Assembly: GCA_944325535.1 (NCBI GenBank)
Contig: CALVAL010000004.1
Location: 1-48,762 of the forward strand
DNA: 48,762 nucleotides
Source: Candidatus Gastranaerophilales bacterium
GTDB lineage: Bacteria > Cyanobacteriota > Vampirovibrionia > Gastranaerophilales > Gastranaerophilaceae
Direction of reading: 5' to 3'
Part shown: one piece after another, positions 1 to 48,762 of the stretch
How the letters are laid out: the number at the start of each line of letters is the position of its first letter
How positions within the stretch are numbered: position 1 is the stretch's first letter
Made by a program: the position numbers and the translations under genes
Notes under the pieces: model-generated
Seen by the model: only the letters and a program-made list of their open reading frames with translations
Databases searched by the model: none
Told to the model about the DNA's origin: nothing

Positions 1-10
1 ATTTTATTAA

Positions 11-196
11 TTATTATACCCCACCCTATCCCTCCCCATTAGGGGAGGGAATTTGCAATTTTGTTTTTTAATAAAAGTATATAGAGATTTTTTGTTAGCG
101 AGTTAATTGTCCACTTTTGGGGGGACATTTCAGGGGGATACTTCATATTCAAAACCTCTTCCCCTGTTGGGGAAGGCTGGGAAGGGGTATAAAATA
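11..196. repeat. Inverted pair of GC-rich palindromes (REP/MITE-like)
   Basis: Positions 29-37 pair with 42-50 as a perfect 9-bp C/G-rich stem with loop ATTA. Positions 158-164 pair with 169-175 as a 7-bp stem with loop TGTT. The segment around 11-50 resembles the reverse complement of about 155-196: both arms carry a TATACCCC-type block, then a CCC block, then the CCCC/GGGG palindrome. The pair is separated by about 100 nt, which contain a further G-run and a short GTCC/GGAC hairpin at 109-126. The strong G/C content contrasts with the AT-rich surroundings. A REP doublet or MITE remnant is inferred. The rest of 1-272 shows no gene. Confidence 0.55.
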
Positions 197-272
197 AAGA
201 TATAAAAATGCTTATTTACAAATTAACATCCTGATTATTTTATGTTATTCTTAACTAGAAGGGGAGTATTTT

Positions 273-1913
273 ATGATTAAAACTAAAGAATTTTTGATAA
301 AATATCAGGGATTATTTACTATCCTTGGACTTGGTATTCTGTTTTATTTTATATTTTTCCATAATATTTGGGCGTATGCTCTTATGGATGTTGATGAATC
401 CAGATATGTCTCTATGTCAAAAGACATGTTTAATACAAAGGATTTTCTTACTCTGTATTTGAATAACGAATTCTTTTTTGAAAAACCACCGTTATATTTT
501 TGGGGAGAATGTCTTTCTTTTGCAATATTTGGTAAAATAACAGAATTCACAGCTCGCTTTCCTGTTGCATTGTATGGAACATTATGCGGATATTTGACTT
601 ATTTTATTGGAAAGAAGATTTTTTCAAGAACTTATGGTGTTGTATCAGCTTTAATTCTTGCAACATCATTAGAATTTTTAATCCTTGCAAAGTTTGCTAT
701 TCTAGATATAGTTGTTGCAGCTTGCGTTTGGTTCTCATTAGCTTTTGGTATGCTTACTAATTTTTGTAGTGAGAAGAATAAAAAATATTTCTGGTGGTTA
801 TTCTATATTTTTTCAGGGCTAGCTGTTATGGCAAAAGGTATTCCAGGATTTGTCATACCATTTGGCTCTATGTTTTTTATATCAATTTATTCTAAAAAAT
901 TTAAAGAAATTTTCAGACCACAATATTTTTTAGTTGGTTTTATTCTTTTCTTTTTGATAGTACTTCCTTGGCATATTATCATGCTAAAAATGCATGATCC
1001 GCTATTTTTTAACGAATATGTTATGAAACATCATGTTGCTAGATTTCTTGGTTCTAATGAAATTGGACGACAACAGCCTTTCTACTTCTATTTCTTAACA
1101 ATTCTATGGGGATTTTTCCCTTGGATTCTATCAACCCTGACTGTATTAATAAGAAAAATATTTAAACGCGATTTTAAATTCAAAGACTTATCTGATATAC
1201 AAAGGTTTATGGTCTATAATGGAATAGTAGCTATTTTTACACTATTGTTTTTCTCATCATCTAAGACCAAATTGATTACATATATTCTTCCTATTTACCC
1301 TTCATTAGCTTGTCTTGGCGGATATATTTGGACAAACTATATTGAAAAGGGTGAATACTCCAGATTTATTAACAAAACTGTTTATTTTCTTGGCAGCATT
1401 TTTGTCTTAGCTTCAATTGTTGCTTTATTTACAAATCTATTTTTACCGGAACAGTTAGCTTTAGATATCGCTCCTGCTAAGCCTTTATGTATAGCTTTAT
1501 TATTCTTAGCCGGTATTTTTTCTATAGTATTTGCAAAAAAAGAAAAATACTTGGGAGTGTTTTTTACATATGTGATTTTAATGCTTTCATTATCAGCTTT
1601 TGGTACAGAAAAATTCTTTAATATTGATTATAAATTTGGACAAGATGATTTATTAAAATTTGCTCAATATTCTAAAGAAAATAATAAAACTCTTTCTTGT
1701 CTTGGTTTTACTCATAAGTACTCATTAATTTATTATGGAGAAAAACCTGTTTATTATTCTAATGATAAAGACTTAGATGCTATCAAAAATGAGCTAAATA
1801 AAAATGATAATTTAGTTATAATGCGTAAAAAAGACATAACAGATGAAATTAAATCTCTAAACTACAATATTTTAGAAGAAGGTCGTCGCTATATCCTTAT
1901 GGAGAAAAGATAA
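273..1913 (+). CDS. ArnT/PMT-like glycosyltransferase, GT-C fold
   Basis: 546-residue polytopic inner-membrane protein of the ArnT / GT39-GT83 superfamily, whose members use polyprenyl-phosphate sugars to modify lipid A, other lipids or proteins. The first periplasmic loop has the hallmark acidic pair (D41-E42, followed by S-R-Y) and the EKPP motif at 70-73, as in ArnT. About ten or more hydrophobic segments follow, then a soluble C-terminal tail from about residue 455. The start has a clear Shine-Dalgarno (AAGGGGAG) 8-9 nt upstream. The next gene, waaA, begins directly at the base after this stop codon, so the two are co-transcribed and lipid A/core modification is the likely role. The sugar donor and acceptor cannot be read from sequence. 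Confidence 0.85.
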   Translation: MIKTKEFLIKYQGLFTILGLGILFYFIFFHNIWAYALMDVDESRYVSMSKDMFNTKDFLTLYLNNEFFFEKPPLYFWGECLSFAIFGKITEFTARFPVALYGTLCGYLTYFIGKKIFSRTYGVVSALILATSLEFLILAKFAILDIVVAACVWFSLAFGMLTNFCSEKNKKYFWWLFYIFSGLAVMAKGIPGFVIPFGSMFFISIYSKKFKEIFRPQYFLVGFILFFLIVLPWHIIMLKMHDPLFFNEYVMKHHVARFLGSNEIGRQQPFYFYFLTILWGFFPWILSTLTVLIRKIFKRDFKFKDLSDIQRFMVYNGIVAIFTLLFFSSSKTKLITYILPIYPSLACLGGYIWTNYIEKGEYSRFINKTVYFLGSIFVLASIVALFTNLFLPEQLALDIAPAKPLCIALLFLAGIFSIVFAKKEKYLGVFFTYVILMLSLSAFGTEKFFNIDYKFGQDDLLKFAQYSKENNKTLSCLGFTHKYSLIYYGEKPVYYSNDKDLDAIKNELNKNDNLVIMRKKDITDEIKSLNYNILEEGRRYILMEKR

Positions 1914-3137
1914 ATGCTTAGTACTATTGTCGACTTAGGGTTTAATATATTCAAGCCATTACTAAAATTAATCCATCAAAAAGCTGGATATTCTAATGAT
2001 GCTTTTGATAGAAAATGTGGAGACTTTAATGCTCCTAATTTTGAAAATAAGCGAGTAATAATGTTTCATGGTGTCTCAGTAGGTGAAATTAATGCTATCG
2101 AGAAGCTTGTAAAATGTGCAAGAGAAGAATTTAAAGACGTTAAAATAGTAGTAACGACTGGTACAAATACAGGACAAGAAAATGCTATAAAAAAGTTAGC
2201 TGATGTTACTGATTTTATTACATATTTCCCATTTGATACACCAAGTTGTGTAAATAAATTTTTGGATAAAATTAAACCGACCGAAATTCTTATGGCAGAG
2301 ACTGAAATATGGCCAAATTTTGCTAGTATTTGTAAAAAAAGAGGGATAAAGCTTTATATCATAAATGGCAGAATTTCAGATAGAACATTTAATTCTTATA
2401 TGAAATTCAAGTTCTTTTTTAAGCCATTATTGAAAAATTATGCAGGGATTTTTACTCAATCTACAGAGGATTTGAATAAATTCTTAAAACTTGGTGCTAA
2501 TTCTGAAACAACAAAACGTATGAATAATTTAAAATTCGATATTACAGCGCCAAATGTTGATATAAACTTGAATTATACAGGAAGGATTTTCCTTGCTGCA
2601 TCAACACATTCAGGTGAAGATAAAATAGTATTAGAAACTTACCAAAAATTGAAAGACAAGCATAAAGATTTAAAGCTAATATTAGCTCCCAGACATTTAA
2701 CAAGGCTTGATGAAATAAAAGAAATTTTTAAAAATACTCCATATTGTCTACGCTCTTCATCAGGGGATTTAATAAAGAATGATATTATGATTTTAGATAC
2801 TATGGGAGAGTTAGGCAAAATATTTTCTTTTGCATATTTTTCTTTTATAGGAGGGAGCTTTAATAAAACAGGCGGACATAATCCGCTTGAATCAATAATA
2901 TTTTCAAAGCCAGTAATTTCAGGACCTTTTATTCATAATTTTAAAGATATTTATGCAATTATTCAAAATGCAAATGCAGGTTTTGTTGTTAAAACTCAAG
3001 AGGAATTTTTTAATATTGCGGATAAATTATTATCTAATGATGATTTTTATAATAAAACAGCAAAGGCCGGAGATGATGTTTTTAAAGCACAACAAGGCGC
3101 TTTAGACTTTGTTTTAAATGTATTAAAAAATGATTAA
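1914..3137 (+). CDS. waaA: 3-deoxy-D-manno-octulosonic acid (Kdo) transferase
   Basis: 407 residues, normal length for WaaA/KdtA. It transfers Kdo from CMP-Kdo to lipid IVA at the inner face of the cytoplasmic membrane. Seen: the N-terminal catalytic motif HGVSVGE at 52-58 (E58 is the presumed general base), ETEIWPN at 129-135, and the C-terminal GT-B nucleotide-binding motif with GGSF at 313-316 and GGHNPLE at 320-326. The usual TGNLK segment is changed to MNNLK near residue 203. The N-terminal 20 residues are moderately hydrophobic, matching the membrane-associating helix of the family. The start codon abuts the upstream stop with no gap, implying translational coupling. Its presence implies a Kdo-containing outer membrane. 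Confidence 0.93.
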   Translation: MLSTIVDLGFNIFKPLLKLIHQKAGYSNDAFDRKCGDFNAPNFENKRVIMFHGVSVGEINAIEKLVKCAREEFKDVKIVVTTGTNTGQENAIKKLADVTDFITYFPFDTPSCVNKFLDKIKPTEILMAETEIWPNFASICKKRGIKLYIINGRISDRTFNSYMKFKFFFKPLLKNYAGIFTQSTEDLNKFLKLGANSETTKRMNNLKFDITAPNVDINLNYTGRIFLAASTHSGEDKIVLETYQKLKDKHKDLKLILAPRHLTRLDEIKEIFKNTPYCLRSSSGDLIKNDIMILDTMGELGKIFSFAYFSFIGGSFNKTGGHNPLESIIFSKPVISGPFIHNFKDIYAIIQNANAGFVVKTQEEFFNIADKLLSNDDFYNKTAKAGDDVFKAQQGALDFVLNVLKND

Positions 3138-3179
3138 ACTTTTACATTCCTTAACCTGTTTATGTGCTAAATTATAATT

Positions 3180-6100
3180 ATGTCGAAATTAATACCAATA
3201 CACATTCACTCAGAATTTTCATTATTAGATGGGACAATAAGAGTCGGAGATCTTGTAAATTATGCTAAAGAAAATGAATTACCGGCAATTGCAATTACAG
3301 ATCACGGCGTTATGTATTCTGCTATTGAGTTTTATGAAAAAGCAAAAGATGCTGGTATAAATCCGCTTATAGGTTGTGAATTCTATGTTCATGACGGAGA
3401 TATCCATGTAAAAGATAGTGCTAATAACCCTTTATACCATTTGATTTTAATTGCTAAAGATAAAAAAGGTTATGCTAATTTAATCAAACTTGTATCTGTA
3501 GCTTGGTGTGAAGGTTTCTATTACAAGCCAAGAATAAATTTTGAATTATTACAACAATATCATGAGGGGCTTGTTTGTTCTTCAGCATGTTTAGGGGGTG
3601 AAGTTTTACAACACCTTTTAAATGGGGAAAAAGACAAAGCAAAAGCTACTGCATTAAAGTATAAAGAACTATTTGGTGATGATTATTATATAGAATTGCA
3701 AGATCATAATTTAGAAGACCAAAAAAGGACAAATCCGGATTTGATAAAAATTGCTAAAGAGCTTGGGATTAAAATGATAATCACTAATGACTCGCATTAT
3801 TTAAGAAAAGAAGATGCTGATGCTCAAGATACTCTTTTATGCTTGCAAACAAATGCAGATAAGGATGATCCTAATAGATTTCATTTCCCAAATAATGAGT
3901 TTTATTTGAAATCAAAAGATGAAATGCGAAAAGCTTTTTCATGGATGGATGATGAAACTTTTGAAGAATGTGTTAAAAATACTGAAGATATCGCAAATAA
4001 GTGTAATATCGAAATTGAACTAGGTAATGCTCCACTACCTCATTATGATGTTCCAGAAGGTTATACTAATGAAACATATTTGCAGCATATTGTATATGAG
4101 GGAATGAAAAAGCGTTATGGAGAAATGACTCCTGAGCTTAAAGAACGTGTAGATTATGAATTAAGCGTTATTAATAAAATGGGATTCCCAGCTTATTTCT
4201 TGATTACTTGGGACTTTATTCATTATGCTAAGACTCATAATATTCCAGTAGGTCCTGGAAGAGGCTCGGCAGCTGGTAGTGTTGTAGCTTATGCTTTAGA
4301 AATTACAGATTTGGATCCAATAAAGCATAACCTGTTGTTTGAAAGATTCTTGAACGAAGAGCGTTTTACAATGCCCGATATTGATATCGATTTTTGTATT
4401 GAAAAACGTCGTCAGGTTATTGACTATGTAACAGAAAAATATGGTGAAGATAAAGTCTGCCAAATTATTACATTTTCTACATATGCTCCAAAAGCAGCTT
4501 TTAAAGGTGTCGCAAGAATTTTAAAAGTTCCTTTTGCAGAAAGTAATAGATTAACAGGTCTAATTGAACCGGCAATCGAGCTAGCTCAAGCAACTAATCC
4601 TAAAGCAAAGTGGATTAAGGATGCTATTCAAGTTGAAGGATCTGAGCTTAGAAAATTATATGACGAAGATTATCAAATATTAAACCCTGAAACGGGAAAT
4701 ACTGTTAGTTTTAAAAAACTAATTGATATGTCAATTGCAATAGAAGGGCTAAAATGTGGTACAGGTACTCACGCTGCAGGTGTTATAATTTCACACGCCC
4801 CTCTGGATACTATTATTCCTGTTCAGCCTTCAAAAGACGGCATTGTTCAGACAGGCTATCCTCCTCATGAAGTAACAGAAGTTTTATCTCTTTTAAAAAT
4901 GGACTTTTTGGGATTAAGAAACCTTACCATGATTTATAAAACCGTTGATATGGTGAAAAAATATCGTGGTATCGATGTTGATATAAATAATATCCCTCTT
5001 GATGATAAAGAAACTTATAAAATGCTAGTAAGAGGCGAGACAATTGGTGTATTCCAACTTGAATCACAAGGTATGATGAATCTAGTAAAACGTTTAAAAC
5101 CTGACGTTTTTGAAGATTTAGGTGCATTAGTTGCTCTTTTCCGTCCAGGTCCACTAGGTTCCGGAATGGTTGATGAATTTGTTGATAGAAAGCATGGGAT
5201 AAAAAAAGTTACATATGCTCACCCTCTTTTAGAGCCTATTTTAAAAGATACATATGGAACAATTGTTTATCAAGAGCAAATTATGCAGGTATTCCAAGCT
5301 TTAGCGGACTATTCATTGGGAGAAGCAGATATTGTTCGTCGTATGATGGGTAAGAAAAAAGTCGAGGAAATGCAGAAGCAAAAAGGAAAATTTATTGAAC
5401 TTGCTTCAACTCGACATGATATGAAACCTGAAGATGCTACTACATTATTCGAACAAATAGAAGCTTTTGCATCTTATTGCTTTAACCGTTCGCATTCAGC
5501 GGCTTATGCTTTTGTCGCATATCAAACTGCATATTTGAAATGTCATTATCCTGTTGAATACCTATCAGCTTTATTATCAAGTGTTTCTGATAATAAAGAC
5601 CAAACTCAATTATATATAGAAGAAGCTCAAAAATACGGTATAAAAGTTCTTCCGCCAGATATTAATCATTCATTCTTAGAATATGCACCTGATGGCGATA
5701 ATATAAGATTTGGCTTAGCTGCAATTAAGCAAGTTGGAGAGCCTGTAGTTGAAGCGATTATAAAGGAAAGAGAAGAAAACGGTGAATTTAAAAGTATTTT
5801 TGACTTTTGTAAGCGAGTAGATGCTAAATTTGTTAACAAAAAATCACTTGAAGGGCTTATAAAAGCAGGTGCTTTTGCTAATATAGAAAAAAGTAGAAAG
5901 CAATTATTTGATAATATTGAGCATATTTTAGATGTAACATCAAAAGAAGCAAAAGATAGAGCTATGGGGCAAGTGAGTTTATTTGCTTCTTTAGGAGATG
6001 ATAATGAGTTTGAGAATGTTCAATATCAATTAATAGGAAGCGATGCTGAGTATACTGATAAAGAAATTCAGATGTATGAAAAAGAATTTTTAGGATTTTA

Positions 6101-6707
6101 TGTCACATCTCATCCATTGTTTTCTATAAGAGATAAATTGCAATTTCTTATGACTCATAGAATTTCAGAACTGGCAGAAGTTAAAGAAGAGGAAGAGGTT
6201 ACTATTTGTGGGCTAATTACAGCTACAAGACAAATCCCAACAAAAAAAGATCCATCTAAATTTTTGAGATTTGTTACAATTGAGGATTTAACAGGAAAAG
6301 TAGACGGAGTATGCTTCCATAGAAAATTACAAGAATATGCTGATATTTTAGTACAAGATAATAAAGTTGTTATTACAGGTAAAGTTCAGCATAGAGGTGA
6401 AGACCAAATAAGTCTTTTAATAGAGAATGTTAAATCGGTTGAAAATTCAAATATAGTAACAGTAAGCTTAAAAAAAGAAGTTAAGTATGAAGAATTATGT
6501 GGAATAAAAAATGTTCTTGCAAAACATCATGGAGATGATCCTGTTATGTTTAAATTACCTCCAGTTGATGGATATTCTACTAAAATACTTACATCACCTA
6601 TTTTTTGGGTAAATTCAACTAATGATTTAGTAAACCATATGTCACAGTTGTTTAATGACAAAGTTGATATTTCAATCCGTTCGCTGGATCAACCTTTAGA
6701 AGTTTAA
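3180..6707 (+). CDS. dnaE: DNA polymerase III subunit alpha
   Basis: 1175 residues, full length for the DnaE1 type. This is the replicative polymerase. Domains in order: N-terminal PHP domain (HIHSEFSLLDG from residue 8), the C-family polymerase core with the GPGRGSAAGS motif near 359 and catalytic aspartates in PDIDIDF (D400, D402, D404), the fingers region, tandem helix-hairpin-helix and beta-clamp-binding region, and a C-terminal OB fold (about 1005-1090). No intein or frameshift is apparent. The start is fixed by the PHP motif: no other Met lies between it and the motif. No Shine-Dalgarno is visible. A TATAAT lies at 3173-3178, only 1 nt before the ATG, which is too close for a conventional transcription start. 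The gap to waaA is 42 nt. Confidence 0.96.
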   Translation: MSKLIPIHIHSEFSLLDGTIRVGDLVNYAKENELPAIAITDHGVMYSAIEFYEKAKDAGINPLIGCEFYVHDGDIHVKDSANNPLYHLILIAKDKKGYANLIKLVSVAWCEGFYYKPRINFELLQQYHEGLVCSSACLGGEVLQHLLNGEKDKAKATALKYKELFGDDYYIELQDHNLEDQKRTNPDLIKIAKELGIKMIITNDSHYLRKEDADAQDTLLCLQTNADKDDPNRFHFPNNEFYLKSKDEMRKAFSWMDDETFEECVKNTEDIANKCNIEIELGNAPLPHYDVPEGYTNETYLQHIVYEGMKKRYGEMTPELKERVDYELSVINKMGFPAYFLITWDFIHYAKTHNIPVGPGRGSAAGSVVAYALEITDLDPIKHNLLFERFLNEERFTMPDIDIDFCIEKRRQVIDYVTEKYGEDKVCQIITFSTYAPKAAFKGVARILKVPFAESNRLTGLIEPAIELAQATNPKAKWIKDAIQVEGSELRKLYDEDYQILNPETGNTVSFKKLIDMSIAIEGLKCGTGTHAAGVIISHAPLDTIIPVQPSKDGIVQTGYPPHEVTEVLSLLKMDFLGLRNLTMIYKTVDMVKKYRGIDVDINNIPLDDKETYKMLVRGETIGVFQLESQGMMNLVKRLKPDVFEDLGALVALFRPGPLGSGMVDEFVDRKHGIKKVTYAHPLLEPILKDTYGTIVYQEQIMQVFQALADYSLGEADIVRRMMGKKKVEEMQKQKGKFIELASTRHDMKPEDATTLFEQIEAFASYCFNRSHSAAYAFVAYQTAYLKCHYPVEYLSALLSSVSDNKDQTQLYIEEAQKYGIKVLPPDINHSFLEYAPDGDNIRFGLAAIKQVGEPVVEAIIKEREENGEFKSIFDFCKRVDAKFVNKKSLEGLIKAGAFANIEKSRKQLFDNIEHILDVTSKEAKDRAMGQVSLFASLGDDNEFENVQYQLIGSDAEYTDKEIQMYEKEFLGFYVTSHPLFSIRDKLQFLMTHRISELAEVKEEEEVTICGLITATRQIPTKKDPSKFLRFVTIEDLTGKVDGVCFHRKLQEYADILVQDNKVVITGKVQHRGEDQISLLIENVKSVENSNIVTVSLKKEVKYEELCGIKNVLAKHHGDDPVMFKLPPVDGYSTKILTSPIFWVNSTNDLVNHMSQLFNDKVDISIRSLDQPLEV

Positions 6708-6718
6708 AATAAACAAAA

Positions 6719-6740
6719 ACGCCCACATTTAAGTGGGCGT
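6719..6740 (-). terminator. Rho-independent terminator of the 6762-7580 gene
   Basis: A perfect 8-bp GC-rich stem (6719-6726 with 6733-6740, loop ATTTAA) lies between converging genes. On the minus strand it is followed by a T-rich run, so it mainly terminates the minus-strand gene. It may also stop dnaE transcripts, although the plus side is less T-rich. Confidence 0.8.
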
Positions 6741-6761
6741 CGTCAATTATTATAATTATTA

Positions 6762-7580
6762 TTAACCTAAACCAAATGTTGGTGCGGATTCTTTGATACC
6801 TTCGCTGCAAGCTTGTTTTAAACTGTCTAGTCTTGCTTTTGCATCTGCCATTTGTGTTTCTAATCCAGCTTGTTCTAAATCGATATCTGTTTGTTCTGCT
6901 TCTAATGGAGCTAAAGCTGCATCCTGTTCTGCTTCGATTTGAGCTTTTTGTGCATCTAACCAAACTGATATATTCATTTGATAATTTGATGACATTTGCT
7001 GACACATCATTTGAGCTTGTGATTGTTGTTGTTGTGCCATTGACATCGCTTGCATGAAGACTTGATGTTGTTCTTTTGTAAACAAATGATCGGCATCTGG
7101 TCCATATCCAAGTAAATTTGAGGTATCAACTTTACCATCAGCATCTTTTTTGTATTGTGGTTGTAATGAATTAGACATGTATGCTTGTAGCATTTGTTGA
7201 TAAGTATTACTATCCATACCTCCTGGTATGCTATCATATCCTCCATCTTTATTAGGAATACCTGGACAAGTTTCAAGTATTGCAGCCATTCGGTTAGCAA
7301 CAAATGATGTAATACCATATCCACTCATGTTCATTGGATTGAACATTTGATTTTGAGTACCTAAACCGAATGCATTTTGGATACCCATTGTGAATTGGTT
7401 TTGAAGCATCTTAGTAGACTGCTCAAGTTGAGTCATCTTATTAGAGTACATTTTCTGTACTTTAGTAATATTATCAGCTATTCTTGTCTTACGATTGGCA
7501 AGACGAGAGCTACGTAACTTCATTTTGTTGTAGTTACGTTGCAGCCTCATTTTTTCATGTAATAATAACAAGAAAGCCAT
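6762..7580 (-). CDS. Q/M-rich coiled-coil protein, unknown function
   Basis: 272 residues; I do not recognise the family. Seen: a short hydrophobic start, a strongly basic stretch at about 12-33, a helical segment at 34-70, a central part rich in Met, Asn, Gly and Pro (about 70-160), a glutamine/methionine-rich segment (about 175-205) with a run of four Q, and an acidic-basic heptad-like C-terminal coiled coil (about 210-258). There is no classical cleavable signal peptide. A GAGG motif lies about 12 nt upstream of the start. The promoter region carries the shared GCAATT-N13-ATACTTTATA element. Gene order says nothing about function, since dnaE converges on it and a TOPRIM gene diverges from it. 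A structural or exported protein is possible but unproven. Confidence 0.75.
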   Translation of the reverse strand: MAFLLLLHEKMRLQRNYNKMKLRSSRLANRKTRIADNITKVQKMYSNKMTQLEQSTKMLQNQFTMGIQNAFGLGTQNQMFNPMNMSGYGITSFVANRMAAILETCPGIPNKDGGYDSIPGGMDSNTYQQMLQAYMSNSLQPQYKKDADGKVDTSNLLGYGPDADHLFTKEQHQVFMQAMSMAQQQQSQAQMMCQQMSSNYQMNISVWLDAQKAQIEAEQDAALAPLEAEQTDIDLEQAGLETQMADAKARLDSLKQACSEGIKESAPTFGLG

Positions 7581-7618
7581 TTTTGTCTACTGCCTCATAT
7601 TTTTTATACTCTTATATA

Positions 7619-7647
7619 TATAAAGTATATTTATAAGGTTTAATTGC
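7619..7647 (-). promoter_or_regulatory. Shared promoter element, copy C (GCAATT-N13-ATACTTTATA)
   Basis: On the minus strand GCAATT (7647-7642) is followed after exactly 13 nt by ATACTTTATA (7628-7619), 38 nt before the start codon at 7580. The same pair with the same spacing precedes the genes at 35736 and 36126. Upstream of it, TGTAAA, a TTTTGTAACAAT block and TCTGCAATT are also shared with the copy before 36126. This is probably the core promoter, or an operator overlapping it. Confidence 0.55.
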
Positions 7648-7699
7648 AGATAAATGAAAATATTGTTACAAAAGTTTACATTATTTATTTATATATTTT

Positions 7700-7738
7700 T
7701 TTACAAATATTTACATTAATACTATAATAAATATAATG
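7700..7738 (+). promoter_or_regulatory. Promoter for a leaderless transcript (7736 gene)
   Basis: TTTACA (7700-7705), a 17-nt spacer, and a perfect TATAAT (7723-7728) are followed by 7 nt and then the ATG at 7736. The predicted transcription start falls on or next to the A of the ATG. No Shine-Dalgarno is present. Confidence 0.65.
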
Positions 7739-8725
7739 AAGTATAGAAAATTATCAAAAGAACAAATAATTATATCAATTGATAGACTAACTAGGTTTAA
7801 GCAAACAAAAGAAAAATACTTAAGAGTATTTTTTGACATAATTATTTCTGGGCTAATAGAGCCAAAATATAAAAAAAATGATTTATATTCACTAAGCACT
7901 GTACAAATTAAGAATCTCGCAGAAGAAATCTTTAACAATTCTTTTGATACTCATTTTGGAGATTACTCCATAAATCGTAAATTAGCTGAATATGAAAATT
8001 CTATATTTAAAAATGATAGTGACACTCATGAATTACTAAATAATAAATTTGATTATTTATCTGCTTTAAAATTGATAGATAATGATTGTGTAGTAAATTT
8101 AAAATGGCTTAAAAGCTTAGCAATTAATTCAAATCAAATAGAATATAGAGATAAATATTATCTAAAGTATCCTATAGAAAAAGTACTATTAGTGGAGGGT
8201 ATAACGGAAGAAATTCTACTTCCGGCTTTTTCAAAATACTTAGACTACGATTTTTACCAAAAAGGGATTCAAATAATTCCAGCAGGAGGAAAAAATCAAG
8301 TTGTAAAAATGTATTATAAACTAATTGAAGAATTAAAAATTCCTATATTTTTATTGCTTGATAAAGATGCCGAAGAAAATATTAAGCAGATTCTTCCTAA
8401 GCTAAGAGAAATAGATAAAATACATTTAGTTTCTTGTGGAGAATTCGAAGATTTATTACCAAAGTCTTTAATTGTAAAATCAGTAAACAATCACTTTAAG
8501 AATTTTTCTTCTATAACAGAAGCTGATTTATATGATAATTTATCAGAGGTGGAAAACTTAGAGAATATTTTTAAACAAAAAGGCTTACATGAATTTAAAA
8601 AAGCTGATTTTGCAAAACTTGTTAAATCTAATATTAGTGACCCTTCAGATATTTCAAATGAAATAAAAGATATTGTAAAAGAAATTTCACAAAATAAAAC
8701 TCTTGACAGTAAAAAATGTTCTTGA
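7736..8725 (+). CDS. Stand-alone OLD-type TOPRIM domain protein
   Basis: 329 residues. The C-terminal half matches the TOPRIM nuclease domain of OLD-family proteins. Seen: VEG with E154 plus E158-E159, a GGK at 184-186, the LLDKD motif with D209 and D211, and a downstream GEFEDLLP (E236, E238, D239). OLD proteins normally carry an N-terminal ABC-type ATPase, but here residues 1-145 show no Walker A or B motif and are Lys/Asn/Ile-rich and helical. A metal-dependent nuclease of defence or repair type is inferred, perhaps partnered with an ATPase encoded elsewhere. It is a single gene, divergent from the Q/M-rich gene and just upstream of tRNA-Lys. Expression is probably from a leaderless mRNA. 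Confidence 0.7.
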   Translation: MKYRKLSKEQIIISIDRLTRFKQTKEKYLRVFFDIIISGLIEPKYKKNDLYSLSTVQIKNLAEEIFNNSFDTHFGDYSINRKLAEYENSIFKNDSDTHELLNNKFDYLSALKLIDNDCVVNLKWLKSLAINSNQIEYRDKYYLKYPIEKVLLVEGITEEILLPAFSKYLDYDFYQKGIQIIPAGGKNQVVKMYYKLIEELKIPIFLLLDKDAEENIKQILPKLREIDKIHLVSCGEFEDLLPKSLIVKSVNNHFKNFSSITEADLYDNLSEVENLENIFKQKGLHEFKKADFAKLVKSNISDPSDISNEIKDIVKEISQNKTLDSKKCS

Positions 8726-8812
8726 TAATATAAATCTTGTGGTTAGTCCACAAGCCGAAGTATGATAGGTTTATTGAAAAGTAAATAGTTAAATACAAAT
8801 TTTTATAAATTT

Positions 8813-8885
8813 GCGCTTGTAGCTCAGCAGGTAGAGCACTCCCCTTTTAAGGGATAGGTCGCGCGTTCGAATCGCGCCAAGCGCA
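8813..8885 (+). tRNA. tRNA-Lys(UUU)
   Basis: A 73-nt cloverleaf. The acceptor stem pairs 8813-8819 with 8878-8884, and A8885 is the discriminator. The D-stem GCTC/GAGC is at 8822-8825/8834-8837. The anticodon loop CTTTTAA (8844-8850) places anticodon TTT at 8846-8848. The T-arm has a 5-bp GCGCG/CGCGC stem around TTCGAAT. The outermost anticodon-stem pair (8839 with 8855) is a C-T mismatch. CCA is not encoded. Confidence 0.95.
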
Positions 8886-8977
8886 ATTTTTATTTTTTAT
8901 TTTGATTTTTAGCTAAAACTTCAGTTTTATATATTATGTTTAAGATATAATATTAATGTTGATATAGGTAAATATTT

Positions 8978-9796
8978 ATGAGAGTTTTAGTAACTGGCGC
9001 AAATGGAATGTTAGGTCAAGACTTATGTCCAATATTAGAGGATAATGGATATGAGGTGATTGAAACAAATAAAAATATTCTTAATATTACAGATAGTAAA
9101 GCTACAGAAATATTTATTCTTGAGAAACGACCTAATATAATAATTCATTGTGCTGCTTATACTAATGTTGATTTAGCAGAATCTAATTATAGTGATGCAT
9201 ATGCTGTTAATGTTACAGGGTCTGAAATTGTTGCAAAAGCAGCCAAGCAAATAGAAGCTTCTTTAGTATATATATCGACAGATTATGTTTTTGATGGTAC
9301 AAAAAATTCTCCATACTTGCCGAGTGATATCCCTAAGCCTATTAATAATTATGGAAAAACTAAGTACTTAGGAGAAGAAGCTGTAAGAAAATATTGTAAA
9401 AAATATTACATAGTCAGAACAAGCTGGTTATATGGTCATCATGGTAATAATTTTGTAGAAAAAATAATTTCCTTAAAAGATAAAGAAAAAATTCTTGTCG
9501 TTAATGATGAAATTGGTTGTCCAACTTGGACTGTTGATCTTTCTAATGCAATTATTGATATTCTTAACGAGCCATATGGCATTTACCATGCTTGTGGTAA
9601 TAATTCTACTTCTAGATATGATTTTGCAAAAGAAATATTTAAACAACTAGGAATAAAAGTAAATCTTGTTCCATGTAGCTCTAAGGAATTTAAACTTCCT
9701 GCTAAACGTCCAAAATTCAGTGTATTAGGAGATAATAAATCCTGCAGGAATTGGGATAAAGCATTAAAAGATTATTTGAATTTAAGAATAGATTAG
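8978..9796 (+). CDS. rfbD: dTDP-4-dehydrorhamnose reductase (RmlD-like)
   Basis: 272 residues, an NAD(P)-dependent extended-SDR protein of the RmlD family. It catalyses the last step of dTDP-L-rhamnose synthesis for LPS or cell-surface glycans in the cytoplasm. Seen: N-terminal Rossmann motif GANGMLG (7-13), STDYVFDG with T101-D102-Y103, the catalytic YxxxK at Y125-K129, and RTSWLYG near 147. No rmlA, rmlB or rmlC genes lie nearby, so the exact sugar specificity is an inference. A TATAAT at 8946-8951 would give a leader of about 20 nt with a weak TAGGT ribosome site. dxr follows after 16 nt, probably in one operon. Confidence 0.87.
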   Translation: MRVLVTGANGMLGQDLCPILEDNGYEVIETNKNILNITDSKATEIFILEKRPNIIIHCAAYTNVDLAESNYSDAYAVNVTGSEIVAKAAKQIEASLVYISTDYVFDGTKNSPYLPSDIPKPINNYGKTKYLGEEAVRKYCKKYYIVRTSWLYGHHGNNFVEKIISLKDKEKILVVNDEIGCPTWTVDLSNAIIDILNEPYGIYHACGNNSTSRYDFAKEIFKQLGIKVNLVPCSSKEFKLPAKRPKFSVLGDNKSCRNWDKALKDYLNLRID

Positions 9797-9812
9797 TGGA
9801 GATATTTATAAA

Positions 9813-10922
9813 ATGAGAAAAAAAATAAGCATTTTAGGTTCAACTGGTTCAATAGGAAGACAAGCTCTTGAAGTATTAGAAAAACTTGGAGATTGTTTTG
9901 AAGTAGTTGCGCTAGCAGCTGGTAATAATACAGAATTATTAAATGAGCAAATAAAAAAATTTAAACCTAGATATGCTTATGCAGCTGATAAAAATGCTAT
10001 TGAAGGTGCTAAATACGTTAGCATGGAAGAGATCTGTTCTAATAAAGAAAATGATATAATACTTGTAGCTGTATCTGGACGTATTGGGCTTAGACCAACA
10101 ATTACAGCCATTAATAATGGCATTAATATAGCATTAGCAAATAAAGAAACACTCGTAATGGCAGGCGATATAGTTATGCCTCTTGCTAAGTCTAAGGGTG
10201 TAAATATTCTGCCTGTAGATAGCGAACACTCTGCTATACACCAGTGTATAAAAGATTTATCCCAAGTAGATAAATTAATTATAACTGCATCAGGAGGTCC
10301 TTTTTTAAGAAAAACTATTGATGAAATGAAAAATGCGACTGTGGAGCAAGCTCTAGCTCATCCTCGTTGGAATATGGGGAAAAAGATAACTGTTGATAGC
10401 GCTACTTTAATGAATAAGGGTCTAGAAGTAATAGAAGCTCATCATTTATTTAACATGTCATATGATCAAATAGATGTCGTTGTACACCCTCAAAGTATTG
10501 TTCATTCGGCTGTTGAATATAAAGATGGTAGTGTAATTGCCCAACTTGGCTTACCTAGTATGCACATTCCTATTCAATATGCAATTACTTATCCGAATAG
10601 AATTGAGGGGATTAAATCAAAAAGTTTTAGTTTTTCAGAAATAGCACGTCTAGATTTTGAAGCTCCTGATTGGAACAAATTTAAAGCTTTAAAATTGGCT
10701 TACAATGCCGGTAAAATAGGTGGGACAGCTTCAGTGTGCTTAAATGCTGCAAATGAAGAAGCTGTATTTGCATTTTTAAAAGGTGAGATTAAACTTTTTG
10801 ATATTATTGATTCAGTTGAAAAAATGATGCAAAAGCATGTAGTTATTAAAAATCCTAGTCTAGATGACATTTTTGAACTTGATAATGAAATTAGAATAAA
10901 GGCTAGAGAACTTTTTAAATAA
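9813..10922 (+). CDS. dxr: 1-deoxy-D-xylulose 5-phosphate reductoisomerase
   Basis: 369 residues. This is the first committed enzyme of the MEP isoprenoid pathway: it converts DXP to MEP with NADPH and a divalent metal. Seen: N-terminal NADPH motif GSTGSIG (9-15), metal-ligand motif VDSEHSA with D136 and E138, the flexible-loop segment HPRWNMGKK (183-191), and NKGLEVIEAHHLF with E205. Length and motif order are canonical. A GTGGAGA Shine-Dalgarno precedes the ATG. The 3' end overlaps the convergent bioF-like gene by 8 nt. Confidence 0.96.
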   Translation: MRKKISILGSTGSIGRQALEVLEKLGDCFEVVALAAGNNTELLNEQIKKFKPRYAYAADKNAIEGAKYVSMEEICSNKENDIILVAVSGRIGLRPTITAINNGINIALANKETLVMAGDIVMPLAKSKGVNILPVDSEHSAIHQCIKDLSQVDKLIITASGGPFLRKTIDEMKNATVEQALAHPRWNMGKKITVDSATLMNKGLEVIEAHHLFNMSYDQIDVVVHPQSIVHSAVEYKDGSVIAQLGLPSMHIPIQYAITYPNRIEGIKSKSFSFSEIARLDFEAPDWNKFKALKLAYNAGKIGGTASVCLNAANEEAVFAFLKGEIKLFDIIDSVEKMMQKHVVIKNPSLDDIFELDNEIRIKARELFK

Positions 10923-12030
10923 GCTCCAATACTCTTTTAAAGTCATCTAATTTGCTATCTGCTGTAAGTGAAATTCTAAGTCTTGAAGAACCTTCTGGAA
11001 CAGTTGGCGGTCTTATTGCTGGAATATAAAAACCCTCCGCTTTTAATCTTTCAGAAACTTTTATAGTATCTTCATTAGAGCCTATAACAATAGGTATTAT
11101 ATGAGAATCAGATACTGTACTTATTCCCTGGCTATTTAGCATATAATGGACATCCTCTACAAGTTTCTCCAACTTAGCTTTTTGGGCTAATAAATACTCT
11201 CTTTTATCGGTTAATAACCAATTAGACCAAGCTATATTCAAAGGAGGTATTGAAGTTGAAAAAATAAAAGAGCGAGCCTTATTAATCAAATAAGTAATAA
11301 TTTCTTCGCTTGATACGCAAAAAGCTCCGAATGAACCTATAGCTTTTCCAAATGTAGCAGTTATTATATCGACATTCTTATTATAAGAAATTCCTCCTAG
11401 AGTGCTTCCAGCACAAGCAAAAGCGTGAGCCTCATCGATCATAAGCATACAATCATATTTTTCTTTGAGTTCTATTAATCTATCAATATCTGCAATATCA
11501 CCGTCCATGCTAAATATTGATTCTGAAACTATTAGTGCTTTATTATAAAGTGATCTTTTTTCTTTTAGCAGTTTCTCCAAATTTTCATAATCAAAGTGCT
11601 TATAACGATAAAAATCCCCTTTTGAAAGCTGCATTCCATCAATTATACTTGCATGATTTAGTTTATCAGAGAATACAACATCGCTCTTACCAATAATTGC
11701 TGAAATTACACCTAAATTACATTGATATCCTGTATTAAATATCAAGGCTGCTTCTTTATTAAAAATATTCGCAACAGTCTTTTCTAAATTATTATATTCA
11801 GGAGAAGATCCGCTTAAAAGTCTTGCAGAAGCAGTCGAAAGCGCACTATGAGTATTATTTAAGAATTCTTTTTCTAAATCATATTTTGTACTAATACCTA
11901 AATAATCATTAGAAGCAAAATTTATATATTCATTTCCATCTATAACGATTTTACCATCGGATTTTGATTCTATATTAGGAATTCTTCGTAATTGTCCCTT
12001 ATTTCTCAGCTTTTCTAATTCTTGTTTCAT
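10915..12030 (-). CDS. bioF: 8-amino-7-oxononanoate synthase / KBL-type PLP enzyme
   Basis: 371 residues, an alpha-oxoamine synthase of fold-type I PLP enzymes. Seen: NDYLG (41-45), the H126 region, the DEAHAF motif (199-204) binding the cofactor, and the Schiff-base lysine K229 in TFGKAIGSFGAF. BioF condenses pimeloyl-ACP with alanine in biotin synthesis; the paralogue Kbl acts on glycine and acetyl-CoA. No other bio genes are in the window, so BioF rather than Kbl is the likelier but unproven choice. The start overlaps the ctpA 3' end by 32 nt, so the two are co-transcribed. Confidence 0.85.
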   Translation of the reverse strand: MKQELEKLRNKGQLRRIPNIESKSDGKIVIDGNEYINFASNDYLGISTKYDLEKEFLNNTHSALSTASARLLSGSSPEYNNLEKTVANIFNKEAALIFNTGYQCNLGVISAIIGKSDVVFSDKLNHASIIDGMQLSKGDFYRYKHFDYENLEKLLKEKRSLYNKALIVSESIFSMDGDIADIDRLIELKEKYDCMLMIDEAHAFACAGSTLGGISYNKNVDIITATFGKAIGSFGAFCVSSEEIITYLINKARSFIFSTSIPPLNIAWSNWLLTDKREYLLAQKAKLEKLVEDVHYMLNSQGISTVSDSHIIPIVIGSNEDTIKVSERLKAEGFYIPAIRPPTVPEGSSRLRISLTADSKLDDFKRVLELI

Positions 12031-13303
12031 TATTTAATATGTCTTTCGCCTTTTCTAGTTGAACGTCTTTTTTATTATCAATAAAGAAATCAAACTCATT
12101 CCCGATTTCTACATCGGGTTTTATTCCAAGTTTATTAATATCAGTGCCTTTAGGTGTTAAATATCTCGCAATTGTAATATTAACGCCAGTTTGATTAGGC
12201 AGAGGAACCACTTTTTGCACTAAGCCTTTTCCAAATGTCTTTCTTCCTACTAGTGTTGCTCTATGATAATCTTTTAGCGCTCCTGATAAAATTTCGCTTG
12301 CACTAGCACTTGCACCATTTACTAGCACAACAAGAGGTTTATTCATTAATAAGTGCTCATCTTGTGCTTTTATTGATTTTTTATAGCCATTTCTATAAAT
12401 TATATCAACTATTGTTCCGTTATTTATAAACATATCAGCAATAAAAACCGCATTATCAAGCAACCCGCCAGTATTCCCTCTAAGATCTAATATTAATGAA
12501 TCAGTATTTTGCGTATTCTCTAATGCTTCTACAAATTCATTTGGAGTAGTTCCACTCATAAAACTTAAAATTTGTATATAACCAATGTGATTGTCAATAA
12601 TAGAGCTTTTGACGGTTTTTATTTTAATTTCTTTTCTTTTAATCTTTTTAGTAAATTTTTTATCTTTTCTTAAAATAGTTAATTCTACAACACTATTTTC
12701 TGGACCTCTTACAAGAGTAGCCACATCAGAAACATTCATGCCATTTATTTCTTTACCATTTACTGCTGTAATAATATCACCCTGTTTAAGTTGCGCAAAA
12801 TCAGCTGGAGTTGCTGGAATAACATTAAAAATCTCAATTTTTCCCGCATTAGAGTATATATTTACGCCTATTCCATAAATTTTTGATGTGATTGATGTAG
12901 TTAAATCTTCGAAATCTTTTTTATTCATAAAACGAGTATATGGCTCATCTAAGCTTGCAATCATTGTATCAATTGCAACTTTAGCATCATCATCAGTTTT
13001 TATTTTCCCTTGATATCGATTTTTCCATCTTTGCCAATTTTGATGATTTAGAGTTGGCTCATAATACTCTTTGGCAATAATTTTCCAAGTCTTATCAAAT
13101 AATTTTTGCGAAGAAATAACCTCGCTATTAACAAATGATTGTTTAGCAAAGAAAGCGTTTGTCTTGGTAAAAGTTGACAAAAATACCTTGTTAAATATTA
13201 CCAAAATTAAAACAGACAATACAAATATTAATAAAGGTTTCTTCTTCATACAATAATTTAACATCAAGGATAATTTATTATCAATATCCGAAGATTTATC
13301 CAA
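11999..13303 (-). CDS. ctpA: S41-family C-terminal processing protease
   Basis: Serine protease of the CtpA/CtpB family, anchored in the inner membrane and acting in the periplasm on protein C-termini. Seen: an N-terminal hydrophobic anchor (about 22-43), a PDZ domain (about 140-225), and a protease domain with the Ser-Lys-Gln arrangement fitting S334 in the SASAS motif, K359 and Q363. Spacing S-K 25 and K-Q 4 matches B. subtilis CtpB. The longest frame starts at a TTG at 13303, with TATAAT ending 7 nt before it. ATG codons at 13264 and 13249 are alternatives, the last giving a start (MKKKPLL) directly before the anchor. No Shine-Dalgarno is obvious for any of them. Confidence 0.92.
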   Translation of the reverse strand: MDKSSDIDNKLSLMLNYCMKKKPLLIFVLSVLILVIFNKVFLSTFTKTNAFFAKQSFVNSEVISSQKLFDKTWKIIAKEYYEPTLNHQNWQRWKNRYQGKIKTDDDAKVAIDTMIASLDEPYTRFMNKKDFEDLTTSITSKIYGIGVNIYSNAGKIEIFNVIPATPADFAQLKQGDIITAVNGKEINGMNVSDVATLVRGPENSVVELTILRKDKKFTKKIKRKEIKIKTVKSSIIDNHIGYIQILSFMSGTTPNEFVEALENTQNTDSLILDLRGNTGGLLDNAVFIADMFINNGTIVDIIYRNGYKKSIKAQDEHLLMNKPLVVLVNGASASASEILSGALKDYHRATLVGRKTFGKGLVQKVVPLPNQTGVNITIARYLTPKGTDINKLGIKPDVEIGNEFDFFIDNKKDVQLEKAKDILNNETRIRKAEK

Positions 13304-13321
13304 TTAGATTATTATAATTCA

Positions 13322-13990
13322 TTATTGATTATTAAAACCAGGCGATGTTAAAGGCAGATTTTTGTATCCATCATTCGCATATACAGTTTTCTTTATATAT
13401 TTATTAGTATGATTTCCTTTTTCTAATAATTGCTTTAATATATTTTCTCTGGTAACAAGAGCAGACTCTAGATTGTTTGATTCCGGATAACGCTTTAAAA
13501 TTTCATTCCAGACTATAGCTTCCATTGTCCAAGCATATGTCTCTTCACTTAAAGAATTATATTCATCTTGGTGTAAAGCTTCATGCGCTAGTAGAGCAGC
13601 TAAAGCTCCTGGAGGAGCATATTCATGCTTAGGATTTATATAAACATATAATCTTCCACGCTTTTTCCAACCTACAGCATCAAAAGAAGAATAAGCTTCA
13701 TTTATTTCGGAAAGATCTTTAAACATTACCTTTACAGGCTTTTGAGTAATATTATACCCTAGCAAAGCCTTCCTTGAGAACTCTCCTGAAGTGTCTTTTA
13801 GCATGTCTAATGCAACATGAAAAAGCTGTTCATTAGAAATTTCTTTATATTCATCTGAAATGCTATCTATATACTGCTGAGTGTACTTTGCTGGTAATTT
13901 AACATTTGCAGGAACTTCAATATAATCTTTTGCAATAGATTGTATCCCGCTAATAACAAGCATTATAGCTAGTGTAAGTAATCTTTTCAT
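13322..13990 (-). CDS. Exported HExxH putative metallopeptidase-like protein
   Basis: 222 residues; family not recognised. A signal peptide covers about residues 1-20 (basic start, hydrophobic core, S-I-A before K21), so the protein is periplasmic or surface-bound. The zinc-peptidase motif HEALH (136-140) is followed by a Glu pair at 149-150 that could supply the third ligand. The C-terminal part is helical and polar. A good Shine-Dalgarno (GAGAGG) precedes the ATG. ctpA follows 18 nt downstream on the same strand, so the two export-compartment proteases may share a transcript. Substrate unknown. Confidence 0.75.
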   Translation of the reverse strand: MKRLLTLAIMLVISGIQSIAKDYIEVPANVKLPAKYTQQYIDSISDEYKEISNEQLFHVALDMLKDTSGEFSRKALLGYNITQKPVKVMFKDLSEINEAYSSFDAVGWKKRGRLYVYINPKHEYAPPGALAALLAHEALHQDEYNSLSEETYAWTMEAIVWNEILKRYPESNNLESALVTRENILKQLLEKGNHTNKYIKKTVYANDGYKNLPLTSPGFNNQ

Positions 13991-14052
13991 ACGCCAATCC
14001 TCTCAATATACAATATTATATACTTTTGTAACATAAAAAGTCAAAAATATAA

Positions 14053-14091
14053 TTGCAGGAAGTCTATAATCCTGATATAATAATACTTATG
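14053..14091 (+). promoter_or_regulatory. Promoter for a leaderless transcript (14089 gene)
   Basis: TTGCAG (14053-14058), a 17-nt spacer, TATAAT (14076-14081), 7 nt, then the ATG at 14089. The TTG of the -35 box is in frame with the gene and could be mistaken for a start codon 12 codons upstream. Confidence 0.7.
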
Positions 14092-15453
14092 AGGGATTAT
14101 GAACCATATTATACAGAGGATGGCTCAATAGGGCTATACTCTTATGCAGATAAAGATGTATTCCATTCTAAATATGGTGCACTTACTGAAGCTTGGGAAA
14201 AATTTGTTATACCATCAGAATTAGAGAGCATAAATAAAAAAGAAATAAAAGTTTTAGATATTTGTTATGGTATAGGATATAATACAAAAGCTTTAATGAG
14301 TTTTTTTATTGAAAAAAATAAAATTAGAAAAAAAAATTTAATAGAAAAATTTTTTATAAAGCTATTACATATCGTATCGAAACATACCTATAAAATATTT
14401 AAAATAAAAAAGCTATTATCATACTCTATCGATTCGTTAGATGATAATAAAAAATTACTTATTGATTGCTTAGAAATAAATGAAGAACTTGTAAATTTAT
14501 CTCCATTTTTTAAAACAATAAAGACTCCACAAGAATATTATTCTTATTTTGTGCCTGAAATTTTCAATAGCTTTGATTCTTACTATAAATTAAGAGATTT
14601 ATTTGTAAACATAGCTTCTAGATATTCTCCAAAAAATAGACAAGAGATAAAAGATTTATTAAATCTTAAATTCCAGAAGATGCATATAGATAAAGAATAT
14701 AAAATACATCCTTTTGTTAATTATTATTTAATAAATGCATTATATGAATTATATGGTGAAAATTTTCCTGACGAGAATATAAAAGAAAATCTAATTAAAG
14801 GTAAAAATCGAAGATTTTTTGATAAATCTCTTATAAAATATGCTTTGTTTAATCAAAAATATGGATATAATAAGTCATCTAAGTACGATTTATCGACCTT
14901 CTTACATAATATATATTATGACTACTTATCGAGACGATATAAAAAAATCGATTTTAGGGCCACTCAGGAGCTTATTAAGCTTAATTTTTATATAAACGAT
15001 GCTCGAAAGAGTATTTTAGCATTAGATAAGGAATATGACTGCATATTCCTAGACGCCTTTACATACAACAAAGCTCCTCAACTTTGGTCTGTAGAATTTA
15101 TTGCCGAACTATATAAACGGATTTCGCCAACTGGCCTATTATTGACATATTCAAATTCCGTTCAGATACGCAATACATTATTAGAAAACAAATTCTATGT
15201 AGGAAAAATTTATAATAAAAAATTAAATAAATTTATTGGGACTGTGGCATCTAAAGATAAATCAAAAATTAAATACCCGCTTAGCACATATGAAATAGGA
15301 CTTTGTAATACAAAAGCTGGTATTCCATATCATGATCCGAATTTATCTTTTGATAAAAAGGATATACTAGAATTAAGAGAATATGAATTTAAACATAGTG
15401 ATCTTATGAGCTCTTCAAGATACATAAAAATTAGGGGTAATAATAATGGATAA
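14089..15453 (+). CDS. MnmC-like SAM-dependent methyltransferase with large insert
   Basis: 454 residues from the ATG at 14089. The upstream TTG at 14053 is better read as a -35 box. The protein matches the methyltransferase family of MnmC (DUF752 / Methyltransf_30), which completes mnm5U34 in tRNA. Seen: SAM motif I VLDICYGIGYNT (55-66) and the family signature DCIFLDAF at 317-324 followed by PQLWS, then a TYSNS strand and an R-x-T-L-L segment. Between motif I and the DAF motif lie about 250 residues, far more than in single-domain relatives. The extra part (about 80-300) is Lys/Tyr-rich and helical and I do not recognise it. The end overlaps the FAD oxidoreductase gene by 8 nt, so they are translationally coupled. 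Confidence 0.78.
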   Translation: MRDYEPYYTEDGSIGLYSYADKDVFHSKYGALTEAWEKFVIPSELESINKKEIKVLDICYGIGYNTKALMSFFIEKNKIRKKNLIEKFFIKLLHIVSKHTYKIFKIKKLLSYSIDSLDDNKKLLIDCLEINEELVNLSPFFKTIKTPQEYYSYFVPEIFNSFDSYYKLRDLFVNIASRYSPKNRQEIKDLLNLKFQKMHIDKEYKIHPFVNYYLINALYELYGENFPDENIKENLIKGKNRRFFDKSLIKYALFNQKYGYNKSSKYDLSTFLHNIYYDYLSRRYKKIDFRATQELIKLNFYINDARKSILALDKEYDCIFLDAFTYNKAPQLWSVEFIAELYKRISPTGLLLTYSNSVQIRNTLLENKFYVGKIYNKKLNKFIGTVASKDKSKIKYPLSTYEIGLCNTKAGIPYHDPNLSFDKKDILELREYEFKHSDLMSSSRYIKIRGNNNG

Positions 15454-16690
15454 ATTTGACATAGTAATAGCTGGCGGTGGTACTGCTGGTTGTGCTTGTG
15501 CATACATTGCAGCAAAGTTAGGATTAAAAGTTCTTCTTGTAGAAAAAAACTCTTTTTTGGGCGGTACAATTACTTCATCTTTAGTTATTCCGGCTATGAA
15601 AAGCTCTAATAATGCAATTAATACCGAATTTTACAATACTCTTTATAATGAATTATTTAAAATCGGCGGTGCAATTACATACCAAGATGGCAATATTGGC
15701 TGGTTTAATCCTGAACTTACTAAAATAATACTTGATAAAATGCTAACAGATGTCGGAGTTGAGATTTATTTCGAATCAAATTTAAAAGAAATTGACAACA
15801 AGTTATTATCATATATCGTAACGATAGAGGATAATAATAAATCCTTTTTTCCTAAAACGTTATTGACACGTATCGATACGAAATATGTTGTAGACGCAAC
15901 CGGCGATGCAAAAATTTGTGAAAAATTAAATTGCGAATTTTTAGAAAAAAAATTACAACCAACAAATTTAAGATTTATAATGTCTGGTATAAATATTCCA
16001 GAATTTTCTCAATGGATAATGGAGTTTGATAAAGATAGAAATGTTACAACTAGTTGTGAAATTAATGGAAATATTTACCTGTCAACTGCATATACTTGGG
16101 ATAGTAATGCTAATTGGGCTTTAAAACCTTTATTTAAGCAAGCTATAGCCGATGGAGTAATTACAGAAAGTGATTCTAACTATTTCCAGATATTTTCAGT
16201 AGCTGGAACCCCTGACTCTATTGCATTCAACTGTCCAAGACTTGTAAATAGTACTAAAAACCCTTATATAGAAGGCCGTGCGGCTATATTAAGACTCTCG
16301 AACTTCTGCAAAAGATACTTAAAAGGCTTTGAAAAAGCATATATTTCAGCGATCGCAAACTCACTAGGAGTAAGGGTTTCTAATAGAGTTAAAGGTAAAT
16401 ATGTATACACCGCTGAGGATTTAAGAAGTGGTAAGAAATTTAAAAATCCTGTTGTTATTTCTAATTATCCAATAGATGTTCATTCTAACAAAAAAGATAG
16501 TTCTACACTCGAAAAAGTCTATCAAGAATATCAGCTACCTATTGAATCTTTGATAGTAAATGATAATCTATTTGTAATAGGTCGGTGTATTTCTGCAGAT
16601 TTTGAAGCACAAGCTGCTCTTAGAATAATTCCATCCTGCTTTTCAATGGGCGAAGGACTTGCAAAATATATAGCAAAAAACAATAATTAA
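15446..16690 (+). CDS. FAD-dependent oxidoreductase (FAD_oxidored type)
   Basis: 414 residues. The N-terminal dinucleotide-binding motif GGGTAGC starts at residue 10 and an acidic strand-end residue is in LLVEK. A GATG-type VDATGDA motif occurs near 147-153. The C-terminal FAD-contact segment runs from VIGRC to the final GEGLAKYIA. This architecture fits the PF12831-type flavoproteins related to glucose-inhibited-division and thiazole-type oxidoreductases, not the DAO fold of MnmC. It overlaps the MnmC-like methyltransferase gene by 8 nt, so a joint role in tRNA wobble modification is an attractive inference. Substrate unproven. It converges on the kinase gene with a 4-nt overlap. Confidence 0.78.
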   Translation: MDKFDIVIAGGGTAGCACAYIAAKLGLKVLLVEKNSFLGGTITSSLVIPAMKSSNNAINTEFYNTLYNELFKIGGAITYQDGNIGWFNPELTKIILDKMLTDVGVEIYFESNLKEIDNKLLSYIVTIEDNNKSFFPKTLLTRIDTKYVVDATGDAKICEKLNCEFLEKKLQPTNLRFIMSGINIPEFSQWIMEFDKDRNVTTSCEINGNIYLSTAYTWDSNANWALKPLFKQAIADGVITESDSNYFQIFSVAGTPDSIAFNCPRLVNSTKNPYIEGRAAILRLSNFCKRYLKGFEKAYISAIANSLGVRVSNRVKGKYVYTAEDLRSGKKFKNPVVISNYPIDVHSNKKDSSTLEKVYQEYQLPIESLIVNDNLFVIGRCISADFEAQAALRIIPSCFSMGEGLAKYIAKNNN

Positions 16691-17571
16691 CCTTCGAAAT
16701 TATTAGTTATTGTATGAATATATTCTAGTATTTGCGAGAAATAAGCTAAATTTGTATCACCATTAATTATTATATCAGCATCTGCTCTATATGGTTTTAC
16801 ATACTTCTCACCAGCACCAAGAATATATTCCCAGTGCTTTTTAGCATTCTCTAAATCTTGATTACGCTCAGTATAAGCACGAGTCAAAAATCTTTCTTTT
16901 CTTAGTTCTATATCAGTCTCAACATAGACTTTTATATCAAAAATATCTTTATTATCACCAAACATTGATGCCATACCCTCTACAACTACAATCTTATTTG
17001 AAGGTACAAATTTGGCTTTTGGAACAGAAACTCCCGTTCCATTCAAAAGATATTCTGGAGAATAAATATCCTCTCCTTGCGAAATTTTATTTAAATCTTC
17101 ATTCAGAACATCCAATTGAAAACTATTTGGAGAATCCACATCATAACCATTATCTCTTAAGTTATCAAAAGTCCCATATTCTTTTATTAATTCCGAAATA
17201 TCATTGAAATAATTATCTGTAGTTAGAATTGTAACAGGCATATTAAAACGCGAAATTACATTTTGAATTTCTTTACAAATAGTAGACTTTCCAGATGCGG
17301 ACTCACCTGTAATCCCTATCATAATTCTTTTTGAAGGATTTTGAATCAAACGTCTAGAAAACTTCTGAATAAAATCATACCGAACCTCTACAAAAATGGG
17401 CTCGGCAGCTTTTGCATCATATGCTAATACTTGCTTAAATTTAGATTGCAAGTAAAACGCAAGTAATTCTCGCCCTGTCTTTTGGTTGAAATCAGGCTTT
17501 AATATTTTATCAGAGGAAGCTAGTTCCTTCTCTATTAAATGGGAAAACCCTGTTGTATCATCTTCTAACAT
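16687..17571 (-). CDS. Uridine kinase / phosphoribulokinase-family P-loop kinase
   Basis: 294 residues. An N-terminal helical extension (about 1-78) precedes a Udk/PRK-type kinase domain with P-loop GITGESASGKST (86-97), an acidic TTDNYF segment like the uridine-kinase DxFY site, and VVVEGM as the Walker-B-like strand, followed by a lid with RxxxRxxxR-type residues. Uridine/cytidine phosphorylation is the best-known role of close families, but the extension and sequence drift make the substrate uncertain. A CNT nucleoside transporter lies elsewhere in the window. A TATAAT on the minus strand at 17599-17594 lies 22 nt before the ATG; the ribosome site is weak. Confidence 0.75.
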   Translation of the reverse strand: MLEDDTTGFSHLIEKELASSDKILKPDFNQKTGRELLAFYLQSKFKQVLAYDAKAAEPIFVEVRYDFIQKFSRRLIQNPSKRIMIGITGESASGKSTICKEIQNVISRFNMPVTILTTDNYFNDISELIKEYGTFDNLRDNGYDVDSPNSFQLDVLNEDLNKISQGEDIYSPEYLLNGTGVSVPKAKFVPSNKIVVVEGMASMFGDNKDIFDIKVYVETDIELRKERFLTRAYTERNQDLENAKKHWEYILGAGEKYVKPYRADADIIINGDTNLAYFSQILEYIHTITNNFEG

Positions 17572-17611
17572 AATTTAATTCCGATATTTATACATTATAA
17601 TATGAAAAAAT

Positions 17612-19210
17612 TTAAGATTCAAATAACTCACTAATTTTATCAGCAATGTCTCTAGGGTCTATTTCTTGAGTTATTTTATTTATATCTTGAGCCATTTGAT
17701 ATAATTTAGCTGCTTCTACTTTATCTCCTACAATAGAAGTTGCTCTAGCTAAATTAAAATGAGCTAATGCGTAATTAGGATTAGCTTCTACAGCTTTTTT
17801 AAATAATTCTATAGATTTATTAACTCTACCTAAATCATCTAAATATATAACTCCTAAATTATTATATGCTATATCATAATTTGGATTATACTTGATTGCT
17901 AATTCATATGATTTAATAGCTTCCTCAGTATCACCCTTACCCCAGTATAAGAATCCTAAGTTACAATGAATTTTAGGATTATGAGGCTGTAGTTCTAATG
18001 CTTGACGATATACTGCAAGAGCATTTGCATAATCTTCTTTGTCATAAAAAGCACTTCCTAAATTTACGTAGATATCAATATCTTCAGGTGTTAGTACATA
18101 TGCTGTCTGATATGCAGATATAGCAGCATCCGGATCAGATTTATTTTCTTGATAAACAAACCCCATTGTCTGTGCTATAACACTAGTCCAAGATTTATTA
18201 GGATTTAGAGTAATCGCTGTTTGATAATTTGAAATTGCAGAGTCGAAATCCCCCTTAATATAATATATATTAGCAAGATTTGAGTATAAATCAGGGATAT
18301 TAGGTGCCATAGCGATAAGCTTATTATAAATTTCGATAGCTTGATTATAGTCACCCTGTTCTTCATATGCTCTACATAAATGACGATAAGCGGCGATATT
18401 AAAAGAATCTAACCAAATAGCCATTTTATATTCTGTGATTGCATCTTCAAAATAACCTGTAGATAAATAAATATCACCAAGCACGCAGTATAATGGAGCA
18501 AAACCTGGCGCTGTTTCAATTGCATTTTTATATAATTCTATAGCTTTACCATAATCTTTTACTTGAATAGCATAAAAGCCTTTTAAAAATAGTGGCATAA
18601 ATCTAAAATAGAATATATTCTTAGCAATATTTTTACAAGCTAGCTTATCAAATGGTAGTAATAAGAAAGCTAACATCTTTTCTTTAAAAGCTTTAAATTT
18701 AGTATTAAAATTCTTAAAAGATGCTGCATCATAAAGTTTATATAATAAATAATGCGCACTAGAAGATGACAATTTAGAACAGTAAACAGCTGCTTCTGCA
18801 GCATCAATTGCATCTGTAAAATGAGCTTTCTTAACAAAAGTTTCAGCTAGCATATAATAAGCATCATAATAATTATTTTTCTTCTCTAATGCTAATGTAA
18901 GATAGTTTATAGCTTTATCTAAATCTCCTTTATAGTAAAAAGCAACACCTAGCTTATAATATATTTCACAAGAATCGATTAAAGATTCCATAGCTAACTG
19001 GTATTCAGTAATTGCTTCATCTATATATTGACAAGCATTAAAAATATCCAAATGCCACATCAAATAAAGATCTCCTAACCTTATGTGCAAATTAGGATTT
19101 GTAGGGTCTTTTTGTAAATCAATCCTACAACGCTCTATTTGATCATACATCTTATTTCTTGATTTACTATTTGTAACTGTGCTATTTTCATCAATTGTTT
19201 TTTTCATCAT
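17612..19210 (-). CDS. Tetratricopeptide-repeat protein
   Basis: 532 residues made almost wholly of TPR units: a first group at about 35-155, a divergent linker at about 155-205, and at least eight consecutive units from about 215 to 510 with typical W/Y, G, A, A, P spacing. No signal peptide or transmembrane segment is visible, so it is probably a cytoplasmic scaffold. The Shine-Dalgarno (AGGAAGAAG) is good. The PilZ-like gene ends 8 nt upstream, so both are probably transcribed from the promoter before 19824. Binding partners unknown. Confidence 0.88.
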   Translation of the reverse strand: MMKKTIDENSTVTNSKSRNKMYDQIERCRIDLQKDPTNPNLHIRLGDLYLMWHLDIFNACQYIDEAITEYQLAMESLIDSCEIYYKLGVAFYYKGDLDKAINYLTLALEKKNNYYDAYYMLAETFVKKAHFTDAIDAAEAAVYCSKLSSSSAHYLLYKLYDAASFKNFNTKFKAFKEKMLAFLLLPFDKLACKNIAKNIFYFRFMPLFLKGFYAIQVKDYGKAIELYKNAIETAPGFAPLYCVLGDIYLSTGYFEDAITEYKMAIWLDSFNIAAYRHLCRAYEEQGDYNQAIEIYNKLIAMAPNIPDLYSNLANIYYIKGDFDSAISNYQTAITLNPNKSWTSVIAQTMGFVYQENKSDPDAAISAYQTAYVLTPEDIDIYVNLGSAFYDKEDYANALAVYRQALELQPHNPKIHCNLGFLYWGKGDTEEAIKSYELAIKYNPNYDIAYNNLGVIYLDDLGRVNKSIELFKKAVEANPNYALAHFNLARATSIVGDKVEAAKLYQMAQDINKITQEIDPRDIADKISELFES

Positions 19211-19218
19211 ACTTCTTC

Positions 19219-19824
19219 CTAGTCAGAATTATTGCTATATAAATACATATAATAAAGTAAAGCCTGTCTGTCTTCTTCAATCATATTAGAATAACTAGCT
19301 GTAAATTCATTATCATATACAGGATCTACTTCAGTTACAGTACCTGTAAAATTAATTATACCATAATTTTTCGGTAAAATAAGTTCTCCTTCAAATGTAT
19401 CATTAACTTTAAAAGAATAATCGCTATAAAATTTTATATATTCAGTAGATAATACAAAAGTTTTTTCTCTTAAAATATTTGAATCTGGTAACTTTATATT
19501 TAAACTCTCTATAGCTTCTACTGAAGGAATTTCAGATGTAGGTGTTAATTTTATAGCATTTCTATCATATTCAATCATAAAATCATCTTCAAGCGGAGAA
19601 GATATTATAATAGTATTAAAATCAACAGTCCCTATCTTAGAAAAAACTTTAACAGTTAAACGCTGCCCAACATTTAAAAATTCGATATAGCGCATAAAAT
19701 ATTGTGGTAATTCTACAACTATTCGATCTTCATAAGCTTTCGTTATTAGGCATGAAATCTCAACAAGATTTTCACCTTTTTGAAAATATATGCTAATTTT
19801 TTGCCCTGATTTAATTAAATCCAT
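19219..19824 (-). CDS. PilZ/YcgR-like two-domain protein lacking the c-di-GMP motif
   Basis: 201 residues from the ATG at 19824. The arrangement, an N-terminal small beta-barrel (about 1-95) followed by a second beta-rich domain (about 100-190), resembles YcgR/PilZ flagellar-brake proteins. The diagnostic PilZ residues RxxxR and (D/N)xSxxG are not visible, so c-di-GMP binding is doubtful. A longer frame starts at TTG 19860, but that TTG sits in a -35 box. TPR gene downstream after 8 nt. Could equally be an unrelated beta-barrel protein; assignment is by architecture only. Confidence 0.55.
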   Translation of the reverse strand: MDLIKSGQKISIYFQKGENLVEISCLITKAYEDRIVVELPQYFMRYIEFLNVGQRLTVKVFSKIGTVDFNTIIISSPLEDDFMIEYDRNAIKLTPTSEIPSVEAIESLNIKLPDSNILREKTFVLSTEYIKFYSDYSFKVNDTFEGELILPKNYGIINFTGTVTEVDPVYDNEFTASYSNMIEEDRQALLYYMYLYSNNSD

Positions 19825-19860
19825 ATCTAATATTATAAATAAGTTAATATTAAAATACAA
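19822..19860 (-). promoter_or_regulatory. Promoter for a leaderless transcript (19824 gene)
   Basis: Minus strand: TTGTAT (19860-19855), a 17-nt spacer, TATAAT (19837-19832), 7 nt, then ATG at 19824. The TTG is in frame 12 codons upstream, exactly as at 14053 and 43499. Confidence 0.7.
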
Positions 19861-19904
19861 CTTTTATATATACTATAAATGCATTAAATTCAAAATAATT
19901 TATA

Positions 19905-22900
19905 CTAGTATGGTAATTTATCAATAAAATCAGGAATTTTCACATTAGACATCGGCACATCAGCCTGTCTCATCGATTTTTGAGAATATGAAATCCAATT
20001 AAATTGAATTACTGAACTTGGACTTTCAACAGGTCCATTTATTATACTTCTAAATTCTTTTGTATTTTTCATTGGTAATTGTGGTAACAAATCAAAATCT
20101 TCGGGCAATATATTATATTTTGAATCCTGTCCTGTAAGCATTACAAGAAGCTTATTCCAAGAAAACTCGCCAAAAGCACCTAGACCAGATATAACCTCAT
20201 CTGACAACCTTCCTAAGACTTGCAGCTTTCCATAATCAGTTATAGTATTATATGAACCTTTAATAAAGAGACTCATTAATGGACCTTGAGACTGTAACAT
20301 ATTTATATGTGCAATTCCGGATTTTAACTTTATATCACCTCTTAAGTATTTAAACAACCCTGTATCTTTCAACGTTATAGCCTTAGTTACAACACTTAAA
20401 GATGTTCTTAACATATTATCAGCTACTACATTTTGCGCATATAATAAATGTTCTAATTTACCCAAAGTGCCCATTCTACCATTATGAACAATAAATTTTA
20501 TATTGCCATCTAAAGAAGATTTAGAAGCTAGATTACCTTGCATTGTAGTATCAAAATCCATAATACCGCTTACAGTATCTTTTTTAATTGCGATAATATC
20601 AAAAATTGGTGCAGCACTAACGCTTCTAGCTTGCAATACAGATTTAAAGTTTTCATCTTTTAAATTAAAATCAAGACTTCCTGCAATTTTACCATTAAAT
20701 ATTTCAGAAGAGATGTTTCTTACCATTAATAAATTATCTTTCATCTCAAAATCAGCATTTACTGCAGATAAATAAAGTGGAGAATTATAAATAGATAAAG
20801 TTGCTTTCTCTGAATAAAACTTTCCATTATTTATTGTTATAGGTACAGACTTTACAATAGGATTGTCTTTATACATTAGGAAAGTATCCGTATTTATATA
20901 TTTTGATTTAACAGTAGTATTTTTAACTAGCACTCCTTTAGTAAAATCAGTAGATAATACCGAATTTACACTCATAAATGAATCTGCTATTTTTAAAGCT
21001 GGGGCATTAATGATTGCCACATTTTTATTAAAATCTACCGTCATATTACCAACATTTAATTGTAAAAATTGATTAATTAAATTTTGAACTGACAGTTGAC
21101 CAATTATTTCAGGAGAATTAACTTTTCCATTTAAGAATAAATCTCCTTTAATTTGAGCTATTGTATCGCCTAGAGTAATATTTAATTGTTGAGGAATAAA
21201 CAATCTAACATTCTTAAATATTGGTCTCGTAAATAGTTCTTCAATATTCCCTGTTAAAAGGATCTTTCTTTGAGCTTTCAAATTAGGTTTTATATCTCCA
21301 AAAAATCTTCCATTGTATGATAGAACACTTAAATCATCAATTTTCAGATTATTATTTTCTATTTTTGCTACAAAATTAATAAGAGAAGGCTCATCAAATA
21401 AAGAAGATTTTTCAAATAGCAACTGCATTCCTATATTTTGAACTTCTCGATTTCCATTAAATCTAGCTTTTATAGGATATATGTTAGAAATAGCATTTAA
21501 CCCCTTTATATCTCTTGAATTTATAAAACCATCAAAACTTACGTTAAATGTTACATCTTTGGTACTAAAATTGGATATTTCAGCTTTAGCAGTAAGTTTT
21601 GAATTTGCCATAAAGATATTTGTATCAGGAACTTTTATAGTATCTCTTTCAACGTTTAACTTTAGTACAGGCATCTTGATTAATTCAATGTTTGGAGTTT
21701 TTATAGATATATTATTAACATATGCAATATTATTTTTATTCGTATCTATTTTTAAAGAATTAAACTTTAAATCGTACTTTTTTAGTGAAGCATTAAAATT
21801 TTCAAGCTGAATATTCTCTTTATGAACAATATTATCAAAAGTACCACTTATATTAGCGGCCAAAGAAACTATTCCATTTTTAATTCCTAAAGACATCGGA
21901 CACAAATGTGATAATTCAACTTTATTCATTAATACTTCTATATCAATATTTTTATCTATCTTACCTTTTACTAATATTGGGGAATTTTTTACATAGCCAA
22001 TCATATTAACGATACTGATTGTATTATTTGAAAAATCTATATCTGAATTAATTTTATTTATTTCAATACCTTTTGCTTTTATAGAAGCATTATTTATTTT
22101 TAAATAGCCTGCTGATTTAACTTTATTAACATCACCTTTTATATTAAAATCCGCTTTTAATGACCCTGAAATTCTATCAATATTCTTTAAATCTGAAAAA
22201 TCTGTAATTAATTTTAATTTTTGGTAGATATCAGATAATTGTATTTCATCTGATTTGACTTTTAAATCTAAACCAAATTTTTTAGAGTTATTAATAACTC
22301 CATCGACATATATCTTTTTATCATTTGAAGCGTATATATTAGATAGAACTCCTATTTTATCACCTAAAAATGTTAAATATATAAAGCTCTTAGGAGATTT
22401 ATGTGTAGGATCCAAAACTGAAATATTATCAACATTAACCAACCCAGAAATTTGATTTACTCCATCGATAGTGTTATATAACTTTAAATCGGCAATGATA
22501 TCCGAATGAAAATCTAAACTTTCAATTTGTGAAATAATATCTTTATAATTAAGATTTTTCTCTACATTTTCAGGCATTTTTACATTAGGAGTTATAGATA
22601 TATCATAAGATATGTATTTTTTATCATTTATTGAAAAATTGCCAATAGTAGAGACTTTATAATTTTTAACACTTATAATCTTTGTTATATCAAAATTAGA
22701 GCCTGAAAATTTTAAATTTTTATTTAAAGATTTATCATAATAGTTAACACTGTATGCTTTTATGTCTAAATCAGGAGTTTCTTCAAATTTTTTTTCGCCC
22801 ATTTTTGATAAAAGCTCATTCAAATATTTATCAGATGAAGATATTTTTAAAATAAATTTATCTGCATATACTCTTTTAATTATTACATCGTCTTTAAATA

Positions 22901-23183
22901 GTGATGACCATGGTATAAAAAATTTTACGTTATCAAACTGACTAAATTTTTGTCCGTCTTTATACATTACATGCATTACTGGAGCTTTCACTTTTAATGA
23001 TGGGCCAAAACGAAATATTAATTTCTCAATATGAACATTTACCCCTAAATCATTCGCTACTTGTTTCTCAATAATAGGTATAAATTTAGTTGCATTTATA
23101 GGTATAAAACATATTGATACACAAAAAACTACAAAAAATAAAAATACAACAGAAAGCTTTTTATATTTCTTTTTCATTTTCAT
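19905..23183 (-). CDS. AsmA-like protein (AsmA/TamB-type lipid-transport superfamily)
   Basis: 1092 residues with one N-terminal transmembrane anchor (about 10-28) and a long, beta-rich periplasmic part built of repeated short strands, as in the AsmA-like proteins (TamB, YhdP, YicH) thought to bridge the inner and outer membranes for phospholipid transport. The early F/P-rich segment after the anchor, with VNVHIEKL-type strands, is AsmA-like. The C-terminal region (about 880-1040) resembles AsmA_2-type domains. The start overlaps the ABC gene stop in an ATGA arrangement, so expression is coupled to it. Which branch of the superfamily it belongs to cannot be decided by eye. Confidence 0.82.
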   Translation of the reverse strand: MKMKKKYKKLSVVFLFFVVFCVSICFIPINATKFIPIIEKQVANDLGVNVHIEKLIFRFGPSLKVKAPVMHVMYKDGQKFSQFDNVKFFIPWSSLFKDDVIIKRVYADKFILKISSSDKYLNELLSKMGEKKFEETPDLDIKAYSVNYYDKSLNKNLKFSGSNFDITKIISVKNYKVSTIGNFSINDKKYISYDISITPNVKMPENVEKNLNYKDIISQIESLDFHSDIIADLKLYNTIDGVNQISGLVNVDNISVLDPTHKSPKSFIYLTFLGDKIGVLSNIYASNDKKIYVDGVINNSKKFGLDLKVKSDEIQLSDIYQKLKLITDFSDLKNIDRISGSLKADFNIKGDVNKVKSAGYLKINNASIKAKGIEINKINSDIDFSNNTISIVNMIGYVKNSPILVKGKIDKNIDIEVLMNKVELSHLCPMSLGIKNGIVSLAANISGTFDNIVHKENIQLENFNASLKKYDLKFNSLKIDTNKNNIAYVNNISIKTPNIELIKMPVLKLNVERDTIKVPDTNIFMANSKLTAKAEISNFSTKDVTFNVSFDGFINSRDIKGLNAISNIYPIKARFNGNREVQNIGMQLLFEKSSLFDEPSLINFVAKIENNNLKIDDLSVLSYNGRFFGDIKPNLKAQRKILLTGNIEELFTRPIFKNVRLFIPQQLNITLGDTIAQIKGDLFLNGKVNSPEIIGQLSVQNLINQFLQLNVGNMTVDFNKNVAIINAPALKIADSFMSVNSVLSTDFTKGVLVKNTTVKSKYINTDTFLMYKDNPIVKSVPITINNGKFYSEKATLSIYNSPLYLSAVNADFEMKDNLLMVRNISSEIFNGKIAGSLDFNLKDENFKSVLQARSVSAAPIFDIIAIKKDTVSGIMDFDTTMQGNLASKSSLDGNIKFIVHNGRMGTLGKLEHLLYAQNVVADNMLRTSLSVVTKAITLKDTGLFKYLRGDIKLKSGIAHINMLQSQGPLMSLFIKGSYNTITDYGKLQVLGRLSDEVISGLGAFGEFSWNKLLVMLTGQDSKYNILPEDFDLLPQLPMKNTKEFRSIINGPVESPSSVIQFNWISYSQKSMRQADVPMSNVKIPDFIDKLPY

Positions 23184-24214
23184 CTTCTTATTATATCTCC
23201 AGTATTAACATCAAAAAAATACATATCACTAATTGACACGCACAAATTTAATTTATCATCAAATTTATAATCTATTGGAATACGAGCAGAACATTTATTT
23301 CCATTTAAATAAAAATAAACAATTTTCTCTCCTCCAGTCATCTCAACAATTTCTGGCTTAACTACTATAGTAGTTGTACCTGAAATCATTTTTTCTGCAC
23401 GAATTCCAATAGTAACAGCGCCTTCAATATTTAATTCACTATCAAATTGTACACCGTTAATATCAAACTTTTTATCTTTCACTTCTACGTCAACAAAATT
23501 CATTTGACCAATAAAACCAGCGACAAACTTATTATTCGGATTATTATAAATATTTTCAGGAGTATCAACTTGCTGTATTTTACCTTTATCCAATACAACA
23601 ATTCTATCACCCATAGTCAAAGCTTCTGTTTGATCATGTGTTACATATATAAATGTAGTCTGCAGATTTTTATGTAATTTCTTTATCTCAGATCTCATTT
23701 GAACACGCAAATTTGCATCTAAATTAGAAAGAGGTTCATCCATTAAAAACACTTTTGGATTTCTAACGATTGCGCGCCCTAAAGCAACTCTTTGTCTCTG
23801 TCCTCCCGATAATTGTTTAGGTTTTCTTTCTAATAAATCTTCTAAATTTAAAGATTTTGCAACTTCTATTACTTTATTATGTATAAATGCCTTATCATAC
23901 TTTCGCATTTTAAGTCCAAAGGCAATGTTATCAAAAACACTCATATGAGGATATAAAGCATAACTTTGAAATACAAATGCAATATCCCTATCTTTTGGAT
24001 GTTCATTATTTACAACTTTATTATCAATTAATATTTCACCTGATGTAATATCTTCAAGACCAGATATAAGTCTCAAAATCGTAGATTTACCACAACCTGA
24101 AGAACCTACTAGTACTATAAACTCTTTATCGTTTATTTCTAAATTAATGTTATCTATTATATTTTTCTTGTTATCATATGATTTTACAAGATTTTTTAAT
24201 ACAACACTACTCAT
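23180..24214 (-). CDS. ABC transporter ATP-binding protein, MalK/UgpC type
   Basis: 344 residues. Seen: Walker A GSSGCGKST (37-45), Q-loop VFQSYALYPH, signature LSGGQ (135-139), Walker B VFLMDEP (155-161) and H-loop VTHD near 192. A C-terminal TOBE/OB region of about 110 residues is typical of sugar or glycerol-3-phosphate importers (MalK, UgpC, MsmX). No permease or binding-protein genes are adjacent, so it may energise importers encoded elsewhere. It lies between the degenerate kinase gene (11-nt gap) and the AsmA-like gene (4-nt overlap). Confidence 0.92.
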   Translation of the reverse strand: MSSVVLKNLVKSYDNKKNIIDNINLEINDKEFIVLVGSSGCGKSTILRLISGLEDITSGEILIDNKVVNNEHPKDRDIAFVFQSYALYPHMSVFDNIAFGLKMRKYDKAFIHNKVIEVAKSLNLEDLLERKPKQLSGGQRQRVALGRAIVRNPKVFLMDEPLSNLDANLRVQMRSEIKKLHKNLQTTFIYVTHDQTEALTMGDRIVVLDKGKIQQVDTPENIYNNPNNKFVAGFIGQMNFVDVEVKDKKFDINGVQFDSELNIEGAVTIGIRAEKMISGTTTIVVKPEIVEMTGGEKIVYFYLNGNKCSARIPIDYKFDDKLNLCVSISDMYFFDVNTGDIIRR

Positions 24215-24225
24215 ATTACTACACC

Positions 24226-25311
24226 CTAATTAGAAGGAATAATCACATTAAAAGAGGTACTCTTAAGAATTTGAGACTCAACCCAAATTATTCCTCCAAG
24301 AATTTGTACCCAATTTTTTACACTTGCTAATACAATAGCTCTTAAGACATTCTTTCTATTTGTAGAATCTATAATTTTATATGGGTCGAAAATATATTCT
24401 AAATCATTTTCTGATAAAAGCATTGCAGAAGAAGACAAGGTAATATGAGTATAATTACCATCTAATAGTCCTTTTTCTGTTAGTAACTCTTTACTAGGAG
24501 TTGAAACCTCAATACTTATTTCTCCCATATCTATAGATTTTAGAATTACCTCCAAAATATTTTGTACTATATTTTTTACAATTTTTTCATCTGTAGATAT
24601 AGTCTTTTTTAAACCTTCTTGAGCAGATACAGATATTTTTATGTCTTTATCTTTATAGAGTTGTTCATTATATTTAGCTGTCGCATTTATCAAATTCAAT
24701 ATATCAAGGACTTTGTTTTCCAAATTTTCCGAATTTAATTCAGTTTCTGATAACTCTAGTAATTTTGCCATAAAATACATAAGTTCTGTCGAATTTTTAT
24801 TAATTATTCTTATGTATTTTTCTTGCTGCTCATTAAGTTCTCCGCCTAGCCCATCAGCCATTGCTTGTGAGAAACCAACAATAGACTGAATAGGAGACTT
24901 TAAATCATTCGCCAACTTTATTAAAAAGTTATTTTTTTCTCTATTCGTCTCTTCTTCATTTGATTCATTAGAATTTAAATTTAATTCTGAAGTTATTGCA
25001 TCTCTAAAATCTAATACATAACCTTCATCTATTTCTTTTACAGTCATATCAAAGTAAATTTCTTTTTCTATGAACTTAGTAATAACCGGCCTGTGCGTAA
25101 TTATATAACTTGAGATTAAATTCATTGGATTTTCGATAAAATCAGAAATGTTTGAAGTTAACAAATGCATTTTTGAAGTCTCAAAAATTTCTGCAGCAAT
25201 ATCATTCACCCATTGAATTTTACCATCCTTTGAACACATTATTATAGCATCAGGGAGAGCTTTTTCTACATCTATAGAATTTGTCCTGAACAAAATTTTT
25301 TTAATATCCAT
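24226..25311 (-). CDS. Degenerate PAS histidine kinase (pseudokinase)
   Basis: 361 residues with the layout of a soluble sensor histidine kinase: PAS domain (about 12-105), linker, dimerisation helices (about 126-195) and an ATPase-like domain (about 225-360). The H-box reads ANDLKSP at 134-140, so Asn135 replaces the phosphorylated His of the usual SHELRTP. In the ATPase part the GxG of the G1 box is missing (the segment before ENDLEYIFDPY has no DxGxG). The N-box asparagines (NIVQN) and the GGIIWVES end motif remain. Autophosphorylation is therefore unlikely; a scaffold or allosteric role is inferred. Shine-Dalgarno AAGGAAG is present. No response regulator is nearby. Confidence 0.8.
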   Translation of the reverse strand: MDIKKILFRTNSIDVEKALPDAIIMCSKDGKIQWVNDIAAEIFETSKMHLLTSNISDFIENPMNLISSYIITHRPVITKFIEKEIYFDMTVKEIDEGYVLDFRDAITSELNLNSNESNEEETNREKNNFLIKLANDLKSPIQSIVGFSQAMADGLGGELNEQQEKYIRIINKNSTELMYFMAKLLELSETELNSENLENKVLDILNLINATAKYNEQLYKDKDIKISVSAQEGLKKTISTDEKIVKNIVQNILEVILKSIDMGEISIEVSTPSKELLTEKGLLDGNYTHITLSSSAMLLSENDLEYIFDPYKIIDSTNRKNVLRAIVLASVKNWVQILGGIIWVESQILKSTSFNVIIPSN

Positions 25312-25432
25312 ATTTCAATACTTCCTTCTTTGATTGTATTCTATCACAAAATAATACTATTAAAAAAAGATTAAAAATATTAAGATTTATGAAATTTTGT
25401 ATTAATATAAAAGAAAAAGTAAAGGATATGAT

Positions 25433-26455
25433 ATGAAATACAAAGACTATTATGAAATATTAGGTGTATCAAGAGACGCAGACAATGCAGCTATAAAATC
25501 AGCTTATAGAAAACTAGCTCGTAAATACCATCCTGATGTCAATAAAACAAAAGAAGCAGAAGAAAAATTCAAAGATATAAATGAAGCATATGAAGTATTA
25601 TCTGATAAAGCTAAACGTCAAAGATATGACAGCTTAGGATCAAATTGGCAAGGAGGCGCTGATTACACCCCACCTCCAGGGTTTGAAAATTTCAATTTTA
25701 ACTTTAATCAAGGTGGCGCACAAAGTTTTGACTTCGGTGGCAGTGGTTTCTCTGATTTCTTTAGTTCTTTATTTGGCGATATGATGTCAGGTGGAGCAAA
25801 CATGAACAGTAATGGCTTTGGCGGCTTTGATTTTTCTCAAGCTGCAAGAAATACTACACACTCAAGACAAAAACACACACAACCCCAAGAAGATTTGGAT
25901 ATAAATAAAAACCTAAATGTAACTGCTAAAGAAATCTTTGAGGGGAAACCTATAAGCGTAACATTTAAAGATGTTGAAAAATGCACACACTGCAATGGAA
26001 ATGGATACTGTCCTAACTGCGGTGGTACTGGCGTTATAACAAATAATAGAACGGTTAAAGTTAAATTACCTAAAGGAATAGAAGAAGGTAAAAAAGTTCG
26101 ACTTAAAGGAGAAGGTAAATCAGACACATTAGGCCATAAAGGTGATTTATACTTAACCATACACTTCAAAGATAGCGAATATGAATTTGAAGGCAGTGAT
26201 TTAATCAAAGAGATTGAAATTACGCCACCTGAAGCAGTATTAGGCTGTTCTAAAGAAATTGATACTTTACATGGCAAAATTAACATAAAAATTCCTCAAG
26301 AAGTATCAAGCGGACAATCATTGAGACTAAAACAGCTTGGTCTGCCAACAAAAAATGGTTATGGAGATTTAAAAGCAAAAATAAAAATAGTTGTACCTAA
26401 AAATATGTCTAATGAAATAAAAGACTTATATAAACAAATACTAAAATTAAGTTAA
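25433..26455 (+). CDS. DnaJ-like co-chaperone with a minimal zinc site
   Basis: 340 residues. N-terminal J domain with HPD at 33-35, a Gly/Phe-rich linker (about 73-140), then C-terminal beta-sandwich client-binding domains (about 155-340). DnaJ has four CxxCxGxG repeats and CbpA has none; here there are two adjacent ones (C184, C187, C193, C196), enough for a single zinc site. The protein thus sits between the DnaJ and CbpA types. It should stimulate DnaK ATPase. A Shine-Dalgarno AAAGGAT precedes the ATG. Divergent from the pseudokinase gene; gcvT follows after its own promoter. Confidence 0.9.
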
Positions 26456-26463
26456 AGAACCTC

Positions 26464-26513
26464 TTGACAACATTCACATTTATTAAGACAATAATATGTG
26501 AATATTGGAGGGG
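26464..26513 (+). promoter_or_regulatory. Promoter and ribosome site of gcvT
   Basis: A perfect -35 TTGACA (26464-26469), a 17-nt spacer and GACAAT (26487-26492) precede a strong Shine-Dalgarno GGAGGGG (26507-26513). This selects the ATG at 26516 over the GTG at 26498. The short leader leaves no room for a glycine riboswitch. Confidence 0.6.
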
Positions 26514-26515
26514 AT

Positions 26516-27616
26516 ATGACAAAGCAAACTTTTCTTCATGATAAGCATATTGAACTAGGTGCAAAAATGGTAGATTTTGCAGGTTGGGAAATGCCTGTAC
26601 AATATTCATCAATAATAGAAGAACATAAAGCTGTAAGGAATGGCATTGGGATTTTTGACGTGTCTCACATGGGAGAAGTTATTGTAAAAGGCGAAGATGC
26701 TCTTCCTTTTTTGAATAAAGTTGTTCCTCAAAATATAAACAGACTAAATTTATATAAGGCAGTATATTGTCAATTAACAAATAAAAATGGCGGTATTATT
26801 GACGATTTAATAATTTATAAAATTGATGAAAACAAATATTTAATAATTGCAAACGCATCAAGAATTGATGAAGATTTAAACTGGCTAGTACGTAACAAAT
26901 CAGGCTTTAATGTAGATATTATAAATGAGTCACATAACTATTCATTACTTGCAATACAAGGGCCTAATGCTTGCAAATTGCTAGAAGATGTTGGGATCAC
27001 AAATCTTCCATTATTTTTTACAATCAAAAGAGATGAACTTTTTAATGTAAACGTTTGGATTTCAAGAACAGGATATACTGGCGAAGATGGTGTAGAAATA
27101 CTTGTAAGAAATGAATTTTCTGAATATTTATGGGATAAATTACTAGAAAGTGGGAAAAAATATGGCATACAACCCATTGGTCTAGGAGCAAGAGACACAT
27201 TAAGATTAGAAGCTGCTTTACATCTATATGGAAATGATTTAGACTAAAACACCACCCCTATAGAAGCTGGACTATCTTGGTCTATCCCTAAAGACAAAAT
27301 AGAAGAATATAATGGAAAGAACTTTATAGAACAGCAACTAGAAAAAGGAATTGAAAAAAAACTTATTGGATTTAAAATGCTTGATCGTGCAATTGCAAGA
27401 CACGGTTATGAAATCTTCTATAACAACAATAAGATAGGAAAAGTAACAAGTGGGGGTATTTCACCTACAAGAGGTGATAATATTGGCATGGGGTACATTA
27501 AAAATCTTGACAATTTATCTGTAGGCTCTACAATTCAAATTATGATAAGAGAAAAATTACACAATGCTGAAATTGTTAAACGTCCATTTGTAATGAAAAG
27601 GAATAAGAATAATTAA
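26516..27616 (+). pseudogene. gcvT: Aminomethyltransferase gene (glycine cleavage T) with in-frame stop
   Basis: GcvT transfers the aminomethyl unit of lipoyl-GcvH to tetrahydrofolate. From ATG 26516 the frame encodes a full-length protein of about 366 codons, interrupted by one TAA at 27245-27247. The frame resumes without shift. The residues before the stop (HLYGNDLD) and after it (NTTPIEAGLSW) are the contiguous GcvT segment seen in homologues, where the stop position is usually Glu or Lys. GAA or AAA to TAA is a single substitution. The N-terminal part (ends 27247) and the C-terminal part are otherwise intact. A recent nonsense mutation or a sequencing/assembly error is likely. gcvH and gcvPA directly downstream are intact. 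Confidence 0.9.
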
Positions 27617-27637
27617 TATAATAAGGAGAATTACTGA

Positions 27638-28012
27638 ATGAACGAAAGTATGTTATGCACGAAAACTCATGAATATGTACTTGAACAAGGCGATAAATAT
27701 GAAATAGGCATCACTGATTATGCTATCGAACAACTTGGAGATATTGTATTTATCGAATTGCCAGAAATAGATTCAGAATTTAATAAAAATGAAGCATTTG
27801 CAACTATTGAATCAGTTAAAGCTGCATCTGAAATTTACATGCCTATATCAGGAAAAGTTGTTGAAATTAATGAAGAAATCGTAAATAGTCCTGAGCTTCT
27901 AAATGATGAAAATTATGAAAATAAATGGTTTATAAAAATTGAATCATCTGTTGATCAAATAGAATTTGCAGATTTACTAGATTACTCTGATTATAAAGAA
28001 GAAATTGAATAA
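27638..28012 (+). CDS. gcvH: Glycine cleavage system H protein
   Basis: 124 residues, the lipoyl-carrying shuttle protein between GcvP, GcvT and the L protein. The lipoylation lysine is K61 in ESVKAASE. The flanking beta-hammerhead sequence (HEY near 11, GDIVFIELPEI) is canonical. Shine-Dalgarno AAGGAGAA precedes the ATG. It begins 21 nt after gcvT, and its stop codon shares one base with the gcvPA start (TAATG), so gcvH and gcvPA are coupled. Confidence 0.95.
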   Translation: MNESMLCTKTHEYVLEQGDKYEIGITDYAIEQLGDIVFIELPEIDSEFNKNEAFATIESVKAASEIYMPISGKVVEINEEIVNSPELLNDENYENKWFIKIESSVDQIEFADLLDYSDYKEEIE

Positions 28013-29253
28013 TGAAAAATTTTATAGCGCATACTGAAGAAATAAGAAAAGAAATGCTAGAAGCTATAGACTATGCTTCTTCATTGGATGATTTATTTAA
28101 ACAAATTCCTGTAAAAATTGAACAATTCAAGTTAAATAAGCCATTGAGCGAGTTAGAAGTTCAAAAAAAGATAAAGACTTTAGCTAAAAAAAATAAAACC
28201 GAGTATGCCTGCTTTATAGGCGGAGGGGTATATAATAAATTTGTTCCTGCAGCTATTGATTATATCGCTAAAAGATTTGAGTTTCTTACAGCATATACTC
28301 CATACCAACCTGAAATTTCACAAGGAACTCTTCAGGTTATTTATGAATATCAAACAATGATATCACGTCTAACGGGTATGGATATCGCAAATGCTTCTAT
28401 GTATGATGCTGCTTCTGCATGCGCTGAAGCTATTTTAATGTCACATAGGATAGGAAAAGGAAAAAAGAATAAAGTCTTAATTTCAAATAAGCTTAATCCT
28501 GAGTACTTTGAGACTATTAAAACCTATTTATGGGCAGAAGGCATTGATTATGAAACTTTTGATAATTATCCGGAAAACATAGGAGATTATTGCAGTGTTT
28601 TAGTACAATATCCTGACTACTGGGGTGAAATTAATGAAATAAAAAAAACAGACACTATACTAATTGTTTGTGCTAACTTATCAGCTTTATCCATTATAAA
28701 ACCTCCTATAGAAGCTGATATTGTAGTGGGAGACATTCAACCGCTCGGAATTCCAATGAGTTTTGGCGGACCACATGCGGGATATATGGCTTGCAAAGAA
28801 ACATACATGAGACAAATGCCGGGACGATTAGTTGGTAGAACAGTAGACAAAGAAGGAAACCAAGCCTTCACTTTAACTATTCAGACTAGAGAACAACATA
28901 TAAAAAGAGAAAAAGCAACAAGTAACATTTGCTCTAATCAATCTTTAATAGCATTAATGGCAACATTATATTTAAGTCTTTTAGGAGAGAAAGGATTTAA
29001 ACAAACAGGCATTATATCGGCTAATTTAGCTCATGCTCTTTCTAGAATGCTAAAAGGCAAAGGGATAAATACAATCTCAAAAAATTTCTTTAATGAATTT
29101 GTTATAGAAGTTGAGAATGCTGATGAATTTTTAAATAAACTAAAAGAAAATAATATTCTAGGCGGAATAAAAATTGATGATAAAAGAATTTTAGTCTGCA
29201 CTACAGAAATGAACACTCAAGAAGATATTGTAAATTATATTGAAGCTATTTAG
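28012..29253 (+). CDS. gcvPA: Glycine dehydrogenase (decarboxylating) subunit 1
   Basis: 413 residues, the N-terminal-half subunit of the two-subunit P protein, which decarboxylates glycine with PLP carried by the GcvPB partner. Seen: the FIGGGVY motif near 67, TPYQPEISQGTLQ, DAASACAEA, GIPMSFGGPHAGY, the MPGRLVGRTVD segment and TREQHIKREKATSNICSNQ. It is slightly shorter than the usual 440-450 residues but both ends look complete. The gcvPB partner is expected next in many genomes but is not here: a nucleoside transporter follows. The PLP lysine lies in the missing subunit. Confidence 0.94.
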   Translation: MKNFIAHTEEIRKEMLEAIDYASSLDDLFKQIPVKIEQFKLNKPLSELEVQKKIKTLAKKNKTEYACFIGGGVYNKFVPAAIDYIAKRFEFLTAYTPYQPEISQGTLQVIYEYQTMISRLTGMDIANASMYDAASACAEAILMSHRIGKGKKNKVLISNKLNPEYFETIKTYLWAEGIDYETFDNYPENIGDYCSVLVQYPDYWGEINEIKKTDTILIVCANLSALSIIKPPIEADIVVGDIQPLGIPMSFGGPHAGYMACKETYMRQMPGRLVGRTVDKEGNQAFTLTIQTREQHIKREKATSNICSNQSLIALMATLYLSLLGEKGFKQTGIISANLAHALSRMLKGKGINTISKNFFNEFVIEVENADEFLNKLKENNILGGIKIDDKRILVCTTEMNTQEDIVNYIEAI

Positions 29254-29315
29254 CTATTATAAATAATTTTTTGATATAATAGTTTTATTCAAGATTCAGC
29301 TTTTAAGGAGTTTTA

Positions 29316-30584
29316 ATGGAAAGATTTATTGGGCTTATTGGAATTTTAGTCATATTTTTAATAGTATTTGCAATGTCAAATAATAAAAAAGCTATTAATT
29401 ATAAAACTGTAGGAATGGGATTTTTACTACAAATTGCATTTGCAGTATTTATATTTAAAGTTCCAATTGGACAAAAGATGTTTCTAATGATTGGTCTATT
29501 TATCCAAAAGATTTTAGAGTTTGCAACTGAAGGGGGATTATTTGTCTTTGGACCTCTTTTAAACAATACTCGATTAGCGGAACTATTTGGTAAAAGTAGT
29601 AGTATTTTTGCAGTACAACTTATTTGTACAAATATTTTTATGATGGTACTTGTTAACATCTTGTATTACTACGGAATAATGCAAAGAGTAGTAGCTATAT
29701 TAGGTAAAGCGATGAATAAAGTTATGCATGTATCAGGTGCTGAAGCTCTTTCTAATGTAGCAAGTTCTTTTGTAGGTCAAATATTAGCTCAAATAATGAT
29801 CAAGCCTTATTTGGAAAAATTAACACGCTCTGAATTATTAGCTTCTATGGCAGGGAGTATGGCTTGCATATCAGGAGCTATTATGCCTATCTATATTGGA
29901 ATGGGAATACCTGCTCATTATATATTAGCATCATCAATAATGGCCGCACCTGGTGCAATGATTCTAGCAAAAATAGTATACCCAGAAACTGGTGAACCAG
30001 AAACTAGAGACCACATCAGAATATCAAAACGAAGAACATTTGCGAATGTATTTGAAGCAATATCAAATGGAGCTTCCGAGGGTATGAAAGTTGCAATAAA
30101 TGTTACAGCAATGATTCTAGCACTTGTAGCACTTGTAGCTTTCATTGATTGGGTTTTAGGTTCATTCGGCTTAATGCTTTATAAATTTGTTCCAGGTTGT
30201 TCTCACTTAGCATTTTTAAATCATTTATCTTTAAAATTAATATTAGGAAAAATATTTGCAATATTCGCTTTCATTATAGGTGTCCCTCTAAAAGATGCTT
30301 CTATCGTAGGAGCACTTATGGGAACAAAAATTGTACTTAATGAAATGGTCGCATATGTAAATCTTACCCAAGTTGCCAATATAATTGATCCAAAAAGTTT
30401 CATGCTTGCAAGTTTTGCACTTTGTAGCTTTGGAAACTTCGGTTCAATAGCTATTCAAATTGGTGGGATTGGTGAATTAGCACCAAACCAAAAGAAAAAT
30501 TTGGCTAGACTTGGACTTAGAGCCCTAATTTGCGGAACATTAAGTTGCTACCTATCTGCTGCAATTGTTGGGGTTCTGCTTTAA
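29316..30584 (+). CDS. nupC: Concentrative nucleoside transporter (CNT family, NupC)
   Basis: 422 residues, a polytopic inner-membrane protein of the CNT family, importing nucleosides with H+ or Na+. Seen: N-terminal hydrophobic helices, the GLFVFGPL segment, the GAEALSNVASSFVGQ motif with its conserved Asn/Ser residues, GAIMPIYIGMGIPAHYILASSIMAAPGAM, and a C-terminal LCSFGNFGSIAIQIGG-type motif. Length matches bacterial NupC. A TATAAT at 29275-29280 and a Shine-Dalgarno (AAGGAG) precede it, so it may have its own promoter with a leader of about 29 nt. Its 3' end overlaps the convergent small gene by 33 nt. Confidence 0.93.
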   Translation: MERFIGLIGILVIFLIVFAMSNNKKAINYKTVGMGFLLQIAFAVFIFKVPIGQKMFLMIGLFIQKILEFATEGGLFVFGPLLNNTRLAELFGKSSSIFAVQLICTNIFMMVLVNILYYYGIMQRVVAILGKAMNKVMHVSGAEALSNVASSFVGQILAQIMIKPYLEKLTRSELLASMAGSMACISGAIMPIYIGMGIPAHYILASSIMAAPGAMILAKIVYPETGEPETRDHIRISKRRTFANVFEAISNGASEGMKVAINVTAMILALVALVAFIDWVLGSFGLMLYKFVPGCSHLAFLNHLSLKLILGKIFAIFAFIIGVPLKDASIVGALMGTKIVLNEMVAYVNLTQVANIIDPKSFMLASFALCSFGNFGSIAIQIGGIGELAPNQKKNLARLGLRALICGTLSCYLSAAIVGVLL

Positions 30585-30848
30585 ACAAAGCTCCTGTTCT
30601 AAGCGCAAATTTAAATTCATTATATTTGAAACTTTTTCAGAAAAAAGAGTAAGCATATTTATATAATTATTCCTTTCCGCACTTAATTTCGCGCTCATTT
30701 CAGGAGGGGTCCCATAATACTGCCCGCTAAATTCTCTATCCTGACATGATTCCTTTGTCATATTTATTAAAGTATCTAATACGTACAACTCACCAAAAGT
30801 TTCTTGATTAAAATACAACAGCTTACTATTATGGTTATTACTATCCAT
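30552..30848 (-). CDS. Small protein of unknown function
   Basis: 98 residues, not recognised. No signal peptide or transmembrane helix; a helical middle and C-terminal part (about 20-90) with three cysteines. A strong Shine-Dalgarno (GGAGGGAA) 4-8 nt before the ATG supports it as a real gene, as does the gene-free upstream stretch. The C-terminal 33 nt lie inside the 3' end of nupC on the other strand, so the last eleven codons are constrained by both genes. Confidence 0.65.
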   Translation of the reverse strand: MDSNNHNSKLLYFNQETFGELYVLDTLINMTKESCQDREFSGQYYGTPPEMSAKLSAERNNYINMLTLFSEKVSNIMNLNLRLEQELCLKQNPNNCSR

Positions 30849-30957
30849 AATATTCCCTCCATACTATTAACTTAATTCCATCTATAATATAAGTATAGCT
30901 TGATAAAAATAAATCACTTTAATATATTTTCCAATATTAACAATATCAACAAGATAA

Positions 30958-32046
30958 TTATTTGCAAGCTATAAAAGCATTTAAATATTCTATAAGTTCA
31001 TTAAACTCAACACTTTTTCCAGATTTTTTTCTATTTGAAAGATATTCAACAACAGTATTTAATATCTCAATAAATGTCGATTCTGAAATATTATTATCAA
31101 TATAATCTTGATAAACATCTAAAAGATAAGGGTAGGTATCATCACCTGAATATTTTTTGATATCTATAAAAGCTTGTTTGAAAGCCTCATTTTGAAAATT
31201 AACGCTAATCATATTATGATACAATCTAGAAGCATTTTTCAATTTAGAGATTATTATATCTTCTGAAAAATACTGTAGCATAGTCTCAAAATAATTCACA
31301 AAATTTTCATACAATCTTTTTTCATCAAATTTCTTATAATTAAATTTAGTAATAAAGAAATCATTTAAAAATAAAATCAAATCACTCTCATTATGAAAAT
31401 TATTCTTTATTTTTTGCCAAGTTGATTCTACTGCATTTTGTTTTACATAATCATCAATCAATAATATCTGACTGATATTTCTGTTAATATTTAATTTATA
31501 ATACAAATCTCTACTTGGCACAGAATCAGTTTCTACAACAGTTACAAAAACCCTATTTAACATATTGAAAATTTTCGAAGCTTGTATATTTTCATTTTTT
31601 ATCTGAGTCCAAAAACTATGAAGCAACGAAAACATTGGAGTAGCTTTTTCATGACCAGATAAACGTTCTCCATTTATAATCTTGTTATAAATAACTTCAT
31701 CTTTTCCAAATAAGTGTAATTTTAGTTTAGAACCACTTATTAAATATTTTTGCCTAATAGTTTTAATAGCTTTTGCATTTTGAGGAGTTGTTTTCTTATA
31801 ACATTCACAAATTGCATGAAGTAGCAAAGATAGAGATAAAATCCTATTAACTCCATCTACTATCATATATTGATCAAAAGTTTTTTGTTCAATAAATATC
31901 AACCCAAAGTCAAGTTTTTGTGTAAACTGCTCATCTTCTAGCATAACATCTAAAAAATTCACAAGCTTATCACTACACTGTGAGTATTCTAATGTATATA
32001 AATCTTTTGATTTATTTAAAAATTCTAATAAATTAACAACTTTCAT
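30958..32046 (-). CDS. Divergent DUF262 (GmrS/ParB-like) domain protein
   Basis: 362 residues. A DUF262-like core is suggested by VDGVNRILSLSLLLHAI at 63-79, corresponding to the DGQQRLTTLSLLL motif, with the following helical region and KLHLFGKDE-type strand. The QQR of the motif is replaced (DGVNR, 64-68) and the N-terminal IPxYQRxYxW motif is absent, so NTP-dependent nuclease activity as in GmrSD-type IV restriction systems is doubtful. The C-terminal half is helical without a DUF1524 HNH motif. It starts 2 nt after the winged-helix regulator gene and lacks its own Shine-Dalgarno, so it depends on coupling. Role unknown: defence-derived or regulatory. Confidence 0.6.
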   Translation of the reverse strand: MKVVNLLEFLNKSKDLYTLEYSQCSDKLVNFLDVMLEDEQFTQKLDFGLIFIEQKTFDQYMIVDGVNRILSLSLLLHAICECYKKTTPQNAKAIKTIRQKYLISGSKLKLHLFGKDEVIYNKIINGERLSGHEKATPMFSLLHSFWTQIKNENIQASKIFNMLNRVFVTVVETDSVPSRDLYYKLNINRNISQILLIDDYVKQNAVESTWQKIKNNFHNESDLILFLNDFFITKFNYKKFDEKRLYENFVNYFETMLQYFSEDIIISKLKNASRLYHNMISVNFQNEAFKQAFIDIKKYSGDDTYPYLLDVYQDYIDNNISESTFIEILNTVVEYLSNRKKSGKSVEFNELIEYLNAFIACK

Positions 32047-32048
32047 AA

Positions 32049-32663
32049 CTATTCTGTTAGAACAAAGCCACCTGAGGCAACATTTTTCAATTTGTCGCCT
32101 TCAATTTTTGCTCTTAGATTCTTTATATATTTATATACGTAATCACGTGGTAATTCTAACAAACTAGCTAAATCCTTAGCATATACAGTTTTACCAATAT
32201 TATTTATAAAATAATCAAAAACTAACTGCTCTCTATCTGTTAATGATTTTTTTAATACTATTTGACACTCCTTCTTTGAAGAAATTTCTTCTACTTTATT
32301 CAATAATGTATCTTCTTTTTTTACATTATTAATTAAGCTTTCATTATTAGATTTCTTCTTAGGAAGCTCATTATTACTTTTTTGATTAGCTAAATCTTTT
32401 TTACTTATAGAAAAAGGCGTATGAGAAATTTGACGTTCTCTTTTAAATGCTCTTTCAGCAATTTTCGAAAAACCTTCACTTGGAACATTATTTGTAGAAG
32501 AAGAAGCAGTAGTTCCTTTAGACATTACAATATCAATTAAATCGTTAGTAGGTTTACTTTCTTCAACCTCTTTGCCAAGCCTTGCTGCAAATTCTTCCAA
32601 TGTAATTTTTTCTAAAGAACTCCTCCACTGTCTTATCTCTTCTTTTGTCAAATAATTAGACAT
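32049..32663 (-). CDS. Winged-helix DNA-binding regulator
   Basis: 204 residues from ATG 32663, chosen over an adjacent TTG because AGGAGA lies 8 nt upstream. Residues about 1-30 form a short helical segment, 35-135 are low-complexity, polar and probably disordered, and about 140-204 make a winged-helix domain (LTDREQLVFDYF, then a recognition helix around LELPRDYVYKYIKNLRAKI and a wing ending GGFVL), like OmpR-type output domains. There is no receiver domain. A palindrome abuts the -10 box upstream, suggesting autoregulation. Co-transcribed with the DUF262-like gene. Confidence 0.7.
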   Translation of the reverse strand: MSNYLTKEEIRQWRSSLEKITLEEFAARLGKEVEESKPTNDLIDIVMSKGTTASSSTNNVPSEGFSKIAERAFKRERQISHTPFSISKKDLANQKSNNELPKKKSNNESLINNVKKEDTLLNKVEEISSKKECQIVLKKSLTDREQLVFDYFINNIGKTVYAKDLASLLELPRDYVYKYIKNLRAKIEGDKLKNVASGGFVLTE

Positions 32664-32725
32664 CAAATATCTCCTATACTAATCTATGATAGCCTTTTAC
32701 TTAATTCCTCTCAACGGATTTTCTT

Positions 32726-32751
32726 ATTATACTTTACCATAAAATGGTAAA
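32726..32751 (-). promoter_or_regulatory. Palindromic operator next to TATAAT, upstream of the winged-helix gene
   Basis: The perfect inverted repeat TTTACCAT-AAA-ATGGTAAA (32733-32751) lies one base upstream of a TATAAT on the minus strand (32731-32726), that is, between the expected -35 and -10 positions. This suits a repressor site, possibly for the winged-helix protein encoded about 60 nt downstream. A weak AT-rich terminator is the alternative, but no T-run follows it. Confidence 0.45.
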
Positions 32752-32795
32752 AAATAATCAAAATATTTCACGATGTAAAGATTTTTTATCAAAGC

Positions 32796-33419
32796 TTAAT
32801 ATTCTTGGACAATTCTTCCCGGCAAATGATTTTGCTGTACAGTAATTAACAGAGCTTCAGCACTTTTTTTATTTTTAAAAATTCCAACTTGCAAGGTATA
32901 ATTATTAGAGCCAATACACTTCACTATTGGATTAAGTCCATTTCCAGATTCTACAATTATATCTTTTGCAACTTTTGCCTGCTCTGCAGATGTATAAGCT
33001 CCTACATATACTTTATAAATTGGTTCAGCCTCTTGAGTTTGAGCAGATGCTATTACAGGATTTTCTGATACTACATCTGATTTATTTAACTCTACTTGCG
33101 GAGAATTATCTCTATTTTCAACTTGCACAGAATTCTCAGATTTTTCCATTAACTCGGAAAAACTTCTTCCCTGATCTTCACTTTGAATCATTTCTAACCT
33201 ATTATCTACTATTTTAGCTTCATCAGCAATATTTTCGTCCATTTGTTCTTCCACTTTATAATCACCAATAGAAGTATCAACAGTTGGAGAAAATGACTTT
33301 ATTAAAAAAGTAAACACAAGCAACATACCAAAAAAAGAAATTACAAAAATCTTTAAAAGAGAATTATCTTTTTGAACATCTTTTTTCATATATTTTTTGT
33401 AACCAAATTGCTTTGACAT
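32796..33419 (-). CDS. Membrane-anchored SPOR-domain protein
   Basis: 207 residues, a bitopic inner-membrane protein: cytoplasmic basic start, transmembrane helix about 22-42, a polar periplasmic linker (about 45-130), and a C-terminal SPOR domain (about 133-207) beginning IYKVYVGAYTSAEQA. SPOR domains bind denuded glycan strands at division sites, so a septal peptidoglycan role is likely. Shine-Dalgarno GAGGAG is clear. The DUF366 gene ends 3 nt upstream, making this the last gene of the HEAT-queC-DUF366-SPOR operon. Confidence 0.85.
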   Translation of the reverse strand: MSKQFGYKKYMKKDVQKDNSLLKIFVISFFGMLLVFTFLIKSFSPTVDTSIGDYKVEEQMDENIADEAKIVDNRLEMIQSEDQGRSFSELMEKSENSVQVENRDNSPQVELNKSDVVSENPVIASAQTQEAEPIYKVYVGAYTSAEQAKVAKDIIVESGNGLNPIVKCIGSNNYTLQVGIFKNKKSAEALLITVQQNHLPGRIVQEY

Positions 33420-33422
33420 ATT

Positions 33423-33977
33423 TTATACTCCTCGAACTTTGGTACAAGCTAATTTTATATCTTCAAGCTCATTCGAATATTTTTGCATTACCTCTAAAGC
33501 AAAAGTTTTTACATCTTTTATACCTAGCTCACTCTCTAATCCTGCGGCCTTTACAGGAGCACCTTCTGATACAATATTAAGACCAGTATGAATTAAAATT
33601 GACGTAATTGATTTTGTTGCAATAGAAACAGATAATTTTTTATCTCCAATCATTAAATCATCACCGTTTCTTACAACAAAAATGCCTCTTGCTTCTAATA
33701 ATTCTTTTATTATACACATTAATAAGCGTTGTCTAAAAACGCCCTCTTGTAAATCTACACCAAATTGTTCTGTTATAAAGCTAAGCATATACTTACTATA
33801 AATAGGCTCATTATTGATAACATCTTCTATATCAACCATCTCAGTAAGTCTAACTTCACATTCACCACAAAAAGCCACAATAGCATCACCTTGAATTTTA
33901 TAATTTTTATATATCCAATGAGGTGCTAACTGCGAACCTATATACTTTACATCTTCTTCAATAAATTTTGTTTTCAT
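33423..33977 (-). CDS. DUF366 family protein
   Basis: 184 residues, full length for DUF366, a family related in fold to biotin/lipoate-ligase-type proteins. Seen: the N-terminal IEEDVKYIGSQLAPHWIY signature, GDAIVAFCGECEVRL, MVDIEDV, and the SVSIATKSITSILIHTGLN core. Biochemical function not established to my knowledge. It starts 6 nt after queC with Shine-Dalgarno AAGGG, so a link to queuosine or another deazaguanine pathway is suggested by context only. Confidence 0.85.
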   Translation of the reverse strand: MKTKFIEEDVKYIGSQLAPHWIYKNYKIQGDAIVAFCGECEVRLTEMVDIEDVINNEPIYSKYMLSFITEQFGVDLQEGVFRQRLLMCIIKELLEARGIFVVRNGDDLMIGDKKLSVSIATKSITSILIHTGLNIVSEGAPVKAAGLESELGIKDVKTFALEVMQKYSNELEDIKLACTKVRGV

Positions 33978-33983
33978 ATGCCC

Positions 33984-34643
33984 TTAAAATAATATATCTA
34001 TATACTTTTCCCCTTGATTAGCAGCTAATGCTCTTTTTAAATGTTGACAAGATTCACATTTCCCACAATGTTTATCCTCTGAGCTGTAGCAACTCATCAC
34101 TAATTCCAATGGAATAGAATTCTCTATCGCAATTCTTACTATATCATCCTTAGTACAATTTATCAAGGGAGCAACAACTCTTGGTTTAACTAGTGTTGAG
34201 AATTTAAATAATTCTGAAACTTTAGCTCTAAACTGTTCTGTATTATCAGGAAAAGTCTGAGCTTCGTCTTTATTTGCACCAAATAAAATATAATTATAAC
34301 CAAATGAATCCGCAAAAGCTGCAGCAATATTTAAAAACAAAGCATTTCTATTTGGCACCCATACTGAAGCCGCACTTTTTTGAGTTCCTAAGTCTTTAGA
34401 TGGAATATCATCATTTGATACTAAAGAGGTCTTTGTAATATTTTTAAGCCAATCTAACTTTATTACCTCATGTTTAATACCATAAAATTTACAAATTTTA
34501 CTAGAAGCTACTATTTCCTTAGCAGCAGCTTTTTGCCCATAATCAAAAGTTAATGCTAAATCTATACCATACTCTTCTTTACAATATCCAAGAGCAACAA
34601 GCGAGTCTAATCCTGCTGATAATAATATTATTGACTTATTCAT
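33984..34643 (-). CDS. queC: 7-cyano-7-deazaguanine synthase
   Basis: 219 residues from ATG 34643, favoured by the GAGGAAA ribosome site and by the family N-terminus, although two ATGs lie further upstream. QueC converts CDG to preQ0 with ATP and ammonia in queuosine biosynthesis. Seen: PP-loop SAGLDS (9-14), DYGQ near 34, the VPNRN motif, GANKDE, and the C-terminal zinc cysteines (C-x8-CGKCESC). The start overlaps the HEAT gene end by 8 nt. No queD, queE or queF genes are in the window. Confidence 0.94.
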   Translation of the reverse strand: MNKSIILLSAGLDSLVALGYCKEEYGIDLALTFDYGQKAAAKEIVASSKICKFYGIKHEVIKLDWLKNITKTSLVSNDDIPSKDLGTQKSAASVWVPNRNALFLNIAAAFADSFGYNYILFGANKDEAQTFPDNTEQFRAKVSELFKFSTLVKPRVVAPLINCTKDDIVRIAIENSIPLELVMSCYSSEDKHCGKCESCQHLKRALAANQGEKYIDILF

Positions 34644-35571
34644 CATTTTCCTCATATTCATTAATTAATTCTTGAGCCTCATTTTTTAAAAATTCTGAAT
34701 ATGACGGTAATGAAATAACCTCATCCAAAATATCTCGGCCTTCTAAATTATATAAAGCTATTAAAGCATTTCTTTGCACTTCAGTATCTTCATCTTTCAA
34801 AGCAGTTCTAATAAGAGTTGGAGCTTCTTCATATTCACTATTCATAAGAGCCTCAATAGCATTTATTCTTACCATTGGGGAGGAATCAATTAATGAATTT
34901 TTTAACACTCTTAGTACTTTATTATTATTAATATTTAATTTCCCTAATGCTTCAATAATCTTTTCCTTTAAAAAAGAAAACTTATCCCAAATTCCTTGCT
35001 TCGCTTCCATTATTGAAACCAAAGGATCTATAGCACTTGTATCACCTAATAGTCCTAATGCGAAAGTTGCTGATTCTTTAACATATATAGATTTTTCATC
35101 ATCATCTTTAACAACATCTATTAAAGACTCTACTGCTAATTTATCACCAATCCTTCCAAGAGCATCTGCACAAGCAAGTCTTATTTTATAATTTTCTTTT
35201 TTATTATTAAGACAGTACAATAAGGCTCCAACAGTAGATGTATCTTTGTAATTAGATATAGCTTTTGCTGCAATAACTCTTATATTGATTAAATTATCAG
35301 CATCATCAAAATCAATATTTCTTAATAATAAAATATCTAACAATATAGATAAAGTTTCTGAATTTTTATAAGCATCAAGCATTTTTATTATACTAATTAA
35401 TATTTCTGGCTCTTTTATCTGAACTAAAAAATAATTATATATTTGAATCAATTCCTCTGCGCTATAAAATTCTTCCAAATTAGCAATTTTTTTAATTACA
35501 GCTTGCGAGGTATCTTTTCCAACCCCGCATTCTTGCATAATAACACTAAAATCTAATACCCTGTTAGTCAC
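34636..35571 (-). CDS. HEAT-repeat protein
   Basis: 311 residues composed of HEAT / PBS-lyase-type repeats: roughly seven units of about 31 residues between 55 and 300, with typical ALG-x-IGD, A-x-ALGLLGD and VR-x-NAIEAL signatures. HEAT scaffolds bind partner proteins; no enzyme motif is visible. The start is a GTG. Upstream, TTGCAA-N17-TATGTT ends 6 nt before it, so it may be another leaderless gene, although a GTG start makes this weaker. First gene of the operon with queC, DUF366 and SPOR. Confidence 0.82.
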   Translation of the reverse strand: MTNRVLDFSVIMQECGVGKDTSQAVIKKIANLEEFYSAEELIQIYNYFLVQIKEPEILISIIKMLDAYKNSETLSILLDILLLRNIDFDDADNLINIRVIAAKAISNYKDTSTVGALLYCLNNKKENYKIRLACADALGRIGDKLAVESLIDVVKDDDEKSIYVKESATFALGLLGDTSAIDPLVSIMEAKQGIWDKFSFLKEKIIEALGKLNINNNKVLRVLKNSLIDSSPMVRINAIEALMNSEYEEAPTLIRTALKDEDTEVQRNALIALYNLEGRDILDEVISLPSYSEFLKNEAQELINEYEENDE

Positions 35572-35674
35572 AAAATAAACATACTATAAACTGGTATGTT
35601 TTGCAATTATTAGTGCTATTCAGTAAATTTTGAAAAATTATCTTTACATAACTTAATAAAACACAAACAAAAAG

Positions 35675-35703
35675 GCAATTTTTTTAAAATGAAATACTTT
35701 ATA
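35675..35703 (+). promoter_or_regulatory. Shared promoter element, copy A (GCAATT-N13-ATACTTTATA)
   Basis: GCAATT at 35675-35680, exactly 13 nt, then ATACTTTATA at 35694-35703, 32 nt before the ATG at 35736. Downstream, a GATATGAT / AAAGGAT block resembles that of copy B. Confidence 0.55.
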
Positions 35704-35735
35704 TATACATAGATATGATTATAAAGGATAAAAAA

Positions 35736-35939
35736 ATGACTGAACAAGAATTATATGCATCAATGTCAGTAATAGCAGACCCAATCAATAATGTTTACAA
35801 ACTTGATTCAAGAAAAGATATTGAAGAAATTCAAAGAATCTGCAGAATTTTTCAAATTTCAGAAAAACAAGGTAATAAACATAGAATGTTATCTATAAAA
35901 AACTTAGCTACATTCAGACTTGTTTTAAGCAACAACTAG
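35736..35939 (+). CDS. Small protein of unknown function (67 aa)
   Basis: 67 residues from ATG 35736, chosen because AAAGGAT lies 7-8 nt upstream; an in-frame ATG at 35715 lacks one. Not recognised. It has an acidic start (MTEQELYASM), a DSRKDIEEIQRICRIFQI amphipathic helix and a basic C-terminal third. No signal peptide. It is flanked by the shared promoter element and by a strong terminator at 35963, so it is a monocistronic gene. Confidence 0.75.
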   Translation: MTEQELYASMSVIADPINNVYKLDSRKDIEEIQRICRIFQISEKQGNKHRMLSIKNLATFRLVLSNN

Positions 35940-35962
35940 AATAATAAAATAAAATTTACTTC

Positions 35963-35994
35963 AAAAGCGTTCATTATTACTAATGAACGCTTTT
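35963..35994 (+). terminator. Strong Rho-independent terminator
   Basis: A perfect 14-bp stem (35963-35976 with 35981-35994, loop TTAC) ends in four T. It lies 24 nt after the small gene ending at 35939. Confidence 0.88.
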
Positions 35995-36054
35995 ATGTTA
36001 TACAATTAGCACAACTTTAATATGTAAATTTTTGTAACAATTATTATAAAATCT

Positions 36055-36083
36055 GCAATTTTTAAAATAAAAAATACTTTATA
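36055..36083 (+). promoter_or_regulatory. Shared promoter element, copy B (GCAATT-N13-ATACTTTATA)
   Basis: GCAATT at 36055-36060, 13 nt, then ATACTTTATA at 36074-36083, 42 nt before the ATG at 36126. The preceding TGTAAATTTTTGTAACAAT and ATCTGCAATT are also matched upstream of the 7580 minus-strand gene. Confidence 0.55.
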
Positions 36084-36125
36084 CATATACGAGTTATATA
36101 TGATATTAAAAGAAAGGATCTAACT

Positions 36126-36281
36126 ATGGGCGACAGAATTGGAGAAATCAAAGGTAGTAATCCTTGGGAAATCAAAAATGATAAAGTAGACTATAATACA
36201 AACTACAACAATGAAAAAACTAAAAACGTTCCTTGGGAACAAGTTAGTATATGGAATGCAGCTGCAGCTTATCAAGGATAA
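36126..36281 (+). CDS. Very small protein (51 aa) with two PWE motifs
   Basis: A 51-codon frame from ATG 36126 to TAA 36279-36281, easily missed by gene callers. AAAGGAT lies 6-7 nt upstream, the shared promoter element precedes it and a perfect terminator hairpin follows at 36303, so it is a complete transcription unit. The sequence is polar (MGDRIGEIKGSNPWE), Asn/Lys/Tyr-rich in the middle, and ends with VPWEQ and a short Ala-rich tail. The two PWE motifs (13-15 and 36-38) are the only repeat. No homologue recognised. It fills most of the otherwise gene-free stretch 35940-36348. Confidence 0.7.
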   Translation: MGDRIGEIKGSNPWEIKNDKVDYNTNYNNEKTKNVPWEQVSIWNAAAAYQG

Positions 36282-36302
36282 ATATAAGTAAAGAAATTTT
36301 GT

Positions 36303-36332
36303 AAAATCGGAATTTATAAAAATTCCGATTTT
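36303..36332 (+). terminator. Rho-independent terminator overlapping a promoter
   Basis: A perfect 13-bp stem (36303-36315 with 36320-36332, loop ATAA) followed by further T. It terminates the 51-aa gene. The -35 region of the next gene falls in its loop. Confidence 0.88.
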
Positions 36333-36351
36333 TTGTTATAATAATTCTATG
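36313..36351 (+). promoter_or_regulatory. Promoter for a leaderless transcript (36349 gene)
   Basis: TTTATA (36313-36318), 18 nt, TATAAT (36337-36342), 6 nt, then the ATG at 36349, with no Shine-Dalgarno. The -35 is weak; the -10 is perfect. Confidence 0.6.
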
Positions 36352-36906
36352 AAAAAAGAATATGAAAAAATGATTAGTGGAGAATGGTATAATCCGATGA
36401 CGGATTATTTAATTTCTCTAAGAGATAAATCTAGAGAGACTTTATTCGAGTTTAATAAAGAAAAAGATGAAAAAAAGCGAGAACAAATACTGAAGTCTTT
36501 GCTTGGAAAAATGGGTGAGAGGTGTTATATTACGCCAAGTTTGTTTTGCGATTATGGATGCAATCTTGAAATAGGTGATGGAGTATATTTTAATGCAAAT
36601 TGCGTAGTATTAGATTGTGCAAAAGTTTCAATTGGTGATAATACATTTGTAGGTCCTAACTGTCAATTTTATACTCCTATACACCCATTAGAATATAAAA
36701 AAAGAAACACCTTTATTGAAACAGCTAAACCTATTACTATTGGTAAAAATTGTTGGCTTGGAGGCTCTGTTATAGTTCTACCTGGAGTTACTATAGGAGA
36801 TGGTTCTGTAATTGGTGCTGGAGCTGTTGTCACTAAGGATATACCAGAAAACTCAGTAGCAGTGGGGAACCCTGCTAAAGTTATAAAGACAATTATACAA
36901 GAATAA
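36349..36906 (+). CDS. maa: Maltose O-acetyltransferase-type sugar acetyltransferase
   Basis: 185 residues of the Maa/NodL/LacA family, acetyl-CoA-dependent trimeric left-handed beta-helix enzymes acetylating sugars. Seen: the N-terminal EKMISGEWYNPMTDYL Mac-domain signature, PSLFCDYGCNLEIGDG, the catalytic His in TPIHPLE, and hexapeptide repeats (ITIGKNCWLGG, VTIGDGSVIGAGAVVTKDI). Length is canonical. Likely leaderless. An amylase-family gene converges on it 46 nt away, but a functional link is not shown. Confidence 0.9.
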   Translation: MKKEYEKMISGEWYNPMTDYLISLRDKSRETLFEFNKEKDEKKREQILKSLLGKMGERCYITPSLFCDYGCNLEIGDGVYFNANCVVLDCAKVSIGDNTFVGPNCQFYTPIHPLEYKKRNTFIETAKPITIGKNCWLGGSVIVLPGVTIGDGSVIGAGAVVTKDIPENSVAVGNPAKVIKTIIQE

Positions 36907-36929
36907 AGAGTGCCCCAAAAGGACACTCT
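36907..36929 (+). terminator. Terminator after the acetyltransferase gene
   Basis: A 9-bp stem (36907-36915 with 36921-36929) with one C-A mismatch, followed by a T-rich stretch, between converging genes. Confidence 0.7.
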
Positions 36930-36952
36930 CATTTTGTTTATTTAATGTTTGC

Positions 36953-38749
36953 TTAGTCATTAACTTTTTGTTTATAAACATGGCCCTTACAATCTTTTTC
37001 AATATTTGGAGTATCTATTTCAAATACATAAGCATCAGCAGGTGCTAAATTTACTTTTAATTCATTAGCTTCTACTTGAAATTCGCTTGTATCACCGTAG
37101 CTTGGAACCATATTTACCAATTTTTGGTCTTCTTTTAGACCTGGAATGTCTATAATTCCTGTAACATTTCTATTTGGATTTTTATTAGCAACTACAAGAA
37201 TTGTTCTTCCATTATTATGTCTTGCAAAAGTAATTATTTGATCATTTTTATCTTCTCTTTTATTAAGTTCAATGAAACTACTATTACGATCAGCTAATAC
37301 ATCTTTATTAGCTTCTCTCATTTTTAGAGTTCCTTCCATTACTCTTGCTATATCAGGAGAATCACCTCCCGGTTTTCTTGAAAGATTGAACAAAGCAAGT
37401 CTAAATCTGTGTTCATTCATATCATATTTATCAGTAAATTTACCTTCTTCTTTATTAAATTTTGTTGTCCAAGTCTCTATATTGTCTGTGTCACGATATT
37501 TATAATCATAATAGTCACCTGTTTGGAATCCATCTATAAAATAAGGATTACACATTGGAATTGTAGACTGTAAAACAGTAGTCAACTTACAGAAATTTTC
37601 ACCACCATGAATCATAGATGAACTATCATCATGTGTTAGAAAAGAACCGATTACGCTTTTTCCTGCAGGTAATTTATGAGACAAATCTAAATTTAATTTT
37701 ATATAATCATTAAAATCAGCAGCACCTTTCCAATCGTGGAATATGTGATATTGACCATAGTAATCATCAAAACCAGCTCTTAAAAGATCTTCTGGTCTGT
37801 CATAAGGCATATTTACCATTGGTGACGCACATTCATAAGTATAGCTTTCTGCTAACCAGCCGAATTCAGGATCTTTTTCTCTAGAGTATTTTATTAAAAC
37901 ATCCCAAAATTCAGGAGGTTTCGCTCTAGCAACATCTGCTCTTATACCGTCTATACCTAAATCAATGCAAGCATCTACATACTGTTTATGCATTTCTAAT
38001 AACTTAGGATTTAAAGTTCTTGCAGCTTCATCAGCCCAAGGTTCAAACATTCTTATATCAGTCCATCCTTGAGGAGTTTTTTCTTCTCCGTTTCTTCCAT
38101 ATGCCATCAAGTATGGTTCTGCTTCTAACATATCAACAGAAGCACAGCTTGGTAAATCTAACATCACTTTTATACCACGTTTATGGCACTCATCAATTAA
38201 AGCCTTAAATTGTTCATTAGAAGTTCTTGGATCATTTTTATCAATAATCATAGGATCAATAGCTAAAGAACCATCATCATTTACATACTTTGCTGGAGCA
38301 TATAAAGAACCTGCTGTTCCCATTGCATTTTTCTTTCCAGGAGGATGAATTGGTAAAATATGAATCGTATTTATACCTAAATCTTTTAGCTCGTCTAATC
38401 TATCTATTGCACTTAATAAAGTACCATTTTTTTCACCTGTTGCAAGAGTTACTTTATCATCACCATTTAAATCTTGAGCAGTAAAAGTTCTTGGAACAAT
38501 AGCCATCATCACAGATTCATTATTCTGAATCATAGATCTTAAATTATTCTTATAAGGCTCTATTTTTTGAGTCTTATTTAAATCAATCTTTTTCACTTTA
38601 GCAGTATTAATTAATGCTAAATTATCAAGATACATTTTTGAAGTTTCATTATTGTAACTATTATTCTCAGCTTCTTTTTGTTTGACTTGAGGCTGATAGT
38701 TACTTACTGCTTGGAAATTGATAGGATTAATACTAGCTATTCTTGTCAT
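36953..38749 (-). CDS. GH13 alpha-amylase-family glycoside hydrolase
   Basis: 598 residues. A non-catalytic N-terminal part (1-75) precedes a GH13 TIM barrel: region I VMLDLPSCAS (D198), region II GIRADVARA with nucleophile D272, region III WLAESY with acid/base E301, and region IV FLTHDD with D374. A C-terminal beta domain (about 490-585) follows. Substrate (starch, glycogen or other alpha-glucan) is not predictable by eye. No signal peptide; instead the N-terminus carries NPINFQA (8-14). Shine-Dalgarno AGGTGAG. It overlaps the upstream membrane-protein gene by 17 nt, so it is the third gene of the 42378-36953 operon. Confidence 0.87.
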   Translation of the reverse strand: MTRIASINPINFQAVSNYQPQVKQKEAENNSYNNETSKMYLDNLALINTAKVKKIDLNKTQKIEPYKNNLRSMIQNNESVMMAIVPRTFTAQDLNGDDKVTLATGEKNGTLLSAIDRLDELKDLGINTIHILPIHPPGKKNAMGTAGSLYAPAKYVNDDGSLAIDPMIIDKNDPRTSNEQFKALIDECHKRGIKVMLDLPSCASVDMLEAEPYLMAYGRNGEEKTPQGWTDIRMFEPWADEAARTLNPKLLEMHKQYVDACIDLGIDGIRADVARAKPPEFWDVLIKYSREKDPEFGWLAESYTYECASPMVNMPYDRPEDLLRAGFDDYYGQYHIFHDWKGAADFNDYIKLNLDLSHKLPAGKSVIGSFLTHDDSSSMIHGGENFCKLTTVLQSTIPMCNPYFIDGFQTGDYYDYKYRDTDNIETWTTKFNKEEGKFTDKYDMNEHRFRLALFNLSRKPGGDSPDIARVMEGTLKMREANKDVLADRNSSFIELNKREDKNDQIITFARHNNGRTILVVANKNPNRNVTGIIDIPGLKEDQKLVNMVPSYGDTSEFQVEANELKVNLAPADAYVFEIDTPNIEKDCKGHVYKQKVND

Positions 38750-41312
38750 CGCTCACCTGCTTCATTAAATTATGTGGATTTTTTAATTTACCGAATCCAT
38801 ATTGTGCTAAAACTGTTGCTCCTAGGACAGATGCTCCAATAGTTGATACTATTCTCAACCACTTTTGAGTACCATATCTTCTATCAGCAGCTGCTTTGAT
38901 AAAATCTACTGGACTTTGAGCTACTAAATTAAACATAGTCATTGGTTTTTGACTTTTTTCGTATGCTTTTATATTATTATCCAAAACATGTCCTGGTTTT
39001 GTAAAATCTATAGTCTTATTTCCTATAATATTTCTAAATCTATTAATATAATTTTGTAATCTATCTAATATTTTACCATTTGTAATCTCATTTTCTTTAA
39101 TTGCATTTTTAGTTGCATCAGTAAGATATCCCTTACCTTTTACAATATGTTCTGAAGCTGGACCTTCATACTGACCAACTTGATATATTGTGTTCATGAC
39201 ATCTTTATAAAAACTAGCATTATTTACCATATTATGTTTTAATGCATTTTCAGATGATGTACTAGTTAACAAGATATCTTTACCTTTTTGAAGAATAGCC
39301 CTATCATATTCACCACTTGGAATTTCACGTTTATATACATCCATAGTGTGCAAAAATCTATTAAATGAATTATTTGCACCTTGATATCTTTCAAATATTC
39401 TACTAATTGTTGCTTCTTTTGCAGAACCAACGCCTCTAGCATTTTCCTTTGCTTTATCTATCAATTGGTCTTTTGCTAAAGATTTATCGACTCTTATACC
39501 ATCAAGAAAATCAAACAATTCTTCTCTTGATTTAATTGAATTTGACAGAGTATTTACATCCTCTTTAACTAACTTATCGATTGTATTTTTAAAACTTCCT
39601 GCCTTATCTAATCTAATAGCAGTATTATTATAATTATTTTCTATAGCTGTAATTAAATCTTTAATATGAGATTCATTTGCAGATCTGCCATTTAAAGCTA
39701 CGTCCATTTCTGACATAACTTTTGTAAGCTTATCTATAGCTTTATTATATTTTTTCTCATCTTTTGCAAGAGCTGTTAATTTTGCATCCAAAATTTCTTT
39801 TGCATATTTTTCAGACTCTTTCATTTGTTTCAAATCTTTAAAATTAATATCTAATACATTGAATAAAGTCTTTTCAAATTTTGCATAATATCGAGCAAGA
39901 ACTGTTTCTGATGTATGCTCAAATTTAAATGATTTATACTTATCTAATAGACCTTCATAATGTTTAAATTCACCTAAAATTTTTGAAAAATCAACAATTT
40001 CTCGATACCCTTGGTCTGATAAATAAAGAGATTTTTCTTTTTGTAAATTCTTTGATATATTTTCTAAAAGATTATTATTTTGGAAAGCTTTTAGATATTC
40101 TTTAGTATCATTTGATAATGTTGCATCATTTTTTATTTTATTTGCAAATAAATCTTTTAATTTTCCTTTTATTTGCATTAAGTCATTTCCGCTAACAGTA
40201 TCATGACCTTTTAAGATTTCAGCCATTTCTTCTTTTGATGGAATGAAGATTTTTTCCATTAAAGTTTGATTATTTTTTGGAAGACTCTTTTTAATTAACA
40301 AAATAATATCATCAGCAGCATTATCTGCTAATTTATATCCATTCTTTTCTTGTTCTAAAATTGCAGTCAAATCTTTTTTTATACCATCTGATAGACCTGA
40401 AGGCATATCTTTTGTTAGAATATCAACAATTGCATCTAGTTCAGATTTATGAATTTCTTTTCCTCTATAATTTTTCAATATAGCTTCAACTTTTTTACTT
40501 ACATTATTAGCACCAATCTCATTAGGATCTAGAGTCATTTCACTTGTATTCTTTAAAACTTGTGAAATTCTTGAATTATAAGCCATATTCTTAACATTTG
40601 CATAAGCTGGAGCAATTAATCGTTCTAGCCCAAAACAAGTTAACGCAGCAATTACTGGAGTTGCAGCTCCTGCAGTCAACATCCAAAGAGTGTTATTTTG
40701 AGTAGCTATTTTTCTCATTTGCTCTTTGATTACATCATGTCTGTTTTTAATATCTCTAGGTATTCCTAATCTATCACCTATAATATCTATATCTTCGCTT
40801 GGTCTTTCTCCTTGATACATATCAAAAGGAATATAGTTACTATCTTGGAATACTGATTTTTTACGACCTTGATCATCTATATATTCAATACCTGTATCAA
40901 AGCCATGCATTACTCTTGATGGAGCTTGAATAGCTATTTTAGGGAATATAGACATTGCTGCCAAAAAAGCACCTAAGCCTGCATATTCCATAATTCTTGC
41001 AACGGGATTGGTTGTTCTAGCTGCTAACATTGTAGCAATACCTACACCACCTAATTTAATACCAACATCATTCAAACGCCCTGTTTGGTGATCATTAGCA
41101 TTACCTCTAAAACCATCTCTTACAGCCTTTAAATCATAAGCGAAGTCTTTCCAGAAAAATTTAGGCATTTGCATTAATCTGTCATGCACCAAATGTCCTT
41201 CTGGCGCTAATGGTTTTACATTATTTTTTGTTTTTACAGGCTTATTAGCCTCATTATAATGTTTATGAGACTTAGTATTATCTATATTTGCTTGAATTGG
41301 AGATATTGCCAT
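38733..41312 (-). CDS. Large unknown membrane protein with coiled-coil regions
   Basis: 859 residues, not recognised. A polar Lys/Asn-rich N-terminus (1-45) is followed by hydrophobic segments at about 85-125 and 210-230, a long Lys/Glu/Asp-rich, mostly helical region with coiled-coil character (about 240-790), and a final hydrophobic helix near 830-845. No enzymatic motif is visible. Its start is 1 nt after the stop of the upstream gene and its end overlaps the GH13 gene, so all three are co-expressed. Topology suggests a large soluble middle domain held between membrane anchors. Confidence 0.75.
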   Translation of the reverse strand: MAISPIQANIDNTKSHKHYNEANKPVKTKNNVKPLAPEGHLVHDRLMQMPKFFWKDFAYDLKAVRDGFRGNANDHQTGRLNDVGIKLGGVGIATMLAARTTNPVARIMEYAGLGAFLAAMSIFPKIAIQAPSRVMHGFDTGIEYIDDQGRKKSVFQDSNYIPFDMYQGERPSEDIDIIGDRLGIPRDIKNRHDVIKEQMRKIATQNNTLWMLTAGAATPVIAALTCFGLERLIAPAYANVKNMAYNSRISQVLKNTSEMTLDPNEIGANNVSKKVEAILKNYRGKEIHKSELDAIVDILTKDMPSGLSDGIKKDLTAILEQEKNGYKLADNAADDIILLIKKSLPKNNQTLMEKIFIPSKEEMAEILKGHDTVSGNDLMQIKGKLKDLFANKIKNDATLSNDTKEYLKAFQNNNLLENISKNLQKEKSLYLSDQGYREIVDFSKILGEFKHYEGLLDKYKSFKFEHTSETVLARYYAKFEKTLFNVLDINFKDLKQMKESEKYAKEILDAKLTALAKDEKKYNKAIDKLTKVMSEMDVALNGRSANESHIKDLITAIENNYNNTAIRLDKAGSFKNTIDKLVKEDVNTLSNSIKSREELFDFLDGIRVDKSLAKDQLIDKAKENARGVGSAKEATISRIFERYQGANNSFNRFLHTMDVYKREIPSGEYDRAILQKGKDILLTSTSSENALKHNMVNNASFYKDVMNTIYQVGQYEGPASEHIVKGKGYLTDATKNAIKENEITNGKILDRLQNYINRFRNIIGNKTIDFTKPGHVLDNNIKAYEKSQKPMTMFNLVAQSPVDFIKAAADRRYGTQKWLRIVSTIGASVLGATVLAQYGFGKLKNPHNLMKQVSDDKNS

Positions 41313-41313
41313 A

Positions 41314-42378
41314 CTAAATCACCGTACTTTCTTCATTTTTATCCATTAGATCTTTATTTGCTAACTTGCCCATATGACGAGCTTTATATATTACATTTGC
41401 AACTGAACCTGCTGTTAAAGCTATAGTAGCTAAAATCCAAGTTTTACCTGCATGTTTTAACACACCATATTCCTCTTTTCCTGCCCAAAGAGATTTTGCA
41501 GATTTAACAAATGAACTTCCAAATGTCTTTGATATATCTACCAAATTTGTACCTGCATTTTTTAGTCTGCTGCCGACTTTAGTCATAAAACTTTCATTTG
41601 GCTTTGCAATATGGCGTTTTCTATTAGAAATTGAATCAAAGAAATCCCCCCAACAATCTTGAGCAGCCATGCCTACACCTAGTGCTGCCCAAGCATATGA
41701 TGATAAACTTTTTGCAGTTTTTGTTGTTGAAATGATACTTTGAATTATAGGAGTTGTCTCTGTTACTGAATCATTAAGATCTTCACCTAATCCAATTTTT
41801 TTAGCGATATTATCATAATATTTTATACCTATATCTTTTTGAATTAAATCTTTTCTAAAAAATTCTCTACTATCGTATACTTTTCTTTGCTGTATTTGAG
41901 GAATTATTGTTGCATTTTCTCCAGCTTCTTTTGGTAGCGGATAAGAAATATGTTGAACTGGAAGTTCTATATCAACACCAGTACCTAAATATACCGGACG
42001 AGTTACAAAATCATTTGAAATTGTTTTGAATAGACCATACAAAACAACTCCTAAAGCCATTTTATTACCATTAAATGATGCTAATAGTTGAGATTTTGGG
42101 TTCAATTTTTTTACAATATTAAATAACCCCATAAACATACCACTACCAACAAGATAAGGTATAATTCCCATAGAAAGGAATTCATAAAAATCAGAGTTTA
42201 CATCCCCTTTAAGTCCTTTAATAGGATATTCTAAAAAAGCATTAGAAGTCTTGTGAAATTTTTGACGAACTCGAGTTTGCAAAGTATTAGGCAAAATCTT
42301 TGATTCTTCATCAATTTCTTTCTTTTGCTTAGCTTTAAAATCTACATTATTGTCTGATAATCTTACCGGTCTAATCAT
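41314..42378 (-). CDS. Unknown multi-pass membrane protein
   Basis: 354 residues, not recognised. A polar N-terminus including NNVDFKAK (10-17) is followed by hydrophobic helices at about 70-92, 108-118, 225-245 and 315-335; the C-terminus is polar. A TGGGG ribosome site lies about 6 nt before the ATG. First gene of a three-gene operon with the 859-aa membrane protein and the GH13 enzyme, behind a diverged copy of the shared promoter element. Confidence 0.75.
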   Translation of the reverse strand: MIRPVRLSDNNVDFKAKQKKEIDEESKILPNTLQTRVRQKFHKTSNAFLEYPIKGLKGDVNSDFYEFLSMGIIPYLVGSGMFMGLFNIVKKLNPKSQLLASFNGNKMALGVVLYGLFKTISNDFVTRPVYLGTGVDIELPVQHISYPLPKEAGENATIIPQIQQRKVYDSREFFRKDLIQKDIGIKYYDNIAKKIGLGEDLNDSVTETTPIIQSIISTTKTAKSLSSYAWAALGVGMAAQDCWGDFFDSISNRKRHIAKPNESFMTKVGSRLKNAGTNLVDISKTFGSSFVKSAKSLWAGKEEYGVLKHAGKTWILATIALTAGSVANVIYKARHMGKLANKDLMDKNEESTVI

Positions 42379-42403
42379 ACGAACCCCATCTGGTACCTAT
42401 ATA

Positions 42404-42432
42404 TTAAAAGTCTTGTAAATATAAAATTTTGC
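42404..42432 (-). promoter_or_regulatory. Shared promoter element, diverged copy D
   Basis: Minus strand: GCAAAA (42432-42427), exactly 13 nt, then AGACTTTTAA (42413-42404; 7 of 10 bases as in copies A-C) followed by TATATAG, 25 nt before ATG 42378. An ATATGTAAATTT block upstream matches copy B. Confidence 0.4.
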
Positions 42433-42546
42433 TAAATTTCTAGCATGAAATTTACATATTTTTACAATTATCAGGTAATTCTATATAAAACGAAGAATAC
42501 ACCACACATAAATAAATTTAACAAAAACAAAAAAATTAAACAAGTG

Positions 42547-42573
42547 AAAGATGGCTAATTTATAGCCATCTTT
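42547..42573 (-). terminator. Terminator after the ferritin gene
   Basis: A perfect 11-bp stem (42547-42557 with 42563-42573, loop ATTTA) just downstream of the minus-strand dfx-ferritin unit. The rest of 42379-42581 holds only the promoter region of the 42378 gene. Confidence 0.75.
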
Positions 42574-42581
42574 CTAAAAAA

Positions 42582-43070
42582 TTAATCACGTTTACTTAAC
42601 TCATGATCCATTAAGAACAAAGAAGTTTTTTCATCACCAAACAGTTCAAGGCGCTTTAGAATATCTTTTATATTCTGTTCCTCTTCTATTTGCTCATTTA
42701 TAAACCAATCAATAAATGATAGAGTTGTTCTGTCGCATTCATCTTCTGCAGCTTTTGCAATTTTCATAACGCATGCTGTTATATTTTTTTCATGTTCATA
42801 AATGTGATTAAAAATAGATACAACTCCATTAAACTCGAATTCTGGAGTACGAATTTGCTTAAGAGTTACAAAACTGTTTCTTTCTATAAGATAATCTAGC
42901 AATTTTAATCCATGCTCGACTTCTTCTTTTGCTTGTATTCTCATCCAAGATGCAAAGCCAAATAAACCAATCTCCTTTAGATGAGCCGACATTGATAAGT
43001 ATAAGTATCCGGAATAAAATTCCAAGTTTATTTGTTCGTTAATTATATTATTAATTTTTTCGCTAATCAT
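42582..43070 (-). CDS. ftnA: Non-haem ferritin
   Basis: 162 residues, a four-helix-bundle ferritin storing iron as ferric mineral in a 24-mer. Seen: E17 in the first helix, the ExxH pair in KEEVEHG (about E50 and H53), further acidic residues near 94 and Gln in NEQIEEE near 127, as in FtnA ferroxidase centres. Shine-Dalgarno GGGGGAA. It overlaps the superoxide reductase gene by 8 nt, so iron storage and superoxide defence are co-expressed. Confidence 0.93.
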   Translation of the reverse strand: MISEKINNIINEQINLEFYSGYLYLSMSAHLKEIGLFGFASWMRIQAKEEVEHGLKLLDYLIERNSFVTLKQIRTPEFEFNGVVSIFNHIYEHEKNITACVMKIAKAAEDECDRTTLSFIDWFINEQIEEEQNIKDILKRLELFGDEKTSLFLMDHELSKRD

Positions 43071-43449
43071 TTTTATTCCCCCACAATCTATGTATATTGC
43101 AATAACTTACAGCCTCAATTTCATCCATGCATTTTGGAATTTTAAATTCAGCTTTATCGTTTGGGGAGAGATATTTTAAATACATTTTTGATTTATTTTT
43201 ATCCGTTACTTCAATAAATTGAATGTAATGTTCTTCACTCATAGGATGCTTATTCACAGTTACATATTTTTTATCATCTCTTATTTCTATTTCAGGCATG
43301 TGCTTTTCACCAATTTCTTCTCTTGATGTCTGTATTTCTTGCTTTTTCATTTTTTCTCCACAACATACAAGCTCACCTTCGCCTGGAATAAGAACTTGAA
43401 TAATATTGCCACATATTTCACATTTGTAAATTTCTAATTTCTTTGTCAT
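43063..43449 (-). CDS. dfx: Desulfoferrodoxin / superoxide reductase
   Basis: 128 residues, class I desulfoferrodoxin. The N-terminal rubredoxin-like centre I has CEIC and a CC pair (about residues 10-13 and 29-30). The catalytic centre II has the EKH motif in GEKHMPEI, KHPM, a further His in EEHYIQF, and the C-terminal CNIH. It reduces superoxide to peroxide without releasing O2, typical of anaerobes. Shine-Dalgarno AAGGAAAG. Coupled to ferritin. Confidence 0.95.
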   Translation of the reverse strand: MTKKLEIYKCEICGNIIQVLIPGEGELVCCGEKMKKQEIQTSREEIGEKHMPEIEIRDDKKYVTVNKHPMSEEHYIQFIEVTDKNKSKMYLKYLSPNDKAEFKIPKCMDEIEAVSYCNIHRLWGNKND

Positions 43450-43498
43450 AAATTCTTTCCTTTCATCTGCTATATTATTCTCTAAAATCTAAATCTCA

Positions 43499-43537
43499 TT
43501 GCCGAATATGGCGATTTGTGTTATTATCCGAATTATG
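43499..43537 (+). promoter_or_regulatory. Promoter for a leaderless transcript (43535 gene)
   Basis: TTGCCG (43499-43504), 17 nt, TATTAT (43522-43527), 7 nt, then the ATG at 43535. The in-frame TTG would add twelve residues if taken as the start. Confidence 0.6.
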
Positions 43538-44269
43538 GATAATTTTTTTTCAACACAGCAAAATACAAATTCTTTAAATTCTCAATATGGAAATTTAAAA
43601 AATAATTATGAAAAAATATTTATTGAGGCAGCTGAAAGCATAAGAAAAGAACTAGACACTTTTAAGCCAGAAAACCCATGCAATAACTGTTCAATTAAAG
43701 ATTGTAAGATTGAAAAAAAAGATATTTTTGCACCTTTTCCTGCAAATTGTAAATATAGAGACTGGCAAATGCAAACCCTAACATTTTTAGCTGGTGATTA
43801 TAGACAAAAACTAAAAATGATTTATAAAAATATAATGGATAGAAAATCTAACTATACTTGTAACAATTGTGCTTCTTGCTGTAAATTGGCAGTAAGTGAG
43901 TATTCGTATGAACAATTAAAACAGAGAGCTAATAAAGGAGATAAATTTTCTAAAGACTTTATCTCAGTATTTGTTCCTTATAAAACAGAAGAAGATGCAA
44001 AAGCTGCTAATCCTGAATATTTTGAGCTATTAAACAAACTTGTTGAAGATGATAAAATTTATTATTACTATTGTCCAAAACTTAAGGGGAACTTATGTTC
44101 TGATTATGAAAATAGACCAAGTATTTGTAAAGATTTTCCTCATAACCCACTAAAATTATTACCTTCAGCTTGTTCTTATAATGAATGGAAAAATGACGTA
44201 GCACATGATGCGATGCTATTAAAAGCTAAAGTGGATATTATTGATTTTTATAAAGGAAAACTCGGATGA
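43535..44269 (+). CDS. YkgJ-family cysteine-cluster protein
   Basis: 244 residues from ATG 43535. The C-terminal half carries the zinc/iron-chelating YkgJ pattern: CNNCASCC, then YYYCPKL, LCSDYENRPSICKDFP and a last C in PSACSY. An additional N-terminal group (CNNCSIKDC and a later C near 70) extends the cluster, making at least eleven cysteines. Function of the family is unclear; metal binding is the inference. The stop overlaps the rlmN start (ATGA), so they are coupled. Confidence 0.8.
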   Translation: MDNFFSTQQNTNSLNSQYGNLKNNYEKIFIEAAESIRKELDTFKPENPCNNCSIKDCKIEKKDIFAPFPANCKYRDWQMQTLTFLAGDYRQKLKMIYKNIMDRKSNYTCNNCASCCKLAVSEYSYEQLKQRANKGDKFSKDFISVFVPYKTEEDAKAANPEYFELLNKLVEDDKIYYYYCPKLKGNLCSDYENRPSICKDFPHNPLKLLPSACSYNEWKNDVAHDAMLLKAKVDIIDFYKGKLG

Positions 44270-45282
44270 TTTTGGCAGGATTAAGATTATATGAACTTGA
44301 AAATTTAATGCAAAAGCTTAAAGCAACAAAATTCCGAGCTAAGCAAATTCATAATTGGATTTATTTTAAGTCTGTCTCCACAATAGATGAAATGACAAAT
44401 CTTTCTAAGGATTTTAGAGAAGAGTTAAAGAAAATTGCAAAAGTAACAGAAACTAAAATTAAAAAGAAGCAAGTTAGTAAAGATGGAACAATTAAGTATC
44501 TAGTTGAATATCCTGATGGTGAATGCGTTGAAACAGTTCTAATGCGTTTTGATAACCGTGCAAATTTAACTGCTTGTGTCAGTTCTCAGGTAGGATGCGC
44601 TGTTAATTGTTCTTTTTGTGCAACGGGGAAAGGTGGATTTAAAAGAAACCTTACATATCAAGAAATAATTGAACAAGTACTAACCATTCAGCGTGATACC
44701 GGACTAAAAATTACCAATATTGTTTTTATGGGGCAAGGAGAGCCTTTATTAAATTTAGATAATGTACTTAAAGCTTTAGAAATATTCAATGAAGATTTTC
44801 AAATAGGAGCAAGAAGAATTACTATTTCTACTAGTGGAATTATCCCTGGTATCGACAATTTAGCAAATATGAATTTGCAGTCTACATTAGCAATATCACT
44901 ACATGCTCCTAATCATAATTTAAGAAAAGAAATCATGCCTATAGAAAATAGATATAATATTAACGATTTGAAAAAAGCTTTAAAAAATTATATTGACAAA
45001 ACTGGCAGGAGAATAACAATAGAATACATTTTAATCCACGGATTTAATGACACACCGCAGGTTGCAAAAGAGCTTGCTTACTTTCTTAAAGATTTAAAAT
45101 GTAATATAAATCTTATTCCTTATAACTCAGTAATAGAAAATGATTTTAAAAAACCTTCAAATAACGATATAATGAAATTTAAATATCTATTGGAGCATTC
45201 TGGTAAAAAAGTAACAGTCAGACTCGAAAGAGGTGCTGATATTGATGCAGCATGCGGTCAGCTAAGAGGGAAGAATATTTAG
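44266..45282 (+). CDS. rlmN: Dual-specificity 23S rRNA/tRNA adenine-C2 methyltransferase
   Basis: 338 residues, a radical-SAM enzyme forming m2A2503 in 23S rRNA and m2A37 in some tRNAs. Seen: the 4Fe-4S motif Cx3Cx2C at C111, C115, C118, GQGEPLLN, ISTSG, SLHAP, and the C-terminal catalytic Cys in DAACGQL (about C332). Length is standard. Starts inside the stop of the Cys-cluster gene. Confidence 0.95.
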   Translation: MILAGLRLYELENLMQKLKATKFRAKQIHNWIYFKSVSTIDEMTNLSKDFREELKKIAKVTETKIKKKQVSKDGTIKYLVEYPDGECVETVLMRFDNRANLTACVSSQVGCAVNCSFCATGKGGFKRNLTYQEIIEQVLTIQRDTGLKITNIVFMGQGEPLLNLDNVLKALEIFNEDFQIGARRITISTSGIIPGIDNLANMNLQSTLAISLHAPNHNLRKEIMPIENRYNINDLKKALKNYIDKTGRRITIEYILIHGFNDTPQVAKELAYFLKDLKCNINLIPYNSVIENDFKKPSNNDIMKFKYLLEHSGKKVTVRLERGADIDAACGQLRGKNI

Positions 45283-45284
45283 TT

Positions 45285-47183
45285 ATGAATAATATTTTTG
45301 ATAATAATCTTAAAGCATTAGCAACAAAAGATGTTGAACTTGCACAAAAAATAAAAACACATATTTTGAGTGATGTACCACAATTAGTCCAAGAAAATGC
45401 TTCTTTTAATCTCATATACAAAAATATATATTTACACAACCAATTAAATCCTTTAGCTGAAGCAAGAGAAATTTTTACGCAGGCTGAAAACACTCCCGTT
45501 TCTATTCATTTAGTATATGGATTAGGACTGGGCTATTTATTCCAAGTGGCATCTCAAGAATCAAAAGGGAGTGTAATTTTATATGAGCCTGATTTAAATA
45601 TTTTAAGAATTGTATTTACGTTAGTCGATTTTTCAAAAGATATATTGAAAAAAAATGTTTTTATAGCCTCAACTTTAGATAAAATTGGAGAATATATTTA
45701 TCAAAAATCTAACACTAAAAATACTCCATTACTATTATCTACAAATGGTACAAGAGAATTATATAAAAATAATTTTGACGAACTTGTAAATAAACTTCAT
45801 ACAATGGTCGGCGCTTATAGCTTAGATAGAAAATACACTCAAAAAAGATTTTATCCTAGCTTAGCACATTTAATTTACAACATACCAAATTTAGTAAATG
45901 AAATTCCATTAACTGAAATCAAAGATTTTTATAAAGGAAAAACGGCTGTTATAGTCTCAGCCGGACCTAGCTTAGACAAGAATATTGATACTTTAAAAAA
46001 ATATAGAGATAATATTATTCTTATTGTTGTTGGAACTGCTATGAAAGCAGTAGTAAGACATGGACTAACTCCGGATTTTCTGTGCATTATTGAGTTATTT
46101 GATTCCTCTAAACAAATAGAAGATCTTGATCTATCTCAGGTAAATTTTGTTACAGAACCAGCTTCAAATAAAAATTATAGAAAATTCAAATTTAAACAAG
46201 TATTTTCACATACATCAGCTAATTTCCCAGTCAATCATTTCTGGAGCAAGATAGCTGATCTTGATATAAGTGAATATTTTTCAAAAGGAACAGTATCATA
46301 TACTGCATTAAATGTTGCACGTATTTTAGGCTGCTCAAAAATTGTTTTAGTAGGACAAGATTTAGCATATTTAGAAGGACAATGCTATAGCAAAGATTCA
46401 GCTTATAAAGATTTAGTATGCAAATATAATGAAAATTTAAAGCGTTGGGAAATAGTTGCAAAAGATTTTGATAACTTTAGAGATTCATTATCAAATTATG
46501 AAGATATAGAAATAAGAACTAAGCTTGCAAATAACAGATTGATAAACCTAAACAATTCTTTATACTATGTAAAAGGAATTAACGGTGATATGATACCAAC
46601 TGAATCAGTATATGCAGCATTCATACCGCCTCTTACCGAGTTTACTCAAAAATACAATGATAGAGAATATATAAATACCTCTCTAGCAGGAGCTCAAATT
46701 GATGGTTTTAAGAACGTATCATTAGAAGAAGCTCTAAAAGATACTGAAAAAATTAATAATCGTAATTTGTCTATTAATTTTGAATATAATAAAGAAAAAA
46801 TTAAAAACTCCTTAATTAATTATTTAGAGAATTTTAAAAATGGCTCAATAAAAGTTGATTTAGGAAAAAAATTAATAAAAAATTGTAATAATGAACTAAA
46901 AAGACATAGAGTCGTAGATGCAGAGGTTTTAAAAGCTCTAAAAAAAGCTTCTCTAAATTTTGTAGAGTTAAGTACCAAATATATTGAAGAAAATGAATTA
47001 TTTGACTATATTACAATTTCTGAACGAATAGAATTAGACTATGAAATGAAAATGATAAAAGATTTTAATATTGAAAATGTATCTAAACTTCTTGAAAAAT
47101 TTTCTAAGTATTATGATATAGCAGAAAAGAGAATAGCTACAATTCAAAAATTACTAAAGCTATCTATTGAGAGGTTAGGATGA
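45285..47183 (+). CDS. DUF115 / Maf (motility accessory factor)-like glycosyltransferase
   Basis: 632 residues from ATG 45285, the ATG just after the rlmN stop; an in-frame ATG at 45252 would overlap rlmN. The central domain matches MAF_flag10 (PF01973): GKTAVIVSAGPSLDKNI, VGTAMKAVVRHGLTPDF, SYTALNVARILGCSKIVLVGQDLAY. The family adds nonulosonic acids to flagellin in Campylobacter and Clostridium, and also occurs in non-flagellated bacteria. N- and C-terminal helical regions flank it. No flagellar gene is nearby, and the neighbours are tRNA/rRNA enzymes. The dtd start overlaps its stop. Confidence 0.82.
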   Translation: MNNIFDNNLKALATKDVELAQKIKTHILSDVPQLVQENASFNLIYKNIYLHNQLNPLAEAREIFTQAENTPVSIHLVYGLGLGYLFQVASQESKGSVILYEPDLNILRIVFTLVDFSKDILKKNVFIASTLDKIGEYIYQKSNTKNTPLLLSTNGTRELYKNNFDELVNKLHTMVGAYSLDRKYTQKRFYPSLAHLIYNIPNLVNEIPLTEIKDFYKGKTAVIVSAGPSLDKNIDTLKKYRDNIILIVVGTAMKAVVRHGLTPDFLCIIELFDSSKQIEDLDLSQVNFVTEPASNKNYRKFKFKQVFSHTSANFPVNHFWSKIADLDISEYFSKGTVSYTALNVARILGCSKIVLVGQDLAYLEGQCYSKDSAYKDLVCKYNENLKRWEIVAKDFDNFRDSLSNYEDIEIRTKLANNRLINLNNSLYYVKGINGDMIPTESVYAAFIPPLTEFTQKYNDREYINTSLAGAQIDGFKNVSLEEALKDTEKINNRNLSINFEYNKEKIKNSLINYLENFKNGSIKVDLGKKLIKNCNNELKRHRVVDAEVLKALKKASLNFVELSTKYIEENELFDYITISERIELDYEMKMIKDFNIENVSKLLEKFSKYYDIAEKRIATIQKLLKLSIERLG

Positions 47184-47617
47184 AAGTTTTAATACAAAGA
47201 GTAACTGGTGCTTCTGTAACAATTGATTCTAAAATCTACTCCCAAATTAATAAAGGGATTTTAGCACTTGTAGGTATTGAAAAGAATGATTCTTTAGATA
47301 AAGTTGAAAAATTAGCTAGAAAGGTTGTTAATTTAAGAATTTTTCCTGATGATAATGGGAAAATGAATTTATCATTAATTGATATAAAAGGAGAGATACT
47401 TGTTGTATCTCAATTTACACTCTGTGGTAATTGTAAAAAAGGAACAAGACCAAGTTTTGATAACTCCGCAGAACCTATTATAGCAAACGAGTATTATGAA
47501 AAATTTGTACAATATATAAAAGATTATGAAATAAATGTTTCAACAGGAAAATTTGGAGCTGATATGAAAGTAGAACTAATAAATGATGGTCCTGTAACAT
47601 TTATGTTGGAATTATAA
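47180..47617 (+). CDS. dtd: D-aminoacyl-tRNA deacylase
   Basis: 145 residues, full-length DTD. It removes D-amino acids (and Gly from tRNA-Ala) from mischarged tRNAs. Seen: the N-terminal MKVLIQRVTGASVTI, the active-site SQFTL motif, GTRPSF, and the C-terminal NDGPVTF cis-Pro motif. The start ATGA overlaps the Maf gene stop, with GAGGTTAGG upstream. rsmH follows after 12 nt. Confidence 0.95.
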   Translation: MKVLIQRVTGASVTIDSKIYSQINKGILALVGIEKNDSLDKVEKLARKVVNLRIFPDDNGKMNLSLIDIKGEILVVSQFTLCGNCKKGTRPSFDNSAEPIIANEYYEKFVQYIKDYEINVSTGKFGADMKVELINDGPVTFMLEL

Positions 47618-47629
47618 GAGGATTACAAA

Positions 47630-48559
47630 GTGGATGATTTTAAACACTATACAGTTATGCTAAATGAAGCAGTTGATGCGTTAGAATGTCAAGATGGTAA
47701 AATCTACGTTGATTGCACTCTAGGAGGCGGCGGGCATAGTGAGCTTATTCTTAAAAGGATTTCTCCAAATGGAAAATTGATAGCATTTGATATTGATGAC
47801 GAGGCTATCTCACATGCAAAAGAAAGATTAAAAAATTATCCTAATTTAACTATAGTAAAATCTTCTTATATAAATATAAAAAATGAATTGAAAAAATTAG
47901 GAATCGAAAAAATAACAGGTGGAGTTATTTTAGATTTAGGTGCTTCATATCATCAACTAACTAAAGGAGTACGAGGTTTTTCATTCTCAAAAGACGCACC
48001 ACTTGATATGCGATTTGATATGAGCGCTGATTTTTCAGCTTATAATGTAGTTAATGAATACTCAGAAGCTGATTTAGTAAGGATATTTAGTGAATATGGA
48101 GAAGAACGTTTTTCAAAAAGAATTGCAAAAAAGATTGTTGAGACTAGAAAAACAAAGCCTATTAGCACAACAAAAGAACTTGCTAATCTTATTATTGAAG
48201 CGACTCCTCATATTAAGTCTAATATACACCCTGCTACAAGAGTGTTTCAAGCTATTAGGATAGAAGTAAATAATGAGTTAAAAAATGTAAATTTTGTACT
48301 ACATGATATATTGGATTTATTATCAGAAGGTGGTATAATTTCTGTGATAAGTTTTCATTCTTTAGAGGATCGGATAGTTAAGAAAATCTTTAAGTTTGAG
48401 AGCAGTAAGTGCAGATGCAATGAAATGATTTGCAAATGCCCGCCGCCAAGAATTGAATTAGTAAATAAAAAACCAATAATGGCGAGCGAAGAGGAGATAA
48501 AAGAAAATCCACCATCACGAAGTGCAAAATTGAGGATAGTAAAAAAAGTACGGGATTGA
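47630..48559 (+). CDS. rsmH: 16S rRNA (cytosine-1402-N4) methyltransferase
   Basis: 309 residues, full-length RsmH (MraW). Seen: N-terminal YTVMLNEAVDAL, SAM motif DCTLGGGGHSELIL, LDLGASYHQL, GFSFSKDAPLDMRFD, and the C-terminal SRSAKLRIV tail. The start is GTG at 47630 with AGAGGA upstream. rsmH often heads the division/cell-wall cluster with ftsL and ftsI, consistent with another gene following. Confidence 0.96.
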   Translation: MDDFKHYTVMLNEAVDALECQDGKIYVDCTLGGGGHSELILKRISPNGKLIAFDIDDEAISHAKERLKNYPNLTIVKSSYINIKNELKKLGIEKITGGVILDLGASYHQLTKGVRGFSFSKDAPLDMRFDMSADFSAYNVVNEYSEADLVRIFSEYGEERFSKRIAKKIVETRKTKPISTTKELANLIIEATPHIKSNIHPATRVFQAIRIEVNNELKNVNFVLHDILDLLSEGGIISVISFHSLEDRIVKKIFKFESSKCRCNEMICKCPPPRIELVNKKPIMASEEEIKENPPSRSAKLRIVKKVRD

Positions 48560-48591
48560 TGGAGACTTTCTTGGTGTGGAGGAGTTAATAA

Positions 48592-48762
48592 TTGGTTTCG
48601 GCTTTAAAAATCCAAGAAAATAATGAACGCGGACTAAGTTACTTTATAAAAAAACTATCAAAAGAAAATAAAAAAGAGTACATAGCTAATGAACAGATAA
48701 AAAAAGAAGATTTTATAGATAAATCTATTCAAAAATTAGCTGTTAATAGTATAATAGAAGGG
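48592..48762 (+). CDS. Partial CDS, unknown (cut by window end)
   Basis: An open frame from TTG 48592 runs 57 codons to the window end. GGAGGAG (48578-48584) lies 7 nt upstream, supporting the TTG as a start. The visible part is Lys/Glu/Ile-rich and polar without a transmembrane helix so far. Its place after rsmH suggests the division cluster, but I do not recognise it. Confidence 0.55.
   Translation, partial: MVSALKIQENNERGLSYFIKKLSKENKKEYIANEQIKKEDFIDKSIQKLAVNSIIEG

Follow-up and report, generated by a model that had tools for sequence, protein, structure and literature searches.

Several genes in a 48,762-nt stretch of DNA from a Candidatus Gastranaerophilales bacterium (contig CALVAL010000004.1, hereafter the window), most of them without an assigned function, are preceded by the same pair of boxes, GCAATT-N13-ATACTTTATA, which raises the question of whether these boxes constitute a promoter and, if so, which regulator and which sigma factor would read it. 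A first-pass annotation had placed the pattern with identical spacing at three coordinates, and all three proved to be exact matches (Table 1). When up to three mismatches were allowed, the window alone contained seven sites against 4.1 expected by chance, which is near the chance level, and significance was therefore taken from the exact sites and the genome-wide counts. The genome of the window (1.99 Mb, 114 contigs) carries 82 sites with at most two mismatches, 21 of them exact, versus seven for the reversed pattern, and 41 sites with at most one mismatch versus a single one for the reversed pattern. Nearly all unique sites of the latter class are intergenic (39 of 40; p about 5e-40), with about 91% of the window being coding.

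Table 1. Promoter elements, genes and short RNAs considered in this study. Coordinates without a contig prefix refer to the window; C-numbers denote other contigs of the same genome.
Feature	Position	Strand	Remark
Core promoter GCAATT-N13-ATACTTTATA, 67-aa gene	35675..35703	+	exact match
Core promoter, 51-aa gene	36055..36083	+	exact match
Core promoter, 272-aa Q/M-rich coiled-coil gene	7619..7647	-	exact match
Variant core GCAAAA...GACTTTTAATATATAG, membrane-protein/GH13 operon	42404..42432	-	conserved with HLR1 in orthologs
HLR1-like box TTTACATAACTTAATAAA, 14/16, forward	35643..35660	+	starts 32 nt before GCAATT of the 35675 core
HLR1 box, 16/16, reverse orientation, 51-aa gene promoter	36021..36038	-	consensus scan
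HLR1 box, 16/16, reverse relative to 272-aa gene promoter	7665..7682	+	consensus scan, orthologs
Second HLR1 box, 16/16, by 272-aa gene	7700..7717	+	consensus scan
HLR1 box, 16/16, reverse relative to 42404 promoter	42451..42468	+	consensus scan, orthologs
67-aa lineage-specific protein	35736..35939	+	start 35736; in-frame ATG at 35715 less likely
51-aa protein	36126..36281	+	ORF behind the 36055 core
272-aa Q/M-rich coiled-coil protein	6762..7580	-	orthologs within genus only
354-aa membrane-protein gene, operon gene 1	41314..42378	-	orthologs across order
859-aa protein, operon gene 2	38733..41312	-	no Pfam family above cut-off
598-aa GH13 (alpha-amylase family) protein, operon gene 3	36953..38749	-	PF00128, 32 bits vs 22-bit cut-off
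SigX, diverged sigma-70 candidate	C75:5052-5951	-	Sigma70 region 2 PF04542, 62.1 bits
sRNA-1, two copies	C32:176, C38:12702		promoter and terminator
Short RNA	C30:18166		promoter and terminator
Short RNA	C48:13663		promoter and terminator
Two-copy RNA with CUCUCUCU	C1:62776, C86:5596		promoter and terminator

The column consensus of 150 unique sites from this genome and its relatives, many of which are orthologs of one another, consists of a -35-like G[C/A]AATT, a 13-nt spacer and a -10-like ATACTTTATA. At two loci (L022 and L068) the start codon follows about 16 nt past the second box with a Shine-Dalgarno sequence in between, so that ATACTTTATA must be near the -10 position. Judged from its sequence distribution, GCAATT-N13-ATACTTTATA is a genuine core promoter that serves a regulon throughout the Candidatus Gastranaerophilales lineage.

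A second element lies upstream of the core. The first-pass annotation had pointed to a TGTAAA/TTTTGTAACAAT block shared by the genes starting at 7580 and 36126, and when read on the other strand (GTTACAAAAGTTTACATT at 7665-7682 and GTTACAAAAATTTACATA at 36021-36038) this block is a reverse-orientation HLR1 box, 16/16 in both cases. HLR1, the box of the response regulator RpaB, has the consensus KTTACAWW-N2-KTTACAWW (PMC13421787; PMC9241938) and is located at about -66 to -45 from the transcription start of RpaB-activated genes (PMC13421787), a placement that is approximate here, as our transcription start is deduced from sequence. The two KTTACAWW repeats, 2 nt apart, score 16/16 at three window promoters and 14/16 at the fourth. 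Scanning the whole window at a threshold of at least 15/16 returned four boxes, all of them perfect, intergenic and situated before the promoters proposed in the first-pass annotation, whereas shuffled windows gave about one box at this threshold and almost never a perfect one. Over the 150-site set, HLR1 of at least 14/16 was found upstream of 72% of the sites, compared with 2.5% of shuffles. The positions are confined as well: 35 of the 36 boxes in the genome (score of at least 13) start inside narrow bins upstream of the core (-34/-35 and -23 to -25 in reverse, -31/-32 and -21/-22 in forward orientation), and the box ends 14-17 nt (or 4-7 nt) before GCAATT. Ten base pairs, or one turn of the helix, separate these two clusters, a spacing to be expected if the bound protein touches RNA polymerase. 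About a quarter of the sites in this genome keep the core with no recognisable HLR1 box, and the core is therefore a separate determinant that looks as if it were read by its own sigma factor.

Footprinting in relatives covered three window loci, namely those of the 272-aa gene, the 67-aa gene and the operon behind 42404. Upstream of the 272-aa gene, both HLR1 (14-16/16, same offset) and the core are kept in 27/27 loci while the 13-nt spacer drifts, and the core of the 67-aa gene is kept with at most three mismatches in 30/30 loci, mostly together with a forward HLR1-like box. The copy at 42404-42432, which has about five mismatches and fails the pattern, had been included as a diverged copy in the first-pass annotation; its orthologs nevertheless display HLR1 and, about 18 nt on, GCAAA(A) and ACTTTTAATATATAG in the same geometry, so that counting it was justified. 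Thus, the predicted promoter is conserved upstream of orthologs at all three loci examined, including the 42404 variant.

In photosynthetic cyanobacteria, RpaB is the regulator by which the cell responds to light. The genome of the window encodes three OmpR-type regulators, and one of them (on C31) matches the RpaB equivalog NF045944 of NCBIfam over its full length with 346.6 bits (cut-off 330), whereas its two paralogs reach 197-198 bits and stay under the cut-off. RpaB is in all likelihood the activator acting through HLR1 at most copies, and we are fairly confident that the element belongs to an RpaB-activated promoter class. We infer that the RpaB ortholog would bind HLR1 in either orientation and at two preferred positions, and would thereby recruit RNA polymerase. 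RpaA, RpaB and NblS have been described in non-photosynthetic Melainabacteria (Di Rienzi et al., 2013, PMC3787301; Soo et al., 2014, PMC4040986), and it was suggested that they may have another function there (Di Rienzi et al., 2013, PMC3787301). Our literature search found no paper on an RpaB regulon in these non-photosynthetic bacteria.

Two other explanations bear on the nature of these boxes. Given the AT-richness of the genome (the window has 29% GC) and the location of some copies before multi-copy genes at contig ends, the pattern might be a chance product of base composition, or a dispersed repeat or mobile DNA devoid of promoter function. This is hardly credible, since the boxes are kept while spacers and flanks differ, nearly all sites are intergenic with a reversed control near zero, and they lie in a consistent orientation and at a consistent distance from start codons or RNAs; footprinting at the three window loci and at the sRNA-1 loci described below has already refuted it. 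It is also improbable, to a lesser degree, that an OmpR-family regulator other than RpaB occupies the upstream box. The genome has three OmpR-type regulators, and a paralog could conceivably recognise direct repeats resembling KTTACAWW, but the RpaB equivalog cut-off is exceeded by a single one of them, and the box agrees with the published consensus for RpaB at 16/16.

With RpaB as the favoured activator, the sigma factor was considered. The core, G[CA]AATT, N13 and ATACTTTATA, does not match the housekeeping sigma-70 promoter TTGACA-N17-TATAAT. FliA/sigma-28 promoters have the consensus TAAA-N15-GCCGATAA and sigma-54 promoters TGGCAC-N5-TTGCA (-24/-12), and the column consensus of the 150 sites agrees with neither; no FliA-type boxes were recognised by eye before two flagellin genes. 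Among the eight sigma-70-family genes of the genome, SigX is a diverged RpoD-like sigma that falls under every specific NCBIfam equivalog cut-off. Its promoter-reading helices deviate from those of RpoD (RAIADQARTIRIPVHMVE in RpoD to KAISEQSYCMKIPVYIQE in SigX, and GVTRERIRQIE to GVTKECIRQTE), and its regions 2.4 and 4.2 are kept across the order with small changes, KA(I/V)xEQ...K(I/V)PVY and TKEC(I/V)RQTE, that differ from RpoD. The co-distribution of SigX and motif was analysed in 156 genomes of the class. Each of the 60 genomes from the own family carries a SigX ortholog and 17-50 motif sites, orthologs outside the genus being 57-65% identical, whereas none of the 96 genomes belonging to other orders has such an ortholog (best hits about 41%, the RpoD level), and their motif counts of 0-6 were near the control level; being largely a matter of one clade and confounded by ancestry, this co-distribution is supportive, not decisive. 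Upstream of sigX in genus members, HLR1-like boxes precede a sigma-70-like promoter more often than in shuffles, while outside the genus they occur at chance level.

SigX is our best candidate for the sigma of the core, which we slightly favour, and it would read the core as a dedicated alternative sigma. A feed-forward loop would then arise in which RpaB acts on SigX, and RpaB together with SigX acts on the targets. Alternatively, RpoD might read the core, the unusual -35 and -10 boxes being weak RpaB-dependent promoters that require no dedicated sigma. RpoD and RpaB are both encoded in the genome, poor -35 boxes are common at activator-dependent promoters, and two genomes, G036 (99% complete) and G047 (82%), have motif matches with no SigX ortholog found. 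Weak activator-dependent boxes should drift, however, and the quarter of the sites in this genome that lack HLR1 keep the same 16 fixed bases; moreover, ATACTTTATA at a fixed 13-nt spacing is unlike TTGACA-N17-TATAAT. We therefore consider the RpoD explanation rather unlikely. A slightly smaller chance is left to another cognate sigma, namely the group-2-like L032, the SigF-like L037 or the FliA/WhiG-like L038. The genome has eight sigma-70-family genes to choose from, and L032 is likewise diverged in region 2.4 and likewise largely follows the family. Nevertheless, FliA and SigB/SigF recognise the consensus boxes GCCGATAA and GGGTAT, which are unlike ATACTTTATA, and L032 is disfavoured by its absence from G143, a 99% complete genome that keeps 20 motif sites.

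What the promoter would control was assessed from the first genes behind the sites in this genome. A mere five of 30 reach a Pfam cut-off, encoding a glucosaminidase, a CHAP-domain protein (exactly at cut-off), a TPS-secreted protein, a HEAT-repeat protein and a ribbon-helix-helix protein, the former two being putative peptidoglycan hydrolases, and the remainder are unassigned; by contrast, 10/10 nearby genes of the window that do not belong to the regulon match a Pfam family. The first-pass annotation had named an equally frequent occurrence before ordinary housekeeping genes as grounds for abandoning its proposal, and no housekeeping enzyme was found among the 30. Its suggestion of a dedicated sigma factor or activator before lineage-specific genes is favoured by our data, with the RpaB/HLR1 part well supported and SigX tentative, but the notion of one controlled system was too narrow for a genome-wide regulon of about 40 sites with varied proteins and small RNAs. 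The regulon consists mainly of lineage-specific proteins, partly of envelope or surface type, and of small non-coding RNAs.

At the window loci, the 67-aa protein has orthologs in 31 of the 34 genomes of the genus, weak ones in five others and sub-threshold Pfam matches only, and the 51-aa protein has no match in Pfam or NCBIfam. The 272-aa protein features two long helices (residues 2-70 and 169-265) and a C-terminal ...SAPxFGLG; structure prediction arranged the long helices as a coiled-coil-like hairpin (mean pLDDT 77.7) with no PDB structure match under E 0.1, and its sequence had no match in Pfam, NCBIfam or PDB.

Some further observations were made along the way. The 272-aa gene adjoins a divergent gene for an OLD-like TOPRIM protein without an evident ATPase part (7736-8725, plus strand). 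A short N-terminal motif (INFQA, NFKA or SFKG) recurs in many unassigned proteins (36953-38749, 41314-42378 and other loci such as L131, L037 and L124) and is possibly a sorting or export signal. A PAS/histidine-kinase-like protein (24226-25311, minus strand) has the H-box NDLKSP where HELRTP-like sequences are usual, so that its phospho-accepting histidine seems to be missing, and gcvT, for the glycine cleavage T protein, is apparently split into two ORFs of 249 and 79 aa (26498-27616, plus strand). In the phage contig L336 (IMG/VR), HLR1 and the core promoter stand before a small gene (motif at 82-110, minus strand); its genes resemble a prophage-like block at C34:13900-20883 of the genome, which also ends in a motif copy, and phages of the Gastranaerophilales lineage seem to use the host promoter. 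A second FlhA-like gene stands directly before one motif copy on C34, but a link to type III secretion was rejected, as relatives carry the same 80-aa gene elsewhere. The genome has four FlhA (PF00771) matches (C39, C34:2-1150, C6:36067 and C68:2779), of which one is a complete flagellar copy in a fliPQR-flhB operon, one is cut at a contig end and two are diverged and partial.

At several sites in the genome, what follows is a terminator-bearing short RNA and not a gene (Table 1). These RNAs contain C-rich or CUCUCUCU stretches and are absent from Rfam. For sRNA-1, a 34-nt stretch of the RNA with no promoter sequence within it was searched in 84,980 species genomes, and at least 111 stretches were matched; the homologs listed come almost only from Candidatus Gastranaerophilales, Melainabacteria, Cyanobacteria and rumen or gut MAG records. 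The matches listed comprise 107 unique loci, five of them known beforehand. An exact G[CA]AATT-N13-ATACTTTATA lies upstream of 94 of these loci, and the number rises to 104 when up to two mismatches are tolerated, almost always at 26-67 nt before the sRNA core. HLR1 of at least 13/16 was present at all 106 scorable loci among them, and 48 boxes were perfect. Conservation extends past the 34-nt query (ATGAGGAATTA...ATTCC followed by a hairpin and a T-run). By computation, sRNA-1 has its own promoter, an intrinsic terminator, a conserved sequence and no ORF of ordinary size, and we infer that such RNA-only units are expressed and functional. The Rfam covariance models (Yfr1, PsrR1 and others) gave no match on the sRNA-1 strand, the hits being a tRNA and one sub-threshold opposite-strand match (E up to 0.5), and covariation support was nil because the short GGAATT/AATTCC hairpin hardly varies. 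Target prediction yielded duplex energies like those of shuffled RNAs, with no enrichment of regulon mRNAs (p = 0.95). Besides, motif-driven short RNAs adjoin sigX in three genera (L100, L220 and L223), those of L220 and L223 being nearly identical across two genera.

Taken together, we tentatively propose, as a possibility a little short of even, that RpaB and HLR1 were kept in this lineage and wired through its own sigma factor to surface-type proteins and ultraconserved C-rich small RNAs, in a feed-forward arrangement that would set surface presentation. With the promoter element, RpaB targets can be predicted at the level of single sites across many genomes, so that the role of RpaB in non-photosynthetic Melainabacteria, a matter raised in 2013-2014, becomes testable. 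In this uncultured lineage of the gut and rumen, a lineage-specific sigma factor and a set of small RNAs also gain a likely promoter, and many unassigned proteins gain functional context.

Regulons of the FliA/SigF/HrpL type likewise have fixed -35/-10-like boxes common to many dispersed operons and a co-distributed lineage-specific sigma, as SigX is here, whereas the boxes described in this work are off the known consensus. The cyanobacterial small RNAs Yfr1 and PsrR1 are short, with an invariant C-rich stretch predicted to be unpaired and a terminator hairpin, as is sRNA-1, and PsrR1 is RpaB-controlled, as predicted for sRNA-1; the sequence of the latter, ACCUUUC...ACCUAC...ACCUUC, is different and without an Rfam match. 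The NblS-RpaB/HLR1 regulon of photosynthetic cyanobacteria (PMC13421787; PMC9241938; PMC6331805) shares with the present one the RpaB equivalog, the same 18-bp box of direct repeats, found in both orientations, and its location upstream of the core as at RpaB-activated genes. Small RNAs (RpaB-PsrR1 in Synechocystis) are among its members as well, as is a gene for a sigma factor (rpoD3/sigD), whose counterpart here is apparently sigX. In contrast, the hosts here are non-photosynthetic gut bacteria, the predicted targets are lineage-specific proteins and unrelated small RNAs, and the box is paired with a core promoter that is fixed and unusual.

Follow-up and report, generated by a model that had tools for sequence, protein, structure and literature searches.

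A three-gene unit encoding two membrane proteins, MP1 and MP2, together with a GH13 enzyme was found to be conserved as a single unit in the Gastranaerophilales and some relatives, and we propose with modest confidence that MP1 and MP2 form a membrane scaffold which holds a probably cytosolic, non-canonical GH13 enzyme. The window (the whole stretch of 48,762 nucleotides that was analysed) stems from a member of the Gastranaerophilales and carries the three genes as consecutive ORFs on the minus strand: MP1 (354 aa, 41314..42378), MP2 (859 aa, 38733..41312) and the GH13 enzyme (598 aa, 36953..38749). The ORF coordinates agree with an earlier sequence-only reading of this DNA, which had described a 1-nt gap between MP1 and MP2 and a 17-nt overlap between MP2 and the GH13 gene, whose start thus lies inside the MP2 gene.

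The order MP1-MP2-GH13 and the adjacency of the genes were kept in 113 of the 126 loci examined. Of the remaining loci, three encode MP2 and GH13 in one ORF and ten are truncated because the contig ends there; a contrary arrangement was seen in no locus, which places the conservation of order and adjacency far beyond chance. MP1 and MP2 are present together in 136 of 146 genomes of the family and are both missing from the same ten, and the five genomes that lack a complete cassette GH13 all have the unit at a contig end. Beyond this family, the unit was also detected in one further family of the order and in another family of the class. The three genes therefore do co-occur in relatives, in the gene order whose conservation the sequence-only reading had proposed to check, and the data support that they constitute one conserved unit.

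Topology of the membrane proteins was judged by eye and by mean hydropathy over 69 MP1 and 67 MP2 homologues. MP1 contains four weakly hydrophobic segments (residues 67-85, 107-125, 221-239 and 313-331), and MP2 contains four equally modest ones (80-98, 110-128, 209-227 and 822-840). The anchors that had been assumed at both ends of MP2 are thus present as hydrophobic stretches, but three of them lie near the N-terminal end and one near the C-terminal end. Residues 228-821 of MP2 (38850..40631, minus strand) form a long helical domain, as had been read from the sequence; the AlphaFold2 model (mean pLDDT 83.7, mostly 80-97 in this domain) shows a middle part that is nearly all helix. The MP1 profile matches inside MP2 and the two families are homologous by profile comparison (hhalign E=2.6e-5), a relationship that is new here. 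The N-terminal membrane part of MP2 is related to MP1, and the helical domain is an insertion that MP1 lacks, placed between the third and fourth hydrophobic segments. Lys and Arg residues are nearly equal in number on both sides of the membrane (9.2 versus 11.4 for MP1, 11.3 versus 12.3 for MP2), and charge therefore does not settle which side is which.

Remote-homology searches and structure prediction, the checks that the sequence-only reading had named for the two membrane proteins, linked neither of them to a known family or fold. Nothing in Pfam or NCBIfam scored over the cut-off, so that the match to a known, unrelated family that would have weighed against that reading was not seen, and PHROGs and PADLOC gave no match for MP1 or MP2. 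Foldseek searches returned no match at E<=0.001, the best Z values of the VIA fold search (6.0 and 7.8) lie within the noise for helical models, and fold searches that included viral models for MP1 gave no match. A phage or defence origin of the unit was considered and rejected, as PHROGs was without a match and PADLOC yielded a GlgB-like match for the GH13 enzyme alone. A protein of 337 aa (L257) with a weak own-genome match to the MP2 profile (E=0.0025) was likewise discarded as an MP2 relative; it belongs to a separate, widespread family found in 46 of 60 genomes.

The enzyme scores 32 bits against PF00128 (gathering cut-off 22), with an alignment limited to residues 84-199. Alignment identified D272 as the presumed nucleophile (37934..37936), E301 as the presumed acid/base (37847..37849) and D374 as the presumed third catalytic Asp (37628..37630, all minus strand). 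All three residues, which the sequence-only reading had called intact, and the arginine preceding the nucleophile are retained in 103 of 103 covering rows (105 aligned). The canonical GH13 region I motif is Asp...Asn-His; the window enzyme differs from the family here, since D198 is retained while the Asn-His is replaced within a D-L-P-S-C-A-S-like stretch, and it further differs by its N-terminal tail and its membrane partners. With this alteration the enzyme may have an unusual activity or may have lost it, but GH13 membership is not excluded because region I of GlgE, itself a GH13 member, also deviates in the alignment. Among solved structures, those closest to the profile include the Thermotoga maltosyltransferase 1gju (E=7e-25) and GlgE 3zss (E=4e-17), and the altered region I resembles that of GlgE; the alignments of both to the window enzyme are only partial, and we know of no comparable membrane partners for either. 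No named GH13 equivalog of NCBIfam (TreZ, MalA, PulA and others) was matched over its cut-off, the best score being 36.3 bits against a cut-off of 538.8, and a test for GlgE gave no GlgE model among the NCBIfam matches and only a GLGE_C score short of the Pfam cut-off (E=0.015). Signal peptides were judged by eye. The cassette enzyme lacks one, whereas five inspected GH13 paralogues of the same bacteria (L265:284-1837, L128, L129, L132 and L133) have an apparent signal peptide. Four of these paralogues, which were aligned, are 35-38% identical to the window enzyme and have the same altered region I and triad; the paralogues differ in being without the tail and form their own clade (98/100).

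A physical complex of MP2 with the enzyme is likely, because the two are fused in three relatives (L275, L276 and L277) in which a hydrophobic segment is retained between both parts. The fused genes form a single group in the tree (84/94) and hence may go back to a single fusion event. The enzyme tied to membrane scaffolds of the sequence-only reading thus stands as far as the conserved unit and the fusions are concerned, while the complex itself is something we infer. A giant GH13-related protein adjoins the unit in seven of nine f41 loci, and for the window's own family it appears in 4 of the 34 neighbourhood rows; this neighbourhood in some relatives makes a glycan role of the unit plausible.

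The N-terminal tails carry short motifs. VDFKA (MP1 residues 12-16, 42331..42345, minus strand), located in a tail modelled with low confidence, follows the pattern hydrophobic-x-F-x-[A/S/G]. Among 93 distinct N-termini of MP1, 43 have this pattern, compared with a mean of 7.0 and a maximum of 15 in shuffled sequences. As read from the sequences, INPINFQA of the enzyme (residues 7-14, 38708..38731, minus strand) is similar to ISPIQAN, with which MP2 begins in the window's genus. A conserved element, SKMYLDNLALINTAKVKK (residues 37-54, 38588..38641, minus strand), precedes the catalytic domain and has NLLxxYLxNxAxIN as its counterpart elsewhere. Among 47 representatives, the strict tail pattern occurs in the GH13 tail in 25 (mean of 0.9 after shuffling) and at the N-terminus of MP2 in 18 (mean of 0.3 after shuffling); it is absent from the window's genus, and it also matches core residues 300-390 of the enzyme in 19 of 47. 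With kinship ignored, MP2 and GH13 tails from one genome resemble each other only slightly more than tails paired across genomes do (65 of 2,000 permutations as high), and a nearby control pairing MP2 residues 2-28 with GH13 residues 45-89 gave a similar value (129 of 2,000), which led to the second tail element. A lineage-wide N-terminal F-x-G/A tag was not established and remains a lead. A first count on redundant loci gave 3.9 versus 2.4, and F[KQSTGNR][AG] was not enriched at N-termini (2.0 versus 2.5 per thousand residues; 20-stretch sample, one same-genus genome). Counted over families, a looser pattern showed a 1.9-fold enrichment (40 of 769 versus 90 of 3,167 windows, p=0.001), and a 5-mer form was 2.1-fold enriched (11 of 588, p=0.03) or 1.4-fold with Ala allowed (p=0.2). 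The short N-terminal motif bears some resemblance to the cargo peptides of bacterial microcompartments and encapsulins.

The scaffold proposed here would consist of a probably heteromeric assembly of MP1 and MP2, in which the large helical part of MP2 could serve as spacer or dock. The enzyme, devoid of an export signal, would be held on it through its N-terminal tail and MP2-coupled translation, and in some relatives through fusion directly behind the last MP2 hydrophobic segment. The substrate would probably be an alpha-glucan, for example glycogen or maltodextrin taken up by the cell. It is unlikely that the complex instead faces the periplasm or cell surface, with N-terminal tails crossing by an unknown route and the enzyme acting on extracellular or envelope glycans: loop charge slightly favours N-out for MP1 and MP2 and several genera have, upstream of the unit and in the same orientation, an undecaprenyl-diphosphatase-like gene (named by eye from its sequence), but the close paralogues possess the signal peptide that the cassette enzyme lacks, and an exported version thus already exists via the usual route. 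The surface complex suggested by the sequence-only reading found no support, given the apparent lack of a signal peptide and charge patterns that do not settle the side.

Mere co-regulation with an independent soluble enzyme, for which a tight operon could suffice, appears very improbable in view of the fusion in three genomes, the all-or-none presence and the tail motif common to MP2 and GH13. Equally doubtful is a GH13 part that has become a sugar-binding or structural component of the scaffold, neither hydrolase nor transferase any more; the missing Asn-His of region I would fit such a role, yet the catalytic residues and the arginine are retained in every covering row. The combination of a homologous pair of multi-segment membrane proteins and a GH13 enzyme is also reminiscent of the animal heteromeric amino acid transporters rBAT/4F2hc, in which a GH13-like domain accompanies multi-pass membrane partners. 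That MP1 and MP2 form a channel or transporter with the enzyme as accessory subunit is nonetheless the kind of analogy to which we give hardly any credence, as no transporter family or fold was matched, no sequence or fold link to rBAT/4F2hc was found, and the catalytic triad is fully retained whereas rBAT/4F2hc are, to our knowledge, not active enzymes.

Glycogen metabolism was considered as the partner pathway and rejected. GlgA scored over the cut-off in 34 of 36 genomes and GlgC in 19 of 19, whether the unit was present or absent, and nothing therefore links the unit to glycogen in particular. One genome (G036) is without GlgA, yet its four congeners have it, which makes an assembly gap likely. 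No published description of the unit was found in the portions of the literature covered; the portions consulted of three articles (PMC4040986, PMC3787301 and PMC5877343) mention glycogen or starch use or storage and a Gram-negative envelope and do not mention the unit. A bolder and quite unlikely extension would see MP1 and MP2 as a class-specific, membrane-attached glucan-processing body, to which the N-terminal tags F-x-G/A and NLIxxYLxN would recruit alpha-glucan enzymes, namely the cassette GH13, the giant GH13-related protein and a large GlgA-like synthase. If true, this would be a novel kind of metabolic compartment in bacteria, equipped with a targeting code of its own.

MP1 and MP2 are previously undescribed, mutually related membrane proteins, and the unit hints at a new kind of membrane-bound machine for sugar polymers. 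In uncultured, cyanobacteria-related gut bacteria, two membrane protein families with no matching known fold are kept inseparably with one enzyme, and both the fusion and the operon directly predict a complex that can be tested for. If confirmed, the three genes would encode one membrane complex as a trait of some families of the class, which would represent a new way of placing an alpha-glucan enzyme at the membrane and would offer an initial access to part of the uncharacterised proteins in this class.

Three minus-strand ORFs encode a 354-aa membrane protein (MP1, 42378-41314), an 859-aa membrane protein (MP2, 41312-38733) and a 598-aa amylase-family GH13 enzyme (38749-36953). Their coordinates bear out the 1-nt gap between MP1 and MP2 and the 17-nt overlap between MP2 and GH13 described in the sequence-only reading, whose upstream end at 42432 takes in 54 nt upstream of MP1. 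A ferritin gene (Pfam) lies 203 nt upstream and a hexapeptide acetyltransferase gene lies downstream on the opposite strand. Desulfoferrodoxin and ferritin genes overlapping by 8 nt (42582-43449) precede the unit, as they do in two loci of the same genus (L096 and L097). Flanking genes vary among genera; in several, a QueD-like and an undecaprenyl-diphosphatase-like gene, both named by eye, are found upstream on the same strand (L104, L106-L110, L123, L124 and L126; one gene apart in L122).

Gene order was analyzed in 126 loci, comprising the window, 33 family-genome loci chosen at cassettes, 80 named loci chosen by MP1 alone, as well as three loci from a second family of the order and nine, chosen by GH13 alone, from f41, another family of the class. 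The order MP1-MP2-GH13 on one strand was present in 113 loci, with median gaps of 1 and -14 nt. MP2 and GH13 were fused in three others, ten were cut by a contig end and none showed a contrary order, which verified conservation of the arrangement in relatives. The three fusions are single f41 ORFs (986, 1030 and 1082 aa), one of them in a single-contig genome, and retain the last hydrophobic MP2 segment between their MP2 and GH13 parts. One genome (G368) carries both a fused and an unfused copy, and the L275 fusion, the one inspected in full, keeps the catalytic residues. As the fused GH13 parts form one group in the tree (84/94), all three fusions may stem from a single event.

Profile searches detected MP1 and MP2 in the same 136 of 146 family genomes, the host genome being a 2.0-Mb draft, and both were missing from the same ten (G011, G015, G018, G051, G054, G058, G081, G089, G106 and G126), in agreement with co-occurrence. 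Some GH13 match was obtained in all 146 genomes; in these ten, matches reached only 4e-63 to 7e-102, the level of an exported paralogue, and the GH13 proteins of the two inspected (G018 and G081) have an apparent signal peptide. Five genomes with MP1 and MP2 lack a cassette-level GH13 match (G004, G030, G042, G055 and G083); the unit lies at a contig end in all five and a GH13 gene stump remains in two. The MP1 profile yielded 309 confirmed loci, and labels of the best 80 named were mostly Candidatus Gastranaerophilales, Melainabacteria, cyanobacterium or uncultured bacterium, the Acinetobacter label on a few probably being a misnomer. In a phylum sample of 292 genomes, MP1 was found in 131, of which 130 belong to the own family and one to the second family of the order; it was detected neither in the five genomes taken from another family in the class nor in the sampled rest of the phylum. 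Three of four second-family genomes contain MP1, and their units (L264, L284 and L285) are all complete. Searching 60 genomes of the class with a GH13 profile produced strong matches in f41, where MP1 and MP2 accompanied GH13 in all nine loci fetched whole (L275-L283). The unit thus reaches beyond the order.

Profile comparison aligned 198 columns of MP1 and MP2 (E=2.6e-5, probability 75%). The MP1 profile matches inside MP2 in three genomes and also in L290 (5.5e-8), the MP2 profile matches f41 MP1 proteins, and the two proteins share an arrangement of four weakly hydrophobic segments; MP1 and MP2 are relatives. Own-family MP2 carries about 590 mostly helical residues between segments 3 and 4, and unfused f41 MP2 is shorter (505-625 aa). 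The predicted models (pLDDT 78.7 for MP1 and 83.7 for MP2, pTM 0.74 for both) had no Foldseek match at E<=0.001 in the PDB, nor did MP1 among viral models, and the best VIA Z values (6.0 and 7.8) are within noise for helical models. No sequence family was found in Pfam, NCBIfam, PHROGs or PADLOC and no convincing relative among solved structures by profile, so that the placement of both proteins outside known families stands in the searches employed. A 337-aa multi-segment membrane protein elsewhere in the own genome (L257:1321-2334, contig C43) belongs to a separate protein family; 46/60 family genomes contain members of it, frequently as multiple or partial copies.

The GH13 enzyme has a 32-bit Pfam match over residues 84-199, and the solved chains nearest to its profile are 4gkl, 1gju, 3dhu and GlgE 3zss. 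Its Asp-Glu-Asp triad (D272, E301 and D374), reported as intact, is kept in 103/103 covering alignment rows and C202 in 105/105. In region I, D-L-P-S-C-A-S takes the place of the Asn-His seen in the aligned 4gkl chain, and GlgE is likewise different at this point. The cassette enzymes have no signal peptide by eye and start with some 60-105 residues of hydrophilic tail. In contrast, all five exported paralogues inspected (L128, L129, L132, L133 and own-genome L265), a separate clade (98/100), show an apparent N-terminal signal peptide.

A giant GH13-related protein (about 1270-1490 aa) adjoins the unit in 4/34 own-family rows, downstream on the same strand (L112:3065-7156, L113:12868-17268, L116:12779-16579 and L120:3371-7207), and in 7/9 f41 loci, divergently oriented (L275-L280 and L283). 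Most of these giants have an N-terminal F-x-G. They are homologous to an own-genome 1616-aa GH13-containing protein, whose gene follows those for a NAD epimerase and an 873-aa GlgA-like protein (L134, contig C13, 2344-11021); all three products carry F-K/R-G near the N-terminus (LGFKG, IVFRG and LGFKG). Since GlgA and GlgC occur in genomes with and without the unit, storage glycogen is not supported as the substrate.

Among 47 representatives, the motif [NDSTG]-hydrophobic-hydrophobic-x-x-[YF]-aliphatic occurs in the MP2 N-terminus of 18 and the GH13 tail of 25, against shuffled means of 0.3 and 0.9, respectively; this count is by itself non-specific because a GH13 core segment is matched in 19/47. 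Of 1874 ORFs scanned, just 10 outside the cassette have a slightly longer form within their first 35 residues. The window's genus deviates, with SKMYLDNLALINT in GH13 and ISPIQAN in MP2. MP1 N-termini contain hydrophobic-x-F-x-[ASG] in 43/93 (shuffled mean 7). Unrelated proteins share N-termini like MKIS...SFKG (for example L249:17080-19257, L239:11677-12744 and L238:2411-2719), for which enrichment against a proteome sample is weak or absent. The tails of MP1, MP2 and GH13 are putative docking peptides. The earlier observation of a three-gene unit holds and is stronger than sequence alone could tell, and its three products likely form a physical assembly.
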